Below are positions 1-57,228 of a DNA stretch of 57,228 nt, in pieces. How positions within the stretch are numbered: position 1 is the first letter of the stretch; the number at the start of each line of letters is the position of its first letter. This stretch comes from Mediterranea sp. (in: CFB group bacteria) (GTDB lineage Bacteria; Bacteroidota; Bacteroidia; Bacteroidales; Bacteroidaceae). The stretch spans positions 1 through 57,228 of the forward strand of contig JAISIX010000195.1 of assembly GCA_031261805.1 (NCBI GenBank). The letters run 5' to 3'. The notes beneath the pieces were generated by a model that had not been told where the DNA came from, ran no database searches, and was given only the letters and a program-made list of their open reading frames with translations. A program made the position numbers and the translations under genes.

Positions 1-1
1 C

Positions 2-112
2 GGCGGACAGATTGTCTACCGCGGAAACGGTGGTGACCAAGCTGAAGTGCTGGGTACTACCGGACAGACGGTATCGCTCAACTTCGCTGACGGAACGGGC
101 AGCATACAGTAA
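2..112 (+). CDS. C-terminal end of an upstream ORF (possibly SusE/SusF-like outer-membrane starch-binding protein), truncated by window edge
   Basis: Open frame GGQIVYRGNGGDQAEVLGTTGQTVSLNFADGTGSIQ* ending at 110-112, just upstream of a GH13 lipoprotein and followed by a terminator. Confidence 0.5.
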   Translation, partial: GGQIVYRGNGGDQAEVLGTTGQTVSLNFADGTGSIQ

Positions 113-124
113 CAACAACGAATA

Positions 125-170
125 GGGAGAGCCACCCGTATGAGAAAAGGGTGGCTCTCCCTTTCTTTCA
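125..170 (+). terminator. Rho-independent-like terminator
   Basis: Perfect 13-bp arms GGGAGAGCCACCC (125-137) / GGGTGGCTCTCCC (149-161) followed by TTTCTTTC. Confidence 0.8.
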
Positions 171-194
171 CAACATTCTAAAACCATCCATACA

Positions 195-2555
195 ATGAAA
201 AGCGTGAAACTCATCTATCTATCTTCCCTCCTTCTCGCCCTCCTCGCCTGCTCCAAAGACGACGACTTCGAGATTGTCCCCCTTCCCACACCTCCCGCGG
301 CGCTGGTGGACGGGCTGAACTACGCCCCGGCCAAACCCGATGCCGACGATACCTTGCGTATCACCTTCAAGGCTGCCGCCTCGTCGGCCCTCTACGGCTA
401 CACGGGCGATGTGTACATACACCCCGGCGTCATTGTGGACGGCACGTGGATGTACGTCCCAGCCAGCTGGGCCACCAACCTCGCCAAATGCAAGATGACC
501 CGGCTCGAGAACAACGTATGGAGCATCCTCCTGTCGCCCTCCCTCCGCCAGTGGTTTGGCTCGGGCGATACAGCTATCGACCAGCTCGGCATCGTGGTCC
601 GTAGCTCCGACGGCACGAAGAAGGGACTAACCGACGACTCCTTTGTGACGGTGACCGACAAAAAGTACACCGCCTTCCAGCCTGGACCAGCGGTAGAAAA
701 GGCGCTACCCGCAGGCGTGACGGATGGTATCAACATTGTCGACCCCACTACCGTGACCCTTGTGCTACGCGACCAGGACAAGAACGGAGGCCATAAGGAC
801 TACGCCTACGCCATGGGCGACTTCAACAACTGGACGTTGACCGACGACGATAAGAGCCGCATGTATCGCGACAACAACGCCGGATGCTGGTGGATCACCC
901 TCACCGGCCTCACTGCCTCCCGCGAGTACGCCTTCCAGTACTATATAGGAACGAAGAAAGAGGGTGCTATTCGTCTGGCCGACCCCTACAGCGAGAAGAT
1001 TCTCGACCCCGACAACGACCCGCAGATTCCCGCTGCCGACTACCCCAACCCCACCGCCTACCCGGCTAAGGGCGTGGGCATCGTCTCCACCTTCCGCATC
1101 CAGAAGGAGAGCTATACCTGGAAGGTGAACGACTTCCAAGTGGCGGACAAACACAACCTGCTCATCTACGAGCTGTTGCTGCGCGACTTCACCTCCACAG
1201 GCGACCTCACCGGGGCGATGGCCAAGCTCGACTACCTCCAGACCTTGGGCGTGAACGCTATCGAACTGATGCCCGTGCAGGAGTTCGACGGCAACGACAG
1301 CTGGGGATACAACCCCTGCTTCTACTTCGCCATGGACAAGGCGTACGGCACACCAACGATGTACAAGCAGTTTGTCGACGCCTGCCACCAACGGGGCATG
1401 GCGGTCATCCTCGACGTGGTGTACAACCATGCCACGGGCAACAACCCCCTCGCCAAACTCTACTGGAACGCTACTGCCAATAAACCCGCCGCCGAGAACC
1501 CTTGGTTCAACGTCGACGCACCCCATCCCTACAGCGTCTACTGCGACTTCAACCATGAGTCGCCCTTGGTGCGCGCCTTCGTCAAGCGTAACCTCCAGTA
1601 CCTGCTCCGGGAGTACAAGGTGGACGGCTTCCGCTTCGACATGGCCAAAGGCTTCACCCAGCAGTCCAGCAATGAGTCCACCGCCGGCAACTACGACCAG
1701 AGCCGCGTCGACATCCTCTCCGACTATGCCAACGCAGTAACCGAGGCTAACCCCAACGCCGTGGTGATTCTCGAACTCTTTGCCGAGCAACGGGAAGAGA
1801 AAGCCTACGGAGAGAAAGGCATCCTGATGTGGCGCAACCTCAACAATGCCTATTGCCAGACGGCTATGGGTTGGAAAGAGAACTCCGCCTTCACTGCCCT
1901 CACCACTTGGGGCACCGACATGCCCGAAGGGGCGTGGGTAGGCTATATGGAGAGCCACGACGAGGAACGTTGCGCCTACAAACAGAAGACGTGGGGCCAC
2001 GGCGACCTGCTGCTGGGCGACCTCAAGACCCGCATGTCGCAGCTGGAAGCCAACGCCGCCTTCTTCTTCACCGTGAGTGGTCCCAAGATGGTGTGGCAGT
2101 TTGGCGAACTGGGCTACGACTACTCCATCAACAGCGATCCGAATGGTGTCGCACCCGCCGATTCGGAGGATGGTACCTACCGCACCGCGCGCAAGCCCAT
2201 CCGCTGGGATTACTTCGACGACACCTATCGCAAAGGACTTTATACCACCTACAGCAGGCTGATGGCCTTGCGTGCCTCGCACCCGAGACTCTTCGGCCAG
2301 GAGGCGTTCAAGAGCTGGAAGGTGGGCGATAGCGATTGGGACGGTGGCCGTTTCATCACCCTCGAGACTGTGGACGGACAGAAGCTGGTGGTGGTAGGCA
2401 ACTTCACCAACGCCCCCATCACGTCCAGCGTGGAGTTCCCCTCGTCGGGCACGTGGTACGAGTTTACCGCCAGCGACGTGGCGATAGACATCACTTCACC
2501 CCAGACGCTGACCATCCCGGCCAACAGCTACCGGTTGTTCACGAGCTTCGAGTAG
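195..2555 (+). CDS. Alpha-amylase family (GH13) lipoprotein
   Basis: Lipobox LLALLAC; CBM48-like GDFNNWTL; GH13 motifs DVVYNH, VDGFRFDMAKGF. Confidence 0.9.
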   Translation: MKSVKLIYLSSLLLALLACSKDDDFEIVPLPTPPAALVDGLNYAPAKPDADDTLRITFKAAASSALYGYTGDVYIHPGVIVDGTWMYVPASWATNLAKCKMTRLENNVWSILLSPSLRQWFGSGDTAIDQLGIVVRSSDGTKKGLTDDSFVTVTDKKYTAFQPGPAVEKALPAGVTDGINIVDPTTVTLVLRDQDKNGGHKDYAYAMGDFNNWTLTDDDKSRMYRDNNAGCWWITLTGLTASREYAFQYYIGTKKEGAIRLADPYSEKILDPDNDPQIPAADYPNPTAYPAKGVGIVSTFRIQKESYTWKVNDFQVADKHNLLIYELLLRDFTSTGDLTGAMAKLDYLQTLGVNAIELMPVQEFDGNDSWGYNPCFYFAMDKAYGTPTMYKQFVDACHQRGMAVILDVVYNHATGNNPLAKLYWNATANKPAAENPWFNVDAPHPYSVYCDFNHESPLVRAFVKRNLQYLLREYKVDGFRFDMAKGFTQQSSNESTAGNYDQSRVDILSDYANAVTEANPNAVVILELFAEQREEKAYGEKGILMWRNLNNAYCQTAMGWKENSAFTALTTWGTDMPEGAWVGYMESHDEERCAYKQKTWGHGDLLLGDLKTRMSQLEANAAFFFTVSGPKMVWQFGELGYDYSINSDPNGVAPADSEDGTYRTARKPIRWDYFDDTYRKGLYTTYSRLMALRASHPRLFGQEAFKSWKVGDSDWDGGRFITLETVDGQKLVVVGNFTNAPITSSVEFPSSGTWYEFTASDVAIDITSPQTLTIPANSYRLFTSFE

Positions 2556-2655
2556 CCCCCTCCCAATCCACGTGTAGATAGGACTTCCATTCACAGGCGT
2601 TTTGAAGCCTATCTGCCCATACTTTCCATCCCATTGACGGGGCGTTCGCAATGTG

Positions 2656-2801
2656 CCACCCGGGTGACCAAGCTTAACCACCCGGGTGGCTAAGCTTGGT
2701 CACCCTCGTGGTTAAGCTTGACCACCCGGGTGGTTAACCCCAAACACGGGGATATTAAACTCCGAACACGGGGTTGGCTAAGCACTATCACCCGGATAGT
2801 G
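2656..2801. repeat. Tandem palindromic 22-bp repeats plus further small palindromes
   Basis: CCACCCGGGTGACCAAGCTTAA / CCACCCGGGTGGCTAAGCTTGG / TCACCCTCGTGGTTAAGCTTGA / CCACCCGGGTGGTTAA, then CACTATCacccGGATAGTG. Confidence 0.85.
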
Positions 2802-2848
2802 GAATAAGAATTTAGGAGCTTTCTGCCCGCTATCTGACGGAATTTGAT

Positions 2849-2856
2849 TACTTTTG
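2849..2856 (+). promoter_or_regulatory. Putative Bacteroidetes -7 box (TACTTTTG) for the lyase-led cluster
   Basis: Matches TAnnTTTG, ~33 nt before the ATG at 2889. Confidence 0.5.
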
Positions 2857-2888
2857 CCCCTCAAATAATAATGTAAGTTAAGGTGGTC

Positions 2889-4403
2889 ATGATAACCGGT
2901 AGGAAAATCAGCTTAGAGAACCTCAATCGTCTGTTGTTCAAAGATGAAGAACTGGAAGTCTCCCAAGAAACCCTTGAGGAGGTGGGGCAGTGTTTCCGCT
3001 TCTTGCAGGATTTCTCGCGCGAGAAAGTGATATATGGTATCAATACCGGCTTTGGGCCGATGGCGCAATACCGCATCGAAGATCAATCGCTCATTGACCT
3101 CCAGTACAACATCATCCGCAGCCACTCTACCGGCGCGGGTCGTCCACTGCCCCCACTCTACGTCAAAGCCGCTATGGTGGCACGTCTATATACTTTCCTG
3201 CAAGCCAAGTCGGGCGTTCATCCCGAGCTGGTGCAGTTGCTGTGCGCATTCATCAACCGCGGCATCTGTCCGTTGGTGCCGGAGCACGGCAGCGTGGGCG
3301 CCAGTGGCGACTTGGTGCAGCTGGCGCACATCGCTCTCACCCTGATTGGCGAGGGCGAAGTGTTCTACCACGGAGAGCTGCGCAACGCGGCCGATGTGCT
3401 ACGGGAGAACGACTTGAAGCCGTTCGGCATCCATATCCGCGAGGGCTTGTCGGTGACCAACGGCACCTCCGTGATGACGGGCATCGGCATTGTCAACCTG
3501 CTCTATGCCCGCAAGCTGCTCCATTGGTCGGTGGTCGCCTCGGTGATGACGAATGAGATAGCTTCGTCGTACGACGACTTCATGTCCGAAGCGCTCAACG
3601 AAGCCAAGCTCCACAAAGGACAGCGGGAAGTAGCCCGCCTGATGCGGGAGTGGGTGGCCGGCAGCCGATGTGTGCGGCAGCGCGAGAACGAGCTGTACAA
3701 CCAAGTGCATCGGGAGGCGGTGTTCGAGCATAAGGTGCAACCTTACTACTCGCTGCGTTGCGTGCCGCAAGTGCTTGGCCCGGTGTACGACGAGCTGGCG
3801 AATGCCGAAGAGGTGCTTATCAACGAAATCAATTCGGCCTGCGACAACCCGATTGTTGACCCCGTGACCCGGAACGTCTACCATGGAGGCAACTTCCATG
3901 GCGACTACGTCTCCTTCGAGATGGACAAGCTGAAGATAGCCATCACCAAGCTGGCCATGCTCTCCGAGCGACAGCTCAACTACCTCTTCCACGACCGCAT
4001 CAACGGCATCTTGCCACCTTTCGTCAACCTGGGCGTGCTGGGGCTGAACTACGGCTTGCAGGCCTCACAGTTCACCGCCACCTCTACCACGGCCGAGTGC
4101 CAGACACTCTCCATGCCGATGTACGTGCACAGCATCCCCAACAACAACGACAACCAAGACATTGTCAGCATGGGCACCAACTCGGCCCTGCTGGCCAAGC
4201 ACGTGGTCGACAACGCCTTCCAAGTGATAGCCATCCAGTTCATGGCCATCGTGCAGGCCGTCGACTACCTGAAGATACAAGAGCAACTGAGTCCTTCGAG
4301 CCGTAAGGTGTACGACGAGATTCGTGCGTTCTTCCCGGTATTCACCAACGACACTCCTAAGTACAAGGAGATAGAAGCAATGATTACTTACCTGAAGCAA
4401 TGA
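2889..4403 (+). CDS. Aromatic amino acid ammonia-lyase, probably tyrosine ammonia-lyase
   Basis: MIO motif GSVGASGDLVQL; YGINTGFGPMAQYR, IIRSHSTG, SIPNNNDNQDIVSMG closely resemble the remembered Flavobacterium johnsoniae TAL. Confidence 0.9.
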   Translation: MITGRKISLENLNRLLFKDEELEVSQETLEEVGQCFRFLQDFSREKVIYGINTGFGPMAQYRIEDQSLIDLQYNIIRSHSTGAGRPLPPLYVKAAMVARLYTFLQAKSGVHPELVQLLCAFINRGICPLVPEHGSVGASGDLVQLAHIALTLIGEGEVFYHGELRNAADVLRENDLKPFGIHIREGLSVTNGTSVMTGIGIVNLLYARKLLHWSVVASVMTNEIASSYDDFMSEALNEAKLHKGQREVARLMREWVAGSRCVRQRENELYNQVHREAVFEHKVQPYYSLRCVPQVLGPVYDELANAEEVLINEINSACDNPIVDPVTRNVYHGGNFHGDYVSFEMDKLKIAITKLAMLSERQLNYLFHDRINGILPPFVNLGVLGLNYGLQASQFTATSTTAECQTLSMPMYVHSIPNNNDNQDIVSMGTNSALLAKHVVDNAFQVIAIQFMAIVQAVDYLKIQEQLSPSSRKVYDEIRAFFPVFTNDTPKYKEIEAMITYLKQ

Positions 4404-5128
4404 GATACGCATTAGTGACCGGAGGAAGCCGTGGCATCGGCCGTGCCGTCTGCCGCAAGCTGGCCGAGATGGGCTACTTCCTCCTTATCAATTACCAACG
4501 CAACGATACGGAAGCCGAACAGACCCTGCGACTTGTGCGGGAGGCGGGAAGCGACGGCGAGTTGATGAAGTTTGACGTGACCGACCCTGTTGCCGTCGGC
4601 GTGGCCCTCGACAGCTGGAACGCCCGCCATCCGGAAGCGTACATAGAGGTGCTGGTGAACAATGCCGGCATCCGCCAGGACAACTTGATGCTATGGATGA
4701 CCCGCCAGGAGTGGAGCCACGTGCTCGACATCAGCCTGAACGGTTTCTTCAACGTGACTCAGCCCCTGCTGAAGAATATGTTGGTAAAGCGTTACGGGCG
4801 TATAGTCAACATCGTCTCCCTCTCGGGCATACAGGGTATGCCGGGGCAGGCCAACTACTCCGCCGCCAAGGGAGGCGTGATTGCTGCCACCAAAGCCTTG
4901 GCGCAAGAGGTGGCCAAGAAGAAGGTGACCGTCAACGCCGTGGCACCTGGGTTCATACATACCGACATGACCGATGGCATCGATGAGGGCGAATGGAAGA
5001 AACACATCCCTGCCGGACGCTTTGGGACTCCCGAGGAGGTGGCCGACCTGGTGGCTTTCCTGGCCTCACCGTCCGCGTCCTACATCACGGGCGAGGTGGT
5101 GTCCATCAACGGCGGACTGTACACCTAA
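4400..5128 (+). CDS. 3-oxoacyl-ACP reductase (FabG-like SDR)
   Basis: VTGGSRGIGRA, NNAGI, YSAAKGG; ATGA overlap with upstream lyase. Confidence 0.93.
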   Translation: MRYALVTGGSRGIGRAVCRKLAEMGYFLLINYQRNDTEAEQTLRLVREAGSDGELMKFDVTDPVAVGVALDSWNARHPEAYIEVLVNNAGIRQDNLMLWMTRQEWSHVLDISLNGFFNVTQPLLKNMLVKRYGRIVNIVSLSGIQGMPGQANYSAAKGGVIAATKALAQEVAKKKVTVNAVAPGFIHTDMTDGIDEGEWKKHIPAGRFGTPEEVADLVAFLASPSASYITGEVVSINGGLYT

Positions 5129-5164
5129 GTAAAACGAAACAGCCAAAAGATAGCAATAGAAAAG

Positions 5165-6385
5165 ATGAATAGAGTGGTGATTACAGGCATGGGGATTTAT
5201 TCCTGCATCGGCAAGAACCAAGATGAAGTAAAAGAAGCATTGTACCAAGGCAAGTCGGGCATCGGCATCGACCCCGTACGGAAAGAGTTGGGTTACTCCT
5301 CCGCGCTGACAGGCCTCCTGGAGCGCCCCAACCTGAAAGGGATGCTCGACCGACGCAAACGCCACAGCCTACCCGAGCAGGGCGAATATGCTTACTTGGC
5401 TTCTGTGGAAGCCTTCCGCCAGGCCGGAATCGACGAGACGTTTCTCGAGCAGAACGAAGTAGGCATCCTCTATGGCAACGACAGCAGTGCCGCCCCGGTC
5501 ATCAACGCGGTGGACATCATCCGCGAGAAACGCAACACCACGTTGGTGGGGTCAGGCTCCATCTTCCAGTCGATGAACTCCACGGTGACCATGAACCTCT
5601 CCGTCATCTTCAAGCTGAAAGGAATCAACTTCACCATCTCGGGTGCCTGCGCCAGCGGCTCTCATGCTATCGGCATGGGCTATCTGCTCATCCGGTCGGG
5701 CCTGCAGGAGTGCATCCTCTGCGGTGGCGCCCAAGAGGTGAACGCTTACGCCGTGGGGAGCTTCGACGGGCTGGGGGCCTTCTCCAAGCAAGAGGACGAC
5801 CCCACCAAAGCCTCCAAGCCTTTCGACAGGAGGCGCGACGGGCTGGTGCCCAGCGGAGGGGCGGCCAGCGTGATACTCGAGAGCTACGAGTCGGCCATGC
5901 GCAGGGGAGCGCCCATCCTGGGCGAGGTCATAGGCTACGGCTTCTCCTCCAATGGCGAGCATATCTCCGTGCCCAACGTAGAAGGGCCGGAACGTTCGCT
6001 GCGGATGGCCATCCGCGATGCCGGCATCCCACTGGAGCAGATAGCCTATATCAATGCGCACGCCACCTCCACCCCCGTAGGCGACCAGAACGAAGCGAAA
6101 GCCATCGCTGCCGTGTTCGACGGGCTGCACCCCTACGTGGCCTCCACCAAGGCCCTGACAGGGCACGAGATGTGGATGGCGGGAGCCAGCGAGGTGGTCT
6201 ACTCCACGCTGATGATGAACAACGGCTTTATAGCCCCCAACATCAACTTCGAGGAACCCGACGAGGCTTCGGCGCTCCTCAACATCCCCACTCGGCGCAT
6301 CGATACGGAGTTCGACACCTTCCTCTCCAACTCCTTTGGGTTTGGAGGGACCAACTCCACGCTGATAGTAACTAAGTTTAAGTAA
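5165..6385 (+). CDS. Beta-ketoacyl-ACP synthase (FabB/F-like)
   Basis: SGACASGSHAIG active-site Cys, NAHATSTPVGD, ALTGHEMWMAGASE. Confidence 0.93.
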   Translation: MNRVVITGMGIYSCIGKNQDEVKEALYQGKSGIGIDPVRKELGYSSALTGLLERPNLKGMLDRRKRHSLPEQGEYAYLASVEAFRQAGIDETFLEQNEVGILYGNDSSAAPVINAVDIIREKRNTTLVGSGSIFQSMNSTVTMNLSVIFKLKGINFTISGACASGSHAIGMGYLLIRSGLQECILCGGAQEVNAYAVGSFDGLGAFSKQEDDPTKASKPFDRRRDGLVPSGGAASVILESYESAMRRGAPILGEVIGYGFSSNGEHISVPNVEGPERSLRMAIRDAGIPLEQIAYINAHATSTPVGDQNEAKAIAAVFDGLHPYVASTKALTGHEMWMAGASEVVYSTLMMNNGFIAPNINFEEPDEASALLNIPTRRIDTEFDTFLSNSFGFGGTNSTLIVTKFK

Positions 6386-6408
6386 CCATTCCAATTAAAG
6401 ACCCCGAT

Positions 6409-6657
6409 ATGACAAACGAAGAGATTATAGAAAAGATTAGAACGACCCTGGCCGAAGAGTTTGAAGTGGACATCGAAACCATCCAGCCGGATGCCCCCTT
6501 GATGGAAACCCTCGAACTGGACAGCCTCGACTTGGTAGATATGGTAGTGCTGGTAGAGAAGAACTTCGGCTTCAACATGACCGGACAGGACTTTGTCGGC
6601 ATCAAGACCTTCCAAGATTTCTACGACCTCGTCATCACCCGTACAAAAGCAGCCTAA
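6409..6657 (+). CDS. Acyl carrier protein 1
   Basis: 82 aa acidic protein, LELDSLDLVDMVV phosphopantetheine motif. Confidence 0.93.
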   Translation: MTNEEIIEKIRTTLAEEFEVDIETIQPDAPLMETLELDSLDLVDMVVLVEKNFGFNMTGQDFVGIKTFQDFYDLVITRTKAA

Positions 6658-6669
6658 CAGAGAACAGCC

Positions 6670-7599
6670 ATGCCGACGTGGAAAGGACAAACCCGGGGAG
6701 GGACATTCGGATACTTTTTCTTCATCCTGCTGATCAAGTATCTGGGCATTCCCGTGGCCTACTGCTTCCTGCGTCTGGTGGTGCTCTACTTCATCCCCTT
6801 CGCCCCCAAGGCAACCCGCAGCACTTGGCTCTACGCCCGGCATATCCTGAAACGGAGCCGCCGTCGGTCGGTTGCCTTGCTGCTACTCAACTATTACCGG
6901 CTGGGGCAGGTGCTTATCGACAAAGTGGCCATCACGGGCGGACAAGCCGCCCGCTACAAGTTTGAGTTCGAGGCATACCCCGAGTTCCTGCAACTGCTCA
7001 ACGCCGGACAAGGCGCGATTCTGATTGGCGCCCACGTGGGCAATTGGGAGGTCGGCGCCCCCTTCTTCGACGAGTACGGCAAGAAGATACACATCGTGAT
7101 GTACGACGCCGAGCATCGCCGCATCAAAGAGATGCTGGCCAAGAACGGGCAAGGCGGGGCGTACCACGTCATCCCCATCAACGACGACGGTCTCACGCAC
7201 GTGTTCCGCATAGCCGAGGCGCTGGAGCGGAAGGAGTACGTCTGTTTTCAGGGCGACCGTTACCTCCCGGGCGAACGAACGCTGCGCACCCCCTTCTTGG
7301 GGCAGGAGGCACTCTTCCCCGCAGGCCCTTTCCTGGTTGCCACACGCATGAAGGTGCCAGTGGTCTTCTACTTCGCCATGCGCGAGCCGGGGCGCACGTA
7401 CCGGTTCCACTTCATCGTGGCCAAGCCGGTGAGGCGAACGCCCGGTGAGAAGGTGGAAGCCACCCTGCTGAAACAATATACCACCGTGCTGGAGGGCATC
7501 CTGCGGCGTTACCCGGAGCAATGGTTCAATTACTACCCATTTTGGGAGCCGGCTTCCGCCCTGCCTACTGACAACGTAAAAACAGAAAGAAGAAAATGA
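6670..7599 (+). CDS. LpxL/HtrB-like lipid acyltransferase
   Basis: IGAHVGNWEVGAPFF, FQGDRYLPGERT motifs. Confidence 0.85.
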   Translation: MPTWKGQTRGGTFGYFFFILLIKYLGIPVAYCFLRLVVLYFIPFAPKATRSTWLYARHILKRSRRRSVALLLLNYYRLGQVLIDKVAITGGQAARYKFEFEAYPEFLQLLNAGQGAILIGAHVGNWEVGAPFFDEYGKKIHIVMYDAEHRRIKEMLAKNGQGGAYHVIPINDDGLTHVFRIAEALERKEYVCFQGDRYLPGERTLRTPFLGQEALFPAGPFLVATRMKVPVVFYFAMREPGRTYRFHFIVAKPVRRTPGEKVEATLLKQYTTVLEGILRRYPEQWFNYYPFWEPASALPTDNVKTERRK

Positions 7600-8732
7600 A
7601 ACAGCACAGCTATGAGAAAGAGTCCATGACGGCCGCCGCCGCCCAACGGCTGGCACAAGAGATAGCCTTCGGCCCCGTCGTGTTTCAGGTCTCGCGCCTG
7701 ATGCTCAAGTTTGGCATCCTGCAGCTCCTTGCCGACAAGCCCGGCGGTTGCACGCAGGAGGAGATAAGCGCTACGTGCGGCCTGTCGCCCTACGCCGCGC
7801 AAGTGTTACTGGAGTCCTCGCTCACCATTGGCACGGTGCTGCTACGCGACCATCGTTACCTGCTGGCCAAGGCGGGGTGGTTCTTGCTCAACGACCGGAT
7901 GGCACAGGTCAACATGGCCTTCAACCACGACGTGAACTACCAAGGTCTCTTCTATCTCGAAGAGGCTCTGAAGCAAGGTACGCCTGCCGGGCTAAAGGTG
8001 TTCGGCGACTGGAGTACCATCTACGAAGGGCTGTCGAGCCTGCCGGAGCAGGTGCAGAAGAGCTGGTTCGGCTTCGACCATTACTATTCGGACTGTTCGT
8101 TCGACGAGGCACTGCCCATCGTCTTCGCCCACCATCCCCGCACGTTGCTCGACGTGGGCGGCAACACCGGACGTTGGGCCACCCGCTGCGTGCAGTTCGA
8201 CCCCACGGTAGAGGTCACCATCTTGGATCTGCCCCAGCAGTTGGAGCTGATGCGGGAGCAAACAGCCAACGTGCCGGAAGCCTCACGCATACACGGCCAT
8301 GCCGCCAACTTGCTCGATGCCGACACCGCCTTCCCCACCGGCTTCGACGCCCTCTGGATGAGTCAGTTCCTCGATTGCTTCTCCGAGGCCGAGGTGACCA
8401 GCATCCTCACCCGGGCGGCACGCAGCATGGCCAGCCACAGCCGGCTCTACATCATGGAGACCTTTTGGGACAGGCAGAAGTACGACACCGCCGCCTACTG
8501 CCTCACGCAAATCAGTCTCTACTTCACGGCCATGGCCAACGGCAACAGCAAGATGTACCACTCCGACGACATGAAGCGTTGCGTCGAAGCTGCCGGGCTG
8601 AAGATTGAAAAAATAGACGACCACCTGGGCATGGGACACAGCATCTTCACCTGCAGGGTTGAAGAGGGGGCCACTCCAAGGTTAGAAGAGGGGGTCCCTT
8701 CAGGGTTGAAGAGGGAGGCACTTCAAGGTTGA
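7596..8732 (+). CDS. SAM-dependent O-methyltransferase
   Basis: LLDVGGNTGRWATR, TILDLPQQLELMREQ; N-terminal winged-helix-like domain; ATGA overlap with upstream gene. Confidence 0.85.
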   Translation: MKQHSYEKESMTAAAAQRLAQEIAFGPVVFQVSRLMLKFGILQLLADKPGGCTQEEISATCGLSPYAAQVLLESSLTIGTVLLRDHRYLLAKAGWFLLNDRMAQVNMAFNHDVNYQGLFYLEEALKQGTPAGLKVFGDWSTIYEGLSSLPEQVQKSWFGFDHYYSDCSFDEALPIVFAHHPRTLLDVGGNTGRWATRCVQFDPTVEVTILDLPQQLELMREQTANVPEASRIHGHAANLLDADTAFPTGFDALWMSQFLDCFSEAEVTSILTRAARSMASHSRLYIMETFWDRQKYDTAAYCLTQISLYFTAMANGNSKMYHSDDMKRCVEAAGLKIEKIDDHLGMGHSIFTCRVEEGATPRLEEGVPSGLKREALQG

Positions 8733-8812
8733 AGAGGGTGGCACTCCAAGGTTGGAAGAGGGTGGCACTCCAAGGTTGAAGAGGGTGGCACTCCAAGGTT
8801 GGAAGAGGCTCC
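8655..8812 (+). repeat. 23/24-bp minisatellite (about 6.8 copies) overlapping the 3' end of the methyltransferase ORF
   Basis: AAGGTTGAAGAGGGTGGCACTCC and variants at 8655, 8678, 8702, 8725, 8748, 8772, 8795. Confidence 0.9.
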
Positions 8813-8833
8813 ATGAGTTTTTAAGTTAAGAAG

Positions 8834-9268
8834 ATGGATAGAGTACCTATAATATATGACGACGGCATTCTCCGCCTGATACCGCAGCGGCCACCGATGG
8901 TGATGGTCGACAAGTTCTTCGGTGTGGAAGGAACCCGTTCGTGGTCGGGACTGACCGTCGCGACCGGCAACCTCTTTTGCCAAGCCGGCTTCCTGCAGGA
9001 GAGCGGCCTGATAGAACACATCGCCCAGTCGGCCGCCGCCCGCATAGGCTACCTCTATGCTACGAGGGGGGAAGAGCCGCCACTGGGTTTCATCGGCTCG
9101 GTGGACAAGTTCAGCCTCCATGCCCTCCCCAAGGTGGGAGAAGAGTTGCTCACCACGCTCACCGTGGTGCAAGAGGTGGGCGACATAACGCTGGTGAGTG
9201 CGCAAGTGGAGGCTGGCGGCCACCCGATAGCCGACTGCCAAATGAAGATATTTATCAAGAAAGAATGA
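8834..9268 (+). CDS. Hotdog-fold 3-hydroxyacyl-ACP dehydratase (ApeP-like)
   Basis: PQRPPMVMVDKFFGVEG start, IEHIAQSAAARIGY, cluster context. Confidence 0.75.
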   Translation: MDRVPIIYDDGILRLIPQRPPMVMVDKFFGVEGTRSWSGLTVATGNLFCQAGFLQESGLIEHIAQSAAARIGYLYATRGEEPPLGFIGSVDKFSLHALPKVGEELLTTLTVVQEVGDITLVSAQVEAGGHPIADCQMKIFIKKE

Positions 9269-9708
9269 AACGGAATACAAGTCAACACCCCGCCGCGCTG
9301 ACCAACCGGACCACCTTCAAGGTGCGCTTCAGCGAGGTAGACTCCATGCAGATAGTGTGGCACGGCGAGTACGTGCGCTACTTCGAGGATGGGCGGGAAG
9401 CCTTCGGCAAGCAGTATGGGCTGGACTACATGAGCATCTACCACCATGGCTACCTGGCTCCGCTGGTCGATCTGCAATGCCAGTTCAAACGGCCGCTCAC
9501 CGTGGGCGAGGAGGCCATCGTGGAGACACGCTACATCGCCTGCGAAGCCGCCAAGGTACAGTTTGAGTACGTCATCTACCGAGCCTCCGACCAGAGCGTG
9601 GTAGCCACCGGAAGCACCGTGCAGGTATTTCTCGACAAAGAGCGAGAGCTACAGCTGCTGAACCCACCCTTTTACGCCGAATGGAAAGAGCGATGGAACA
9701 TCCGTTGA
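9265..9708 (+). CDS. 4-hydroxybenzoyl-CoA-type thioesterase
   Basis: FKVRFSEVDSMQIVWHGEYVRYFEDGREAF; start set at the ATGA overlap with the upstream gene. Confidence 0.85.
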   Translation: MKRNTSQHPAALTNRTTFKVRFSEVDSMQIVWHGEYVRYFEDGREAFGKQYGLDYMSIYHHGYLAPLVDLQCQFKRPLTVGEEAIVETRYIACEAAKVQFEYVIYRASDQSVVATGSTVQVFLDKERELQLLNPPFYAEWKERWNIR

Positions 9709-11387
9709 ACATCCATCTGACAAGCTGCTCGCTCATCAGCTCGCTGGGCTTTGGGGTGGAGCGGCACGTGGCCGCCATCCAAGCCTACCAAAGCGGAATC
9801 GTGCCACAACCCGCCGGACGAGTCTCCGACGAGCCGATGCTCGCCGCCCTCATAGACCCGGTCTTGCTCAAGCGGCGGGTCGAGGAGAGCCGGCTCACGG
9901 GGTACACCCGCCTGGAACAGCTCTTTATCCTCTGCATACAAGAGGTACTCGAACATTCGGGCGCAGACCTGCAGCAGGCCGACTGTGCCCTGCTGCTATC
10001 CACCACGAAAGGCAACGTCGACCTGCTGGCCACTTCGTCCCTCCTTGCTGCCGACTCTCCCGCCTACCTGTGGAAGATGGCCGAACGCGTTGGGCATCAC
10101 TTCGGGGCGGCCAACCGGGTGGAGGTCATCTCCAACGCCTGCATCTCCGGGCTGTCGGCACTCATCGTAGCCAAGCGCTGGATAGAGAGCGGGCGCTACC
10201 GGCAGGTGGTTGTGGCCGGAGGCGATGTGCTCTCGCACTTTATCACCAGCGGCTTCCATTCGCTCCGCTCGGTCAGCGCCGAACGTTGCCGCCCTTACGA
10301 CAGTCGGCGCGACGGCCTGAGCCTGGGTGAGGCCTGCGGCGCCATCGTGCTGGAAGCTAAGGAGGGTGCCGATGGCATTGTCCTTGCCGGCGGCGCCATC
10401 AGCAATGACGCCAACCACATCACCGGCCCTTCGCGCACAGGCGACGGACTGGCGCTGGCCATCCATCAAGCCTTGGACGAGGCGGGGGTGACTCCCGACG
10501 GGGTCAGCTTCGTCAACGCCCATGGCACAGCCACGGTGTACAACGACGAGATGGAGTCGAAAGCGCTCCATCTGACCGGCTTGGCGGACGTTCCCGTCAA
10601 CAGCCTCAAGTCCTATCTGGGCCATACCTTGGGGGCTTCGGGTATCATTGAGACCATCCTCTGTGCCGAACAGCTGAGGAGTGGGATACTCTACGGCACC
10701 CTCGGCTTTGAGCGCTTAGGCGTGCCGATGCCCATACACGTCAGCTCCCTCCACCAACGGCTCCCCATGCGCTGTTGCGTCAAGACAGCCTCCGGCTTCG
10801 GGGGATGCAACGCCGCCGTGGTGCTCTCGCTGCCTGCCTATTCGCACCCCATCCGCCCGGAAGCGGCGATAGCGGTGCGGACGGACAAGCGCGTCACCCT
10901 CGAGTCGGACCAGGACTTCCACACGTTTATCCGTACGGCCTACAAGGAGCAGGGAGGTAGCAACCCGAAGTTTTACAAGATGGACGACCTCTGCAAATTG
11001 GGGTACGTAGCGGCCGAACAGCTGCTACAAGGCCTTTCCTTCCCACCCGAGAAGATAGGCATCCTACTGGCCAATGCCTCTGCCTCGCTGGATACCGACA
11101 GCAAGCAGCAGGCGCTCATCAGCCAGGAGGGCGACCACGCCGCCAGCCCGGCACTCTTCGTCTACACCCTCCCCAACGTGGTGCTGGGCGAGATTTGCAT
11201 CCGCCACAAGATACAGGGCGAGAACACCTTCTTCGTGAGCCGGGAGTACGACGAGCGCCAGATGGACGAGTATGCACGCATCGTCATGGCGAAGCAGAAG
11301 CTAAGCTGCTGCATCGTAGGTTGGTGCGAACTATATAAGGAACATTATTACGCTACATTTAAAACATTAATATGCCAACACCCATGA
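9681..11387 (+). CDS. Ketosynthase with CLF-like degenerate C-terminal half-domain
   Basis: SNACISGLSALIVAKRW, NAHGTATVYNDEM, SYLGHTLGASG; extra ~180 aa C-terminus. Confidence 0.88.
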   Translation: MERAMEHPLNIHLTSCSLISSLGFGVERHVAAIQAYQSGIVPQPAGRVSDEPMLAALIDPVLLKRRVEESRLTGYTRLEQLFILCIQEVLEHSGADLQQADCALLLSTTKGNVDLLATSSLLAADSPAYLWKMAERVGHHFGAANRVEVISNACISGLSALIVAKRWIESGRYRQVVVAGGDVLSHFITSGFHSLRSVSAERCRPYDSRRDGLSLGEACGAIVLEAKEGADGIVLAGGAISNDANHITGPSRTGDGLALAIHQALDEAGVTPDGVSFVNAHGTATVYNDEMESKALHLTGLADVPVNSLKSYLGHTLGASGIIETILCAEQLRSGILYGTLGFERLGVPMPIHVSSLHQRLPMRCCVKTASGFGGCNAAVVLSLPAYSHPIRPEAAIAVRTDKRVTLESDQDFHTFIRTAYKEQGGSNPKFYKMDDLCKLGYVAAEQLLQGLSFPPEKIGILLANASASLDTDSKQQALISQEGDHAASPALFVYTLPNVVLGEICIRHKIQGENTFFVSREYDERQMDEYARIVMAKQKLSCCIVGWCELYKEHYYATFKTLICQHP

Positions 11388-11668
11388 ATGAATCAACCCA
11401 ACAGACAGAAAGAGAGTTGAGAGACAAACTGAAAGAGCAACTGATTGAGGCGCTGAACTTGGAAGAGGTCACCCCGGCAGAGATAGCCGACGAAGCCCCC
11501 CTGTTCGGTGACGAAGGTCTGGGCCTCGACTCCATCGACGCACTCGAAATCATCTTGATTCTGGAGCGCGAATACGGCATCAAGATAGAGAAGCCGAACG
11601 AGGGGAAGCAGATATTCTACTCCATTCGCAGCTTGGCCGACTACATCCTCGCACACAAACCGGCCTGA
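11372..11668 (+). CDS. Acyl carrier protein 2
   Basis: GLGLDSIDALEIILILEREYGI. Confidence 0.93.
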   Translation: MPTPMNESTQQTERELRDKLKEQLIEALNLEEVTPAEIADEAPLFGDEGLGLDSIDALEIILILEREYGIKIEKPNEGKQIFYSIRSLADYILAHKPA

Positions 11669-11671
11669 CAG

Positions 11672-12874
11672 ATGCGCGTTTACGTCAGTGGAGTGGGGGT
11701 GGTCTCCGGCATCGGCATCGGTGTGGAGGAGAACATGGAGGCCTTGCGACAGGGAAGGCATGGGATGGGGAAGGTGACCCTTTTCCCCACCACCCTTGAT
11801 GTGCCCGTGTCCGAGGTGAAGCTGAGCAATGCCGCGTTGAAACAACGACTGTCGCTCTCGGCGGGACGTACCTTCTCGCGCACGGCCTTGCTGGGCATGA
11901 TGGCGGGTGCGGAGGCGTTGCGCGACGCATCTGTGGACCCTTCCTCCCTGCGTATCGGCCTCCTCTCGGCAACCTCCGTAGGGGGGATGGACTTGAGCGA
12001 ACGTTTCTATGAGACGTTTCGGGAAGACCACCGGAAAGGACGGTTGCGCCAAGTGGCCTCGCACGACTGCGGTGCCTCTACCGAGCAGATGGCGGCCTAT
12101 CTGGGGACGACTCATTATGTGACCACCATCAGCACCGCCTGCTCCTCGGCTGCCAATGCCATCATACTGGGGGCACGCCTCGTCAGGCAGGGTGTGCTGG
12201 ATGTAGCCATCGCCGGAGGCACGGATGCCCTTTGCCGCTTCACGCTCAACGGCTTCCATTCGCTGATGATTCTCGACCGTGCCCATTGCCGGCCCTTCGA
12301 CAATAGTCGTGCCGGGCTGAACTTGGGAGAGGGAGCCGGCTACGTGGTGCTACAGGCGGCCTCTACATTGCGGCGGACACCCTACTGCGAGCTGAGCGGT
12401 TATGCCAACGTAAACGAAGCCTATCACCAGACCGGCAGCTCGCCCGACGGCGATGGTGCCTGGCGCTCCATGGGCGAGGCGCTCCGTATGGCCGGAGTAG
12501 CGCCTCACGAGGTGAGCTACATCAACGTACACGGTACGGGCACCCCCGACAACGACCTGTCGGAGAGCAAGGCTCTCCGCCGTATCTTTGGAGAAGAGGT
12601 GCCGCCGTTTAGCTCCGTCAAGCCCTTTATAGGTCATACACTGGGAGCGTCGGAAGGCATTGAGGCGGTCTACTCCATCCTTGCCATCCAGCGAGGGGTG
12701 ATGTATCCCAGCCTGAACTTCACGACACCCATCGCGGAGACAGGGTTGGTGCCCCTCACGCAACTACGCGAAGGGACCTCCATCCACCACGTGCTCTCCA
12801 ACGCTTTCGGCTTCGGAGGCAACGACTCCTCGCTCCTCTTCTCCGCACTCCTCGAATCCCCTCTTACACCATAG
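11672..12874 (+). CDS. Beta-ketoacyl synthase
   Basis: STACSSAANAIILGARL, NVHGTGTPDND, FIGHTLGASEG. Confidence 0.93.
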   Translation: MRVYVSGVGVVSGIGIGVEENMEALRQGRHGMGKVTLFPTTLDVPVSEVKLSNAALKQRLSLSAGRTFSRTALLGMMAGAEALRDASVDPSSLRIGLLSATSVGGMDLSERFYETFREDHRKGRLRQVASHDCGASTEQMAAYLGTTHYVTTISTACSSAANAIILGARLVRQGVLDVAIAGGTDALCRFTLNGFHSLMILDRAHCRPFDNSRAGLNLGEGAGYVVLQAASTLRRTPYCELSGYANVNEAYHQTGSSPDGDGAWRSMGEALRMAGVAPHEVSYINVHGTGTPDNDLSESKALRRIFGEEVPPFSSVKPFIGHTLGASEGIEAVYSILAIQRGVMYPSLNFTTPIAETGLVPLTQLREGTSIHHVLSNAFGFGGNDSSLLFSALLESPLTP

Positions 12875-12876
12875 CC

Positions 12877-13758
12877 ATGCAACCCGTGTACATCCAACAT
12901 ACCGCCTCTATCCATCCGCAAGGGAACCCCGACGGTCTGCCTTGGCTGCCCGCTTGCGAACCGGACTACAAAAGCCTCATCACCAATGCCACCCTCCGTC
13001 GGCGCATGAGCCGCATCGTGAAGATGGGCGTGGCGTGTGGGCTGGCCTGCATAGCCGATGTCGCCTCCGAACAGGTGGGTGGCATCATCACCGCTACCGG
13101 ACTGGGTTGCCTGGCTGATACCGAGAAGTTCCTGGAGACGCTAATCGCCAACAAGGAGCAGTTGCTGAATCCCACCCCGTTTATCCAGTCCACTTTCAAC
13201 ACCATCGGCGCGCAGATAGCCCTGATACGCCAGATACATGCCTACAACATGACCTACGTACACCGGGGCCTTAGCTTCGAAAGCGCCTTGATAGATGCCA
13301 TGATGCAGGTGGCCGAAGGGAACGACAACATCTTGGTGGGCGGCATGGACGAGATGACGGAAACCAGCTACCTCCTCCAGAGACGGATGGGTTTGCTGAA
13401 AGGAGCTCAAGCGGGCGAGGGGGCGCACTTCTTCCTACTCACCCGGGAGGCCGGAACCCATGCGCTGGCGGAGATCTCGGCCATAGAGACTTTTGGCGGG
13501 AAGCACACCCCTCAGGAGATGGACGACCGCGTTCGGCTCTTCCTCGACCGCAACGGCTTGCGGCGGGCAGACATCGGGCGAGTGGTCACGGACGGGGAGT
13601 TTAAGGCTGAGTGTGGCGAGTATCCCACCGCCTCGGCCTATGCCGTATGGAGGAGTGTGCAAGAGTTGCGGCAGTGCCATACTCCTGTGCGCCTGCTGAT
13701 TCGCCACAGCCATCCGGCCCATCAACATTCGTTTATCTTAATGAGAAATTGCGTATGA
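12877..13758 (+). CDS. Ketosynthase-like / chain-length-factor-like protein lacking the catalytic Cys
   Basis: Thiolase-fold N-terminal-like pattern GGIITATGLGCLADTEKFL; the nucleophile position appears to read TYVHRGLSFESAL. Confidence 0.75.
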   Translation: MQPVYIQHTASIHPQGNPDGLPWLPACEPDYKSLITNATLRRRMSRIVKMGVACGLACIADVASEQVGGIITATGLGCLADTEKFLETLIANKEQLLNPTPFIQSTFNTIGAQIALIRQIHAYNMTYVHRGLSFESALIDAMMQVAEGNDNILVGGMDEMTETSYLLQRRMGLLKGAQAGEGAHFFLLTREAGTHALAEISAIETFGGKHTPQEMDDRVRLFLDRNGLRRADIGRVVTDGEFKAECGEYPTASAYAVWRSVQELRQCHTPVRLLIRHSHPAHQHSFILMRNCV

Positions 13759-14438
13759 AATTGCTTGCTCTCTTTTGCCTGTTGGCACCCTTCCTCTCAT
13801 GGCTCATCCATGCCTCTTGCAATGTACAGTCCACGCTGTACCTCCGTTACTTTTGTCGCAAACGGACACGTCAAAGGGAGGTGATACTCACCTTCGACGA
13901 CGGGCCGGATCCCCTCCAGACTCCCCAAGTGCTAAGGGTCCTTAGGGCGCATGGCGCCCCCGCTTGTTTCTTCTGCATCGGCAGCAAGATAAAGGGCAAC
14001 GAAGGGCTGCTTCGACAGATGGTTGCCGACGGCCACCTCGTAGGCATCCACTCTTACACGCACTCTTCCTTCTTCCCGTTCTACCGGCTGTCGACCATGA
14101 AAAAAGAGTTGCAAGCTTGCCAAAACGAGATAGAACGAGTAACTTCGCAACCGGTTCGCTTGTTCCGCCCTCCGTTTGGCGTCACCAATCCCACTGTTGC
14201 CAAGGCAGTGCGCCAATTGGGATACAGCCCGATAGGATGGAGCATCCGTACGCTGGATACCTGTACCGGCAACCGGCAGAAGGTGCTCGACCGAGTCAGG
14301 AAGGGGTTGTGCCCGGGAGCGGTCATCTTGCTGCACGACCGGTTGCCCGGTAGCGACCAATTGCTGGAAGAGATATTTCAAATACTGGACCAACGGGGCT
14401 ATACCGTTGTTCCGCTCAATCAACCCGTAGCAGAATGA
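13755..14438 (+). CDS. Polysaccharide deacetylase (NodB homology)
   Basis: REVILTFDDGPDPLQT, VGIHSYTHS, RLFRPPFG; N-terminal TM; ATGA overlap. Confidence 0.88.
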   Translation: MKLLALFCLLAPFLSWLIHASCNVQSTLYLRYFCRKRTRQREVILTFDDGPDPLQTPQVLRVLRAHGAPACFFCIGSKIKGNEGLLRQMVADGHLVGIHSYTHSSFFPFYRLSTMKKELQACQNEIERVTSQPVRLFRPPFGVTNPTVAKAVRQLGYSPIGWSIRTLDTCTGNRQKVLDRVRKGLCPGAVILLHDRLPGSDQLLEEIFQILDQRGYTVVPLNQPVAE

Positions 14439-15076
14439 ATACAATCGCCAAAGCCCTTTTGTGGGCATCCTTTATACTTCTTCCCGCCTGCGTCTATGCA
14501 CAAGAGATGAAGGTCCTGCCGAATCCCGGAGAGCTGGAAAGCCGCCTTGCCCATGAGGCGCAGACGTTGCAATCCATCGAAAGTGACTTTACACAGGTGA
14601 AGTACGTCGATGTGTTCGCCGAGAAGGTGACTTCCAAGGGGAAGTTTTACTACCAAAGGAGCAACAAGATCAGGATGGAGTACTTCCGCCCGATGGACTA
14701 CCTCATCGTCATCAACGGCAGCCAACTCAAGATAGTGTCCGACGGCAAGACAAACATCATGGGCTTGAGCAGCAACCAACTGATGAACCAGATGCAGGAC
14801 ATGTTCACAGCCTGCATGGTGGGCGACCTGTCCCGGATGTCGGCCGGCTACCGGCTCACTTACTTTGAAGACAACCGCTATTACTTGGTCAAGATAAAAC
14901 CCCTCAACAAGGCGGTGCTGGCATACATCGCCGGGATGGAGATTTATATAGACAAGAAAGACATGTCCGTCTACAAGCTACGCCTCAACGAGACCGGGAC
15001 GGACTACACTGAATATGAGTTCTACAACAAGAGATTCAATTCGCTGAAGGATGGGGAGAAGTTCGCGATTCGTTAG
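14435..15076 (+). CDS. LolA-like outer-membrane lipoprotein carrier
   Basis: Signal peptide; SIESDFTQVKYVDVFAEKVTSKGKFYYQRSNKIRMEY. Confidence 0.85.
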   Translation: MNTIAKALLWASFILLPACVYAQEMKVLPNPGELESRLAHEAQTLQSIESDFTQVKYVDVFAEKVTSKGKFYYQRSNKIRMEYFRPMDYLIVINGSQLKIVSDGKTNIMGLSSNQLMNQMQDMFTACMVGDLSRMSAGYRLTYFEDNRYYLVKIKPLNKAVLAYIAGMEIYIDKKDMSVYKLRLNETGTDYTEYEFYNKRFNSLKDGEKFAIR

Positions 15077-15542
15077 CCGGGCAGCCTTATGCCTGCTCCT
15101 TGCGGCGCAAATGCTGGTCTCCTGTGCCCCACGTATCAGTAGCGGGGTGAAGGGGGATGTCCCTCCTCTTCCCATCGCACTGACGGAGGGGCAGCCTTCG
15201 CAGAAGTATAACTTCCAGCTGGACTTCCTGAAGCATCACTTCAGTGGCCTGCTGATGGCTCGCCGAATGTCGGCCGGTGAGATACGCATCGTGATGTCGA
15301 CCTACTTTGGGTTGACACTGTTCGATGTCTCTTTCGTAGGAGCGGAGTTTCGGGTAAACAACTGCGTTGAACCTCTGCGGAGGAAGAAGATGCTGAAGTT
15401 GCTGGAGGCCGACTTCAGGCGCCTGTTCCTACCCGGCAAGGAGGGCTATCGGACCTCGGCCGGAAGCAATACCGCCGAACATCTCATCCTCCGCCATCCG
15501 TGGATTCGCCTCACTATCCGTCTGGACCAATTAACGAACTGA
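15051..15542 (+). CDS. Uncharacterised lipoprotein in the aryl-polyene-like cluster
   Basis: Lipobox AAQMLVSCA; coupled to neighbours by overlap. Confidence 0.6.
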   Translation: MGRSSRFVSRAALCLLLAAQMLVSCAPRISSGVKGDVPPLPIALTEGQPSQKYNFQLDFLKHHFSGLLMARRMSAGEIRIVMSTYFGLTLFDVSFVGAEFRVNNCVEPLRRKKMLKLLEADFRRLFLPGKEGYRTSAGSNTAEHLILRHPWIRLTIRLDQLTN

Positions 15543-15922
15543 TGATGCTACTCAAAGACTTCTATACCCTCCTGTCCACCGAAGCGGTAGACGACCACAC
15601 CTCAATGTTCCGCCTGGAGCTGAATCCCTCGCACGCCCTTTATCAAGGACATTTCCCCGGACATCCGGTAGTGCCCGGCGTGTGTCAGTTACAGCTTCTC
15701 AAGGAGTGCTTGGAGGGCCTCCTCTCCCAACCGCTGCAATATGCCCGGATAGCCTCTTGCAAGTTTCTCTCTGCCCTCAACCCGCAGGCGACACCCCAAC
15801 TCTCCTTTACCTTGGATTGCCGAAGGACGGAAGCGGGGTTGTTCCTGCTGAAGGCAGAAGGGGTGGCAGGCGGTACCTGCTTCCTTAAACTGAAAGCCAC
15901 ACTAACCCCTGTCCAACGATGA
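15542..15922 (+). CDS. FabA/FabZ-like (ApeI-like) dehydratase
   Basis: YQGHFPGHPVVPGVCQLQLLKE. Confidence 0.85.
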   Translation: MMLLKDFYTLLSTEAVDDHTSMFRLELNPSHALYQGHFPGHPVVPGVCQLQLLKECLEGLLSQPLQYARIASCKFLSALNPQATPQLSFTLDCRRTEAGLFLLKAEGVAGGTCFLKLKATLTPVQR

Positions 15923-17109
15923 GCATTCCTGTCGACAGCGCTTTTTGGCACGAGAAGTTAAGGGAGTTGGGCATTCTGGTCGTCCTCCCCAGCTACAACA
16001 ACGGGCAGACCCTTGCCACCGTGCTGGACGACGTACGCCGCTATGCCACGGACATCCTGGTAGTCAACGATGGCTCCACCGACCATACGGCGGAGATTCT
16101 CCAGCGGCAGGAAGGCCTCCGCGTCCTTACGCACCCCACTAACGAAGGCAAGGGAGCAGCCCTGAAACATGGTCTCGGCTACGCTAAGGAGCATGGCTTC
16201 CGCTATGCCCTCACGCTCGACTCCGACGGTCAGCACTTCGCCGCCGATATACCCACACTGGTAGAGGCTATCGAAGCCACGCCGGATGCTCTGCTGGTGG
16301 GCGCCCGCAACCTCACCTCAGACAATATGCCGGGCAAGAGCACTTTCGCCAACCGCTTCTCCAACTTCTGGTTCAAGTTGGAAACGGGCATCCGACTGAC
16401 CGATACACAGTCGGGCTATCGCCTCTACCCGGTGCAGCGGATGCGGTTCGACCGATGGTACTACACCGCCAAGTACGAGTTTGAGTTGGAAGCTCTTGTG
16501 TTCACGGCTTGGAGTGGCACGCCGGTGCGAAACGTTCCCGTACACGTCTACTATCCCCCGCGGGAGGAGCGTGTCTCCCACTTCAGGCCTTTCCGCGACT
16601 TTACCCGCATCAGCCTCCTCAATACGGTGTTGGTGCTTATCACCCTGTTGTGGATAGTGCCTCGTCACTTCCTCGGCAAGCTTACGTGGAGCCGTGGCAA
16701 GCGGTTCTTCGCCGAGCACATCACCCAGTCGCCAGAGTCCAACCGTCGTATCACCGCCGCCGTCATGCTGGGCGTTTTCATGGGCATCGTGCCGGTATGG
16801 GGTTATCAGATGCTCCTCACCCTCTTCCTAGCCCACCTGCTACGGCTCAACAAGGTCATTGCCATCGTAGCGGCCAACATCAGCATCCCACCCCTGATGC
16901 CATTCCTGCTCTATGGCAGCTATGCTACCGGTTGCCTCTTGCTGGACAAGCCCGTCAGTTTGCGGCTAAATGAGCTTTCTCTCGAAAATGTGAAATCGGT
17001 CATAGAACAATATTTGGTAGGAAGTATTATCTTTGCGGCAGCTTGCAGCGTTGCGGCGGGAGTCATTGCATTTCTCCTGCTTACCGTTTGCAGAAAGAAA
17101 AAGATATGA
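15919..17109 (+). CDS. Family 2 glycosyltransferase with C-terminal DUF2062
   Basis: VVLPSYNNGQTL, LVVNDGSTDHT, TLDSDGQH; C-terminal GVFMGIVPVWGYQM...ANISIPPLMPF. Confidence 0.9.
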   Translation: MSIPVDSAFWHEKLRELGILVVLPSYNNGQTLATVLDDVRRYATDILVVNDGSTDHTAEILQRQEGLRVLTHPTNEGKGAALKHGLGYAKEHGFRYALTLDSDGQHFAADIPTLVEAIEATPDALLVGARNLTSDNMPGKSTFANRFSNFWFKLETGIRLTDTQSGYRLYPVQRMRFDRWYYTAKYEFELEALVFTAWSGTPVRNVPVHVYYPPREERVSHFRPFRDFTRISLLNTVLVLITLLWIVPRHFLGKLTWSRGKRFFAEHITQSPESNRRITAAVMLGVFMGIVPVWGYQMLLTLFLAHLLRLNKVIAIVAANISIPPLMPFLLYGSYATGCLLLDKPVSLRLNELSLENVKSVIEQYLVGSIIFAAACSVAAGVIAFLLLTVCRKKKI

Positions 17110-20100
17110 CCCAGTTCTTCATCCGGTTGTACAACTACTTCGAGAGGCATCAGATACTGTTCTATTTGTCTCTTGCCTGTTGTGTCTTGTTCATGGGTTT
17201 CTTCGCTGTACAGGTCAAGTTTGAGGAGAACGTCACCCGCTTCTTCCCCGACACGCCGAACGCCCAGAATACGGCTAAGGTATTTGACAACCTCAAGGTA
17301 AAAGACAAAATAGCGGTGATGCTCCTGTCGCGTGACTCGACCGCCGTACTCCCTACCGACAGTTTGATAATGGCGGCCGACCAACTACAGCAGGAGCTGA
17401 CTGCCAAGGCAGGAGGCACGCTTATCAAGGACATTCTTGTCCAGGTAGACCAGAACCTGGTGGGCGAAGCTACTGACTTTGTCTACCAACACCTCCCTCT
17501 CTTCCTTACCGAAGCCGACTACGCCCGGTTCGACAGCCTGCTCACCTCCCAAGGCATCCGTAAAGCCTTGCAGAAGGACTATCACCTATTGCTCTCCCCC
17601 GCTGGTGTGGCCATGAAGGAGTACCTCCTGCGCGACCCGCTGGGGCTGGCCGGCAATGCGTTGAAGCACCTGCAGGATTTCCAGGTAGAGGCGAATTATC
17701 AAATCCGCGAGAACCATATCTTCGCGCAAGACGGCTCCACGTTGCTCCTCTTCATCACCCCGGTGTATGGCACCGGCAGCACGGGCAAGAACGGCGAGCT
17801 AATCACCCTGATAGAGACCTCTATCCGAGAGTTGGAGCGCTTGCATCCGGCGCTCCGTATCGAGTATTTCGGCGGCCCGTCGGTAAGCGTGTACAACGCG
17901 CGGCAAATCAAGAAGGACACTTTGCTCACCTCTACCATCGCCCTCTGCATCATCATTGCCTTCATCTCGTTGGTGTTCAAGCGCAAGCGCTCCATCCCCC
18001 TCATCATCGCCCCGGTGTTGTTTGGCGGACTATTCGCCCTCTGTATCATCTTCTTTATCCGTGGAAGCATCTCGGCCATCGCCGTAGGTGCCGGCTCGGC
18101 CGTGCTGGGCATTGCCATCAGCTACTCCATCCATATCCTGGCGCACCAGAACCATGTCACCACCATACAGCAGCTCATCAAGGAACTCACTTACCCGCTC
18201 ACCATCGGTAGCTTTACCACTATCGGCGCTTTCCTGGGGTTGCTCTTCACCAGCTCCGACCTACTGAAGGACTTCGGGCTGTTTGCCTCCCTCACCTTGA
18301 TAGGCACCACCCTCTTCTGCCTCGTCTACCTGCCCCATTTCCTTACGCCACAGGCCAACATCAAGCAAGGTTGGCTGCTACGGCTCATCGAGAAGTGCAA
18401 CGCTTACCCTTACGAGAAGAACCGATGGCTGGTGGGAGGTATTCTCTTGCTCACCCTCGTCTGCCTCTTTACTTCGCAGAAGGTAGGGTTCAACGATAAC
18501 ATGATGGCCCTCAACTACGACCCACCACAGCTGCGGCAGGCCGAGCAACGGCTCATGGAAATATGGGGTACGCACGAGAAGACGGTGCTCTTCGTCAGCG
18601 TGGGCAAAGAGATGCAAGGCGCGACGGCGGCCTATGCCCGGACCAACCGGACGCTGGACAGCCTCAAAGCCAAGGGGTGGATAAAAGGCTATGCCTCTGC
18701 CACCCGGTTCCTCATCCCCTCCGAGGAACAAGAGAGGCGTCTGCAGCGTTGGAATAGCTATTGGACCGATGCCAAGAGAAAGGAAGTAAGTCAAGAGGTG
18801 GAGGCGGCCGCTGCCGAGAACCATTTCCGCCCAGCCAGCTTTAACCGCTTCTACCAGTGGTTAGACACTCCCTTTGGCCTGTATCACTACGATACCGGGT
18901 CCAGCAAGTTGCTGGAAGAGTGGCAAAGCTCGGCCGACTCCCTCACGATGCTCATCAGCCAGGTACGTGTCAACGAGGTGGATAAGGAGCAAGTCTACCG
19001 TCACTTCGCCAAGGACCGGGAAGTAGTCATCTTCGACCGCTCCTTCTTCACCAACAAGTGGGTGTCGGCCATCAACAACGATTTTTACCTGATACTCTAC
19101 CTCTCCTCCATCCTTATCTTCCTGGCGTTATGGGTCTCGTACGGCCGCATTGAGCTGACCCTCATCAGCTTCCTGCCGATGCTGGTGAGCTGGGTCATCA
19201 TCTTGGGCCTGATGGGGATGTTGGGCATTGAGTTTAACATTGTCAACATCATCCTCTCGACCTTTATCTTTGGCATTGGCGACGACTTCAGCATCTTCAT
19301 CATGGATGGGTTGCAGAACAAATACCGTACGGGGCAGACGGTGCTGAACTCGCACAAGACGGCCATCTTCTTTTCCGCCTTTACCACCGTGGTAGGCATG
19401 GGGACGTTGGTCTTCGCCCGCCATCCGGCCTTGCAGTCCATCTCCCTCATCTCCATCTTGGGCATGGGGGCCGTCGTACTGGTAGCCTACACCATCCAGC
19501 CGCTCATCTTCCGCCTCTTCATCTCCGGCCCCGCCGAGAAGGGGCTGCCGCCCTATACGGCTATTGGCCTGCTGCGCACCATCCTGCTCTTCTCGCTCTT
19601 CTTCATCGGTTGCCTCCTGTTGAGGCTCTTCATTGCCTTGCTCTACCTCGTTCCTGTACGTCGGTCGCGGAAGCAGCGATGGGTATGCCGCCTGATACGT
19701 GTCACCTGCCAGGGCATCCTCGTGCTGGGCACCTACATACAAAAGGAGATAGTGAACCCCACGGGCGAGCGGTTCGAGCGTCCGGCTATCCTCATTGCTA
19801 ACCACCAGTCGTTTATCGACATCTTGGTGCTTCTCTCCCTTTCGTCCAAGGTGGTGATGGTCACCAACCACTGGGTGTGGCGTTCGCCTTTCTTTGGTGC
19901 CATCATCCGCTATGCCGGTTTCTATTGTATTGACGAGGGGTACGAGCACTACATAGACCGCATGAGAGAGAAGGTGAAAGAGGGCTATACCATCGCCGTC
20001 TTCCCCGAAGGTACCCGCACCCTCAACGGGCGTATGAAACGTTTCCATAAGGGCGCCTTCTACATAGCCGAGCAGCTGCGGCTCGACATTCTCCCCATCG

Positions 20101-20963
20101 TGCTCTATGGCAACGATAAGATTATTGCCAAGGCACAGCCTTTCAACATCCGCAAAGGAATCATATACGCAGAGATCCTGCCCCGCATACTGGTGACCGA
20201 CCCCTCTTTCGGTCACACCTACCAAGAGCGTACCAAGCGTATCGCCGCCTACATGCGGCAGGAGTACGAACGCATATACCGTGCCCATGCGACGACCGAT
20301 AACCCGGCCTACCACGAGGCCCTTGTGCAGAACTACATCTACAAAGGCCCCATCGTGGAGTGGTATATCCGTGTCAAGGTACGCATGGAGCACAACTACC
20401 GGCGGTTCGATGAGCTGATTCCCGCCGAAGGGCGGATTACCGACATCGGGTGTGGCTACGGACCACTCTGCTACATGCTGGCGCTCACCTCTGAACGGCG
20501 GGAGATTCTGGGTATCGACTACGATGCCCAAAAGATTGCCGTCGCCCAGCACGGGTGGTTGCGGCAGGAGCGTTTGCAGTTCAGGCAGGGCGACGCGTTG
20601 GAGTATCCGTTGCCGGAAAGCGACGTCTTTGTCCTGAGCGACATGCTCCACTACCTGAGCGACGAGCGGCAGTTCGCCCTGTTGCGCAGATGTGCCGCCC
20701 TCCTCCGTCCCCACGGCCTGATTATCCTACGCGACGGAAACGCCGAAGAGACGGAGAAGCACCGCCTGACACGCCTCACCGAGCTATTCTCCACCCGTGT
20801 CTTCCGGTTCAACCGGACTGCCGAGCCGTTGCACTTCACCTCCGAAAGCCGGCTAAGAGAGATGGTCGGAGCCTGCGGCCTGAGCGTAACGGCCCTGCCG
20901 AACGACAAATATACCTCCAACACCTTTTATATCATCCGAAGAGAGGAGAACGACCCATCATGA
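17106..20963 (+). CDS. Fusion: MMPL/RND-type lipid exporter + PlsC-like acyltransferase + SAM methyltransferase
   Basis: Repeated MMPL TM blocks (GIGDDFSIFIMDGLQ); NHQSFIDILV and FPEGTRTLNGRMKRFHKGAF; ITDIGCGYGPLCYML. Start moved to the ATGA overlap. Confidence 0.9.
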   Translation: MTQFFIRLYNYFERHQILFYLSLACCVLFMGFFAVQVKFEENVTRFFPDTPNAQNTAKVFDNLKVKDKIAVMLLSRDSTAVLPTDSLIMAADQLQQELTAKAGGTLIKDILVQVDQNLVGEATDFVYQHLPLFLTEADYARFDSLLTSQGIRKALQKDYHLLLSPAGVAMKEYLLRDPLGLAGNALKHLQDFQVEANYQIRENHIFAQDGSTLLLFITPVYGTGSTGKNGELITLIETSIRELERLHPALRIEYFGGPSVSVYNARQIKKDTLLTSTIALCIIIAFISLVFKRKRSIPLIIAPVLFGGLFALCIIFFIRGSISAIAVGAGSAVLGIAISYSIHILAHQNHVTTIQQLIKELTYPLTIGSFTTIGAFLGLLFTSSDLLKDFGLFASLTLIGTTLFCLVYLPHFLTPQANIKQGWLLRLIEKCNAYPYEKNRWLVGGILLLTLVCLFTSQKVGFNDNMMALNYDPPQLRQAEQRLMEIWGTHEKTVLFVSVGKEMQGATAAYARTNRTLDSLKAKGWIKGYASATRFLIPSEEQERRLQRWNSYWTDAKRKEVSQEVEAAAAENHFRPASFNRFYQWLDTPFGLYHYDTGSSKLLEEWQSSADSLTMLISQVRVNEVDKEQVYRHFAKDREVVIFDRSFFTNKWVSAINNDFYLILYLSSILIFLALWVSYGRIELTLISFLPMLVSWVIILGLMGMLGIEFNIVNIILSTFIFGIGDDFSIFIMDGLQNKYRTGQTVLNSHKTAIFFSAFTTVVGMGTLVFARHPALQSISLISILGMGAVVLVAYTIQPLIFRLFISGPAEKGLPPYTAIGLLRTILLFSLFFIGCLLLRLFIALLYLVPVRRSRKQRWVCRLIRVTCQGILVLGTYIQKEIVNPTGERFERPAILIANHQSFIDILVLLSLSSKVVMVTNHWVWRSPFFGAIIRYAGFYCIDEGYEHYIDRMREKVKEGYTIAVFPEGTRTLNGRMKRFHKGAFYIAEQLRLDILPIVLYGNDKIIAKAQPFNIRKGIIYAEILPRILVTDPSFGHTYQERTKRIAAYMRQEYERIYRAHATTDNPAYHEALVQNYIYKGPIVEWYIRVKVRMEHNYRRFDELIPAEGRITDIGCGYGPLCYMLALTSERREILGIDYDAQKIAVAQHGWLRQERLQFRQGDALEYPLPESDVFVLSDMLHYLSDERQFALLRRCAALLRPHGLIILRDGNAEETEKHRLTRLTELFSTRVFRFNRTAEPLHFTSESRLREMVGACGLSVTALPNDKYTSNTFYIIRREENDPS

Positions 20964-22453
20964 GTAGTAAATACGACATCATCATCATTGGCAGCGGACT
21001 GGGCGGCCTGGAATGTGGAGCTATCCTCAGCAAGGAGGGATACAACGTCTGTGTGCTGGAGAAGAATGCCCTGTTCGGAGGCTGTTTCCAGACCTACAGC
21101 CGGAAGGGGCATCTGCTTGATACCGGCATCCATTACGTAGGGAGCCTCGACGAAGGGCAAGTGCTGAACCAATGCTTCCACTATTTCGGCATTTGGAATC
21201 AGTTGCGCCTCCAGCGGCTGGACGAGGACGCCTTCGACCAGATACGTTACAACGGGACGGACTATCACTACGCCATGGGCTATCCACGCTTTGTCGACAC
21301 GCTTGCGCAGGCTTTCCCCCAAGAGCGGGAAGCCATCGGCCGATATGCCGAACAGCTACAGGCTGTGGGCAACCTCATCGGTGTGGAACACCTGAAACAA
21401 GGCATCATCGCGCAACGGGGGATAGACTACTTCTGCACTCCGGCGGCCGGGTTGATAGCCGACCTCACTGCCAACCCCACGCTGCAAAACGTGTTGGCAG
21501 GCTCCGGCCTGCTCTACGGAGGTTTGAGGGAGAGGTCGTCGTTCTACGAACATGCCATGATCAACCATTCCTACATCGAAGGGGCCTACCGCTTCGTGGA
21601 CGGGAGCATGCAGGTGCCGCTGGAACTTATCCGCACCATCCGTGCCCATGGAGGGACGGTGCGCAACCGGAGCGAGGTGACCCGTATCATCGTGGAGGAG
21701 GAGCGGGTAAAGGGAGTCCTCGTTGACGGCGAGGAGCGGCTGGAAAGCCGGTTTGTCATCTCCGACATGCACCCCTGTCGTACGCTGGACACCCTGGACA
21801 AGTGCCGCAGCATCAAGCACGCCTACACCTCGCGCATCCACTCGTTGGAGAACACCTATGGCATCTTCACGCTCTACCTCGTGATGAAGGAACGTAGCCT
21901 GCCCTACCGCAACCAGAACCTCTACCTGCACGGTGCCGACGAGGTATGGTACGACAAGGAACGGGGCATGGGGCGGACTGCCCATTGCATGATTTCCATG
22001 CAGGCATCGTCCACAGAGAGCGAGTATGCGAGCGTCGTCTCCATCCTTACGCCTATGTACATCGACGAGCTGTCAGCCTGGAAAGACACCCTGCCCGAGC
22101 AAAGAGGTGAAAGCTATCAAGCCTTCAAGCGCCGGAAAGCCGAGCAGTTGCTCCACTTCCTCAAAGGACAGGGCGTCGACTTCGGGCCATACATCGCGGA
22201 GATGTACAGCAGCACGCCGTTGAGCTACCGCGACTATACCGGTACGGAAGAGGGGTCGGCATACGGCATTATCAAGGATTATCACTGTCCGCAGATTGGC
22301 TTTGTATCCACCCGCAGCAAGCTGCCCAACCTCTTCCACACGGGGCAGAACCTAAACGTCCATGGGGCGTTGGGAGTGACGTTGACGGCCCTGCTTACCT
22401 GTGCCGAGTTTGTGGGCGGGGAGTACTTAGCAAAGAAAATAGGAAATGCATAA
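20960..22453 (+). CDS. CrtI/phytoene-dehydrogenase-like FAD oxidoreductase
   Basis: YDIIIIGSGLGGLECGAILSKEGYNVCVLEKN Rossmann motif; C-terminal HTGQNLNVHGALGVTLTA. Confidence 0.85.
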   Translation: MSSKYDIIIIGSGLGGLECGAILSKEGYNVCVLEKNALFGGCFQTYSRKGHLLDTGIHYVGSLDEGQVLNQCFHYFGIWNQLRLQRLDEDAFDQIRYNGTDYHYAMGYPRFVDTLAQAFPQEREAIGRYAEQLQAVGNLIGVEHLKQGIIAQRGIDYFCTPAAGLIADLTANPTLQNVLAGSGLLYGGLRERSSFYEHAMINHSYIEGAYRFVDGSMQVPLELIRTIRAHGGTVRNRSEVTRIIVEEERVKGVLVDGEERLESRFVISDMHPCRTLDTLDKCRSIKHAYTSRIHSLENTYGIFTLYLVMKERSLPYRNQNLYLHGADEVWYDKERGMGRTAHCMISMQASSTESEYASVVSILTPMYIDELSAWKDTLPEQRGESYQAFKRRKAEQLLHFLKGQGVDFGPYIAEMYSSTPLSYRDYTGTEEGSAYGIIKDYHCPQIGFVSTRSKLPNLFHTGQNLNVHGALGVTLTALLTCAEFVGGEYLAKKIGNA

Positions 22454-24128
22454 AAGAAGAGTCAAAAGAATCGCCAAGTACACAGGCATCGCCCTGCTTA
22501 TACTCCTGTTGGTGCCCACTATCGGGCTGACCTACCTCTACTTCTCGGCCGATATGTGTACGCCGCGCTATACGCCTGTCCACACTACGGCGGAAGTGAT
22601 ATGGACCGACAGCCTGCGACAGTATGGCGACAACTACCTGCGGCATAGCCGGAGCGGGCTATGGGAGCTGAAGGTAAAAGGCGACGCTTTCGAGCGGGGC
22701 GAAGCCATCGGACGGATGTCGGCCGACCTGCTCCACTACCAGGAGAAGGTGTTCGTCGACCAGATTCGCGAAATCATCCCCTCGGAACGCTACCTCAAGT
22801 TCCTCCGTTTCTTCATCGTCTTGTTCAACCGCAACCTGGGGCGCGACATCCCCGAGGAGTATCGCGATGAGATTTACGGCATCTCCCTCTCGTGTACCCA
22901 CGACTACGACTTTATCGGCACCCCCTACGAGCGGCAGCTCAACTACCACGCCGCCCACGACATCGGCCATGCCATGCAGGACTATATGTTGGTGGGATGC
23001 AGCTCCTTCGCCACTTGGGGAGAGGAGAGCGCCGATTCTACGCTCCTCATCGGGCGCAACTTCGACTTCTATGTAGGCGACGGCTTCGCCCGCAACAAGC
23101 TGGTGGCTTTCTACACCCCCGAGCACGGCTATCGCTTTGCCTCCGTGGGTTGGCCGGGCATGATTGGCGTCCTGTCGGGGATGAACGAGAAAGGGCTTAC
23201 CGTCACCATCAACGCCGCCAAGTCGGCCATCCCCACCAGCTCGGCCACCCCTATCTCCATCCTCACCCGCGAGATTCTGCAATACGCTTCCAACATTAGG
23301 GAGGCTTACGCCATCGCGCAGAAGCGTCAGACGTTCGTCTCCGAGTCTATCCTCGTAGGGTCCGCCGAAGACGGGCGGGCAGCCATCATCGAGAAGTCGC
23401 CCGAGAAGACCGCCCTCTACTACGGCGACCACCCCCATCAGCTCATTTGCACCAACCACTTCCAGTCCGAGGCCTTCGCCCACGATGAACGCAACCTGGA
23501 GAACATCCGTACTTCCGACAGTCCCTACCGCTTTGCCCGCATCCGTGAGTTGCTGCAGGAACAACATCCCATCGACGTGCCCAAGGCCGCCTTTATCCTG
23601 CGTAACAGGCAAGGAACCGCCGGCGCTGACCTGGGGATGGGCAACGAGCTGGCCGTCAACCAGCTCATCGCCCACCACTCCGTCATCTTCCAGCCCGAAC
23701 GAAGGATGATGTGGGTGTCTACCTCACCATGGCAATGTGGCCCGTACGTGGCCTACGACCTCAACCACATCTTTGCCGATAGCGTGGACTTCCATCACGA
23801 GATAGCACTCCCCCAGGCAGTCCTCCCGGCTGATGCCTTCCTGCAGTCGTCGGCCTATCCACGCTTCCTCGCTTACCGAAAGCTGACCTCCCTGCTGCGA
23901 GGAGCCATTCGTCAGAAAACGAGAGTGAGCCGGAAGGACCTGGACTACTACCTCTCCACCAACCCCCGGCTCTACCACCCCTACGAAGTAGTGGGCGACT
24001 ACTACGAAGCCATCGGACAACCCGCGAAGGCCATCGACTACTGGACGGAAGCCCTGACAAAGCCGATGAAGCCACAAGAGGCGGACAACCTCCAACGGAA
24101 GATAGAGAAAGCCAAGAAAGAATCCTAA
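22446..24128 (+). CDS. Ntn-hydrolase, C45/acyl-CoA:6-APA-acyltransferase-like, with N-terminal TM
   Basis: VGCSSFATWG candidate Cys nucleophile, LLIGRNFDF, GMNEKGLTVTINA. Confidence 0.78.
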   Translation: MHKRRVKRIAKYTGIALLILLLVPTIGLTYLYFSADMCTPRYTPVHTTAEVIWTDSLRQYGDNYLRHSRSGLWELKVKGDAFERGEAIGRMSADLLHYQEKVFVDQIREIIPSERYLKFLRFFIVLFNRNLGRDIPEEYRDEIYGISLSCTHDYDFIGTPYERQLNYHAAHDIGHAMQDYMLVGCSSFATWGEESADSTLLIGRNFDFYVGDGFARNKLVAFYTPEHGYRFASVGWPGMIGVLSGMNEKGLTVTINAAKSAIPTSSATPISILTREILQYASNIREAYAIAQKRQTFVSESILVGSAEDGRAAIIEKSPEKTALYYGDHPHQLICTNHFQSEAFAHDERNLENIRTSDSPYRFARIRELLQEQHPIDVPKAAFILRNRQGTAGADLGMGNELAVNQLIAHHSVIFQPERRMMWVSTSPWQCGPYVAYDLNHIFADSVDFHHEIALPQAVLPADAFLQSSAYPRFLAYRKLTSLLRGAIRQKTRVSRKDLDYYLSTNPRLYHPYEVVGDYYEAIGQPAKAIDYWTEALTKPMKPQEADNLQRKIEKAKKES

Positions 24129-24140
24129 AAGACAGATGAT

Positions 24141-25436
24141 ATGAACCCGAATCCTGACATCCAATTCCGCCCGGCGGAAGAAATCAAACGCTACCAAGAA
24201 GAGCAATTGCGGCAAGCGCTCGCCTACTTGCAAGCACACTCCAAGTTCTACCAACGCATGTTTGCCGAACATCACATCGACATCCGGCAAATCAAGACCA
24301 TAGAAGACCTCCAGCAGCTGCCCGTCACCACCAAGACCGACCTCCAGCAATACAACGATGACTTCGTCTGCGTAGGGAGAGAGGAGATTATCGACTACGT
24401 CACCACCTCCGGCACGCTGGGCGACCCCGTCACCTTCGTGCTGACCTCGGGCGACCTCGACCGGCTGGCCTACAACGAGTTCCTCTCCTTCACCACCGCC
24501 GGCTGCACACGCCAAGACACCCTGCAGCTCATGACCACCCTCGACCGTCGCTTCATGGCCGGGCTGGCCTACTACCTGGGGGCACGCCGGCTGGGCATGG
24601 GGGTTGTCCGTGTGGGCAACGGTATCCCTGAGCTGCAATGGGACACCATCCGGCGCATACATCCCACCTGCGGTATGGTGGTGCCCTCGTTCCTCATCAA
24701 GCTGATTGAGTTTGCCGAGAAGAACCACATCGACCCCAACACCTGCTCGCTGAAGAAATGCGTCTGCATCGGCGAGTCGTTGCGCAACCAGGCATTCGAG
24801 CTGAACACCCTCGGACGTAAGATACACGAGCGCTGGCCCGCCTTGCAACTCTATTCTACCTACGCCTCCACCGAGATGCAGTCTTCCTTTACCGACTGCG
24901 AGCACTTCAAAGGCGGGCACCTGCAACCGGAGCTGATTATCGTAGAGTTTCTCGACGACCACAACCGACCCGTACCCGAGGGGGAGGCAGGCGAGGTGAC
25001 CATCACCACGCTGGGTGTGGAAGGCATGCCATTGCTACGCTTCAAGACGGGCGACGTATGCTACTTCTCTACCGAGCCGTGCGCCTGCGGACGCAACACC
25101 ATGCGCCTCAGCCCCCTCCTTGGCCGCAAGGGGCAGATGATAAAGTACAAAGGCACCACGCTCTACCCACCTGCCCTGTTCGACATCCTCGACAACATCC
25201 CCTCGGTGAAGAATTACGTGGTAGAAGTCTACACCAACGACCTGGGTACCGACGAGATATTGATTCGCATCGGCAACGAGCACCGCAGCGAGGAGCTGGC
25301 CAAAGAGATAAAAGACCTGTTCCGCTCCAAGGTACGCGTGGCGCCCGGCATCCGTTTCGAGTCGCCCGAGTACATCGCACAGGTGCAGATGCCCCCCATG
25401 AGCAGAAAAAGCATCAAGTTTATAGACCGGAGATAG
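24141..25436 (+). CDS. Phenylacetate-CoA-ligase-like adenylate-forming enzyme
   Basis: DYVTTSGTLGDPVTFVLT, YASTEMQSSFTDCE, LLRFKTGDV. Confidence 0.85.
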   Translation: MNPNPDIQFRPAEEIKRYQEEQLRQALAYLQAHSKFYQRMFAEHHIDIRQIKTIEDLQQLPVTTKTDLQQYNDDFVCVGREEIIDYVTTSGTLGDPVTFVLTSGDLDRLAYNEFLSFTTAGCTRQDTLQLMTTLDRRFMAGLAYYLGARRLGMGVVRVGNGIPELQWDTIRRIHPTCGMVVPSFLIKLIEFAEKNHIDPNTCSLKKCVCIGESLRNQAFELNTLGRKIHERWPALQLYSTYASTEMQSSFTDCEHFKGGHLQPELIIVEFLDDHNRPVPEGEAGEVTITTLGVEGMPLLRFKTGDVCYFSTEPCACGRNTMRLSPLLGRKGQMIKYKGTTLYPPALFDILDNIPSVKNYVVEVYTNDLGTDEILIRIGNEHRSEELAKEIKDLFRSKVRVAPGIRFESPEYIAQVQMPPMSRKSIKFIDRR

Positions 25437-25444
25437 TTTTTTGC

Positions 25445-25452
25445 TACCTTTG
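25445..25452 (+). promoter_or_regulatory. Putative -7 box TACCTTTG
   Basis: TAnnTTTG match ~38 nt before ATG 25491. Confidence 0.5.
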
Positions 25453-25490
25453 GCTCCCAACCATTAATAACTTAAAAACAAAGGAACCAC

Positions 25491-26060
25491 ATGAAAAAGA
25501 TGATTCTATTCGCACTGCTGTGCGTAGGCCTGTCTTGCTACGGACAAAAGAAAGAGGCTCTTCAAAGCATACACTCCATCAACTTCTACGGAGTGGACTA
25601 CTCACATGCCAAGGTGTTTGGCGCCCGAGAGACAGCACAAGACTTTATCGTTGCCTTTGCCGGTATCAACCAGTTCTTTATCACCGAGGCCAGTAAGTAC
25701 AATGTAGGCAAGCCCCTGAGGAAGCGGGTAGACAATATCTCGCTCGATGCCGTGAACGAGGCAAACAGCCATATCGACCCCTCGCAGCTGATGATTGGCC
25801 AAACCTCCTATACCCTCAGTCCGGACGATGTCCAAAAGGCCGTCAAGGCGCTCGCCATCGACCCGAAGCCCGGCACAGGTTTTATCCTCATCGCCCAGTT
25901 CCTCAATAAGGCCGATAACAAAGGTAGCTACATCGCCGCCTTCTTCGACAACGAGACCAAGGAGATTGTGGAACAATGGACGGTGTACGGCAAAGCCGGC
26001 GGATTCGGCCTTCGCAACTTCTGGGCAGGCTCCGTCCATAGCGCCATCAGGAAGCTCTAA
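25491..26060 (+). CDS. Secreted protein of unknown function (189 aa)
   Basis: Signal peptide MKKMILFALLCVGLSCYG; no recognised domain. Confidence 0.75.
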   Translation: MKKMILFALLCVGLSCYGQKKEALQSIHSINFYGVDYSHAKVFGARETAQDFIVAFAGINQFFITEASKYNVGKPLRKRVDNISLDAVNEANSHIDPSQLMIGQTSYTLSPDDVQKAVKALAIDPKPGTGFILIAQFLNKADNKGSYIAAFFDNETKEIVEQWTVYGKAGGFGLRNFWAGSVHSAIRKL

Positions 26061-26069
26061 CACAGTGTA

Positions 26070-26196
26070 CGGGAGAGTAGCTCTCAATATACGAAAGGAT
26101 TGCCCCCCAATCTACGTGTACATTGACCCCCAAAGTACTCGTGGATTGGGGGCCAATGTACACGTAGGTTGGGGATAGGCTACGGGGTGTTTGGGG
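26070..26196. repeat. 127-bp palindromic module, copy 1
   Basis: CTACGTGTACATTGACCCCCAA...TTGGGGGCCAATGTACACGTAG; matches 46425-46551. Confidence 0.9.
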
Positions 26197-26290
26197 GAGA
26201 CTCAAATGATTGGGGTGGCGCAATCCGAAAAAGTCGTAATCTTGTGGCATATCCGTACGCAGGAAGGAGGTAAGTCGCCTATCAATCAAT

Positions 26291-26346
26291 TCACGCAGCA
26301 TAAACTGAAAAAACACGGCCGTGTTTGTATCGGTTCATGCTACGCG
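26291..26346. repeat. CACGGCCGTG palindromic module, short copy
   Basis: TCACGCAGCATAAACTGAAAAAACACGGCCGTG...GGTTCATGCTACGCG; related to 46931-47052. Confidence 0.85.
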
Positions 26347-26410
26347 TTTTGTATAAAGTGGAATGTAGATAGGTAGGCAGGGATTTCCATCTACTTCCAT
26401 CCCTACGGGA

Positions 26411-26549
26411 GTTTGTACAGCCCCCCAGCACGTTTTTTTTCGTGTTTTACCATCATACCCTCACTGTTTTCGGACAATATACTATAAATGAGCTGATTAC
26501 ACCGTGATGGTAACCGTGAGGGTAACAGTGAGGGTAAAGTTACTCTCAC
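26411..26549. repeat. 139-bp dispersed repeat, copy 1
   Basis: GTTTGTACAGCCCCCCAGCACGTTTTTTTTCGTG... same length as 46277-46415. Confidence 0.9.
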
Positions 26550-26603
26550 TTTTTGGCGAATGAACGATTCTTCCCCCTAAGCACACTTCTTGTCCCATTC
26601 GGT

Positions 26604-26739
26604 GGGACTTTTTTCCCAGCACAATGGGACTTCTTTCCCAGCGCATTGGAACTTCTTTCCCAAGGCGGTGGGACTTTCTTCCCAACACCGTGGGACTTTC
26701 TTCCCAAGGCGTTGGGACTTTTTTCCCAACATGGTGGGA
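26604..26739. repeat. 22-bp tandem repeat, 6 copies plus GGGA
   Basis: GGGACTTTCTTCCCAAGGCGTT-type units every 22 bp. Confidence 0.93.
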
Positions 26740-26808
26740 AAGATGAGACAATAGGGTGGCCGCTCTATATGCTTTTGCAGGACGAGACAGTCTCGAGGAG
26801 ATACTATT

Positions 26809-26879
26809 TAGGCACGGACCAAATGGACTCCGTTGCTTGTTGTAGTCGAAAGCAATGGAGTTCGTCTCGTCCGTGCCTA
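26809..26879. repeat. Long inverted repeat just 3' of yqeY
   Basis: TAGGCACGGAC / GTCCGTGCCTA ends and internal ACTCCGTTGCTT / AAGCAATGGAGT. Confidence 0.85.
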
Positions 26880-26900
26880 TAATAAAAGGGAAGGGGGAGT

Positions 26901-27350
26901 TTATCCCAGCAGTTCCTTGACCTTGGCGGAGATGGCGCGTCCTTCGGCCAGTCCGGCCAGTTTCTTGGAGGCTACGCCCATCACCTTACCCATGTCTTTG
27001 CCGCTGGTGGCACCCACCTCGGCGATGATGGCTTTGAGGGCTGCTTCCAATTCTTCAGCGTTCAGTTGTTTGGGCAGGTAGGTCTCCATCACGGCTACCT
27101 GTGCCAGCTCAGCGTCGGCCAGATCTTGTCGGCTCTGGCTGGCGTACACCTCGGCGGCATCCTTGCCTTGTTTCACCAGTTTCTGGATAATCTTCAGGGC
27201 TGCGTCGTCGGTCAGGGTATCGTTGGCGCCTGGGGCGGTTTTTGCTTCGAGGAAGAACTTCTTCACGTTCCTCAGTGTTTCGAGGGCTACTTTGTCTTTC
27301 GCCTTCATCGCGGTTTTAATGTCTTCGCTGACTTTGTCGAATAAATCCAT
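26901..27350 (-). CDS. yqeY: GatB/YqeY domain protein
   Basis: MDLFDKVSEDIKTAMKAKDKVALETLRNVKKFF; YLPKQLNAEELEAALK. Confidence 0.9.
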   Translation of the reverse strand: MDLFDKVSEDIKTAMKAKDKVALETLRNVKKFFLEAKTAPGANDTLTDDAALKIIQKLVKQGKDAAEVYASQSRQDLADAELAQVAVMETYLPKQLNAEELEAALKAIIAEVGATSGKDMGKVMGVASKKLAGLAEGRAISAKVKELLG

Positions 27351-27379
27351 AGGGTTCGTTGTTTAATATGTTCCTTTAG

Positions 27380-28693
27380 TTAGAAAGTGATGAGGCCGTC
27401 GCTTCCTGCGGCAGCTTCTTCGGTGGCCTCCTCCTCTTCGGCGGCAGCTCTGGCTTTTATCTTGTTGAGCATTGCCTTGTCGCGCAGGTAGGTGGGCGAG
27501 TCGCTCACCATGTCGATGACGTTGTCGTTGTCGAGGTCCTCGGCATTGAAGAGGTAGATGTTCCGTTTGCGGCGTACTACCTTGCTGCCCAAGCTGTTGG
27601 CGCTTTCGCCGTAAGCCTTGCGGATGCGGCCGCGGTCGGCCTCTTTCTTCTCCTCTTCTTGCTGTTGGCGCTCCTCCTCTTCTTGGCTACGTGCCTCGTG
27701 CAGGGCATCCATGCCGGGCACGTCTTCCACACCGAAGCCGGTGGCGAGCACGGTGATTTTCACCCGTTTGTCCAGCGTCTCGTCGATGGCTACACCCCAG
27801 ATGACCTCTACCCCCTCGCGGAACTTGCTCATGAACTCGTGCACCTCGTTCATCTCCTCCATCATCAGCTCGGAGGTGGGGCAGAAGGAAACGTTGAGCA
27901 TCACCTTCTTGGCGTTGAAGATGTCGTTGTTGTTGAGTAGGGGAGAGTGGAGGGCATCGTCGATGGCCTTGGTCACCCGGTTCTCGCCTTCCCCGAAGCC
28001 AGTGCTCATGATGGCTACGCCGCCATCCTTGAGGATGGTCTTCACGTCGGCGAAGTCGAGGTTCACCGTGCCTCGCATGGTGATGATCTCGGCGATGCTC
28101 TTGGCGGCTATGGAGAGGGTGTCGTCGGCCTTGCCGAAGGCATTCATAAAGGTGAGGTCGGCGTATATCTCGCGTAGCCGCTCGTTGTTGATGACCAGTA
28201 GGGCATCGACGTGCTGGGCGATGCGGTCCACGCCGTCGAGTGCCTGGATGATTTTCTTCTCGCCCTCGAAGATGAAGGGGATGGTGACGATACCAATGGT
28301 AAGTATGTCCATCTCCTTGGCGATGCGGGCGATGACGGGTGCGGCTCCTGTGCCGGTGCCGCCTCCCATGCCGGCGGTGATGAACACCATCTTGGTGCCG
28401 TCGCTCAGCAGGGCTTTGATTTCGTCGGCGCTTTCCTCGGCTGCCTCGCAGGCACGCTCGGGGCGGTTGCCGGCCCCAAGGCCCTGGGTGATGTTACGGC
28501 CCAGCTGCAACTTCTCGGGCACGGGCGACTCGGCCAGTGCCTGGTTGTCCGTATTGCAAAGAACGAAGGTCACGTCGTGTATGCCTTCCCGGTACATGTG
28601 GTTCACGGCGTTGCCGCCTCCACCGCCCACGCCAATCACTTTGATGATTTTGGGGGAATCGGTCGGGAAATCGAATTGTACTATATCGTCCAT
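27380..28693 (-). CDS. ftsZ: Cell division protein FtsZ
   Basis: GVGGGGGNAVNHM, GMGGGTGTGAAPVIA tubulin signature. Confidence 0.98.
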   Translation of the reverse strand: MDDIVQFDFPTDSPKIIKVIGVGGGGGNAVNHMYREGIHDVTFVLCNTDNQALAESPVPEKLQLGRNITQGLGAGNRPERACEAAEESADEIKALLSDGTKMVFITAGMGGGTGTGAAPVIARIAKEMDILTIGIVTIPFIFEGEKKIIQALDGVDRIAQHVDALLVINNERLREIYADLTFMNAFGKADDTLSIAAKSIAEIITMRGTVNLDFADVKTILKDGGVAIMSTGFGEGENRVTKAIDDALHSPLLNNNDIFNAKKVMLNVSFCPTSELMMEEMNEVHEFMSKFREGVEVIWGVAIDETLDKRVKITVLATGFGVEDVPGMDALHEARSQEEEERQQQEEEKKEADRGRIRKAYGESANSLGSKVVRRKRNIYLFNAEDLDNDNVIDMVSDSPTYLRDKAMLNKIKARAAAEEEEATEEAAAGSDGLITF

Positions 28694-28711
28694 GGTTATC
28701 TTGTTATTAAA

Positions 28712-30136
28712 TTATTTATCGTCTTCCATCTTAGAGGAGTCGTCGTCGACGTCGAAAAGGCCTCTGGCGAAGCGGTCAATCCAGCTGGGCTTACGCTTGC
28801 TCTCTTCTTTCCGCCTCCTCTTCTCGTCTTGCTCTTTTTGGCGTTTTCTCTCTTCCTCGTCTTTTTTCCTCTTCTCCTCTTTCAAGCGCTCTTGTTCGGC
28901 TTCCCACTCGGGATCGTTGCCAAAGTCAAGCTCTGGTGTCTGGGAGGAGGTAGGGGTTGTGGTAGGAGGTGTTTTGGGCATTTCCGGGCGGGCGCAGTTC
29001 AACTCGCCGCTCAGCAACAGTCCGTACAGGGTGTTCTGGCTGCCGTCCCTACGTTGCGCCTCGCCGGAGGCGTGGATGGTTTCGCGCGGGACTTTGGCCG
29101 TGCGTAGCTTTTCTACCTTCTGGCGTTTGCGTACCATCTCGTCGAGGTTCTTCAGGTTGGCGGCTCCTCCGGTGAACACGACACCGGCCATGAGCTTCTC
29201 CTCGTAGCCCGACAGCTGGAGTTGGTGCCATACGTTGGCCACTATCTCTTCGGCTCGTGCCTCAATGATATTGTTCAGCTCGGCTACCTTGATGGGGTGT
29301 CCGCCGTCCATCCGCTCACAGAGGGCGGGTTCCTGTTCGGGGTCCTCCTCGTAGCAGGCGTCACCATATCTCTTTTTGAGGCGTTCGGCCTCCTCTTCTT
29401 CGATGTTGAGGGTGGTCAGGTCGCGGGTGATGTTGTTGCCTCCCAGCGGCAGTACGGCGAGGTAGCGGAGGATGTCGTTCTTGTAGACCACGAGGGTGGT
29501 GGTATCGGCTCCGAAGTCCACCAGCGCGCAGCCCGAGCGACGTTCGTTCTCGGTAAGGAGGGCGGTGGCGGTAACGATAGGCGAGATGAGCAGGTCGGCC
29601 ATGCCAATCTTGGCTTGGTGGAAGCAGTACTCCAGGTTCTTCTTCACGGCCGAGCGGGCCACGATGTTGAGGAACCGCCCTTCGATGTGGCTTCCCAGCA
29701 GTCCCACGGGGTTGGCCTGCAGGTTGTTCTCTACCTTATATTCTTGAGGGGCTACCTCCAGTATGTCCATGTTGATGAGGGGGACGGCGGTGTTCTCGTC
29801 GCCGATGGCGCTCACCAGCTCTTCCGTGATGATGGCCTCCTCCTTTAGCTCACGGGTCACTACGTTGCGTACGGTGCGGAGCGACTGCCCCCCGATGCCT
29901 ACGTACACTTTGGCGATGCCGCTGTTCAGCTCCTTCTCCAGCTGCTGAATGACGGTGGTGAGGCCTTGCGTGGCCTTGTCTACATTAAAGATGGTGCCTT
30001 TGCGGATGAAGGAGGAGGAGTCTTCCTGCACATACGCCAGTATCTGCATGCTTCCGTCATTGTTCTTCCGTCCGGCAGCACCGACAATCTTCGATGACCC
30101 AAGCTCAATAGCGGCGATGAATTCTGTTGTTGCCAT
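28712..30136 (-). CDS. ftsA: Cell division protein FtsA
   Basis: AIELGSSKIVGAAG, ALVDFGADTTTLVVY; adjacent to ftsZ. Confidence 0.97.
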   Translation of the reverse strand: MATTEFIAAIELGSSKIVGAAGRKNNDGSMQILAYVQEDSSSFIRKGTIFNVDKATQGLTTVIQQLEKELNSGIAKVYVGIGGQSLRTVRNVVTRELKEEAIITEELVSAIGDENTAVPLINMDILEVAPQEYKVENNLQANPVGLLGSHIEGRFLNIVARSAVKKNLEYCFHQAKIGMADLLISPIVTATALLTENERRSGCALVDFGADTTTLVVYKNDILRYLAVLPLGGNNITRDLTTLNIEEEEAERLKKRYGDACYEEDPEQEPALCERMDGGHPIKVAELNNIIEARAEEIVANVWHQLQLSGYEEKLMAGVVFTGGAANLKNLDEMVRKRQKVEKLRTAKVPRETIHASGEAQRRDGSQNTLYGLLLSGELNCARPEMPKTPPTTTPTSSQTPELDFGNDPEWEAEQERLKEEKRKKDEEERKRQKEQDEKRRRKEESKRKPSWIDRFARGLFDVDDDSSKMEDDK

Positions 30137-30146
30137 ATCTTTCCTA

Positions 30147-30890
30147 TTAATGAATATTCCTTTTTGTACATATTATCTGGTTGTCGAACTCCAGGTTGAT
30201 GCGTGAGTACTTGTTCCAGCCCACCTGGTTGAGCGCTTTCTCATAAAATAGCTTCAGCCGCTGAAGCTTCCGCTCGAAATGCTCCAAGCTACCCAAGTAA
30301 ACAATCTGGTCGCCTACCCGCGGCACCAGCTCGACGGTTTGGTCGGGTAGCACGTGTATCTGCTCTATCTGGGCATCCCAGAACTTATTGTTCTGCAAAA
30401 ATACACCAAACTTATATAATTCTTTCATGGCGAACGACTTTTCTATCTTTCCGGTGGCTATAGCCCGGTGGGCGACGCATTTGGCCTCGGGGGGCATGAT
30501 GCGTCCGGTATTGTCGATGTAGTAGTTGTCGCCGTTGTCGCTCATCACCCGTAGGACGGGCACGCGCTGGGTTACCTCCACGCACACCTTGTCGCCGGGT
30601 GTCTTGTAACACTCTACCTGTCCGATGAGCGGGTTCTTGGCAAGCTCCTGCTCCAGCGTCTTGGTAGAGATTTGATCCATCTTCTTCCCGATGGGGTAAA
30701 GCCCTTTCCGCTGGAGGTTGGCTTTCAGCTCTTCCTTGGTGATGAAACCGGCATAAGCGCTATCGCTGATGACCAGCTCTATGTCCTTGCAAGTGCGCTG
30801 GTTCGGCTGGCGGTTGAAGGCGGTGACGGCTATCGCGAGATAAGCTATCAGCCCCAGCATGACGATGGATAAGAAGATTCTTCGGATCAT
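30147..30890 (-). CDS. ftsQ: Cell division protein FtsQ
   Basis: Position in dcw, N-terminal TM, POTRA-like region. Confidence 0.88.
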   Translation of the reverse strand: MIRRIFLSIVMLGLIAYLAIAVTAFNRQPNQRTCKDIELVISDSAYAGFITKEELKANLQRKGLYPIGKKMDQISTKTLEQELAKNPLIGQVECYKTPGDKVCVEVTQRVPVLRVMSDNGDNYYIDNTGRIMPPEAKCVAHRAIATGKIEKSFAMKELYKFGVFLQNNKFWDAQIEQIHVLPDQTVELVPRVGDQIVYLGSLEHFERKLQRLKLFYEKALNQVGWNKYSRINLEFDNQIICTKRNIH

Positions 30891-30892
30891 GG

Positions 30893-32281
30893 CTACTTCG
30901 TTTCTTTCTCCTCCAACAGTTGCTGGATGGCCGGCACGTAGTCTTCGATGTCGCCGGCTCCCAAGGTGATTAGCACTTCAATGTCTTTGCCCCGTAAAAT
31001 GTTCAGTAGCTCCTCCTTTTGGCACATACTTTTCTGGATGCCCGGGCGGAGCTGGTCGTAGATGAGGCGGCTGGTGACCCCGGGGATGGGTGTCTCGCGG
31101 GCCGGATAGATGTCGAGCAGGATGACCTCGTCGAGCAAGGATAGGCTGTCGGCAAACTCCCGGTAGAAGTCGTGCGTGCGGCTGTAGAGGTGTGGCTGGA
31201 ACACGGCGGTAATCTTCTTGTCGGCGTACAGCTCACGGATGGAGAGGACGCTCTGGCGGATTTCGGCCGGGTGGTGGGCATAGTCGCTGAGGAATACCAT
31301 CCGGTCGTTCTTGATTTTGAAGTCGAAGCGTCGCTCCACACCCCGGAAGCTGGCCATACCCTGGCGTATCTCTTCGTCGGTGGCGCCGTTGAGATGTGCC
31401 AGTGCCATGGCGGCTACGCCGTTCTCGATGTTGATGCTGACGGGTACCCCCAAGCGGATGTCGTTGATGCGGGTGTCGGGAGCTACGAAGTTGACGACGA
31501 TTTCGCCGCCGCCGATGCGGATGTTCTCAGCATGGAAGTCACCCTCGTCGCGCGAGTAGGTATAGAGGCGTACGCCGGGCTGCAGCCGTGGCTGGAGGGC
31601 GATGCCTTTGCGGACAATCAGCGCCCCGCCGGGGCGGATGAGGCTGGTGTAGTGGTCGAAGCTCTCGAGATATGCCTCACGGGTGCCGTAGATGTCCAAA
31701 TGGTCGGGGTCGGTGGCGGTGATGACCGACATGTAGGGCAACAGCTGGTGGAAGGAGCGGTCGAACTCATCGGCCTCGATTACCGTGTAAGGGCTATCCT
31801 TGGAGAGTAGCAGGTTGGTGTGGTAGTTCTGCGAGATGCCGCCGAGGAATGCCGTGCAACCCACGTGCGACTGGTGCAGCAGGTGGGCTGCCATGGTCGA
31901 CGTGGTGGTCTTGCCATGGGTACCGGCCACGCAGAGGCCTTGGCTGGAGCGGGTGATGGTGCCCAGCACCTGGGCGCGTTTCTGTATCTCGAACCCGTTG
32001 TCGCGGAAGTAGGCCAGCTCGGCGTGCTCCTGCGGTACGGCGGGGGTGTAGACGACCAGTGTGGTGGCCGGTTCACGGCAGGTGGGGGGTATGAGGTCGA
32101 CGTTCTCTTCGTAGTGTATCTGTACCCCCTCGTCGACGAGGGCGTGGGTGAGTGGGGTGGGGGTGCGGTCGTATCCGGCCACTGCCTTCCCCTTGAAGAG
32201 GAAGTAGCGCACCAAGGCGCTCATGCCGATGCCGCCGGCACCTACGAAGTAAACGGACTTTATGGTTTCAATATTCATCAT
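30893..32281 (-). CDS. murC: UDP-N-acetylmuramate--L-alanine ligase
   Basis: VGAGGIGMSAL, GTHGKTTTSTM. Confidence 0.97.
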   Translation of the reverse strand: MMNIETIKSVYFVGAGGIGMSALVRYFLFKGKAVAGYDRTPTPLTHALVDEGVQIHYEENVDLIPPTCREPATTLVVYTPAVPQEHAELAYFRDNGFEIQKRAQVLGTITRSSQGLCVAGTHGKTTTSTMAAHLLHQSHVGCTAFLGGISQNYHTNLLLSKDSPYTVIEADEFDRSFHQLLPYMSVITATDPDHLDIYGTREAYLESFDHYTSLIRPGGALIVRKGIALQPRLQPGVRLYTYSRDEGDFHAENIRIGGGEIVVNFVAPDTRINDIRLGVPVSINIENGVAAMALAHLNGATDEEIRQGMASFRGVERRFDFKIKNDRMVFLSDYAHHPAEIRQSVLSIRELYADKKITAVFQPHLYSRTHDFYREFADSLSLLDEVILLDIYPARETPIPGVTSRLIYDQLRPGIQKSMCQKEELLNILRGKDIEVLITLGAGDIEDYVPAIQQLLEEKETK

Positions 32282-33405
32282 GCCTTCTTGTTATTCTTCT
32301 CTTCGGCCAGCCGTATCACCTCTTGGGCGATGGCCCGCGCCGCGTCGGGGTGGGCCAGCTGGGCGATGTTATTACTCAGTTCTTTTAGTTGGGGGGCGTT
32401 CGTGACGGTGGCGATGGCCAGGGGGATAAGCTTATCCGTCGCCTCGTTGTCCTTGACATAGAGCGCCGCCTTCTTGTTCACGAGGGCCAGGGCGTTCTTC
32501 GTCTGATGGTCTTCGGCCACGTTGGGCGAGGGCACCAGTATGACGGGCTTGTGCAGCAGGCAGAACTCCGAGATGGAGCCTGCCCCGGCACGCGACACCA
32601 CGAGGTCGGCGGCGCAGTAGGCGGCGGCCATGTCTTTGATAAACTCCATCAGGCGCAGGTTGTGCAGGGGTGCGAAGTCCTCCAGTGTCTCCGCCATCTC
32701 TTTATAGTAGTACTTCCCCGTCTGCCAGATGAACTGTATGTCGGGATGCTCCTGGAGGATGTCCAACCCATCCTTCAGCGTGTTGTTGAGGGTGCGTGCG
32801 CCGAGGCTGCCGCCTATCACGAGGATGGTCTTCTTGTCGGGCAGCAGGTCGAAGGTCTGTGCGGCCTCCTCTCGCGAGAGGGCGCTGTTCAGTAGGTTTT
32901 GGCGTACGGGGTTGCCTGTGAGTATGAGCTTGTTGGCAGGGAAGAATTTCTCCATTCCCTCGTAGGCCACGCATATCTTACGTGCCTTCTTGGCCAGTAG
33001 CTTATTGGTGACTCCGGCGTAGGAGTTCTGCTCCTGCAGGAGGGTGGGGATGCCCATCATGCCCGCCGTCTTCAGGGTAGGGCCGCTGGCATAACCACCC
33101 ACGCCTACCGCTACCTGCGGTCGGAAGTGGCGGACGATGCTCCGCGCCTTCCACTGGCTGCGCAGCAGCTTGAAGAGTACCGGTATGTTGCGCCACAGCC
33201 GCTTGCGGTCGAATCCGGCCACCGGTAGGCCGACAATGTCGTAGCCGGCATCGGGCACGCGCTGCATCTCCATCCGCCCCTCGGCTCCTACGAAGAGTAT
33301 CTGGGCATCGGGACGCAGCTCCCTCACGGCATTGGCTATGGAGACGGCCGGGAAGATATGCCCTCCTGTACCGCCGCCGCTGATGATGATTCTAAGTTCG
33401 CTCAT
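32278..33405 (-). CDS. murG: UDP-GlcNAc transferase MurG
   Basis: ISGGGTGGHIFPAVSIA; ATG start chosen over the GTG at 33411. Confidence 0.97.
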   Translation of the reverse strand: MSELRIIISGGGTGGHIFPAVSIANAVRELRPDAQILFVGAEGRMEMQRVPDAGYDIVGLPVAGFDRKRLWRNIPVLFKLLRSQWKARSIVRHFRPQVAVGVGGYASGPTLKTAGMMGIPTLLQEQNSYAGVTNKLLAKKARKICVAYEGMEKFFPANKLILTGNPVRQNLLNSALSREEAAQTFDLLPDKKTILVIGGSLGARTLNNTLKDGLDILQEHPDIQFIWQTGKYYYKEMAETLEDFAPLHNLRLMEFIKDMAAAYCAADLVVSRAGAGSISEFCLLHKPVILVPSPNVAEDHQTKNALALVNKKAALYVKDNEATDKLIPLAIATVTNAPQLKELSNNIAQLAHPDAARAIAQEVIRLAEEKNNKKA

Positions 33406-33431
33406 AATCACTAATCACTAATCGTTCATCA

Positions 33432-34748
33432 CTAATCACTATTCTCATCCTCCTCGTCCTCGAACGTAGCGTCGCTGTTCAGCGCTTTGGAGGTCGGCTC
33501 AACCCCTGCCTGGGCTTCGGAGTCGGCTGTATGGATGATTTCTAACTGGAGCTTGGCGTCGTGCTCTTTCAGCTCTTCCAGATGGGCTGTATAGCGGCTC
33601 ACGCTCAGTATCATGCCAATATAGACGCAGTTGATGATGGTGCTTGTCCCACCCTTGCTGATGAGGGGTAGCGGCTGCCCCGTGACGGGGAACAAGCCCA
33701 CGGCCACCATCATGTTGAGCAACGCCTGCGACACCAAGAGCAGGGCGATGCCCATCACCAGGAAAGCGGGGAAAGTGCGGTCGCACTTCTGCGCGATGCG
33801 TCCCGCTCGTACCAGCAGGCAGATGTAGAGGAACACCACGAAGAAGCCTCCCACCAGCCCCATCTCCTCCACGACGATGGCGAAGATAAAGTCGGAAAAG
33901 GCTTGGCTGAGGAAGTCGCGTTGTACGGAGTTGCCCGGCCCTACGCCCAAGAGGTTGCTGGAGGCCACGGCGATGCGTGCGTGCGCCACCTGTGCGTCTT
34001 TGTCGATGTCGAACTTGGCGGCGGGTACCTCTTCTTTGTCGGTGAAGCCCACGATGCGGTTGCGCCATGTCACCGCCCGGTGCAGTCCCGGTATCTCGCT
34101 CCATGTCTTGGCGGGTATCACGGCGAGGGTACCTACTCCTATCGCGCCTACGAGGGCGAGGATGCCTAACATGCCGAATAGCTTCTTGAACGCCACCCGT
34201 CCGATGAACATCATCATGCAGACTACGGTAAAGAGCAGCAAGGCGGTGGATAGGTTCTCGGGGGCTATCAAGAGCAGCACGATGCCTGTGAGTATCATGA
34301 TGTACTTGAACGCTTTGGGGTTGGCGCCGTTCTCGTCCTGCCGTTTGGAGAGGATAAAGGCTGTGGCGATGACTACGGCCATCTTAGCCAGCTCGGAGGG
34401 CTGGAACTGGAAGCCCATGAAGGTCATCCAGCGGGCTGCGCCATTCACCCGGTCGCCGGTGGCGAGGCCCAGCGCCACTACCACTACCAGCAGCACTACG
34501 GACACGGGGTAGGTGAAGAGCGGGAACACCTGGAACCACTTGTAGGGGATGTTGTGCATCAACACCACCAGCAAGGCGCCTACCATCAGGATGGCTGAGT
34601 GCTGGGTGATGGGTGCCCAGTGGTCGCCACTTTTGTAGGTCAGCGTGGCGGCGGCCGAGAACACCTCTACGATGGAGATGAGGCAGAGGAAGAGGAAAAT
34701 CATCCAGATGACCTTGTCGCCTTTGAATATGTTCTTGAGTAAGTTCAT
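33432..34748 (-). CDS. ftsW: FtsW SEDS-family protein
   Basis: Multi-TM; AARWMTFMGFQFQPSELAK, PVTGQPLPLISKGGTS. Confidence 0.95.
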   Translation of the reverse strand: MNLLKNIFKGDKVIWMIFLFLCLISIVEVFSAAATLTYKSGDHWAPITQHSAILMVGALLVVLMHNIPYKWFQVFPLFTYPVSVVLLVVVVALGLATGDRVNGAARWMTFMGFQFQPSELAKMAVVIATAFILSKRQDENGANPKAFKYIMILTGIVLLLIAPENLSTALLLFTVVCMMMFIGRVAFKKLFGMLGILALVGAIGVGTLAVIPAKTWSEIPGLHRAVTWRNRIVGFTDKEEVPAAKFDIDKDAQVAHARIAVASSNLLGVGPGNSVQRDFLSQAFSDFIFAIVVEEMGLVGGFFVVFLYICLLVRAGRIAQKCDRTFPAFLVMGIALLLVSQALLNMMVAVGLFPVTGQPLPLISKGGTSTIINCVYIGMILSVSRYTAHLEELKEHDAKLQLEIIHTADSEAQAGVEPTSKALNSDATFEDEEDENSD

Positions 34749-36079
34749 AACTCTCTTACGTATTTCTTGAATTGGTCGCCCCGGTCCTCGTAGCTCTTAA
34801 AGAGGTCGAAGCTGGCGCAACAGGGGCTGAGTAGTACGGTGTCGCCCTTCGTGGCCAGGTGGTAGGCGGCATCTACGGCGTCCTTCATGCCGGTTTGCAC
34901 CTCTACGGTGGGCAGCCCCAGCGGGTCGAAGGCGGCGTGTAGCTTCTCGTTGTGCAGGCCGAGGAAGACCAGGCCGACGCACTTCTCGCGTACGAGGTCT
35001 TCTATCTCGCGGTAGTCGTTGCCCTTGTCCTTGCCGCCAAGGATGAGCACCACGGGGGTGGTCATGCTCTTGAGGGCATACCAGCAGGAGTTCACGTTGG
35101 TGGCCTTGGAGTCGTTGATGAAGGCGACACCCCGTACCTTGGCTACCTTCTCCAAGCGGTGCTCCACCCCTTTGAAGTCGGCCAGTGCCTTGCGAATCTC
35201 TTCTTTCTTGATGCCGGCAAGGTTGGCCGAGATACCGGCGGCGAGGGAGTCGTACAGGTTGTGTTCGCCGGTGAGTGCCAGCTCTTCCTGCTCCATGTTG
35301 AAGGCGATGGGTTCGTTGATTTTCACCTCGTTGTCTTCCACGTAGGCGATGGAACCTTCTTCCTTCACGGCCGAGAAGGGGTAGAGCTGCGCTTGCAGGC
35401 CGTATTTCTCCAACTCTTGGTGGATGATGGGGTCGTCGTTCCAGTAGATGAAGGCATCGTCGGCCGTTTGGTTCTGTGTGATACGGAACTTGGCGTCGAT
35501 GTAGTTCTGCATACAGTGGTCGTAGCGGTCGAGGTGGTCGGGGGTGATGTTCATCAGCACGGCGATGTTGGCACGGAACCGGTACATATTGTCGAGTTGG
35601 AAGGAGCTAAGCTCTATCACGTAGTAGTCGTGTTGCTCCTCGGCTACCTGCAGGGCGAGGCTACGCCCTATGTTGCCGGCCAGCCCCACGTTCAGCCCCG
35701 CGCTCTTGAAGATGTGGTAGGTGAGCGAGGTGGTGGTGGTCTTTCCGTTGGAGCCGGTGATGCAGATCATCTTGGCATCGGTATAGCGTCCGGCAAATTC
35801 TATCTCGGAGATGATGGGGGTGCCCTGTGCCTTGAGTTTCAAGACCAGTGGAGCGTCGTTGGGCACACCGGGGCTTTTCACCACCTCGTCGGCGTTGAGT
35901 ATGAGCGCTTCGGTGTGGTGCCCCTCTTCCCAGTCGATGTGGTGGCTGTTGAGTAGCTCCTTATATTTATCCTTGATGGAGGACATGTCCGTCACAAACG
36001 TCTCAAAACCTTTGACCTTGGCCAGCACGGCAGCTCCTGTGCCGCTCTCGCCAGCTCCTAAAACTACTATTCTTTTCAT
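34745..36079 (-). CDS. murD: UDP-N-acetylmuramoylalanine--D-glutamate ligase
   Basis: MKRIVVLGAGESGTGAAVLA, ITGSNGKTTTTSL; start refined to the overlap with mraY. Confidence 0.97.
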   Translation of the reverse strand: MKRIVVLGAGESGTGAAVLAKVKGFETFVTDMSSIKDKYKELLNSHHIDWEEGHHTEALILNADEVVKSPGVPNDAPLVLKLKAQGTPIISEIEFAGRYTDAKMICITGSNGKTTTTSLTYHIFKSAGLNVGLAGNIGRSLALQVAEEQHDYYVIELSSFQLDNMYRFRANIAVLMNITPDHLDRYDHCMQNYIDAKFRITQNQTADDAFIYWNDDPIIHQELEKYGLQAQLYPFSAVKEEGSIAYVEDNEVKINEPIAFNMEQEELALTGEHNLYDSLAAGISANLAGIKKEEIRKALADFKGVEHRLEKVAKVRGVAFINDSKATNVNSCWYALKSMTTPVVLILGGKDKGNDYREIEDLVREKCVGLVFLGLHNEKLHAAFDPLGLPTVEVQTGMKDAVDAAYHLATKGDTVLLSPCCASFDLFKSYEDRGDQFKKYVREL

Positions 36080-37344
36080 CGTATCTTCAATGTAATGATC
36101 GTTATCGCTGCTAATACTATGGTCACAATCCAAAAGCGGACGGTGATCTTTGCCTCATGGAACAGCTGGTCGGGCTTGGTGAACTTCACCGTGCAGCCCG
36201 GCTCAATGATGCCCATGGAGGTACGGAAATGGTCGTGGATAGGGGTGCGCTTGAAGAGTCGTTGCTTCACGCCTTTCCGCTTGCCGGCCTTGTAGTAGGC
36301 CCGTTGTAGGATGACCGACAGGTTCTCCACCAGGAACACGCCACAGAGGATGGGGATGAGTAGCTCCTTGTGGATGATGATGGCGAACACGGCGATGATG
36401 CCGCCGATGGTGAGGCTGCCGGTATCGCCCATGAATACCTGCGCCGGGAAGGCGTTGTACCACAGGAAGCCGATGAGCGCCCCCACAAAGGCGCAGATAT
36501 AGATGACCAGCTCCTCGGAGCCGGGGATGTACATGATGTTGAGGTAGCTGGCGAACTCAATGTGTGAGGAGACGTAGGCGAGTATGCCCAGCGCCACGCC
36601 GATGATGGCCGAGTTGCCGGCTGCCATGCCGTCCATGCCGTCGTTGAGGTTGGCACCGTTGGACACGGCGGTGACCACGAAGATGGTGATGATGATGAAG
36701 AGCACCCATCCGGCCGTCTGAGCATGGTCGCCCAGGAAGGCCACGAAGTCGGCATAGTCGAGGTTGTTGCTCTTGACGAAGGGGATGGTGGTTTGCGTCG
36801 ACTTGATGGGATGTTGCAGGTGCACCACCTCTGTGGCTTGCCCCGGCTTCTGCATCTCAACGTTCTCGCGCACCACCACATTGGGGCTGAGGTAGAGCGT
36901 AAGGCCGACAATCAGGCCCAGTCCTACCTGCCCGATAATCTTGAACTTGCCATGCAGCCCCTCTTTGTTGCGGCGGAATATCTTGATGTAGTCGTCGGCA
37001 AAGCCCAGCGACCCCAGCCATATCGTTGTCACCAGCATCAGTATCATGTAGACGTTGTGCAACTTGCCCAGCAACAGGCAGGGTATGAGTATGGCCACGA
37101 TGATGATGACGCCCCCCATGCTCGGTACGCCTACCTTGTCTACACCGAACGGGTCGATCTTTACGTCCCGCTGTGTCTCGGTAATCTGCTTCTTCTTCAG
37201 CAGGTTGATAAACCGAACGCCCCATATACTTGAGATAAGCAGGGCCAGAATCACTGCCATCAAGGCGCGAAACGAGGTATAGCCGAACATTCCCGCTCCG
37301 GGGAAGTGCAACTCGTGCAACCAGTCAAACAGATAGTATAACAT
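36076..37344 (-). CDS. mraY: Phospho-MurNAc-pentapeptide transferase
   Basis: NLNDGMDGMAAG, VFMGDTGSLTIGG. Confidence 0.97.
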   Translation of the reverse strand: MLYYLFDWLHELHFPGAGMFGYTSFRALMAVILALLISSIWGVRFINLLKKKQITETQRDVKIDPFGVDKVGVPSMGGVIIIVAILIPCLLLGKLHNVYMILMLVTTIWLGSLGFADDYIKIFRRNKEGLHGKFKIIGQVGLGLIVGLTLYLSPNVVVRENVEMQKPGQATEVVHLQHPIKSTQTTIPFVKSNNLDYADFVAFLGDHAQTAGWVLFIIITIFVVTAVSNGANLNDGMDGMAAGNSAIIGVALGILAYVSSHIEFASYLNIMYIPGSEELVIYICAFVGALIGFLWYNAFPAQVFMGDTGSLTIGGIIAVFAIIIHKELLIPILCGVFLVENLSVILQRAYYKAGKRKGVKQRLFKRTPIHDHFRTSMGIIEPGCTVKFTKPDQLFHEAKITVRFWIVTIVLAAITIITLKIR

Positions 37345-37373
37345 ACGCTCTTCTTTTTTAGTAGTTAAGTAGT

Positions 37374-37463
37374 AAGTAGTCAGAGTAGTTAAGTAGAATA
37401 CTACTGCCTTGTCGTTCGTCTTGCAGCAAGTAGAACATTTCTACTTAACTACTCTGACTACTT
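37374..37463. repeat. Perfect 25-bp inverted repeat in mraY-murE spacer
   Basis: AAGTAGTCAGAGTAGTTAAGTAGAA (37374-37398) / TTCTACTTAACTACTCTGACTACTT (37439-37463). Confidence 0.95.
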
Positions 37464-37491
37464 GACTACTCTGACTACTTAACTACCCCAA

Positions 37492-38943
37492 CTACTCACT
37501 AAACACTTTTTTAAGTTCTTCTTTATCGTCGAAATGATGTTTTACTCCTTTCACCTCTTGGTAGTTCTCGTGCCCTTTGCCGGCTACGAGTACTACATCG
37601 CCCTTCTCGGCCAACATGCAGGCGGTGCGGATGGCTTCCCGCCGGTCGGCGATGCTGAGTGTCTTCTTCATATCCTCCTTATCCAGCCCGGCCAGCATAT
37701 CGTTGATGATGTCCTGCGGCTCCTCGAAGCGGGGGTTGTCGGAGGTGATGATGAGCCGGTCGCTGGCGCGTGCCGCCTCCTTGGCCATCAGGGGACGCTT
37801 GCCTTTGTCGCGGTTGCCGCCGGCCCCTACCACGGTGATGACTTTCCCTTTCCCTTCGAGCACGCCGTGGATGGCGTTCAGCACGTTGACCAATGCGTCG
37901 GGGGTATGGGCGTAGTCCACGATGGCGGTGAAGCCTTGGGGCGAGCGTACGGCATCGAACCGTCCGGCCACCGGATGGAGTGTGCTAAGGGCTACCAGTA
38001 CCTCCTCCTCCTTGCGACCCAGCAGCACGGCGGCGCCAAACACGGCCAGCAGGTTGGAGGCGTTGAACCGTCCGATGAACTGTACGGCCAGCTCGTGGTT
38101 GTTGAAGTCGAGCAACATCCCTTCGAAGTGCGACTCCAGCACCCGGCCGTGGAAGTCGCTCAGGCTGCGTAGCGAGTAGGTATATACCCGCGAGCGGGTG
38201 TTCTGTGTCATCACCATTCCGTTCTTGTCGTCGAGGTTGGTGAGGCTGAAAGCATTCTTGGGCATGTCGTCGAAGAACTTCTTCTTAGCTTTGAGGTAGT
38301 TCTCCATCGTCTTGTGGTAGTCGATGTGGTCGCGGGTGAGGTTGGTGAAGATGCCCCCGGCAAACCGCAGGCCGCTGATGCGCTTCTGTGCGATGGAGTG
38401 GGAGCTGACTTCCATGAAGGCGTACTTGCACCCCTCGTCGGCCATGCGTCCCAGCAGTTGGTTGAGGGTGATGGGGTCGGGGGTGGTATGTTCCGTGGGG
38501 ATGGGTTCATCGTCGATGTAGTTGCACACGGTGGAGATGAGGCCTACCTTGTAGCCGAAGTAGCGGAACGTATTATATAATAAGGTGGCGATGGTAGTCT
38601 TCCCGTTGGTGCCGGTCACCCCTACCAGCTCCAGCTTGGAGGTGGGGTTGCCGTAGAAGGTGGTGGCTACGCGTCCCACCGCGTCTTCGCTGTCCTTCAC
38701 CTGTATGTAGGCGATGGCGGGCGTAGGTTCCGCCGGCATCTCTTCGCAGAGGATGGCGGTGGCTCCCTTCTCGATGGCGGCGGGGATATAGGCATGCCCG
38801 TCGGCCTGCGTGCCCCGCATGGCCATGAAGAGGCCGTCGGGGGTCACCAAGCGGGAGTCGATGTTGACGCTCGCTATCTCTATGTCAGTATCGCCGATGA
38901 CCTGTATCGGCTGGATGGTTTTCAATAAATCTTTTAACTTCAT
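37492..38943 (-). CDS. murE: UDP-MurNAc-tripeptide synthetase
   Basis: [24 protein letters not shown]; start refined to 38943. Confidence 0.96.
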
Positions 38944-38996
38944 ACGCTCTTTCGTTTGAATGGTTCTTTTAAGTATATGCGATACGCTCGGTGGGA

Positions 38997-41162
38997 CTAA
39001 CTGCCCAGCTCCAGCGTGATGCTCTGTCCTTTCTGTACGATGGTACCGTTTGCTATCGACTGTCTCTTCACCCGCCCGACACCTTGGAGCCGTACCTTCA
39101 GCCCTCTGCTTTCGAGGAGGTAGACGGCATCTTTCGCCCCCATACCTACTACGGCAGGCACGAAGTGCTGCATCTCGCTGCGGCTCTCCAGTTTCACCGA
39201 CTTGGCGGCGGAGTAGGCATTGGCCCACGTCTCTTTGCCCTTGTCGGTAGCCGACTCTCCTTGCACGGGTATGTCCAGTCCTTGCAGCGCTTCTATTGTT
39301 TGCGTCAGGTCACCCGCTTTCACGTGTGGTATCACGACGCTGGTGGAGTCGATGGCGCTGCTGAGTGGCAGGCGCAGGTCTTTGGCGTACACCCGCTCGG
39401 CGATTTTGCTGAACACGCTACCCGCCATCAGTCCTCCCGAAGCCGGCAGGCCCGGTTTCTGTATAGAGACTATCAGGCTGTATTTGGGGTCTTCGGAGGG
39501 GAAGTATCCGCAGAAGCTTACCAGGTATTTCCGTGCCCCGTTCTTGTAGCCGGCTGCCCCTTGCGATATTTGCGCCGTGCCGGTTTTTCCTGACACGTGG
39601 AACTGCTTGCTGCCGGCCGGCTTGGCCAGTCCTTCGCCCACCACCTTGCGTAGAATCACCTGAATCTCCTTCAATGTCTTGTCCGAACAAATCTTCGGAT
39701 TCAGCACTTCGGTGGGGAACTCTTTGATGACCTCCCCGTTCTTCTCTATCGCCTCCACGAACTTGGGACGCACACGCACGCCGCCGTTGGCGATGCTGTT
39801 GTAGAAGGTGAGTATGTTGATGGGTGGCACTTGGCTCTCGTAGCCGATGCTCATCCATGGCAGGGTGGTCTTGTACCAGTCCGCCGCGCCGGGCTTCTTG
39901 AAGTGTGGGTCTCCCTCGCCGGGAATCTGCAGGTGTAGTGGCTGGTCCACGCTCATGCGTTTCAGGCCGTCGATGTATTTCTGCTCGTTGGCTTTGCTGC
40001 CGCCGTAGTAGTGATCCATCAGCCACGAGGTGCCTACGTTGGACGACACCTCGAGTATCTGCGTGACGGTGAGCTTGCCGAAGCCGCCGCGGTGCCAGTT
40101 GTGGTCGCGCATGGTAGAGCCGTGCATCTGCATCAGCCCGTTGCCGGTGTCCACCACGTCGTCGGGGGTGAACTTCCCGTCTTCCAAGCCCACCATGATG
40201 GAAGCGGTCTTGAAGGTCGACCCCGGCTCCATCATGTCGCTGATGGCGTTGTTGCGCATCTCGTAGTAGTTGCCGTCTTTGCCACGGGTCATGTTTACGA
40301 TGGCCTTCACGTTGCCGGTCTTCACTTCCATCAGGATGGCTACGCCCACGAAGGCGTCCAGCTCTTTCAGCTTCTCCACCAGGGCATTCTCGCAGATGTC
40401 CTGCATCCCCACGTCGATGGTGGTGATGACGTCGCATCCGTCTACGGGCGGCACGTCGGTGATGTTCAGGTATTTGTTCATCACCTTCTGCCGGTGAATC
40501 AGTCCGTCACGTCCTTTCAGCACCGTGTCGAAGGCCAGCTCGATGCCGTTCTTGGCTCCTTGTGCGGTGTCGGCGTACACGTCGCCCAGCGTGCGGGCGG
40601 CCAGTGAACCGAAGGGTTTCTTGCGTTGGTTGTAGGCCAGCTCCTTGAAGCCGCCCCGATAACGGTTCAGGCGGAACAAGGGGAGGCGTTTCACCTCTTT
40701 GTACTGGATGTAGGAGATTCGTTTGGGGTAGATGAGGTAGTTGCGGCTCTTCTCCTTACGTCCTTTGCGCAGGTGCGCCTTGAACTGTGCCACGCTCTTG
40801 TCGGGGAAGATGCGGTTCAGCCCGATACAGATGGAGTCGAGGTCCTTGTTCAGTAGCGAGTCGCGGCGTGCCTGGTCTTTTTTCTGTCGCTTCTCGTCGC
40901 GCTCGCCGGACATGAAGTCCATGTAGATGCGGTACTCGGGCAGCGAGCTGGCCATCAGCTTGCCGTCGGCCGAGATGATGTTGCCCCGGTTGGGCTTCAC
41001 CGTCACGTTCTCCTTCACGAAGCGTTCGGCCACCTCTTGCCAGTAGCCCCGTTCGGCAAACATGATAATGCCTGCCTTCACGATGATGGCCACCCCCGCC
41101 AGTATCATCAGCAAGATGACGAAGAAGTAGCGGGTCATTATATTTTTCTTGTTTACTGCCAC
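38997..41162 (-). CDS. ftsI: FtsI-type transpeptidase (PBP) with C-terminal PASTA domain
   Basis: [25 protein letters not shown]-terminal PASTA-like repeat. Confidence 0.94.
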
Positions 41163-41169
41163 GGCGTTG

Positions 41170-41538
41170 CTATTTTATAAGGTAAGGGGGGGAGGTCGGC
41201 GTTTGCAGGTCGATTCCCTTGCTCGAGATATACTCTTCTATGCGCGACTGCCGGCTCATCTCCATCAGCTCGGAGCTGCGTGTGAGGGCGTCGTACTTGA
41301 TGTCCGTCAGCTCTTTCTTTAGCTTGTCTATCTCTATTTGCTGCTGTTGGCTGGCGTAGCGGTTGTGTATGTAGAAAATGATGAGCACCATGAGTAGCAC
41401 CATCAGCTTGGCCTGACGGCGGAAAAAGTCGGTGGCGAGGATGTCGCCTCCGAGGATGCTCTTGAGTGAGGTGCGCCCTTTCGTTTTCTTCTTGCGCTCC
41501 TCCTTCGGCTTGTTCGCTGCTTCTTCTCTTTCTTCCAT
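41170..41538 (-). CDS. FtsL-like division protein
   Basis: Small single-TM protein between rsmH and ftsI. Confidence 0.75.
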   Translation of the reverse strand: MEEREEAANKPKEERKKKTKGRTSLKSILGGDILATDFFRRQAKLMVLLMVLIIFYIHNRYASQQQQIEIDKLKKELTDIKYDALTRSSELMEMSRQSRIEEYISSKGIDLQTPTSPPYLIK

Positions 41539-41542
41539 AGCT

Positions 41543-42481
41543 CTACTTATGCAATATCGTTCCTTTCTTTTCGGCGATGCGCAGCTTGGCGCTCCTCGAG
41601 CGGGGGTTGCGTTCTATCTCTTCTGCTCCGGGCACTATCACCTTGTTGTTCACCAAGCGGAACGGTGTCTGTAGGTTGCCGAAGAAGTCCGCCTCCGCCT
41701 TCCCTTCCACGTTGCCCGTCTTCATGATGTTTTTCACCATGCGGTCTTCGAGCGAGTGGTAGGTGATGACTACCAGCCTTCCCCCCGGGCGGAGCGCCTC
41801 GGTGGCTGCCTGTAGCATCTCCCGTAGCGCTTCCATCTCTTGGTTCACTTCGATGCGCAATGCCTGAAACACTCGTGCCAGGTCCTTCTTCTCGCGCTCG
41901 CGGCCGAAGAGGGGCTTGACGACCTCCAGAAACTCGTCGATGGTGCGGATGGGACGTGCCGCGCGGGCTTTTGCTATAACAGCGGCCAGCTTCCTACTGT
42001 TCTTCAGTTCGCCGTATAAATAAAGCACATTGGCCAGCCGCTCCTCCTCGTAGGTGTTCACCACATCGGCGGCGGTCAGTCCGGCGCGTTTGTTCATGCG
42101 CATGTCCAGCGCCCCGTCGAAACGGAAGGAGAAGCCCCGCTCGCTGTCGTCGAAGTGGTGGGAGGAGACGCCGAGGTCGGCCAGGATAGCGTCCACCTGC
42201 TCGATGCCGTGGTAACGCAGGAAGTTGTGCAGGTAGCGGAAGTTGCTGCGCACGAAGGTGAAGTGTGGGTTGTCTACGATGTTGCGCTCGGCATCCTCGT
42301 CCTGGTCGAAGCCCAGCAGACGGCCGCCTTCGCCCAGGCGGGAGAGTATCTCGCGTGAGTGTCCGCCACCGCCGAAGGTGACGTCGACGTAGGTCCCGTC
42401 GGGTTGGATGTTCATGCCGTCTACGCTCTCTTGGAGGAGCACGGGTACGTGGTATGTGGGGGTGGGGTTATCTGTCTCCAT
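41543..42481 (-). CDS. rsmH: 16S rRNA m4C1402 methyltransferase
   Basis: YHVPVLLQESVDGMN, YVDVTFGGGGHSREIL; start refined. Confidence 0.96.
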   Translation of the reverse strand: METDNPTPTYHVPVLLQESVDGMNIQPDGTYVDVTFGGGGHSREILSRLGEGGRLLGFDQDEDAERNIVDNPHFTFVRSNFRYLHNFLRYHGIEQVDAILADLGVSSHHFDDSERGFSFRFDGALDMRMNKRAGLTAADVVNTYEEERLANVLYLYGELKNSRKLAAVIAKARAARPIRTIDEFLEVVKPLFGREREKKDLARVFQALRIEVNQEMEALREMLQAATEALRPGGRLVVITYHSLEDRMVKNIMKTGNVEGKAEADFFGNLQTPFRLVNNKVIVPGAEEIERNPRSRSAKLRIAEKKGTILHK

Positions 42482-42965
42482 CTTGTTCTGTCCTTTCTTT
42501 GGGGGTGTTGTGTGGATTCTCTTCGTCCATGATTTCTTCCAAGGCCGCGCCAAACTCCTCGGGCGCCATGAACGGTTGCTCGGCCCGCTCCTTGGCCCAT
42601 ATCTCCATCTTGCTGTCGATGCCTATGAAACGTACGTCGCTCTCGATGTGGCAGATTTGCAGGTATCGTCGGGGGATGAGGATGCGCCCATTGCCATCGG
42701 GTGCCACAATCTCCACGTCGCTCACAAACTGCCTGAAAATCTGCTGGTGGCGGCTGTTCCACTTGTTGAGCCTGCCACGTAGCTCGTTCAGCTCCTCGTT
42801 CCACACGCTCTCGGGGTAGAGGGTGAGGCATTCCTGGAATACGTCTTTGCGGAGGATAAGGCGCTCCTCGGCCGCAGCTTGCAGCTGCTTCCTGAAGGCG
42901 GCCGGGATAAACACCCGCCCTTTGGCATCCGCCTTCGCCTCGATATTCCCAAGAAAACGTATCAT
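42468..42965 (-). CDS. mraZ: Transcriptional regulator MraZ
   Basis: AKGRVFIPAAFRKQL, GRILIPRRYL. Confidence 0.95.
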   Translation of the reverse strand: MIRFLGNIEAKADAKGRVFIPAAFRKQLQAAAEERLILRKDVFQECLTLYPESVWNEELNELRGRLNKWNSRHQQIFRQFVSDVEIVAPDGNGRILIPRRYLQICHIESDVRFIGIDSKMEIWAKERAEQPFMAPEEFGAALEEIMDEENPHNTPKERTEQDGDR

Positions 42966-42989
42966 TTCACCTTATTTATAATAGAGGTG

Positions 42990-42997
42990 TAAAGGTA
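42990..42997 (-). promoter_or_regulatory. Putative -7 box (TACCTTTA) upstream of mraZ
   Basis: Near match to TAnnTTTG on minus strand. Confidence 0.3.
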
Positions 42998-43203
42998 GGT
43001 ATTTTCCCCCACAATTCCCCACTTCTTTCCTCAAAAACTTTAGAAGAAGTTATCAACAGGTGGATGGGTGTTAGCTCTTTTCTATATCCATAAGATTCAA
43101 TAGCTTATACAAATCATGGCTAAAAAGTGCCTTTTTCTTCTCCTTTGTTCCCCTATTTTCCCAATTAATGCCAACGGGACATACAACGAACTCATTTATT
43201 TCA

Positions 43204-43211
43204 TAGCTTTG
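43204..43211 (+). promoter_or_regulatory. Putative -7 box TAGCTTTG for nadB
   Basis: TAnnTTTG match 23 nt upstream of ATG. Confidence 0.55.
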
Positions 43212-43233
43212 CAACCATTAATAACTCATCCTT

Positions 43234-44808
43234 ATGGTACGTAAATTCGATTTCCTCGTTATCGGCTCGGGAATAGCCGGTATGAGCTTTGCGCTAAAAG
43301 TAGCGCACAAGGGAAAAGTAGCACTCATCTGCAAGGCTGGGCTGGAAGAGGCCAATACCTACTTCGCCCAAGGGGGCATCGCCTCCGTCACCAATCTTGC
43401 CGTCGACAACTTCGAGAAACATATAGAGGACACTATGATAGCGGGCGACTACATCAGCGACCGCGCTGCTGTGGAGCAAGTAGTGCGCAACGCGCCCGCG
43501 CAAATCAAGCAACTCATCGACTGGGGCGTGCAGTTCGACAAACGGGAGGACGGGAAGTTTGACCTGCACCGGGAGGGCGGGCACTCGGAGTTCCGCATCC
43601 TCCACCATCAGGACAACACCGGGGCAGAGATACAGGACAGCCTGATAGAGGCGGTGAAGCAGCACCCCAACATCACCGTCTTCCAGGACTTCTACGCCGT
43701 CGAAATCATCACCCAGCACCACCTTGGCATTATCGTCACCCGCTACACGCCGGGTATCAAGTGTTACGGCGCCTACGTGCTCAACGAGCATACGGGCGAG
43801 GTGGACACCTTTCTGGCGAAACTCACCGTAATGGCGACGGGCGGCTGTGAGGCCGTGTACCGCAACACCACCAATCCGCTGGTGGCCACGGGCGACGGCA
43901 TTGCCATGGTCTACCGTGCCAAGGGAGCGGTGAAGGACATGGAGTTCATCCAGTTCCACCCCACGGCACTCTTCCATCCGGGCGACCGCCCCTGTTTCCT
44001 CATCACCGAGGCCATGCGGGGCTACGGCGGTATCCTCCGCACCAAGGACGGCCAGGAGTTCATGCAGAAGTACGATGCCCGCAAGGAGCTGGCACCCCGC
44101 GACGTGGTAGCGCGCGCCATCGACAAGGAACTCAAGCTGCGGGGCGAGGACCATGTTTTCCTCGACGTGACGCACAAGGATCCCGAGCAGACCAAGAAGC
44201 ACTTCCCCAACATCTATAAGCACTGCCTTGGCTTGGGTATCGACATCACCAAGGATTACATCCCTGTGGCGCCCGCCGCCCATTACCTCTGCGGAGGCAT
44301 CGTGGTGGACCTCAACGGGCAGTCGAGCATCCGCCGGCTCTATGCCTTGGGCGAGTGCTCGTGTACCGGCTTGCACGGAGGCAACCGCTTGGCATCCAAC
44401 TCGCTGATTGAGGCAGTGGTCTATGCCGACGCGGCTGCCAAACATGCCTTGAGCGTGCTCGACCGCTACGACTACGAGGAGTCTGTGCCCGAGTGGGACG
44501 ATGAAGGCACCATCTCCAACGAGGAGCGGGTGCTCATCACCCAAAGCATGAAGGAGGTGAACCAAATCATGGAGGCCTACGTAGGTATCGTGCGCAGCAA
44601 CCTGCGTCTCACCCGTGCCTGGAACAGGCTCGACATCATCTACGAGGAGACCGAGAAGCTCTTCAAGAGCAGCAAGGCCACCCGCGAGCTGTGCGAGCTG
44701 CGCAACATGGTGAACGTGGGATACCTCATCACCCGCCAAGCCATGGAGCGCAAGGAGAGCCGAGGCCTGCACTACACCATCGACTACCCCCGTAAGGACA
44801 ACAAATAA
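43234..44808 (+). CDS. nadB: L-aspartate oxidase
   Basis: GSGIAGMSFALK, EANTYFAQGGIASV, HGGNRLASNSLIEAVV. Confidence 0.95.
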   Translation: MVRKFDFLVIGSGIAGMSFALKVAHKGKVALICKAGLEEANTYFAQGGIASVTNLAVDNFEKHIEDTMIAGDYISDRAAVEQVVRNAPAQIKQLIDWGVQFDKREDGKFDLHREGGHSEFRILHHQDNTGAEIQDSLIEAVKQHPNITVFQDFYAVEIITQHHLGIIVTRYTPGIKCYGAYVLNEHTGEVDTFLAKLTVMATGGCEAVYRNTTNPLVATGDGIAMVYRAKGAVKDMEFIQFHPTALFHPGDRPCFLITEAMRGYGGILRTKDGQEFMQKYDARKELAPRDVVARAIDKELKLRGEDHVFLDVTHKDPEQTKKHFPNIYKHCLGLGIDITKDYIPVAPAAHYLCGGIVVDLNGQSSIRRLYALGECSCTGLHGGNRLASNSLIEAVVYADAAAKHALSVLDRYDYEESVPEWDDEGTISNEERVLITQSMKEVNQIMEAYVGIVRSNLRLTRAWNRLDIIYEETEKLFKSSKATRELCELRNMVNVGYLITRQAMERKESRGLHYTIDYPRKDNK

Positions 44809-44821
44809 AGCCCTTCCAAAG

Positions 44822-45817
44822 ATGAACATACTCTACCTTGTCGGCGGATTGATACTGATACTGCTGGGAGCCAACGGGCTGACCGACGGTGCCGCCTCCG
44901 TGGCCAAGCGGCTACGCATCCCGTCTATTGTCATCGGACTGACCATCGTAGCCTTCGGCACCTCGGCGCCGGAGCTTACCGTCAGCGTCTCGTCGGCCCT
45001 CAAGGGGAGCGCCGACATCTCCATTGGCAACGTAGTGGGGAGCAATATCTTCAATACGCTTATGATTGTAGGGTGTACAGCCCTTTTTGCACCCATCGTC
45101 ATCACGCGCAATACCCTGCGGAAGGAAATCCCGCTCTGCATCCTCTCTTCCATCGTGTTGCTCGTCTGCGCCAACGACATATCGCTCGACCATGCTGCCG
45201 GCAACGTGGTGAATCGTGCCGACGGCCTGTTACTGCTCTGCTTCTTCGCTATCTTCATGGGCTACACCTTCGCCATCGCTTCCCGCAAGCCGGAGCTGCC
45301 GGAACCATCAACCTCCTCTACCTCTACCGGGGAGTTGGAAGGCGAGGCCGAGATTCAAACGCTGTCTTGGTGGAGGTCCGTGGTCTATATCCTGGGCGGT
45401 TTGGCGGCGCTCGTCTTCGGCGGTCAGCTGTTTGTCGACGGCGCCACAGGCATAGCCCGTGGCTTAGGCGTGAGTGAGTCCGTCATCGGCCTCACGCTGG
45501 TGGCAGGTGGCACCTCCCTGCCCGAGCTGGCCACCTCCATCGTGGCCGCCCTGAAGAAGAACCCTGAAATAGCTATTGGCAACGTGATAGGCAGCAACCT
45601 CTTCAACATCTTCTTCGTGTTGGGATGCAGCGCCACCATCACGCCCCTCCGCCTTTCGGGCATCACCAACTTCGACTTGTTCGTCTTGGTAGCTTCCGGC
45701 ATCCTGCTCTGGCTCTTCGGCCTTTTCTTCGCCAAACGCACCATCACGCGGATAGAAGGTAGCATCATGGTGCTCTGCTACGTGGCCTATACCACTGTGC
45801 TCATTTATCAGGTGTAA
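44822..45817 (+). CDS. Calcium/sodium antiporter (K+-dependent Na/Ca exchanger-like)
   Basis: Two internal repeats: FGTSAPELTVSVSSALKG...IGNVVGSNIFN and GGTSLPELATSIVAALKK...IGNVIGSNLFN. Confidence 0.93.
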   Translation: MNILYLVGGLILILLGANGLTDGAASVAKRLRIPSIVIGLTIVAFGTSAPELTVSVSSALKGSADISIGNVVGSNIFNTLMIVGCTALFAPIVITRNTLRKEIPLCILSSIVLLVCANDISLDHAAGNVVNRADGLLLLCFFAIFMGYTFAIASRKPELPEPSTSSTSTGELEGEAEIQTLSWWRSVVYILGGLAALVFGGQLFVDGATGIARGLGVSESVIGLTLVAGGTSLPELATSIVAALKKNPEIAIGNVIGSNLFNIFFVLGCSATITPLRLSGITNFDLFVLVASGILLWLFGLFFAKRTITRIEGSIMVLCYVAYTTVLIYQV

Positions 45818-45882
45818 CGGCTGTAGTTAAAGATGGCATTGCAAAATGTGACTTAAAAGAAATTGCCCCTCGTAATCGGCAG

Positions 45883-45951
45883 GCCTGAAAGGCCCAAGGT
45901 GGCTAAGAGCCTTGCAGGCAAAGGCCTTCGGCCACCTTGAGCCTTTCAGGC
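45883..45951. repeat. Inverted repeat/hairpin downstream of antiporter gene
   Basis: GCCTGAAAGGCCCAAGGTGGC / GCCACCTTGAGCCTTTCAGGC, one mismatch. Confidence 0.85.
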
Positions 45952-45964
45952 TACCCCGGAGCAG

Positions 45965-46255
45965 TTGACTATGGCCATCGGAGAACTGTTGGATCAAACC
46001 ACCCCTCTCTTCCAAAATGAGACGGAGAAGCTATCGCCTTACCAGATGAATTTCCTACGAGCCTTGGTCGATGGCGTGCGTACGGGATTCAGCAATGCGG
46101 AGACTCTACAAAGATACAACTTAGGTACCTCGGCCAATGTCGTTCGTCTCCGAAACGCCCTGCTCCAGAAAGAGTTGATAGAGGTGAACGGTAAGGAGGT
46201 CTCTTTTGCCGACCCTGTATTCCGGCTCTGGTTCCGGCGGGAGATGATGTTTTGA
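45965..46255 (+). pseudogene. C-terminal remnant of an AAA-type ATPase
   Basis: Only the C-terminal DNA-binding-like end (FLRALVDGVRTGFSNAETLQRYNLGTSANVVRLRNALLQKELIEV); no N-terminal Walker region upstream. Confidence 0.6.
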
Positions 46256-46276
46256 ACCCTGCGGATAATCATTTAG

Positions 46277-46415
46277 GTTTGCACAGCCCCCCAGCACGTT
46301 TTTTTTCGTGTTTTACCATCATGCTCTCACTGTTTTCAGACAACAGACTGTAAATCAATAGATTATACAGTGATGGCAACCATGAGGGTAACAGTGAGGG
46401 TAAAGTTGCCCTCAC
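46277..46415. repeat. 139-bp dispersed repeat, copy 2
   Basis: Matches 26411-26549 over the full 139 bp. Confidence 0.9.
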
Positions 46416-46424
46416 ACTCTGTCT

Positions 46425-46551
46425 CGGGAGAGTCGCTACCAATACACGGGAGGATTGCCCCCCAAACTACGTGTACATTGACCCCCAAAGTACTCGTAGA
46501 TTGGGGGTCAATGTACACGTAGATTGGAAGCAAGCTACGGGTTGTTTGGGG
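46425..46551. repeat. 127-bp palindromic module, copy 2
   Basis: Perfect 22-bp arms CTACGTGTACATTGACCCCCAA / TTGGGGGTCAATGTACACGTAG. Confidence 0.92.
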
Positions 46552-46577
46552 TACGTCCTTTATCTCCCCTACAGGAG

Positions 46578-46859
46578 GTTTGTGCAACACCCCCTTACGC
46601 ACCTCTACAACCCTGTACTCATCGGGCTTTGCGTGCGCAAGGGGATAATTGGGATGGGAAATATAAGTCTGTGAGGGCGTCTGGCGGTGTTGCAAATCGT
46701 GTGTTGCACGTTTTGCAACAATCGTTTTTGTTTGGTTTTATGTATTCATGAGAGGTGGCTCACTTGCTTGTTTCGGGGAAGTGTCGCTTTTACCCCTTGC
46801 GCACGCAAAGCCCGATGATAATGTGGATGTAGGAGTGCGTAGGGGGGTGTTGCACAAAC
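46578..46859. mobile_element. 282-bp MITE-like element with 67-nt imperfect terminal inverted repeats
   Basis: Left 46578-46644 and right 46793-46859 are reverse complements at about 58/67 positions, no gaps. Confidence 0.6.
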
Positions 46860-46930
46860 TTCAAGTAGAGAAGGGGTAGAACAGGATGGGGGTAACTGTC
46901 TATTAATATTCTATACTACACGCTCTACAT

Positions 46931-47052
46931 TCACGCAGCATGAACAGAAAAAACACGGCCGTGAATGAATCGGTTCACGGCCGTGTTTGTATCAGTTCAT
47001 GGCCGTGATTGAGATGATTCACGGCCATGTTTTTTTAGTTCATGCTGCGTGA
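46931..47052. repeat. CACGGCCGTG palindromic element with 34-bp inverted ends
   Basis: TCACGCAGCATGAACAGAAAAAACACGGCCGTGA ... TCACGGCCATGTTTTTTTAGTTCATGCTGCGTGA. Confidence 0.92.
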
Positions 47053-47103
47053 CTTACTGCGGCTTACTTTGTGTCTTGCAAACATCCTCTGGGGGAGGTT
47101 TGG

Positions 47104-47141
47104 GCGCATGCCCATCGGCCCGTGGGCGGATGGGCATGCGC
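47104..47141. repeat. Perfect 13-bp inverted repeat
   Basis: GCGCATGCCCATC / GATGGGCATGCGC. Confidence 0.9.
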
Positions 47142-47240
47142 TCGTACGCCGATGGGCATGCGCCCATGCGTTGATGCCCTTCGGCGTACCACCAGATTGT
47201 ACCAAACCTTGCGAATATGTTTGCCCAATCTGTCTGGTGA

Positions 47241-48794
47241 TTACCTTATCAGATAGCGGTTGATGTTTCTTTTCTCCTTGTCGAAGCTCACTCCCACCTT
47301 TATTACTTTGCGTCCATCCAGTTGGTATGGCAGTGAGTAATCTTTGCTGTCTATCTGCTGTAGGGCTGCTTCGGCTGTGCCGTTGAGCTTGAACTCAAAG
47401 ACGTAGATATACTTGTCGGTCTTTACTATCGCATCGGCACGGCCGTTGGCACCATGTACCTCAGCCTGTACAAACTCACCCATTAAGGTGAATACGACGT
47501 AGAAGATGGCTTGGTAATGTCTCTCGGTATCGTCGCTTAGTTCATAAGGAATGCCGGCGAAGAATATCTTCATGCGTTGGAGGAACTTGTCGAGTTCTCC
47601 TGCCTCGAGTTCGGAAGAAAAGTTCGCGATATGGAAGGGAGTCTCTTCTCCTCTGACTTTTGTATAATAGGGTGCCAGAAACTTCATGAATCCGTAGCGT
47701 ACCTCGTCGTTGGGGAATCCCAGCGTATAGAGGTGGAATCTCTTGTCGTATCCCCGGATGGTGAGATAGCCACTTTGGTAAATGAGTGGAATGGGGCTGC
47801 TTTGGTCGGCTCTGTATTCGGCAAAGCTACTTTCGGGCATTTGGACGCCATCTACAATTAGGCGCAGGTCGTAGTCGCTATTCTCCAGCAAGTGAGCCAA
47901 GAAAGTGGGGGTACCTGTCTGAAACCAATAGTTGCGCAAGTTGAGATAGGTAAGGGCACTGAGTACACTGAACGGGTTGAACATTCCTTCCGCACCATGG
48001 GCGAAGTGGTAGCCATCGTAGCGTTGTCTCATCTTGGCTACCGCTTCGTCAAAGCTCAATTGTTCCTCTTGCGCCAACGCTTCCAGTTCAATATGAAAAT
48101 TCTGAAGTAGCTCACCCTCTGTGATGCCACAGAGGGTAGCGTACCTCTTTTCTAAGCTGATGTCCGACAGTTGATTTAAATCGCTGAACACGCTCACCTG
48201 GGCAAACTTTGTCACTCCGGTGATAAAGACAAAGCGCAGGTAATCAGCTGCGCTCTTCAATACGCCATAAAAGGCTTTCAGTACACGGCGCATCTCTTCG
48301 CTGATGTCTTCATTCAAGATGTGTTCCAGTAGAGGTTTGTCGTATTCATCCACAAGTACTACTACTTGTTTGCCGGTTTGCCGATAGGCAGCCTCGATGA
48401 CGTGGATGAATCTATCCTCTGGCGTAGTTCCCTGCTTAGGACCATAAATCGTTTCCCATGCTTCTAAGTATCTATTGAGGATGGCGATGAGGCTTTCCGC
48501 CGAATCGTATTTCTTCGCATTGAGGTCCAAGTGCAGCACGGGGTATTTCTCCCACTTCGTCTCTAACCGTTCGATAGCTAACCCCTCGAACAGTTCCTTT
48601 CGACCTTCAAAATAGGCTTTTATCGTAGCTATAAGCAGGCTCTTTCCAAAACGGCGTGGCCGACTCAAGAAGTAGGGACTGTAGGTAGATACCAATTGGT
48701 ATATCAATGCAGTCTTGTCTACATATACATAGTTGTTGGTGCGTATCACCTCGAACGATTGTATGCCTATCGGGAATCTACGAATTTGTTCCAT
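47241..48794 (-). CDS. AAA-ATPase with PD-(D/E)XK nuclease domain (DUF1703-type)
   Basis: YVDKTALIYQLV, FLSRPRRFGKSLL, VVLVDEYDKPLL; C-terminal GRADAIVKTDKYIYVFEFKLNGTAEAALQQI. Confidence 0.92.
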   Translation of the reverse strand: MEQIRRFPIGIQSFEVIRTNNYVYVDKTALIYQLVSTYSPYFLSRPRRFGKSLLIATIKAYFEGRKELFEGLAIERLETKWEKYPVLHLDLNAKKYDSAESLIAILNRYLEAWETIYGPKQGTTPEDRFIHVIEAAYRQTGKQVVVLVDEYDKPLLEHILNEDISEEMRRVLKAFYGVLKSAADYLRFVFITGVTKFAQVSVFSDLNQLSDISLEKRYATLCGITEGELLQNFHIELEALAQEEQLSFDEAVAKMRQRYDGYHFAHGAEGMFNPFSVLSALTYLNLRNYWFQTGTPTFLAHLLENSDYDLRLIVDGVQMPESSFAEYRADQSSPIPLIYQSGYLTIRGYDKRFHLYTLGFPNDEVRYGFMKFLAPYYTKVRGEETPFHIANFSSELEAGELDKFLQRMKIFFAGIPYELSDDTERHYQAIFYVVFTLMGEFVQAEVHGANGRADAIVKTDKYIYVFEFKLNGTAEAALQQIDSKDYSLPYQLDGRKVIKVGVSFDKEKRNINRYLIR

Positions 48795-48817
48795 AATGCT
48801 TTTACGGATGGTTTATG

Positions 48818-48825
48818 CAAATATA
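48818..48825 (-). promoter_or_regulatory. Putative -7 box TATATTTG for the AAA-ATPase gene
   Basis: TAnnTTTG on minus strand ~24 nt upstream of start. Confidence 0.5.
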
Positions 48826-48856
48826 CGGGATATAAGTCGGATATCTAAGCGAATGA

Positions 48857-50695
48857 TTAAGAAAATGTCCCTTTATCTTCCCGGATGAACCGTAGTAGTC
48901 GTTCCACCGCCTCCTCTTCGGGGATGTTCTTCTCCACGCATACTTTGCCTTTGTAAAGGCTTACCTTGCCACGTCCGGCTCCCACGTATCCGTAGTCGGC
49001 GTCGGCCATCTCGCCGGGGCCGTTCACGATGCATCCCATCACGGCTATCTTCAGCCCTTTCAGTTCGGTGGTGGCAGCTTTGACGCGGGCGATGGTGCGC
49101 TGCAGGTCGAAGAGTGTACGTCCACAGCCGGGGCAAGAGATATATTCCGTCTTGACGGTGCGCGTACGCCCTGCCTGCAGGATGCTGAAGGCGGTGGAGT
49201 CTACCACGGCATGGGTCAGGCTGCCTTGGTTGAAGAGGAAGATGCCGTCGCAAAGGCCGTCGAGGATGAGTGGTCCCATGTCGGCTGCCGATTTGATTTG
49301 CAGGTCCTCTTCCTCCTCCTCGGCATAGTGCTGGAAGAAGACTATCGGGTTGCGCAAGCCCTCTACCATCAGCGAATGTGCCAAGGCGCGGTGCTCGCCC
49401 AGCCGGTTGGCATGGTTGCTCTGCGAGATGAGCACTACCTCGGGATGCCGCTTCAAGGTATCTGCCACCTCATCGGTAAAGGCCATAAAAGGCATGAACA
49501 TAAACTTCAGTTCGGCGCTAATCTCATCCAGCTCTTTCCATTGCGAGTATTTGAATACCGGCCACGTACCGGCCTCTCCCTTCCATTGGTTTTCGTCGAT
49601 GATGTATTCCACGCCAGCCTCCCGTTCGTGGGGGAGGGCCTGTCCGGCGTAGATATAGTCGGGGGTGAATTGTGGGTTGCCGTTGGCCAGCCCATCCATC
49701 CGTTCGGCTATGACCACGGGTACGTGGCTGCCGCCGATGTTGCGTACGGGCGTTGTTTGTCGCCGCTCGGGTGCGAGGTAGTTGAATCCCGGCGCTTCGT
49801 TGCCGGGTATGTAGGGATGTCCTTGTCGGGAGGCGATGTAGTCCACCAGTTTGCGGGCTACGGGGATTTCTGCTTCGGGCGCTTCACTGAGCGACACGCG
49901 GATGGTGTCGCCTATGCCGTCGGCCAGCAGGGCGCCTATGCCCAAGGCCGACTTGATGCGTCCGTCTTCTCCCTCGCCGGCCTCGGTGACACCGAGGTGC
50001 AGCGGAAAGGCCATGCCCTCTTGCTCCATCACCTCTGCCAGCAGGCGTACGGTGCGTGTCATCACTACCGTGTTGGAGGCTTTGATGGAGATGACCACGT
50101 CCGTGAACTCCTCTTCCACACAGATGCGCAGGAACTCCATGCACGACTCCACCATGCCGGCGGGCGTATCGCCGTAACGCGACATGATGCGGTCGGACAG
50201 CGAACCGTGGTTCACGCCGATGCGGATGGCCGTGTGATTCTCCTTGCAAATGTGGAGGAAGGGTACGAAGCGGCGGCGGATTTTCTCAATCTCCTGCGCA
50301 TACTCCTCGTCGGTGTACTCCAGTTGCTTAAACGTGCGGGCGGAATCCACGTAGTTGCCCGGGTTGATGCGCACCTTCTCCGCATAGAGGGCGGCCACGT
50401 CGGCCACCTTGGGGTTGAAGTGCACGTCGGCTACCAACGGAGCCATGTATCCTTGGCTGCGGAGGCCTATATTGATGTTCTTCAGATTTTCTGCCTCCTT
50501 GATGCCTTGGGTTGTGAGGCGTACATAGTCGCCACCAGCGTCCACAATGCGTTTGGCCTGCTCCACGCAAGCCTCGGTGTCCATTGTCGAGGTGTTGGTC
50601 ATCGACTGGACCCGTACAGGGTGAGAACCGCCGACTCCGACGGCTCCCACGTGTACAACGGAGGTTTCCCTCCGGGTGTAATTGAATAAATCCAC
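48857..50695 (-). CDS. ispG: 4-hydroxy-3-methylbut-2-enyl diphosphate synthase (long form)
   Basis: VHVGAVGVGGSHPVRVQSMTNTSTMD; C-terminal SCPGCGRTLFDLQ...AVMGCIVNGPGEMADADYGYVG. Confidence 0.96.
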   Translation of the reverse strand: MDLFNYTRRETSVVHVGAVGVGGSHPVRVQSMTNTSTMDTEACVEQAKRIVDAGGDYVRLTTQGIKEAENLKNINIGLRSQGYMAPLVADVHFNPKVADVAALYAEKVRINPGNYVDSARTFKQLEYTDEEYAQEIEKIRRRFVPFLHICKENHTAIRIGVNHGSLSDRIMSRYGDTPAGMVESCMEFLRICVEEEFTDVVISIKASNTVVMTRTVRLLAEVMEQEGMAFPLHLGVTEAGEGEDGRIKSALGIGALLADGIGDTIRVSLSEAPEAEIPVARKLVDYIASRQGHPYIPGNEAPGFNYLAPERRQTTPVRNIGGSHVPVVIAERMDGLANGNPQFTPDYIYAGQALPHEREAGVEYIIDENQWKGEAGTWPVFKYSQWKELDEISAELKFMFMPFMAFTDEVADTLKRHPEVVLISQSNHANRLGEHRALAHSLMVEGLRNPIVFFQHYAEEEEEDLQIKSAADMGPLILDGLCDGIFLFNQGSLTHAVVDSTAFSILQAGRTRTVKTEYISCPGCGRTLFDLQRTIARVKAATTELKGLKIAVMGCIVNGPGEMADADYGYVGAGRGKVSLYKGKVCVEKNIPEEEAVERLLRFIREDKGTFS

Positions 50696-50713
50696 GTAGT
50701 TAGTGATTAGGGG

Positions 50714-50763
50714 TTAGTGATTAGTGATTAGCTGTGACGGTGATGCTAATCACTAATCACTAA
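50714..50763. repeat. Perfect 18-bp inverted repeat of TTAGTGA units in ispG-purE spacer
   Basis: TTAGTGATTAGTGATTAG / CTAATCACTAATCACTAA. Confidence 0.95.
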
Positions 50764-50780
50764 ACGCTAATCACTGCGTT

Positions 50781-51290
50781 TCAGTTCGTCTTGTACTCGA
50801 ACTTCACCTCTTTCAGGTCTTCGTTCGCTTTGACTATTTTCTTCTTTAGTCCTTCCTTGTAGGCGGCGAAGGTCTCGGCCAGCGCGGCATCGCTCAAAGC
50901 CAGCATTTGTACGGCCAAGATGGCGGCGTTCATGGCTCCGTTGATAGCTACGGTGGCCACGGGGATGCCCGGAGGCATCTGGATGATGGAGTAGAGTGCG
51001 TCTACCCCGTCGAGCACGGAGCCTTTGATGGGCACGCCGATGACGGGCAACGTGGTGTTGGCTGCTATCACACCGGGCAGGGCGGCGGCCATGCCGGCGG
51101 CGGCGATGATGACCTTGATGCCCCGTTCGCGGGCACCTTGGGCGAACGCCTCGACGGCCTCGGGGGTACGATGGGCCGAGAGGGCGTTCATCTCGAACGG
51201 CACCCGCAGGTCGTTGAGCAGCTGGGCGGCCTTCTCCATGACGGGAAGGTCGGACGTGCTGCCCATGATGATGCTTACTACTGGAACCAT
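50781..51290 (-). CDS. purE: 5-(carboxyamino)imidazole ribonucleotide mutase
   Basis: SIIMGSTSDLPVMEKA, SAHRTPE, AAAGMAAALPGVIA. Confidence 0.97.
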   Translation of the reverse strand: MVPVVSIIMGSTSDLPVMEKAAQLLNDLRVPFEMNALSAHRTPEAVEAFAQGARERGIKVIIAAAGMAAALPGVIAANTTLPVIGVPIKGSVLDGVDALYSIIQMPPGIPVATVAINGAMNAAILAVQMLALSDAALAETFAAYKEGLKKKIVKANEDLKEVKFEYKTN

Positions 51291-51294
51291 GATT

Positions 51295-51422
51295 TAGTGA
51301 TTAGTGATTAGTGGGTAGTGATTAGTGATTAGTGATTAGTGGGTAGTGATTAGTGATTAGTGGGTGGTGATTAATGGCCGTTCCGTTGACCGCTGCTCAC
51401 TAATCACTAATCACTAATCACT
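51295..51422. repeat. TTAGTGA repeat array with perfect 25-bp inverted arms in purE-gcvH spacer
   Basis: AGTGATTAGTGATTAGTGATTAGTG (51317-51341) / reverse complement at 51398-51422. Confidence 0.95.
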
Positions 51423-51429
51423 CCTTGTT

Positions 51430-51810
51430 CTACTCACTAATCACTCCTTTATACGTTTCGGCGTCGAGCAAGTCGTCGAGGTCGCCGATGTCGGCGGGTT
51501 TCATCTTGACGAGCCATCCTTCGCCATACGGATCCTTGTTCACCAGTTCGGGTTGGTCGGCCAGGGCTTCGTTTTGCTCCAGCACCTCGCCGGCCACGGG
51601 GAGGAAGAGGTCGGATATGGTCTTCACCACTTCGATGGTGCCGAAGGTGTCGCCCGCCTCGAGTGTGTCGCCCACGGAGGGGATGTCTACAAATACGATG
51701 TCGCCCAGTTGCTGCTGCGCGTAATCGGTGATGCCTACGTAGGCCGTGTCGCCATCGAGGCGAATCCATTCGTGCTCGTTGGTGTACTTCAAGTCTTGGG
51801 GGAAATTCAT
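51430..51810 (-). CDS. gcvH: Glycine cleavage system H protein
   Basis: [47 protein letters not shown] lipoyl site. Confidence 0.96.
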
Positions 51811-51857
51811 AATCATTCGTTGTTTTTAAATGGGTTAATATAATAATAATGTATAAG

Positions 51858-52529
51858 CTATATCAGGAAGTATCGGAACATGCCGTTGAGGTTGGGGTTG
51901 AACACCCACAGGGCGCATAGGAAGCCTACGGTGAAGCCCGACATCACCTCACCCAGCGTGTGATGGCCGAGCACGATGCGGGCCGATCCCAGCACTCCCG
52001 CCGCGATGATGAAGAGCGACAGCCACCACACGGGATTGTAGCCGAAGAGGTGGCTGAACATCACCAGTCCGCCTACCACGGCTCCCATGCCCACCATGTG
52101 CTCGCTCAGCTTCCAGCGCAGGTTGACCGCGATGCAGGCCACCGAGAGGATGAGGAAGGTGAGGATGACCCCCGTCATGTACCAGGGCAGATTGAGCTTG
52201 CGCATCATCATGAGGCAGAACGCGTAGGAGATGATGGTGAGTAGAATGGGCATATACCGATTCTTCCGCTGGCTCATCTCCTCGGCGAGCAGTCCGTTGA
52301 TCTTGCGGAACAGGAAGATGGAAACCATCGGGGTGAGTATGGTGAAGCAGTAGACGATGCCCAGCACGATGATCTTGTAGCGTATCGGCATCATGCTGAG
52401 GTAGGTGCAGAGAAACAGCACCAGGAAGCAGAGGAAGGGGATGTAGAACGGCGTGAACACCGCCGAGGTGAGCCGCGCCACCCACAACAGGGAGCGTCCG
52501 GTAGCGATATGTTCTTTTTCCATCGTCAT
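51858..52529 (-). CDS. PAP2-like membrane protein
   Basis: Multi-TM, GSARIVLGHHTLGEVMSGFTVG; start refined. Confidence 0.75.
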   Translation of the reverse strand: MTMEKEHIATGRSLLWVARLTSAVFTPFYIPFLCFLVLFLCTYLSMMPIRYKIIVLGIVYCFTILTPMVSIFLFRKINGLLAEEMSQRKNRYMPILLTIISYAFCLMMMRKLNLPWYMTGVILTFLILSVACIAVNLRWKLSEHMVGMGAVVGGLVMFSHLFGYNPVWWLSLFIIAAGVLGSARIVLGHHTLGEVMSGFTVGFLCALWVFNPNLNGMFRYFLI

Positions 52530-52555
52530 GTTGTCGTCAAGGGGTGGATGATGCG

Positions 52556-54022
52556 TTATTTTCGGAGCCTCGCCACGGGGAGGTTGAGCTGGGTGCGGTA
52601 CTTGGCCACCGTGCGCCGGGCGATGGGGTATCCTTTGGCCTTGAGGATGGTGGCCAGCTCGTCGTCGGTCAGCGGGTTTTTCTTGTCCTCGCCGTCGACG
52701 CACTCCTTGAGTATCTTGCGTATCTCGCGTCCCGACATCTCCTCGCCGTCTTCGGTGAGGTATCCTCCGCTGAAGAAGAACTTGAGGGGGTATATGCCGA
52801 AGTCGGTCTGCGCGTACTTGCTGTTGCTCACCCTCGAGATGGTGGAAATGTCGAGTCCCGTTCGTGCGGCCACGTCCTTGAGTATCATGGGTCGGAGCAG
52901 GGATTCGTCGCCTTCGAGGAAGAAGGGCCGTTGGAGGGCGATGATGGCTTGCATGGTGACGAGCAGGGTGTGCTGGCGTTGCCTGACGGCGTCGATGAAT
53001 CCCTGCGCGGCGTCCATCTTCTGCTTGAGGAACATCAGCGCTTCGCGGGATTCCTTGGACTGGTTGGCCTTGTTCCTGGTATGTTCCTCGACCAGGGTCC
53101 TGAAGTCGCGGCTCATGCGCAGCTCGGGCGTGTCGCCGTTGTTGAGGCTGAGGTTGATGGTGCCGTCCTCGGCGGTCTCGATGATGAAGTCGGGCACGAT
53201 CTGCTCGAAGTTCCTCCCTATGGCCTCGCCCATGGCGGCGCCGGGGCGCGGGGTGAGCTTGGTGATCTCGTCGATGACGAGGCGTAGCGTGGCCTCGTCG
53301 ATGTCAAGCTTCTTCCTCACGCGCTCCCAGTGCTTGCGGGTGAAGTCGTCGTAGCATTCGGCCAGCACGCGTCGCTCGAGGTCGAGGATGGGGTGGGGCG
53401 GCTCCTCTTCCCTGATCCGGCGGCGCACCTGTATGAGGAGGCATTCCTGCAGGCTGCGCGCGCCGATGCCGGCGGGGTCGAAGTCTTGCAGCACGTGTGC
53501 GGCCTCTTCGAGTTCCTCGAGGGTACATTCGGTGCCGGCGTAGATGGCCAGCTCATCGCGTACGGTGTCGAGCGGTTTGCGTAGCAGGCCGTCGTCGTCG
53601 AGCGACCCGATGAGGTAGTCCACCAGTTCGCGTTGGCGCTCGGTGAGGTCGCGTTCGCCCAGCTGTTCTTTTAGGGTCTCGTAGAAGGAGGTGGTGTCCG
53701 AGAAGGGTATGTCCTCGGCTTTCGCGTTCCGCGAGCGGTTGTTCTCCTGGAGCTTGTAGTCGGGGATATCGTCTTCGGTGAGGTAGTCGTCGAGCGAGTC
53801 GTACTCGTTGGCTTCCGTGTCGTCGGTCGTGTATTCGTCGTCGGCCGCGGCCTCTTCCTTGCCCTCCTCGAGGGCCGGGTTTTCGAGCAACTCGGCGCGC
53901 ACGCGGTCTTCCAGCTCCACGGCCGGAAGCTCGAGCAGCTTCACCACGAGGATCTGCTGGGGCGACAGCGTCTGCACCTGTTGTTGCGACTGCGACTGTA
54001 CCTGACGGAAGCTTTGTGTCAT
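52556..54022 (-). CDS. rpoN: RNA polymerase sigma-54 factor
   Basis: Gln-rich N-terminus, core-binding region, C-terminal RpoN box ARRTVAKYRTQLNLP. Confidence 0.96.
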   Translation of the reverse strand: MTQSFRQVQSQSQQQVQTLSPQQILVVKLLELPAVELEDRVRAELLENPALEEGKEEAAADDEYTTDDTEANEYDSLDDYLTEDDIPDYKLQENNRSRNAKAEDIPFSDTTSFYETLKEQLGERDLTERQRELVDYLIGSLDDDGLLRKPLDTVRDELAIYAGTECTLEELEEAAHVLQDFDPAGIGARSLQECLLIQVRRRIREEEPPHPILDLERRVLAECYDDFTRKHWERVRKKLDIDEATLRLVIDEITKLTPRPGAAMGEAIGRNFEQIVPDFIIETAEDGTINLSLNNGDTPELRMSRDFRTLVEEHTRNKANQSKESREALMFLKQKMDAAQGFIDAVRQRQHTLLVTMQAIIALQRPFFLEGDESLLRPMILKDVAARTGLDISTISRVSNSKYAQTDFGIYPLKFFFSGGYLTEDGEEMSGREIRKILKECVDGEDKKNPLTDDELATILKAKGYPIARRTVAKYRTQLNLPVARLRK

Positions 54023-54097
54023 ATTCCTTTTGCCATTATAGACGCGAAAGTAACGTTTTGTCGAGAATATACCTCAATAAGCGGCGATTATTTTCGT

Positions 54098-57061
54098 TCA
54101 GGGCATCATCACTACCCCTTTCTTCTTCTTGCCGTCCATCTTCACCACCACGGGAGTGTCGAAGTGGACGTGGCGCAGGAAGCGCGTCTCTTCCACGGCG
54201 GGCTGCGCGCGGAGGAACTCCTCGTTGTACAGCCCGTCGCCCAGGAAGGCGTTGATGGTGAAGTATCCCACGCCGAAGGAGGTGAGGTTCTGGAAGAAGT
54301 GCGTGCCTTGGCTGGGATCCACGCGGTAGTTGGTCAGCCCCGCCTCCACGATGACGCGCGCGGCGGAGATGCCGGCCCACTTCACGGGTATGCCCAGCCA
54401 GGGGTCGCTGCTGCCCCATCGTCCGGGTCCTATGAGGATGTAGCCTCGGCCACTGTCGACGAAGCGTTGGTTGAGTCGGGCTATCTCGTCGGCTATGGCG
54501 GGGTTGTTGGCGGCGCTGTACGGGTCGGTCTTGACGTAGACGATGTCGTCGATGTCGTCCATGATGCCATGTCCCAGCGTGTTGGCCGAGCGCAGGATGA
54601 GCCGTTCGGGCGCTATGAGGTCGAGGTCTTCCTCGAGCACCTCCTTGGCGTCGACGATGGGGCGTATTTGCAGGAGGTAGAATGTGCCCACCTTCTCTTT
54701 CTCGATGCCGGGCGTGGCGGCGAACTCGATCTCCACGGGGCGCCGCATCTCCTCCTCGCCGTACTTCAGCACCAACTGCAGGATGCGTGCCAGGGGGAAG
54801 GCGTCGTGCTGGAGGATGTTGGCGAAGGTGATGAGCTTGCGGCCTCCGGGATAGAGGCCGGGGCGTATGACCTGGTCGTAGGGGTCGTAGGTCGAGGCGA
54901 TGTAGCGCAGCGATCCGTCGTTCTCGGCCTCCTTCACGGGGAGCTTGAGCAGGTTGAAGCCGTCGTCGATGGAGAAGTCGCGTCCCACGTTCTTCAGGTC
55001 GAGGGCGTAGAAGCGGGTCTGCGTCTCCTTCAGCGCGAGTTCCAGCTCGCTGGTCTGGAGGATCTTGTTGGGATGGTAGGGCGAGAAACGCAATGTCAGT
55101 CCGCCGTCGACGATGTACTTGCCCAGCCCGAGCGCCAGGTTCACGGTGCCCTCCTCGGGCTTCTCGTCGCCCAGCGGGTAGTAGTTGAGCGAGCGTGCCA
55201 CGCCCGACATGGCGGGGTAGTAGCGGTCGCCGTACTGGTTGCCCACCACCTCTTGCAGGATGACGGCCATCTTCTCCTGGTCGATGAGGTTCGACGTGGC
55301 CTGCATGTACGCCTTGCTGTCCTTGAAGTAGACGGAGGCGTACACGCCCTTGATGGCGTCGGAGAGCATGCGGAGCATCTCGTAACGGTCGTCCAGGTAG
55401 GGAATCATGTAGGTGTTGTAGATGCCGGCGAAGGGTTGGTAGTGCGAATCCTCGAGCATCGACGAGGAGCGTATGGCGATGGGCGACTTCACCACGTCGA
55501 AGAAGGTGAAGAAGTCCTCCACGAGGCTGTTGGGCAGTTTTGCCTTGAGGAAATACTTCAGTATGGTGTCGTTGTCGGCGTCGGAGAGGGCTATCTGGTA
55601 GAGGTTGTTGGTCTCCATGAACTCGTCGAACACGTCGGTGCAGAGCACCACCGTCTTGGGGATGACGACGTTGGCCTTGCCCAGCTCCTCGAACGCGGGG
55701 TGGCGCTTCACCATCATGTCGATGAAGGCCAGTCCGCGTCCCTTGCCTCCGAGCGACCCCTCGCCGATGCGGGCGAAGTTGGAGTAGCGGTCGAAGCGGT
55801 CGCGCTTGAACACGGCCACCACGCCCTGGTTCTTCATCTTGCGGTATTTCACGATGGCCTCGAAGATGATTTCGCGATGGGCGTCGACATCCTGGAGGCT
55901 GTTCCAGGTGATGGGCTTGAGAAACTCGGCCACGGGGAAGACGGCGCGCGAGTAGAGCCAGCGGGAGACGTGGTTGCGCGAGATGTGATAGAGGAACGAT
56001 TCGGCGGGGACGGCGAACAGGATGTTCTGCAACTCCTTGAGGTTGCGCACCCGGGCGATCTCCACGCCCGTCTTGGGGTTGCGGAAGATGAAGTCGCCGA
56101 AGCCGAAGTCGTCGGACACGATGCGGCGCAGGTCCACATCCATCTTCTTGGAGTTCTTGTCGATGAAGCTGGCCCCGTACTTGGTGGCGTAGGCGGCGTT
56201 CTCCGTCTCGGACGACTGTATGATGAGCGGCACGAAGGGGTCGTTCTTGCGTATCTCGGCGCACAGTTTGATGCCGGCCAAAGCATCTTTCTCGCCTCGT
56301 TCCACCTTGGGGAAACGTACGTCAGTAATCACGCCCAGGATGTTGTTTTCGTATTTCCGATAGATATCAATGGCCTCCTGATAGGTGCGCGCCAGCACAA
56401 TCTTGGGGCGTCCGCGCATCCGGAGTGTGCGTTGGTGGGCATTCAGCGCCTCGGTAGAGAATTCCTGGCTCTGCTTCAGCACAAACTTATAGAGGTTGGG
56501 AAGGATGGAGGAGTAGAAACGGATGCCATCCTCCACCAGCAGGATAAGCTGCACGCCCACCTCCTTCACATCGTGCTCAAGATTGAGCTTGTCCTCCATC
56601 AGCTTGATGATGGATACCAGCAGGTCGGTGTTGCCCAGCCAGCAGAACACGTACTCGAAGGCGCTCAGGTCCTCGCCCGTGATGCGCTGCGTGATACCGT
56701 GGCTGAAGGGGGTAAGGATGACGATGGGGATGTGCGCGTAGCGCTCCTTGATGTGACGTCCGATGTCAAAGCTGTCATTGTCGCTCGTGCTGGGCATACA
56801 GATGACGAGGTCGTAGGGCACGCTTCGCAGCTGTGCCAGCGCCTCCTCCTCGGTAGACACCTGCGAGAACCGCGGCGGGTAACGAAGCGAGAGTGAGGTG
56901 TACTCATTGAATATCTTCTCGTCGATGCGTCCGTCGTCCTCCAGCATAAAGGCGTCGTACGGGTTGGCTATCAACAAGATGTTGAAGATGCGCCTCGTCA
57001 TCAGGTTGGCGAACTGCGTATCCTTGAAATAAAGCTGGTTGAGTTTATACTTGCTGAGCAT
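54098..57061 (-). CDS. Two receiver-like domains fused to a PPDK_N (PEP synthase-like ATP-grasp) domain
   Basis: VITDVRFP...PLIIQSSE...FIDK receiver pattern; EGSLGGKGRGLAF, PIAIRSSSMLEDS, LLQIRPIVDA; no TSH phosphohistidine motif seen. Confidence 0.82.
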   Translation of the reverse strand: MLSKYKLNQLYFKDTQFANLMTRRIFNILLIANPYDAFMLEDDGRIDEKIFNEYTSLSLRYPPRFSQVSTEEEALAQLRSVPYDLVICMPSTSDNDSFDIGRHIKERYAHIPIVILTPFSHGITQRITGEDLSAFEYVFCWLGNTDLLVSIIKLMEDKLNLEHDVKEVGVQLILLVEDGIRFYSSILPNLYKFVLKQSQEFSTEALNAHQRTLRMRGRPKIVLARTYQEAIDIYRKYENNILGVITDVRFPKVERGEKDALAGIKLCAEIRKNDPFVPLIIQSSETENAAYATKYGASFIDKNSKKMDVDLRRIVSDDFGFGDFIFRNPKTGVEIARVRNLKELQNILFAVPAESFLYHISRNHVSRWLYSRAVFPVAEFLKPITWNSLQDVDAHREIIFEAIVKYRKMKNQGVVAVFKRDRFDRYSNFARIGEGSLGGKGRGLAFIDMMVKRHPAFEELGKANVVIPKTVVLCTDVFDEFMETNNLYQIALSDADNDTILKYFLKAKLPNSLVEDFFTFFDVVKSPIAIRSSSMLEDSHYQPFAGIYNTYMIPYLDDRYEMLRMLSDAIKGVYASVYFKDSKAYMQATSNLIDQEKMAVILQEVVGNQYGDRYYPAMSGVARSLNYYPLGDEKPEEGTVNLALGLGKYIVDGGLTLRFSPYHPNKILQTSELELALKETQTRFYALDLKNVGRDFSIDDGFNLLKLPVKEAENDGSLRYIASTYDPYDQVIRPGLYPGGRKLITFANILQHDAFPLARILQLVLKYGEEEMRRPVEIEFAATPGIEKEKVGTFYLLQIRPIVDAKEVLEEDLDLIAPERLILRSANTLGHGIMDDIDDIVYVKTDPYSAANNPAIADEIARLNQRFVDSGRGYILIGPGRWGSSDPWLGIPVKWAGISAARVIVEAGLTNYRVDPSQGTHFFQNLTSFGVGYFTINAFLGDGLYNEEFLRAQPAVEETRFLRHVHFDTPVVVKMDGKKKKGVVMMP

Positions 57062-57085
57062 TGTGGTGTTATTCTCCAATTGCGC

Positions 57086-57093
57086 CAAAGTTA
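57086..57093 (-). promoter_or_regulatory. Putative -7 box TAACTTTG upstream of the REC-PPDK_N gene
   Basis: CAAAGTTA on plus strand; TAnnTTTG match. Confidence 0.5.
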
Positions 57094-57228
57094 AGCATCT
57101 TTTTCCGAAACAGACAACGGTATGCCGATAAATCTTTTACCAAGGACAAGATGTGATGATCCTATCCACACGTTCATATTCAATTCCGCACGTAGATTTA
57201 CGGCACAGGAAAGAATTAGTTAAGAAAA

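Follow-up and report, generated by a model that had tools for sequence, protein, structure and literature searches.

The window analysed here, a stretch of 57,228 nucleotides from a draft assembly of Mediterranea sp., raises the question of why two intergenic sites some distance apart carry nearly the same palindrome, and whether this palindrome is kept for its structure or has recently spread. An earlier note on this DNA described two 127-bp copies with 22-bp arms, and both hold up at 26070-26196 and 46425-46551, where 111 of 127 positions (87%) are identical without gaps. The arm sequence CTACGTGTACATTGACCCCCAA stands at 26112-26133 in copy 1 and at 46467-46488 in copy 2. As the note had it, the arms of copy 2 pair perfectly and those of copy 1 have one mismatch, where C at 26153 gives A.C on one strand and G.U on the other. 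We refer to the repeat as element A, and its parts in the window are as follows.

26063..26196, no strand assigned: element A copy 1, six ~23-bp units, delimited by own-genome search and alignment
26112..26133, + strand: copy 1 left 22-bp arm; complementarity reaches 26105-26133
26146..26167, - strand: copy 1 right arm, single mismatch at 26153; extends to 26174
46425..46551, no strand assigned: element A copy 2; the unit farthest out on the low-coordinate side is shortened where module B joins
46467..46488, + strand: copy 2 left 22-bp arm
46501..46522, - strand: copy 2 right arm, perfect

A chance origin of the palindromes is excluded, since inverted perfect 14-mer pairs no more than 40 bp apart number 34 in the window and 0 in 10 mononucleotide shuffles. 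The copies also fold far better than shuffles, with z-scores of -5.4 to -8.4 for RNA (both strands) and of -6.1 and -7.5 for DNA.

The palindrome described by the note is real, but 127 bp is not its natural length. Our data demonstrate that element A is a block of ~134 bp made of six contiguous ~23-bp units (about CCCCCAATCTACGTGTACATTGA), of which about two are forward and three to four are inverted, and that the hairpin, with a stem of ~29 bp, is the junction of forward and inverted units. The units run CCCCAAACAACCCGTAGCTTGCT, CCCAATCTACGTGTACATTGACC, the junction unit CCCAATCCACGAGTACTTTGGGG and inverted units such as GTCAATGTACACGTAGATTGGGG, and the block ends in ...CTCCCGTACATTGGGG. Aligned in one orientation, near-full copies are mostly ~134-137 bp long with six units. 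Units have demonstrably been gained and lost: C51 has one extra 23-bp unit and C262 at least one, the middle of the element is missing in C135, and on C216 six 23-bp units, CCCCCAACCAACGGGTCGATTGA, form a related array in direct orientation. One exact loop inversion is present in C103, where the 16-bp loop found most often among the remaining copies, AATCCACGAGTACTTT, stands as its reverse complement, AAAGTACTCGTGGATT, between CCCCC/GGGGG ends that are themselves unaltered. The palindrome of element A is a by-product of inverted 23-bp units, a feature that the note had overlooked.

We found that element A is not confined to two sites, since the genome-wide copy count that the note had proposed gives 11 near-full copies and 5 fragments (~16 in total) in its own assembly (3.4 Mb, 268 contigs, 83.5% complete). 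The copies are intergenic, have differing flanks and are scattered over many contigs; seven of the copies or fragments are no more than ~1.2 kb from where their contig stops, and because the draft genome is fragmented in this way the count is a minimum. At an E-value of 0.001, element A had no match in the 60 relatives sampled, in 59 genomes sampled from the rest of the phylum, or in 392 other Bacteroidales, where the first pass scored few candidates per genome so that weak relatives could be missed. The exact arm sequence was not found in viral contigs. The suggestion of recent spread is thus supported by many copies here and none in sampled relatives. Element A is a species-restricted palindromic minisatellite repeat, similar in build to the BrickBuilt elements discussed below. 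In the same window, a carboxyltransferase-like gene at 43234-44808 has its best match, 93% identical, in a Mediterranea MAG, and by this gene the organism is judged to be related to the Bacteroidaceae.

The second suggestion of the note, that the structure is selected, finds no support in our alignment of nine six-unit copies. Of 29 arm pairs 20 are invariant, and in the variable ones 90.8% of cells are paired, compared to 90.7% with partners shuffled (245 of 500 shuffles were as high). The covariation score of the arms was equalled in 217 of 500 shuffles, a comparison of low power given nine copies with little variation, and RNAalifold reported a two-sided change in one of 32 pairs. Compensatory changes in the stem beyond those in shuffles were thus not found among these nine copies of low variation, and an Rfam scan of the window gave no match. 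The note would have abandoned its reading for a module unique to two sites with no pairing conservation; the element has many more copies than two in its genome, yet its arms show no conservation of pairing other than that which follows from identical sequence. A positive covariation signal would itself stay ambiguous, since template switching in palindromic repeats could create paired changes. Our data indicate that a palindrome can come from flipped minisatellite units with no sign of structural selection, and element A calls for caution when hairpins within repeats are interpreted.

We found an excess of element A in convergent gaps. Among the nine copies that have genes on both sides, six lie in a convergent gap, two in a tandem gap and one in a 2-kb nominally divergent gap, while convergent gaps make up 18 of 166 gaps and about one quarter of gap length in a sample partly picked around A copies. 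Genes were called with a simple codon-based gene finder, and genome-wide statistics come from samples, namely ~303 kb chosen partly around A copies and 231 kb of contigs 6-25. The window has only two convergent gaps and each holds one copy. Copy 1 lies between a 189-aa gene upstream and a YqeY gene downstream, and begins 2 bp past the stop codon of the former (25491-26060, + strand). Copy 2 has on one side a 94-aa frame that follows a Na/Ca exchanger gene, and on the other an AAA-ATPase/PDDEXK gene. The A-bearing gaps are mosaics of several dispersed repeats, including module B, a composite of 615-630 bp and others, which in the window are placed as follows.

26410..26554, + strand: module B, a dispersed repeat with inner 12-bp ACCGTGAGGGTA repeats; shares the convergent gap of A copy 1
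26585..26739, + strand: 22-bp tandem array of terminator-like hairpin units followed by T runs, in the convergent gap of A copy 1
46277..46426, + strand: module B, directly abutting A copy 2
46564..47190, + strand: composite dispersed repeat of ~615-630 bp, adjoining A copy 2 and holding 22-bp tandem arrays

Module B occurs in about 36 places in the genome. The composite has near-full copies on other contigs (83-90%) that occur without element A, and it contains internal inverted arms of ~80 bp (46564-46644 / 46793-46873). In the array at 26585-26739, TCCCAACACCGTGGGA is followed by CTTTCTT/CTTTTTT, which yields five terminator-like sites in a row on the + strand, and related arrays are present on several other contigs. 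A 15-bp stem with a T run on the - strand is found at 46988-46951. A symmetric AAAAAACACGGCCGTG...CACGGCCATGTTTTTTT block with 22-bp repeats at 46931-47052 resembles a two-way terminator between convergent genes. Elsewhere in the window there are tandem arrays of different units, one of 23 bp at 8657-8808, which overlaps the predicted gene 7596-8732 at its 3' end, and one of 22 bp at 2656-2737. Heptamer arrays, with TTAGTGA facing TCACTAA-type arrays, occupy 50700-50775 and 51294-51422; they recall, without being identical to them, the TAACTGA heptamers known from Beggiatoaceae, Cyanobacteria and some Bacteroidetes (PMC4679880).

Placement of this kind, with six of the nine classifiable copies in convergent gaps and copy 1 so close to a stop codon, could mean that element A is a functional two-way RNA 3'-end element. 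Transcripts from either of the convergent genes would contain its ~29-bp hairpin, which would slow RNA polymerase or block 3'-5' exonucleases and would be kept by selection. The hairpin is strong on both strands, and the adjacent 22-bp array is composed of terminator-like hairpins with T runs, as such a role might lead one to expect. We nevertheless consider it unlikely. No T run follows the hairpin of element A, and the GC stem and T run of an intrinsic terminator were found only in the neighbouring arrays, element A being absent from the terminator-like sites detected. Covariation in the arms does not exceed that of shuffles, and the copies in the large nominally divergent gap and in the two tandem gaps also argue against a 3'-end function.

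We think it probable, with moderate confidence, that element A is a non-coding, dispersed, palindromic minisatellite cassette, changed in its units by slippage and template switching, spread with mosaic repeats and tolerated in convergent gaps. We infer the mutational mechanism, the mode of dispersal and the effect on transcript ends as follows. A 23-bp unit would have been amplified head to tail and partly inverted, resulting in a six-unit block of ~134 bp with a foldable inverted junction. Judging from the end products, units may then have been gained, lost and flipped via replication slippage and hairpin template switching. The cassette may have travelled alongside larger mosaic intergenic repeats or as part of them, moving as a non-autonomous (MITE-like) element or through recombination between repeats. 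It may persist because gaps between convergent genes tolerate it, and its role in the host would be at most weak, that of a two-way 3'-end hairpin.

A narrower account of dispersal is that element A is a strict MITE, moved in trans by a transposase that recognises its ends. Copies are dispersed with differing flanks and carry short CCCCAA/TTGGGG ends, AAGGT-like bases stand on both sides of the element in C85, C110 (left AAGGC) and C132, and one flanking repeat was found without element A at C33 (L267). The C33 site and the AAGGT pattern fit a history in which element A inserted into an older repeat and the two then spread together, and a deletion at C33 could also account for that site; the AAGGT duplication, being confined to copies whose flanks are mostly related, may record one event. 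The terminal inverted repeats, however, are short and imperfect, several copies end differently, and a long common terminal inverted repeat (TIR) is missing. Among matches to element A we found no linked transposase, and no autonomous partner that shares its ends and carries a transposase. Allowing up to 2 mismatches, we did not find the IS5-type TIR of BrickBuilt, GAGACCTTTGCA, within 500 bp of the 11 copies. A strict MITE is thus a possible but rather doubtful reading, and we retain the minisatellite cassette as the better description.

A wider result, which we had not expected, concerns intergenic tandem repeats in general. In intergenic DNA analyzed with Tandem Repeats Finder, arrays with a period of 21-23 are the main class, comprising 23 of 42 arrays in its own genome (0.51 per intergenic kb, some arrays being copies of one family), 12 of 20 in same-genus samples (0.14 per intergenic kb) and 34 of 57 in 80 Bacteroidales loci (0.22 per intergenic kb), loci from around a single gene in related species, which are not entirely independent. 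Their density is 0.05 per intergenic kb in other orders of the class and phylum and 0.02 in E. coli, in non-Bacteroidales samples of 180-220 kb each. A lag test independent of Tandem Repeats Finder counts, for each lag, the gaps in which six or more 7-mers recur at that distance. In the three Bacteroidales sets the count peaks sharply at 22, with harmonics at 44 and 66, the signal being weakest in the same-genus set; the other Bacteroidota orders sampled gave no more than scattered gaps, and E. coli showed no 22-bp period. A minor class of 41 bp accompanies the 22-bp period (Bacteroidales loci L030-L109 and L153-L209). The units of the 22-bp arrays are mostly unrelated in sequence and rich in dyads, with stems of at least 6 in 22-33% of units compared to 2-4% of shuffled units. 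Terminators were rejected as a general cause, since 11 of 69 arrays have a terminator-like site against 3.3 expected, so that terminator arrays explain only a minority. Strict 3'-end placement was rejected as well; 28 of 35 arrays in tandem gaps occupy the half on the side of the upstream gene, yet divergent gaps hold some.

Regular spacing could also mean that element A itself is an array of protein-binding sites (iterons), with CAAT/ATTG and GTAC blocks every two helical turns bound by a nucleoid or regulatory protein. Its ~23-bp spacing, the dyad symmetry within each unit and the recurrence of the same blocks in forward and inverted units would agree with this, but the element lies mostly away from promoters, the unit tally used a pattern that forces most of the conserved bases, and element A is species-restricted, yet many unrelated unit sequences have the spacing. 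We regard iterons as improbable. As a tentative proposal that stops short of being probable, Bacteroidales as an order may have a process or constraint, independent of sequence, that gives rise to intergenic tandem arrays of dyad-symmetric 22-bp units (21-23, with 44 and 66 and a minor 41), of which element A would be a folded-back, dispersed product. A fixed period with unrelated sequences, if true, would suggest the footprint of an enzyme or protein over two helical turns, and not selection on one sequence. Taken alone, element A is one more species-restricted intergenic repeat; the 22-bp period, should whole genomes confirm it, would amount to a mutational or architectural signature of the order, one for which we found no explanation and which is directly testable.

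Among known systems, the REP/BIME elements and RAYT-linked REPs (PMC3733652) resemble element A as extragenic palindromes of alternating orientation, often downstream of genes and in mosaics, and the arms of several A copies end in GTAG. Mobilisation by a RAYT (Y1 transposase) is nevertheless very improbable and already largely refuted. Element A has no linked Y1 transposase, its 29-bp stem is built of 23-bp units, and its copy number is far under that of typical REPs. The genome has a single Y1_Tnp (IS200/RAYT-type) frame (L276, G000:C203:8015-8359), which is interrupted by one in-frame TGA, and neither element A nor the neighbouring modules are in that locus. MITEs with TIRs and target duplications (described in PMC4596501) are likewise short, non-coding, dispersed and intergenic, whereas element A has no consistent TIR or demonstrated target duplication and has an internal minisatellite build.

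In kind, element A comes closest to BrickBuilt of Porphyromonas gingivalis, a minisatellite/MITE of 23-nt units without spacers that is present in 19 copies (PMC4596501). Element A works alike, a likeness of build that need not mean homology. Both consist of contiguous ~23-bp units without spacers (as does the direct array in C216) in variable number, both are intergenic with ~10-20 copies (19 compared to 11 near-full copies and 5 fragments), and both have predicted long stem-loops and occur in one or few species of the same order, Bacteroidales. They differ in that element A has no leader or tail bearing IS5-like GAGACCTTTGCA ends, promoter activity is not demonstrated for it, and its units are partly inverted into a palindrome of about six units. 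For an order-wide 22-bp period, the literature covered, which leaves most subscription journals outside, yielded only Porphyromonas papers. Tandem repeats of 22, 23 and 41 nt have been reported from P. gingivalis W83 without their positions (cited in PMC4596501), and they agree with the Bacteroidales-wide period: the preferred periods are the same, in one species there and here in many, with mostly unrelated units.
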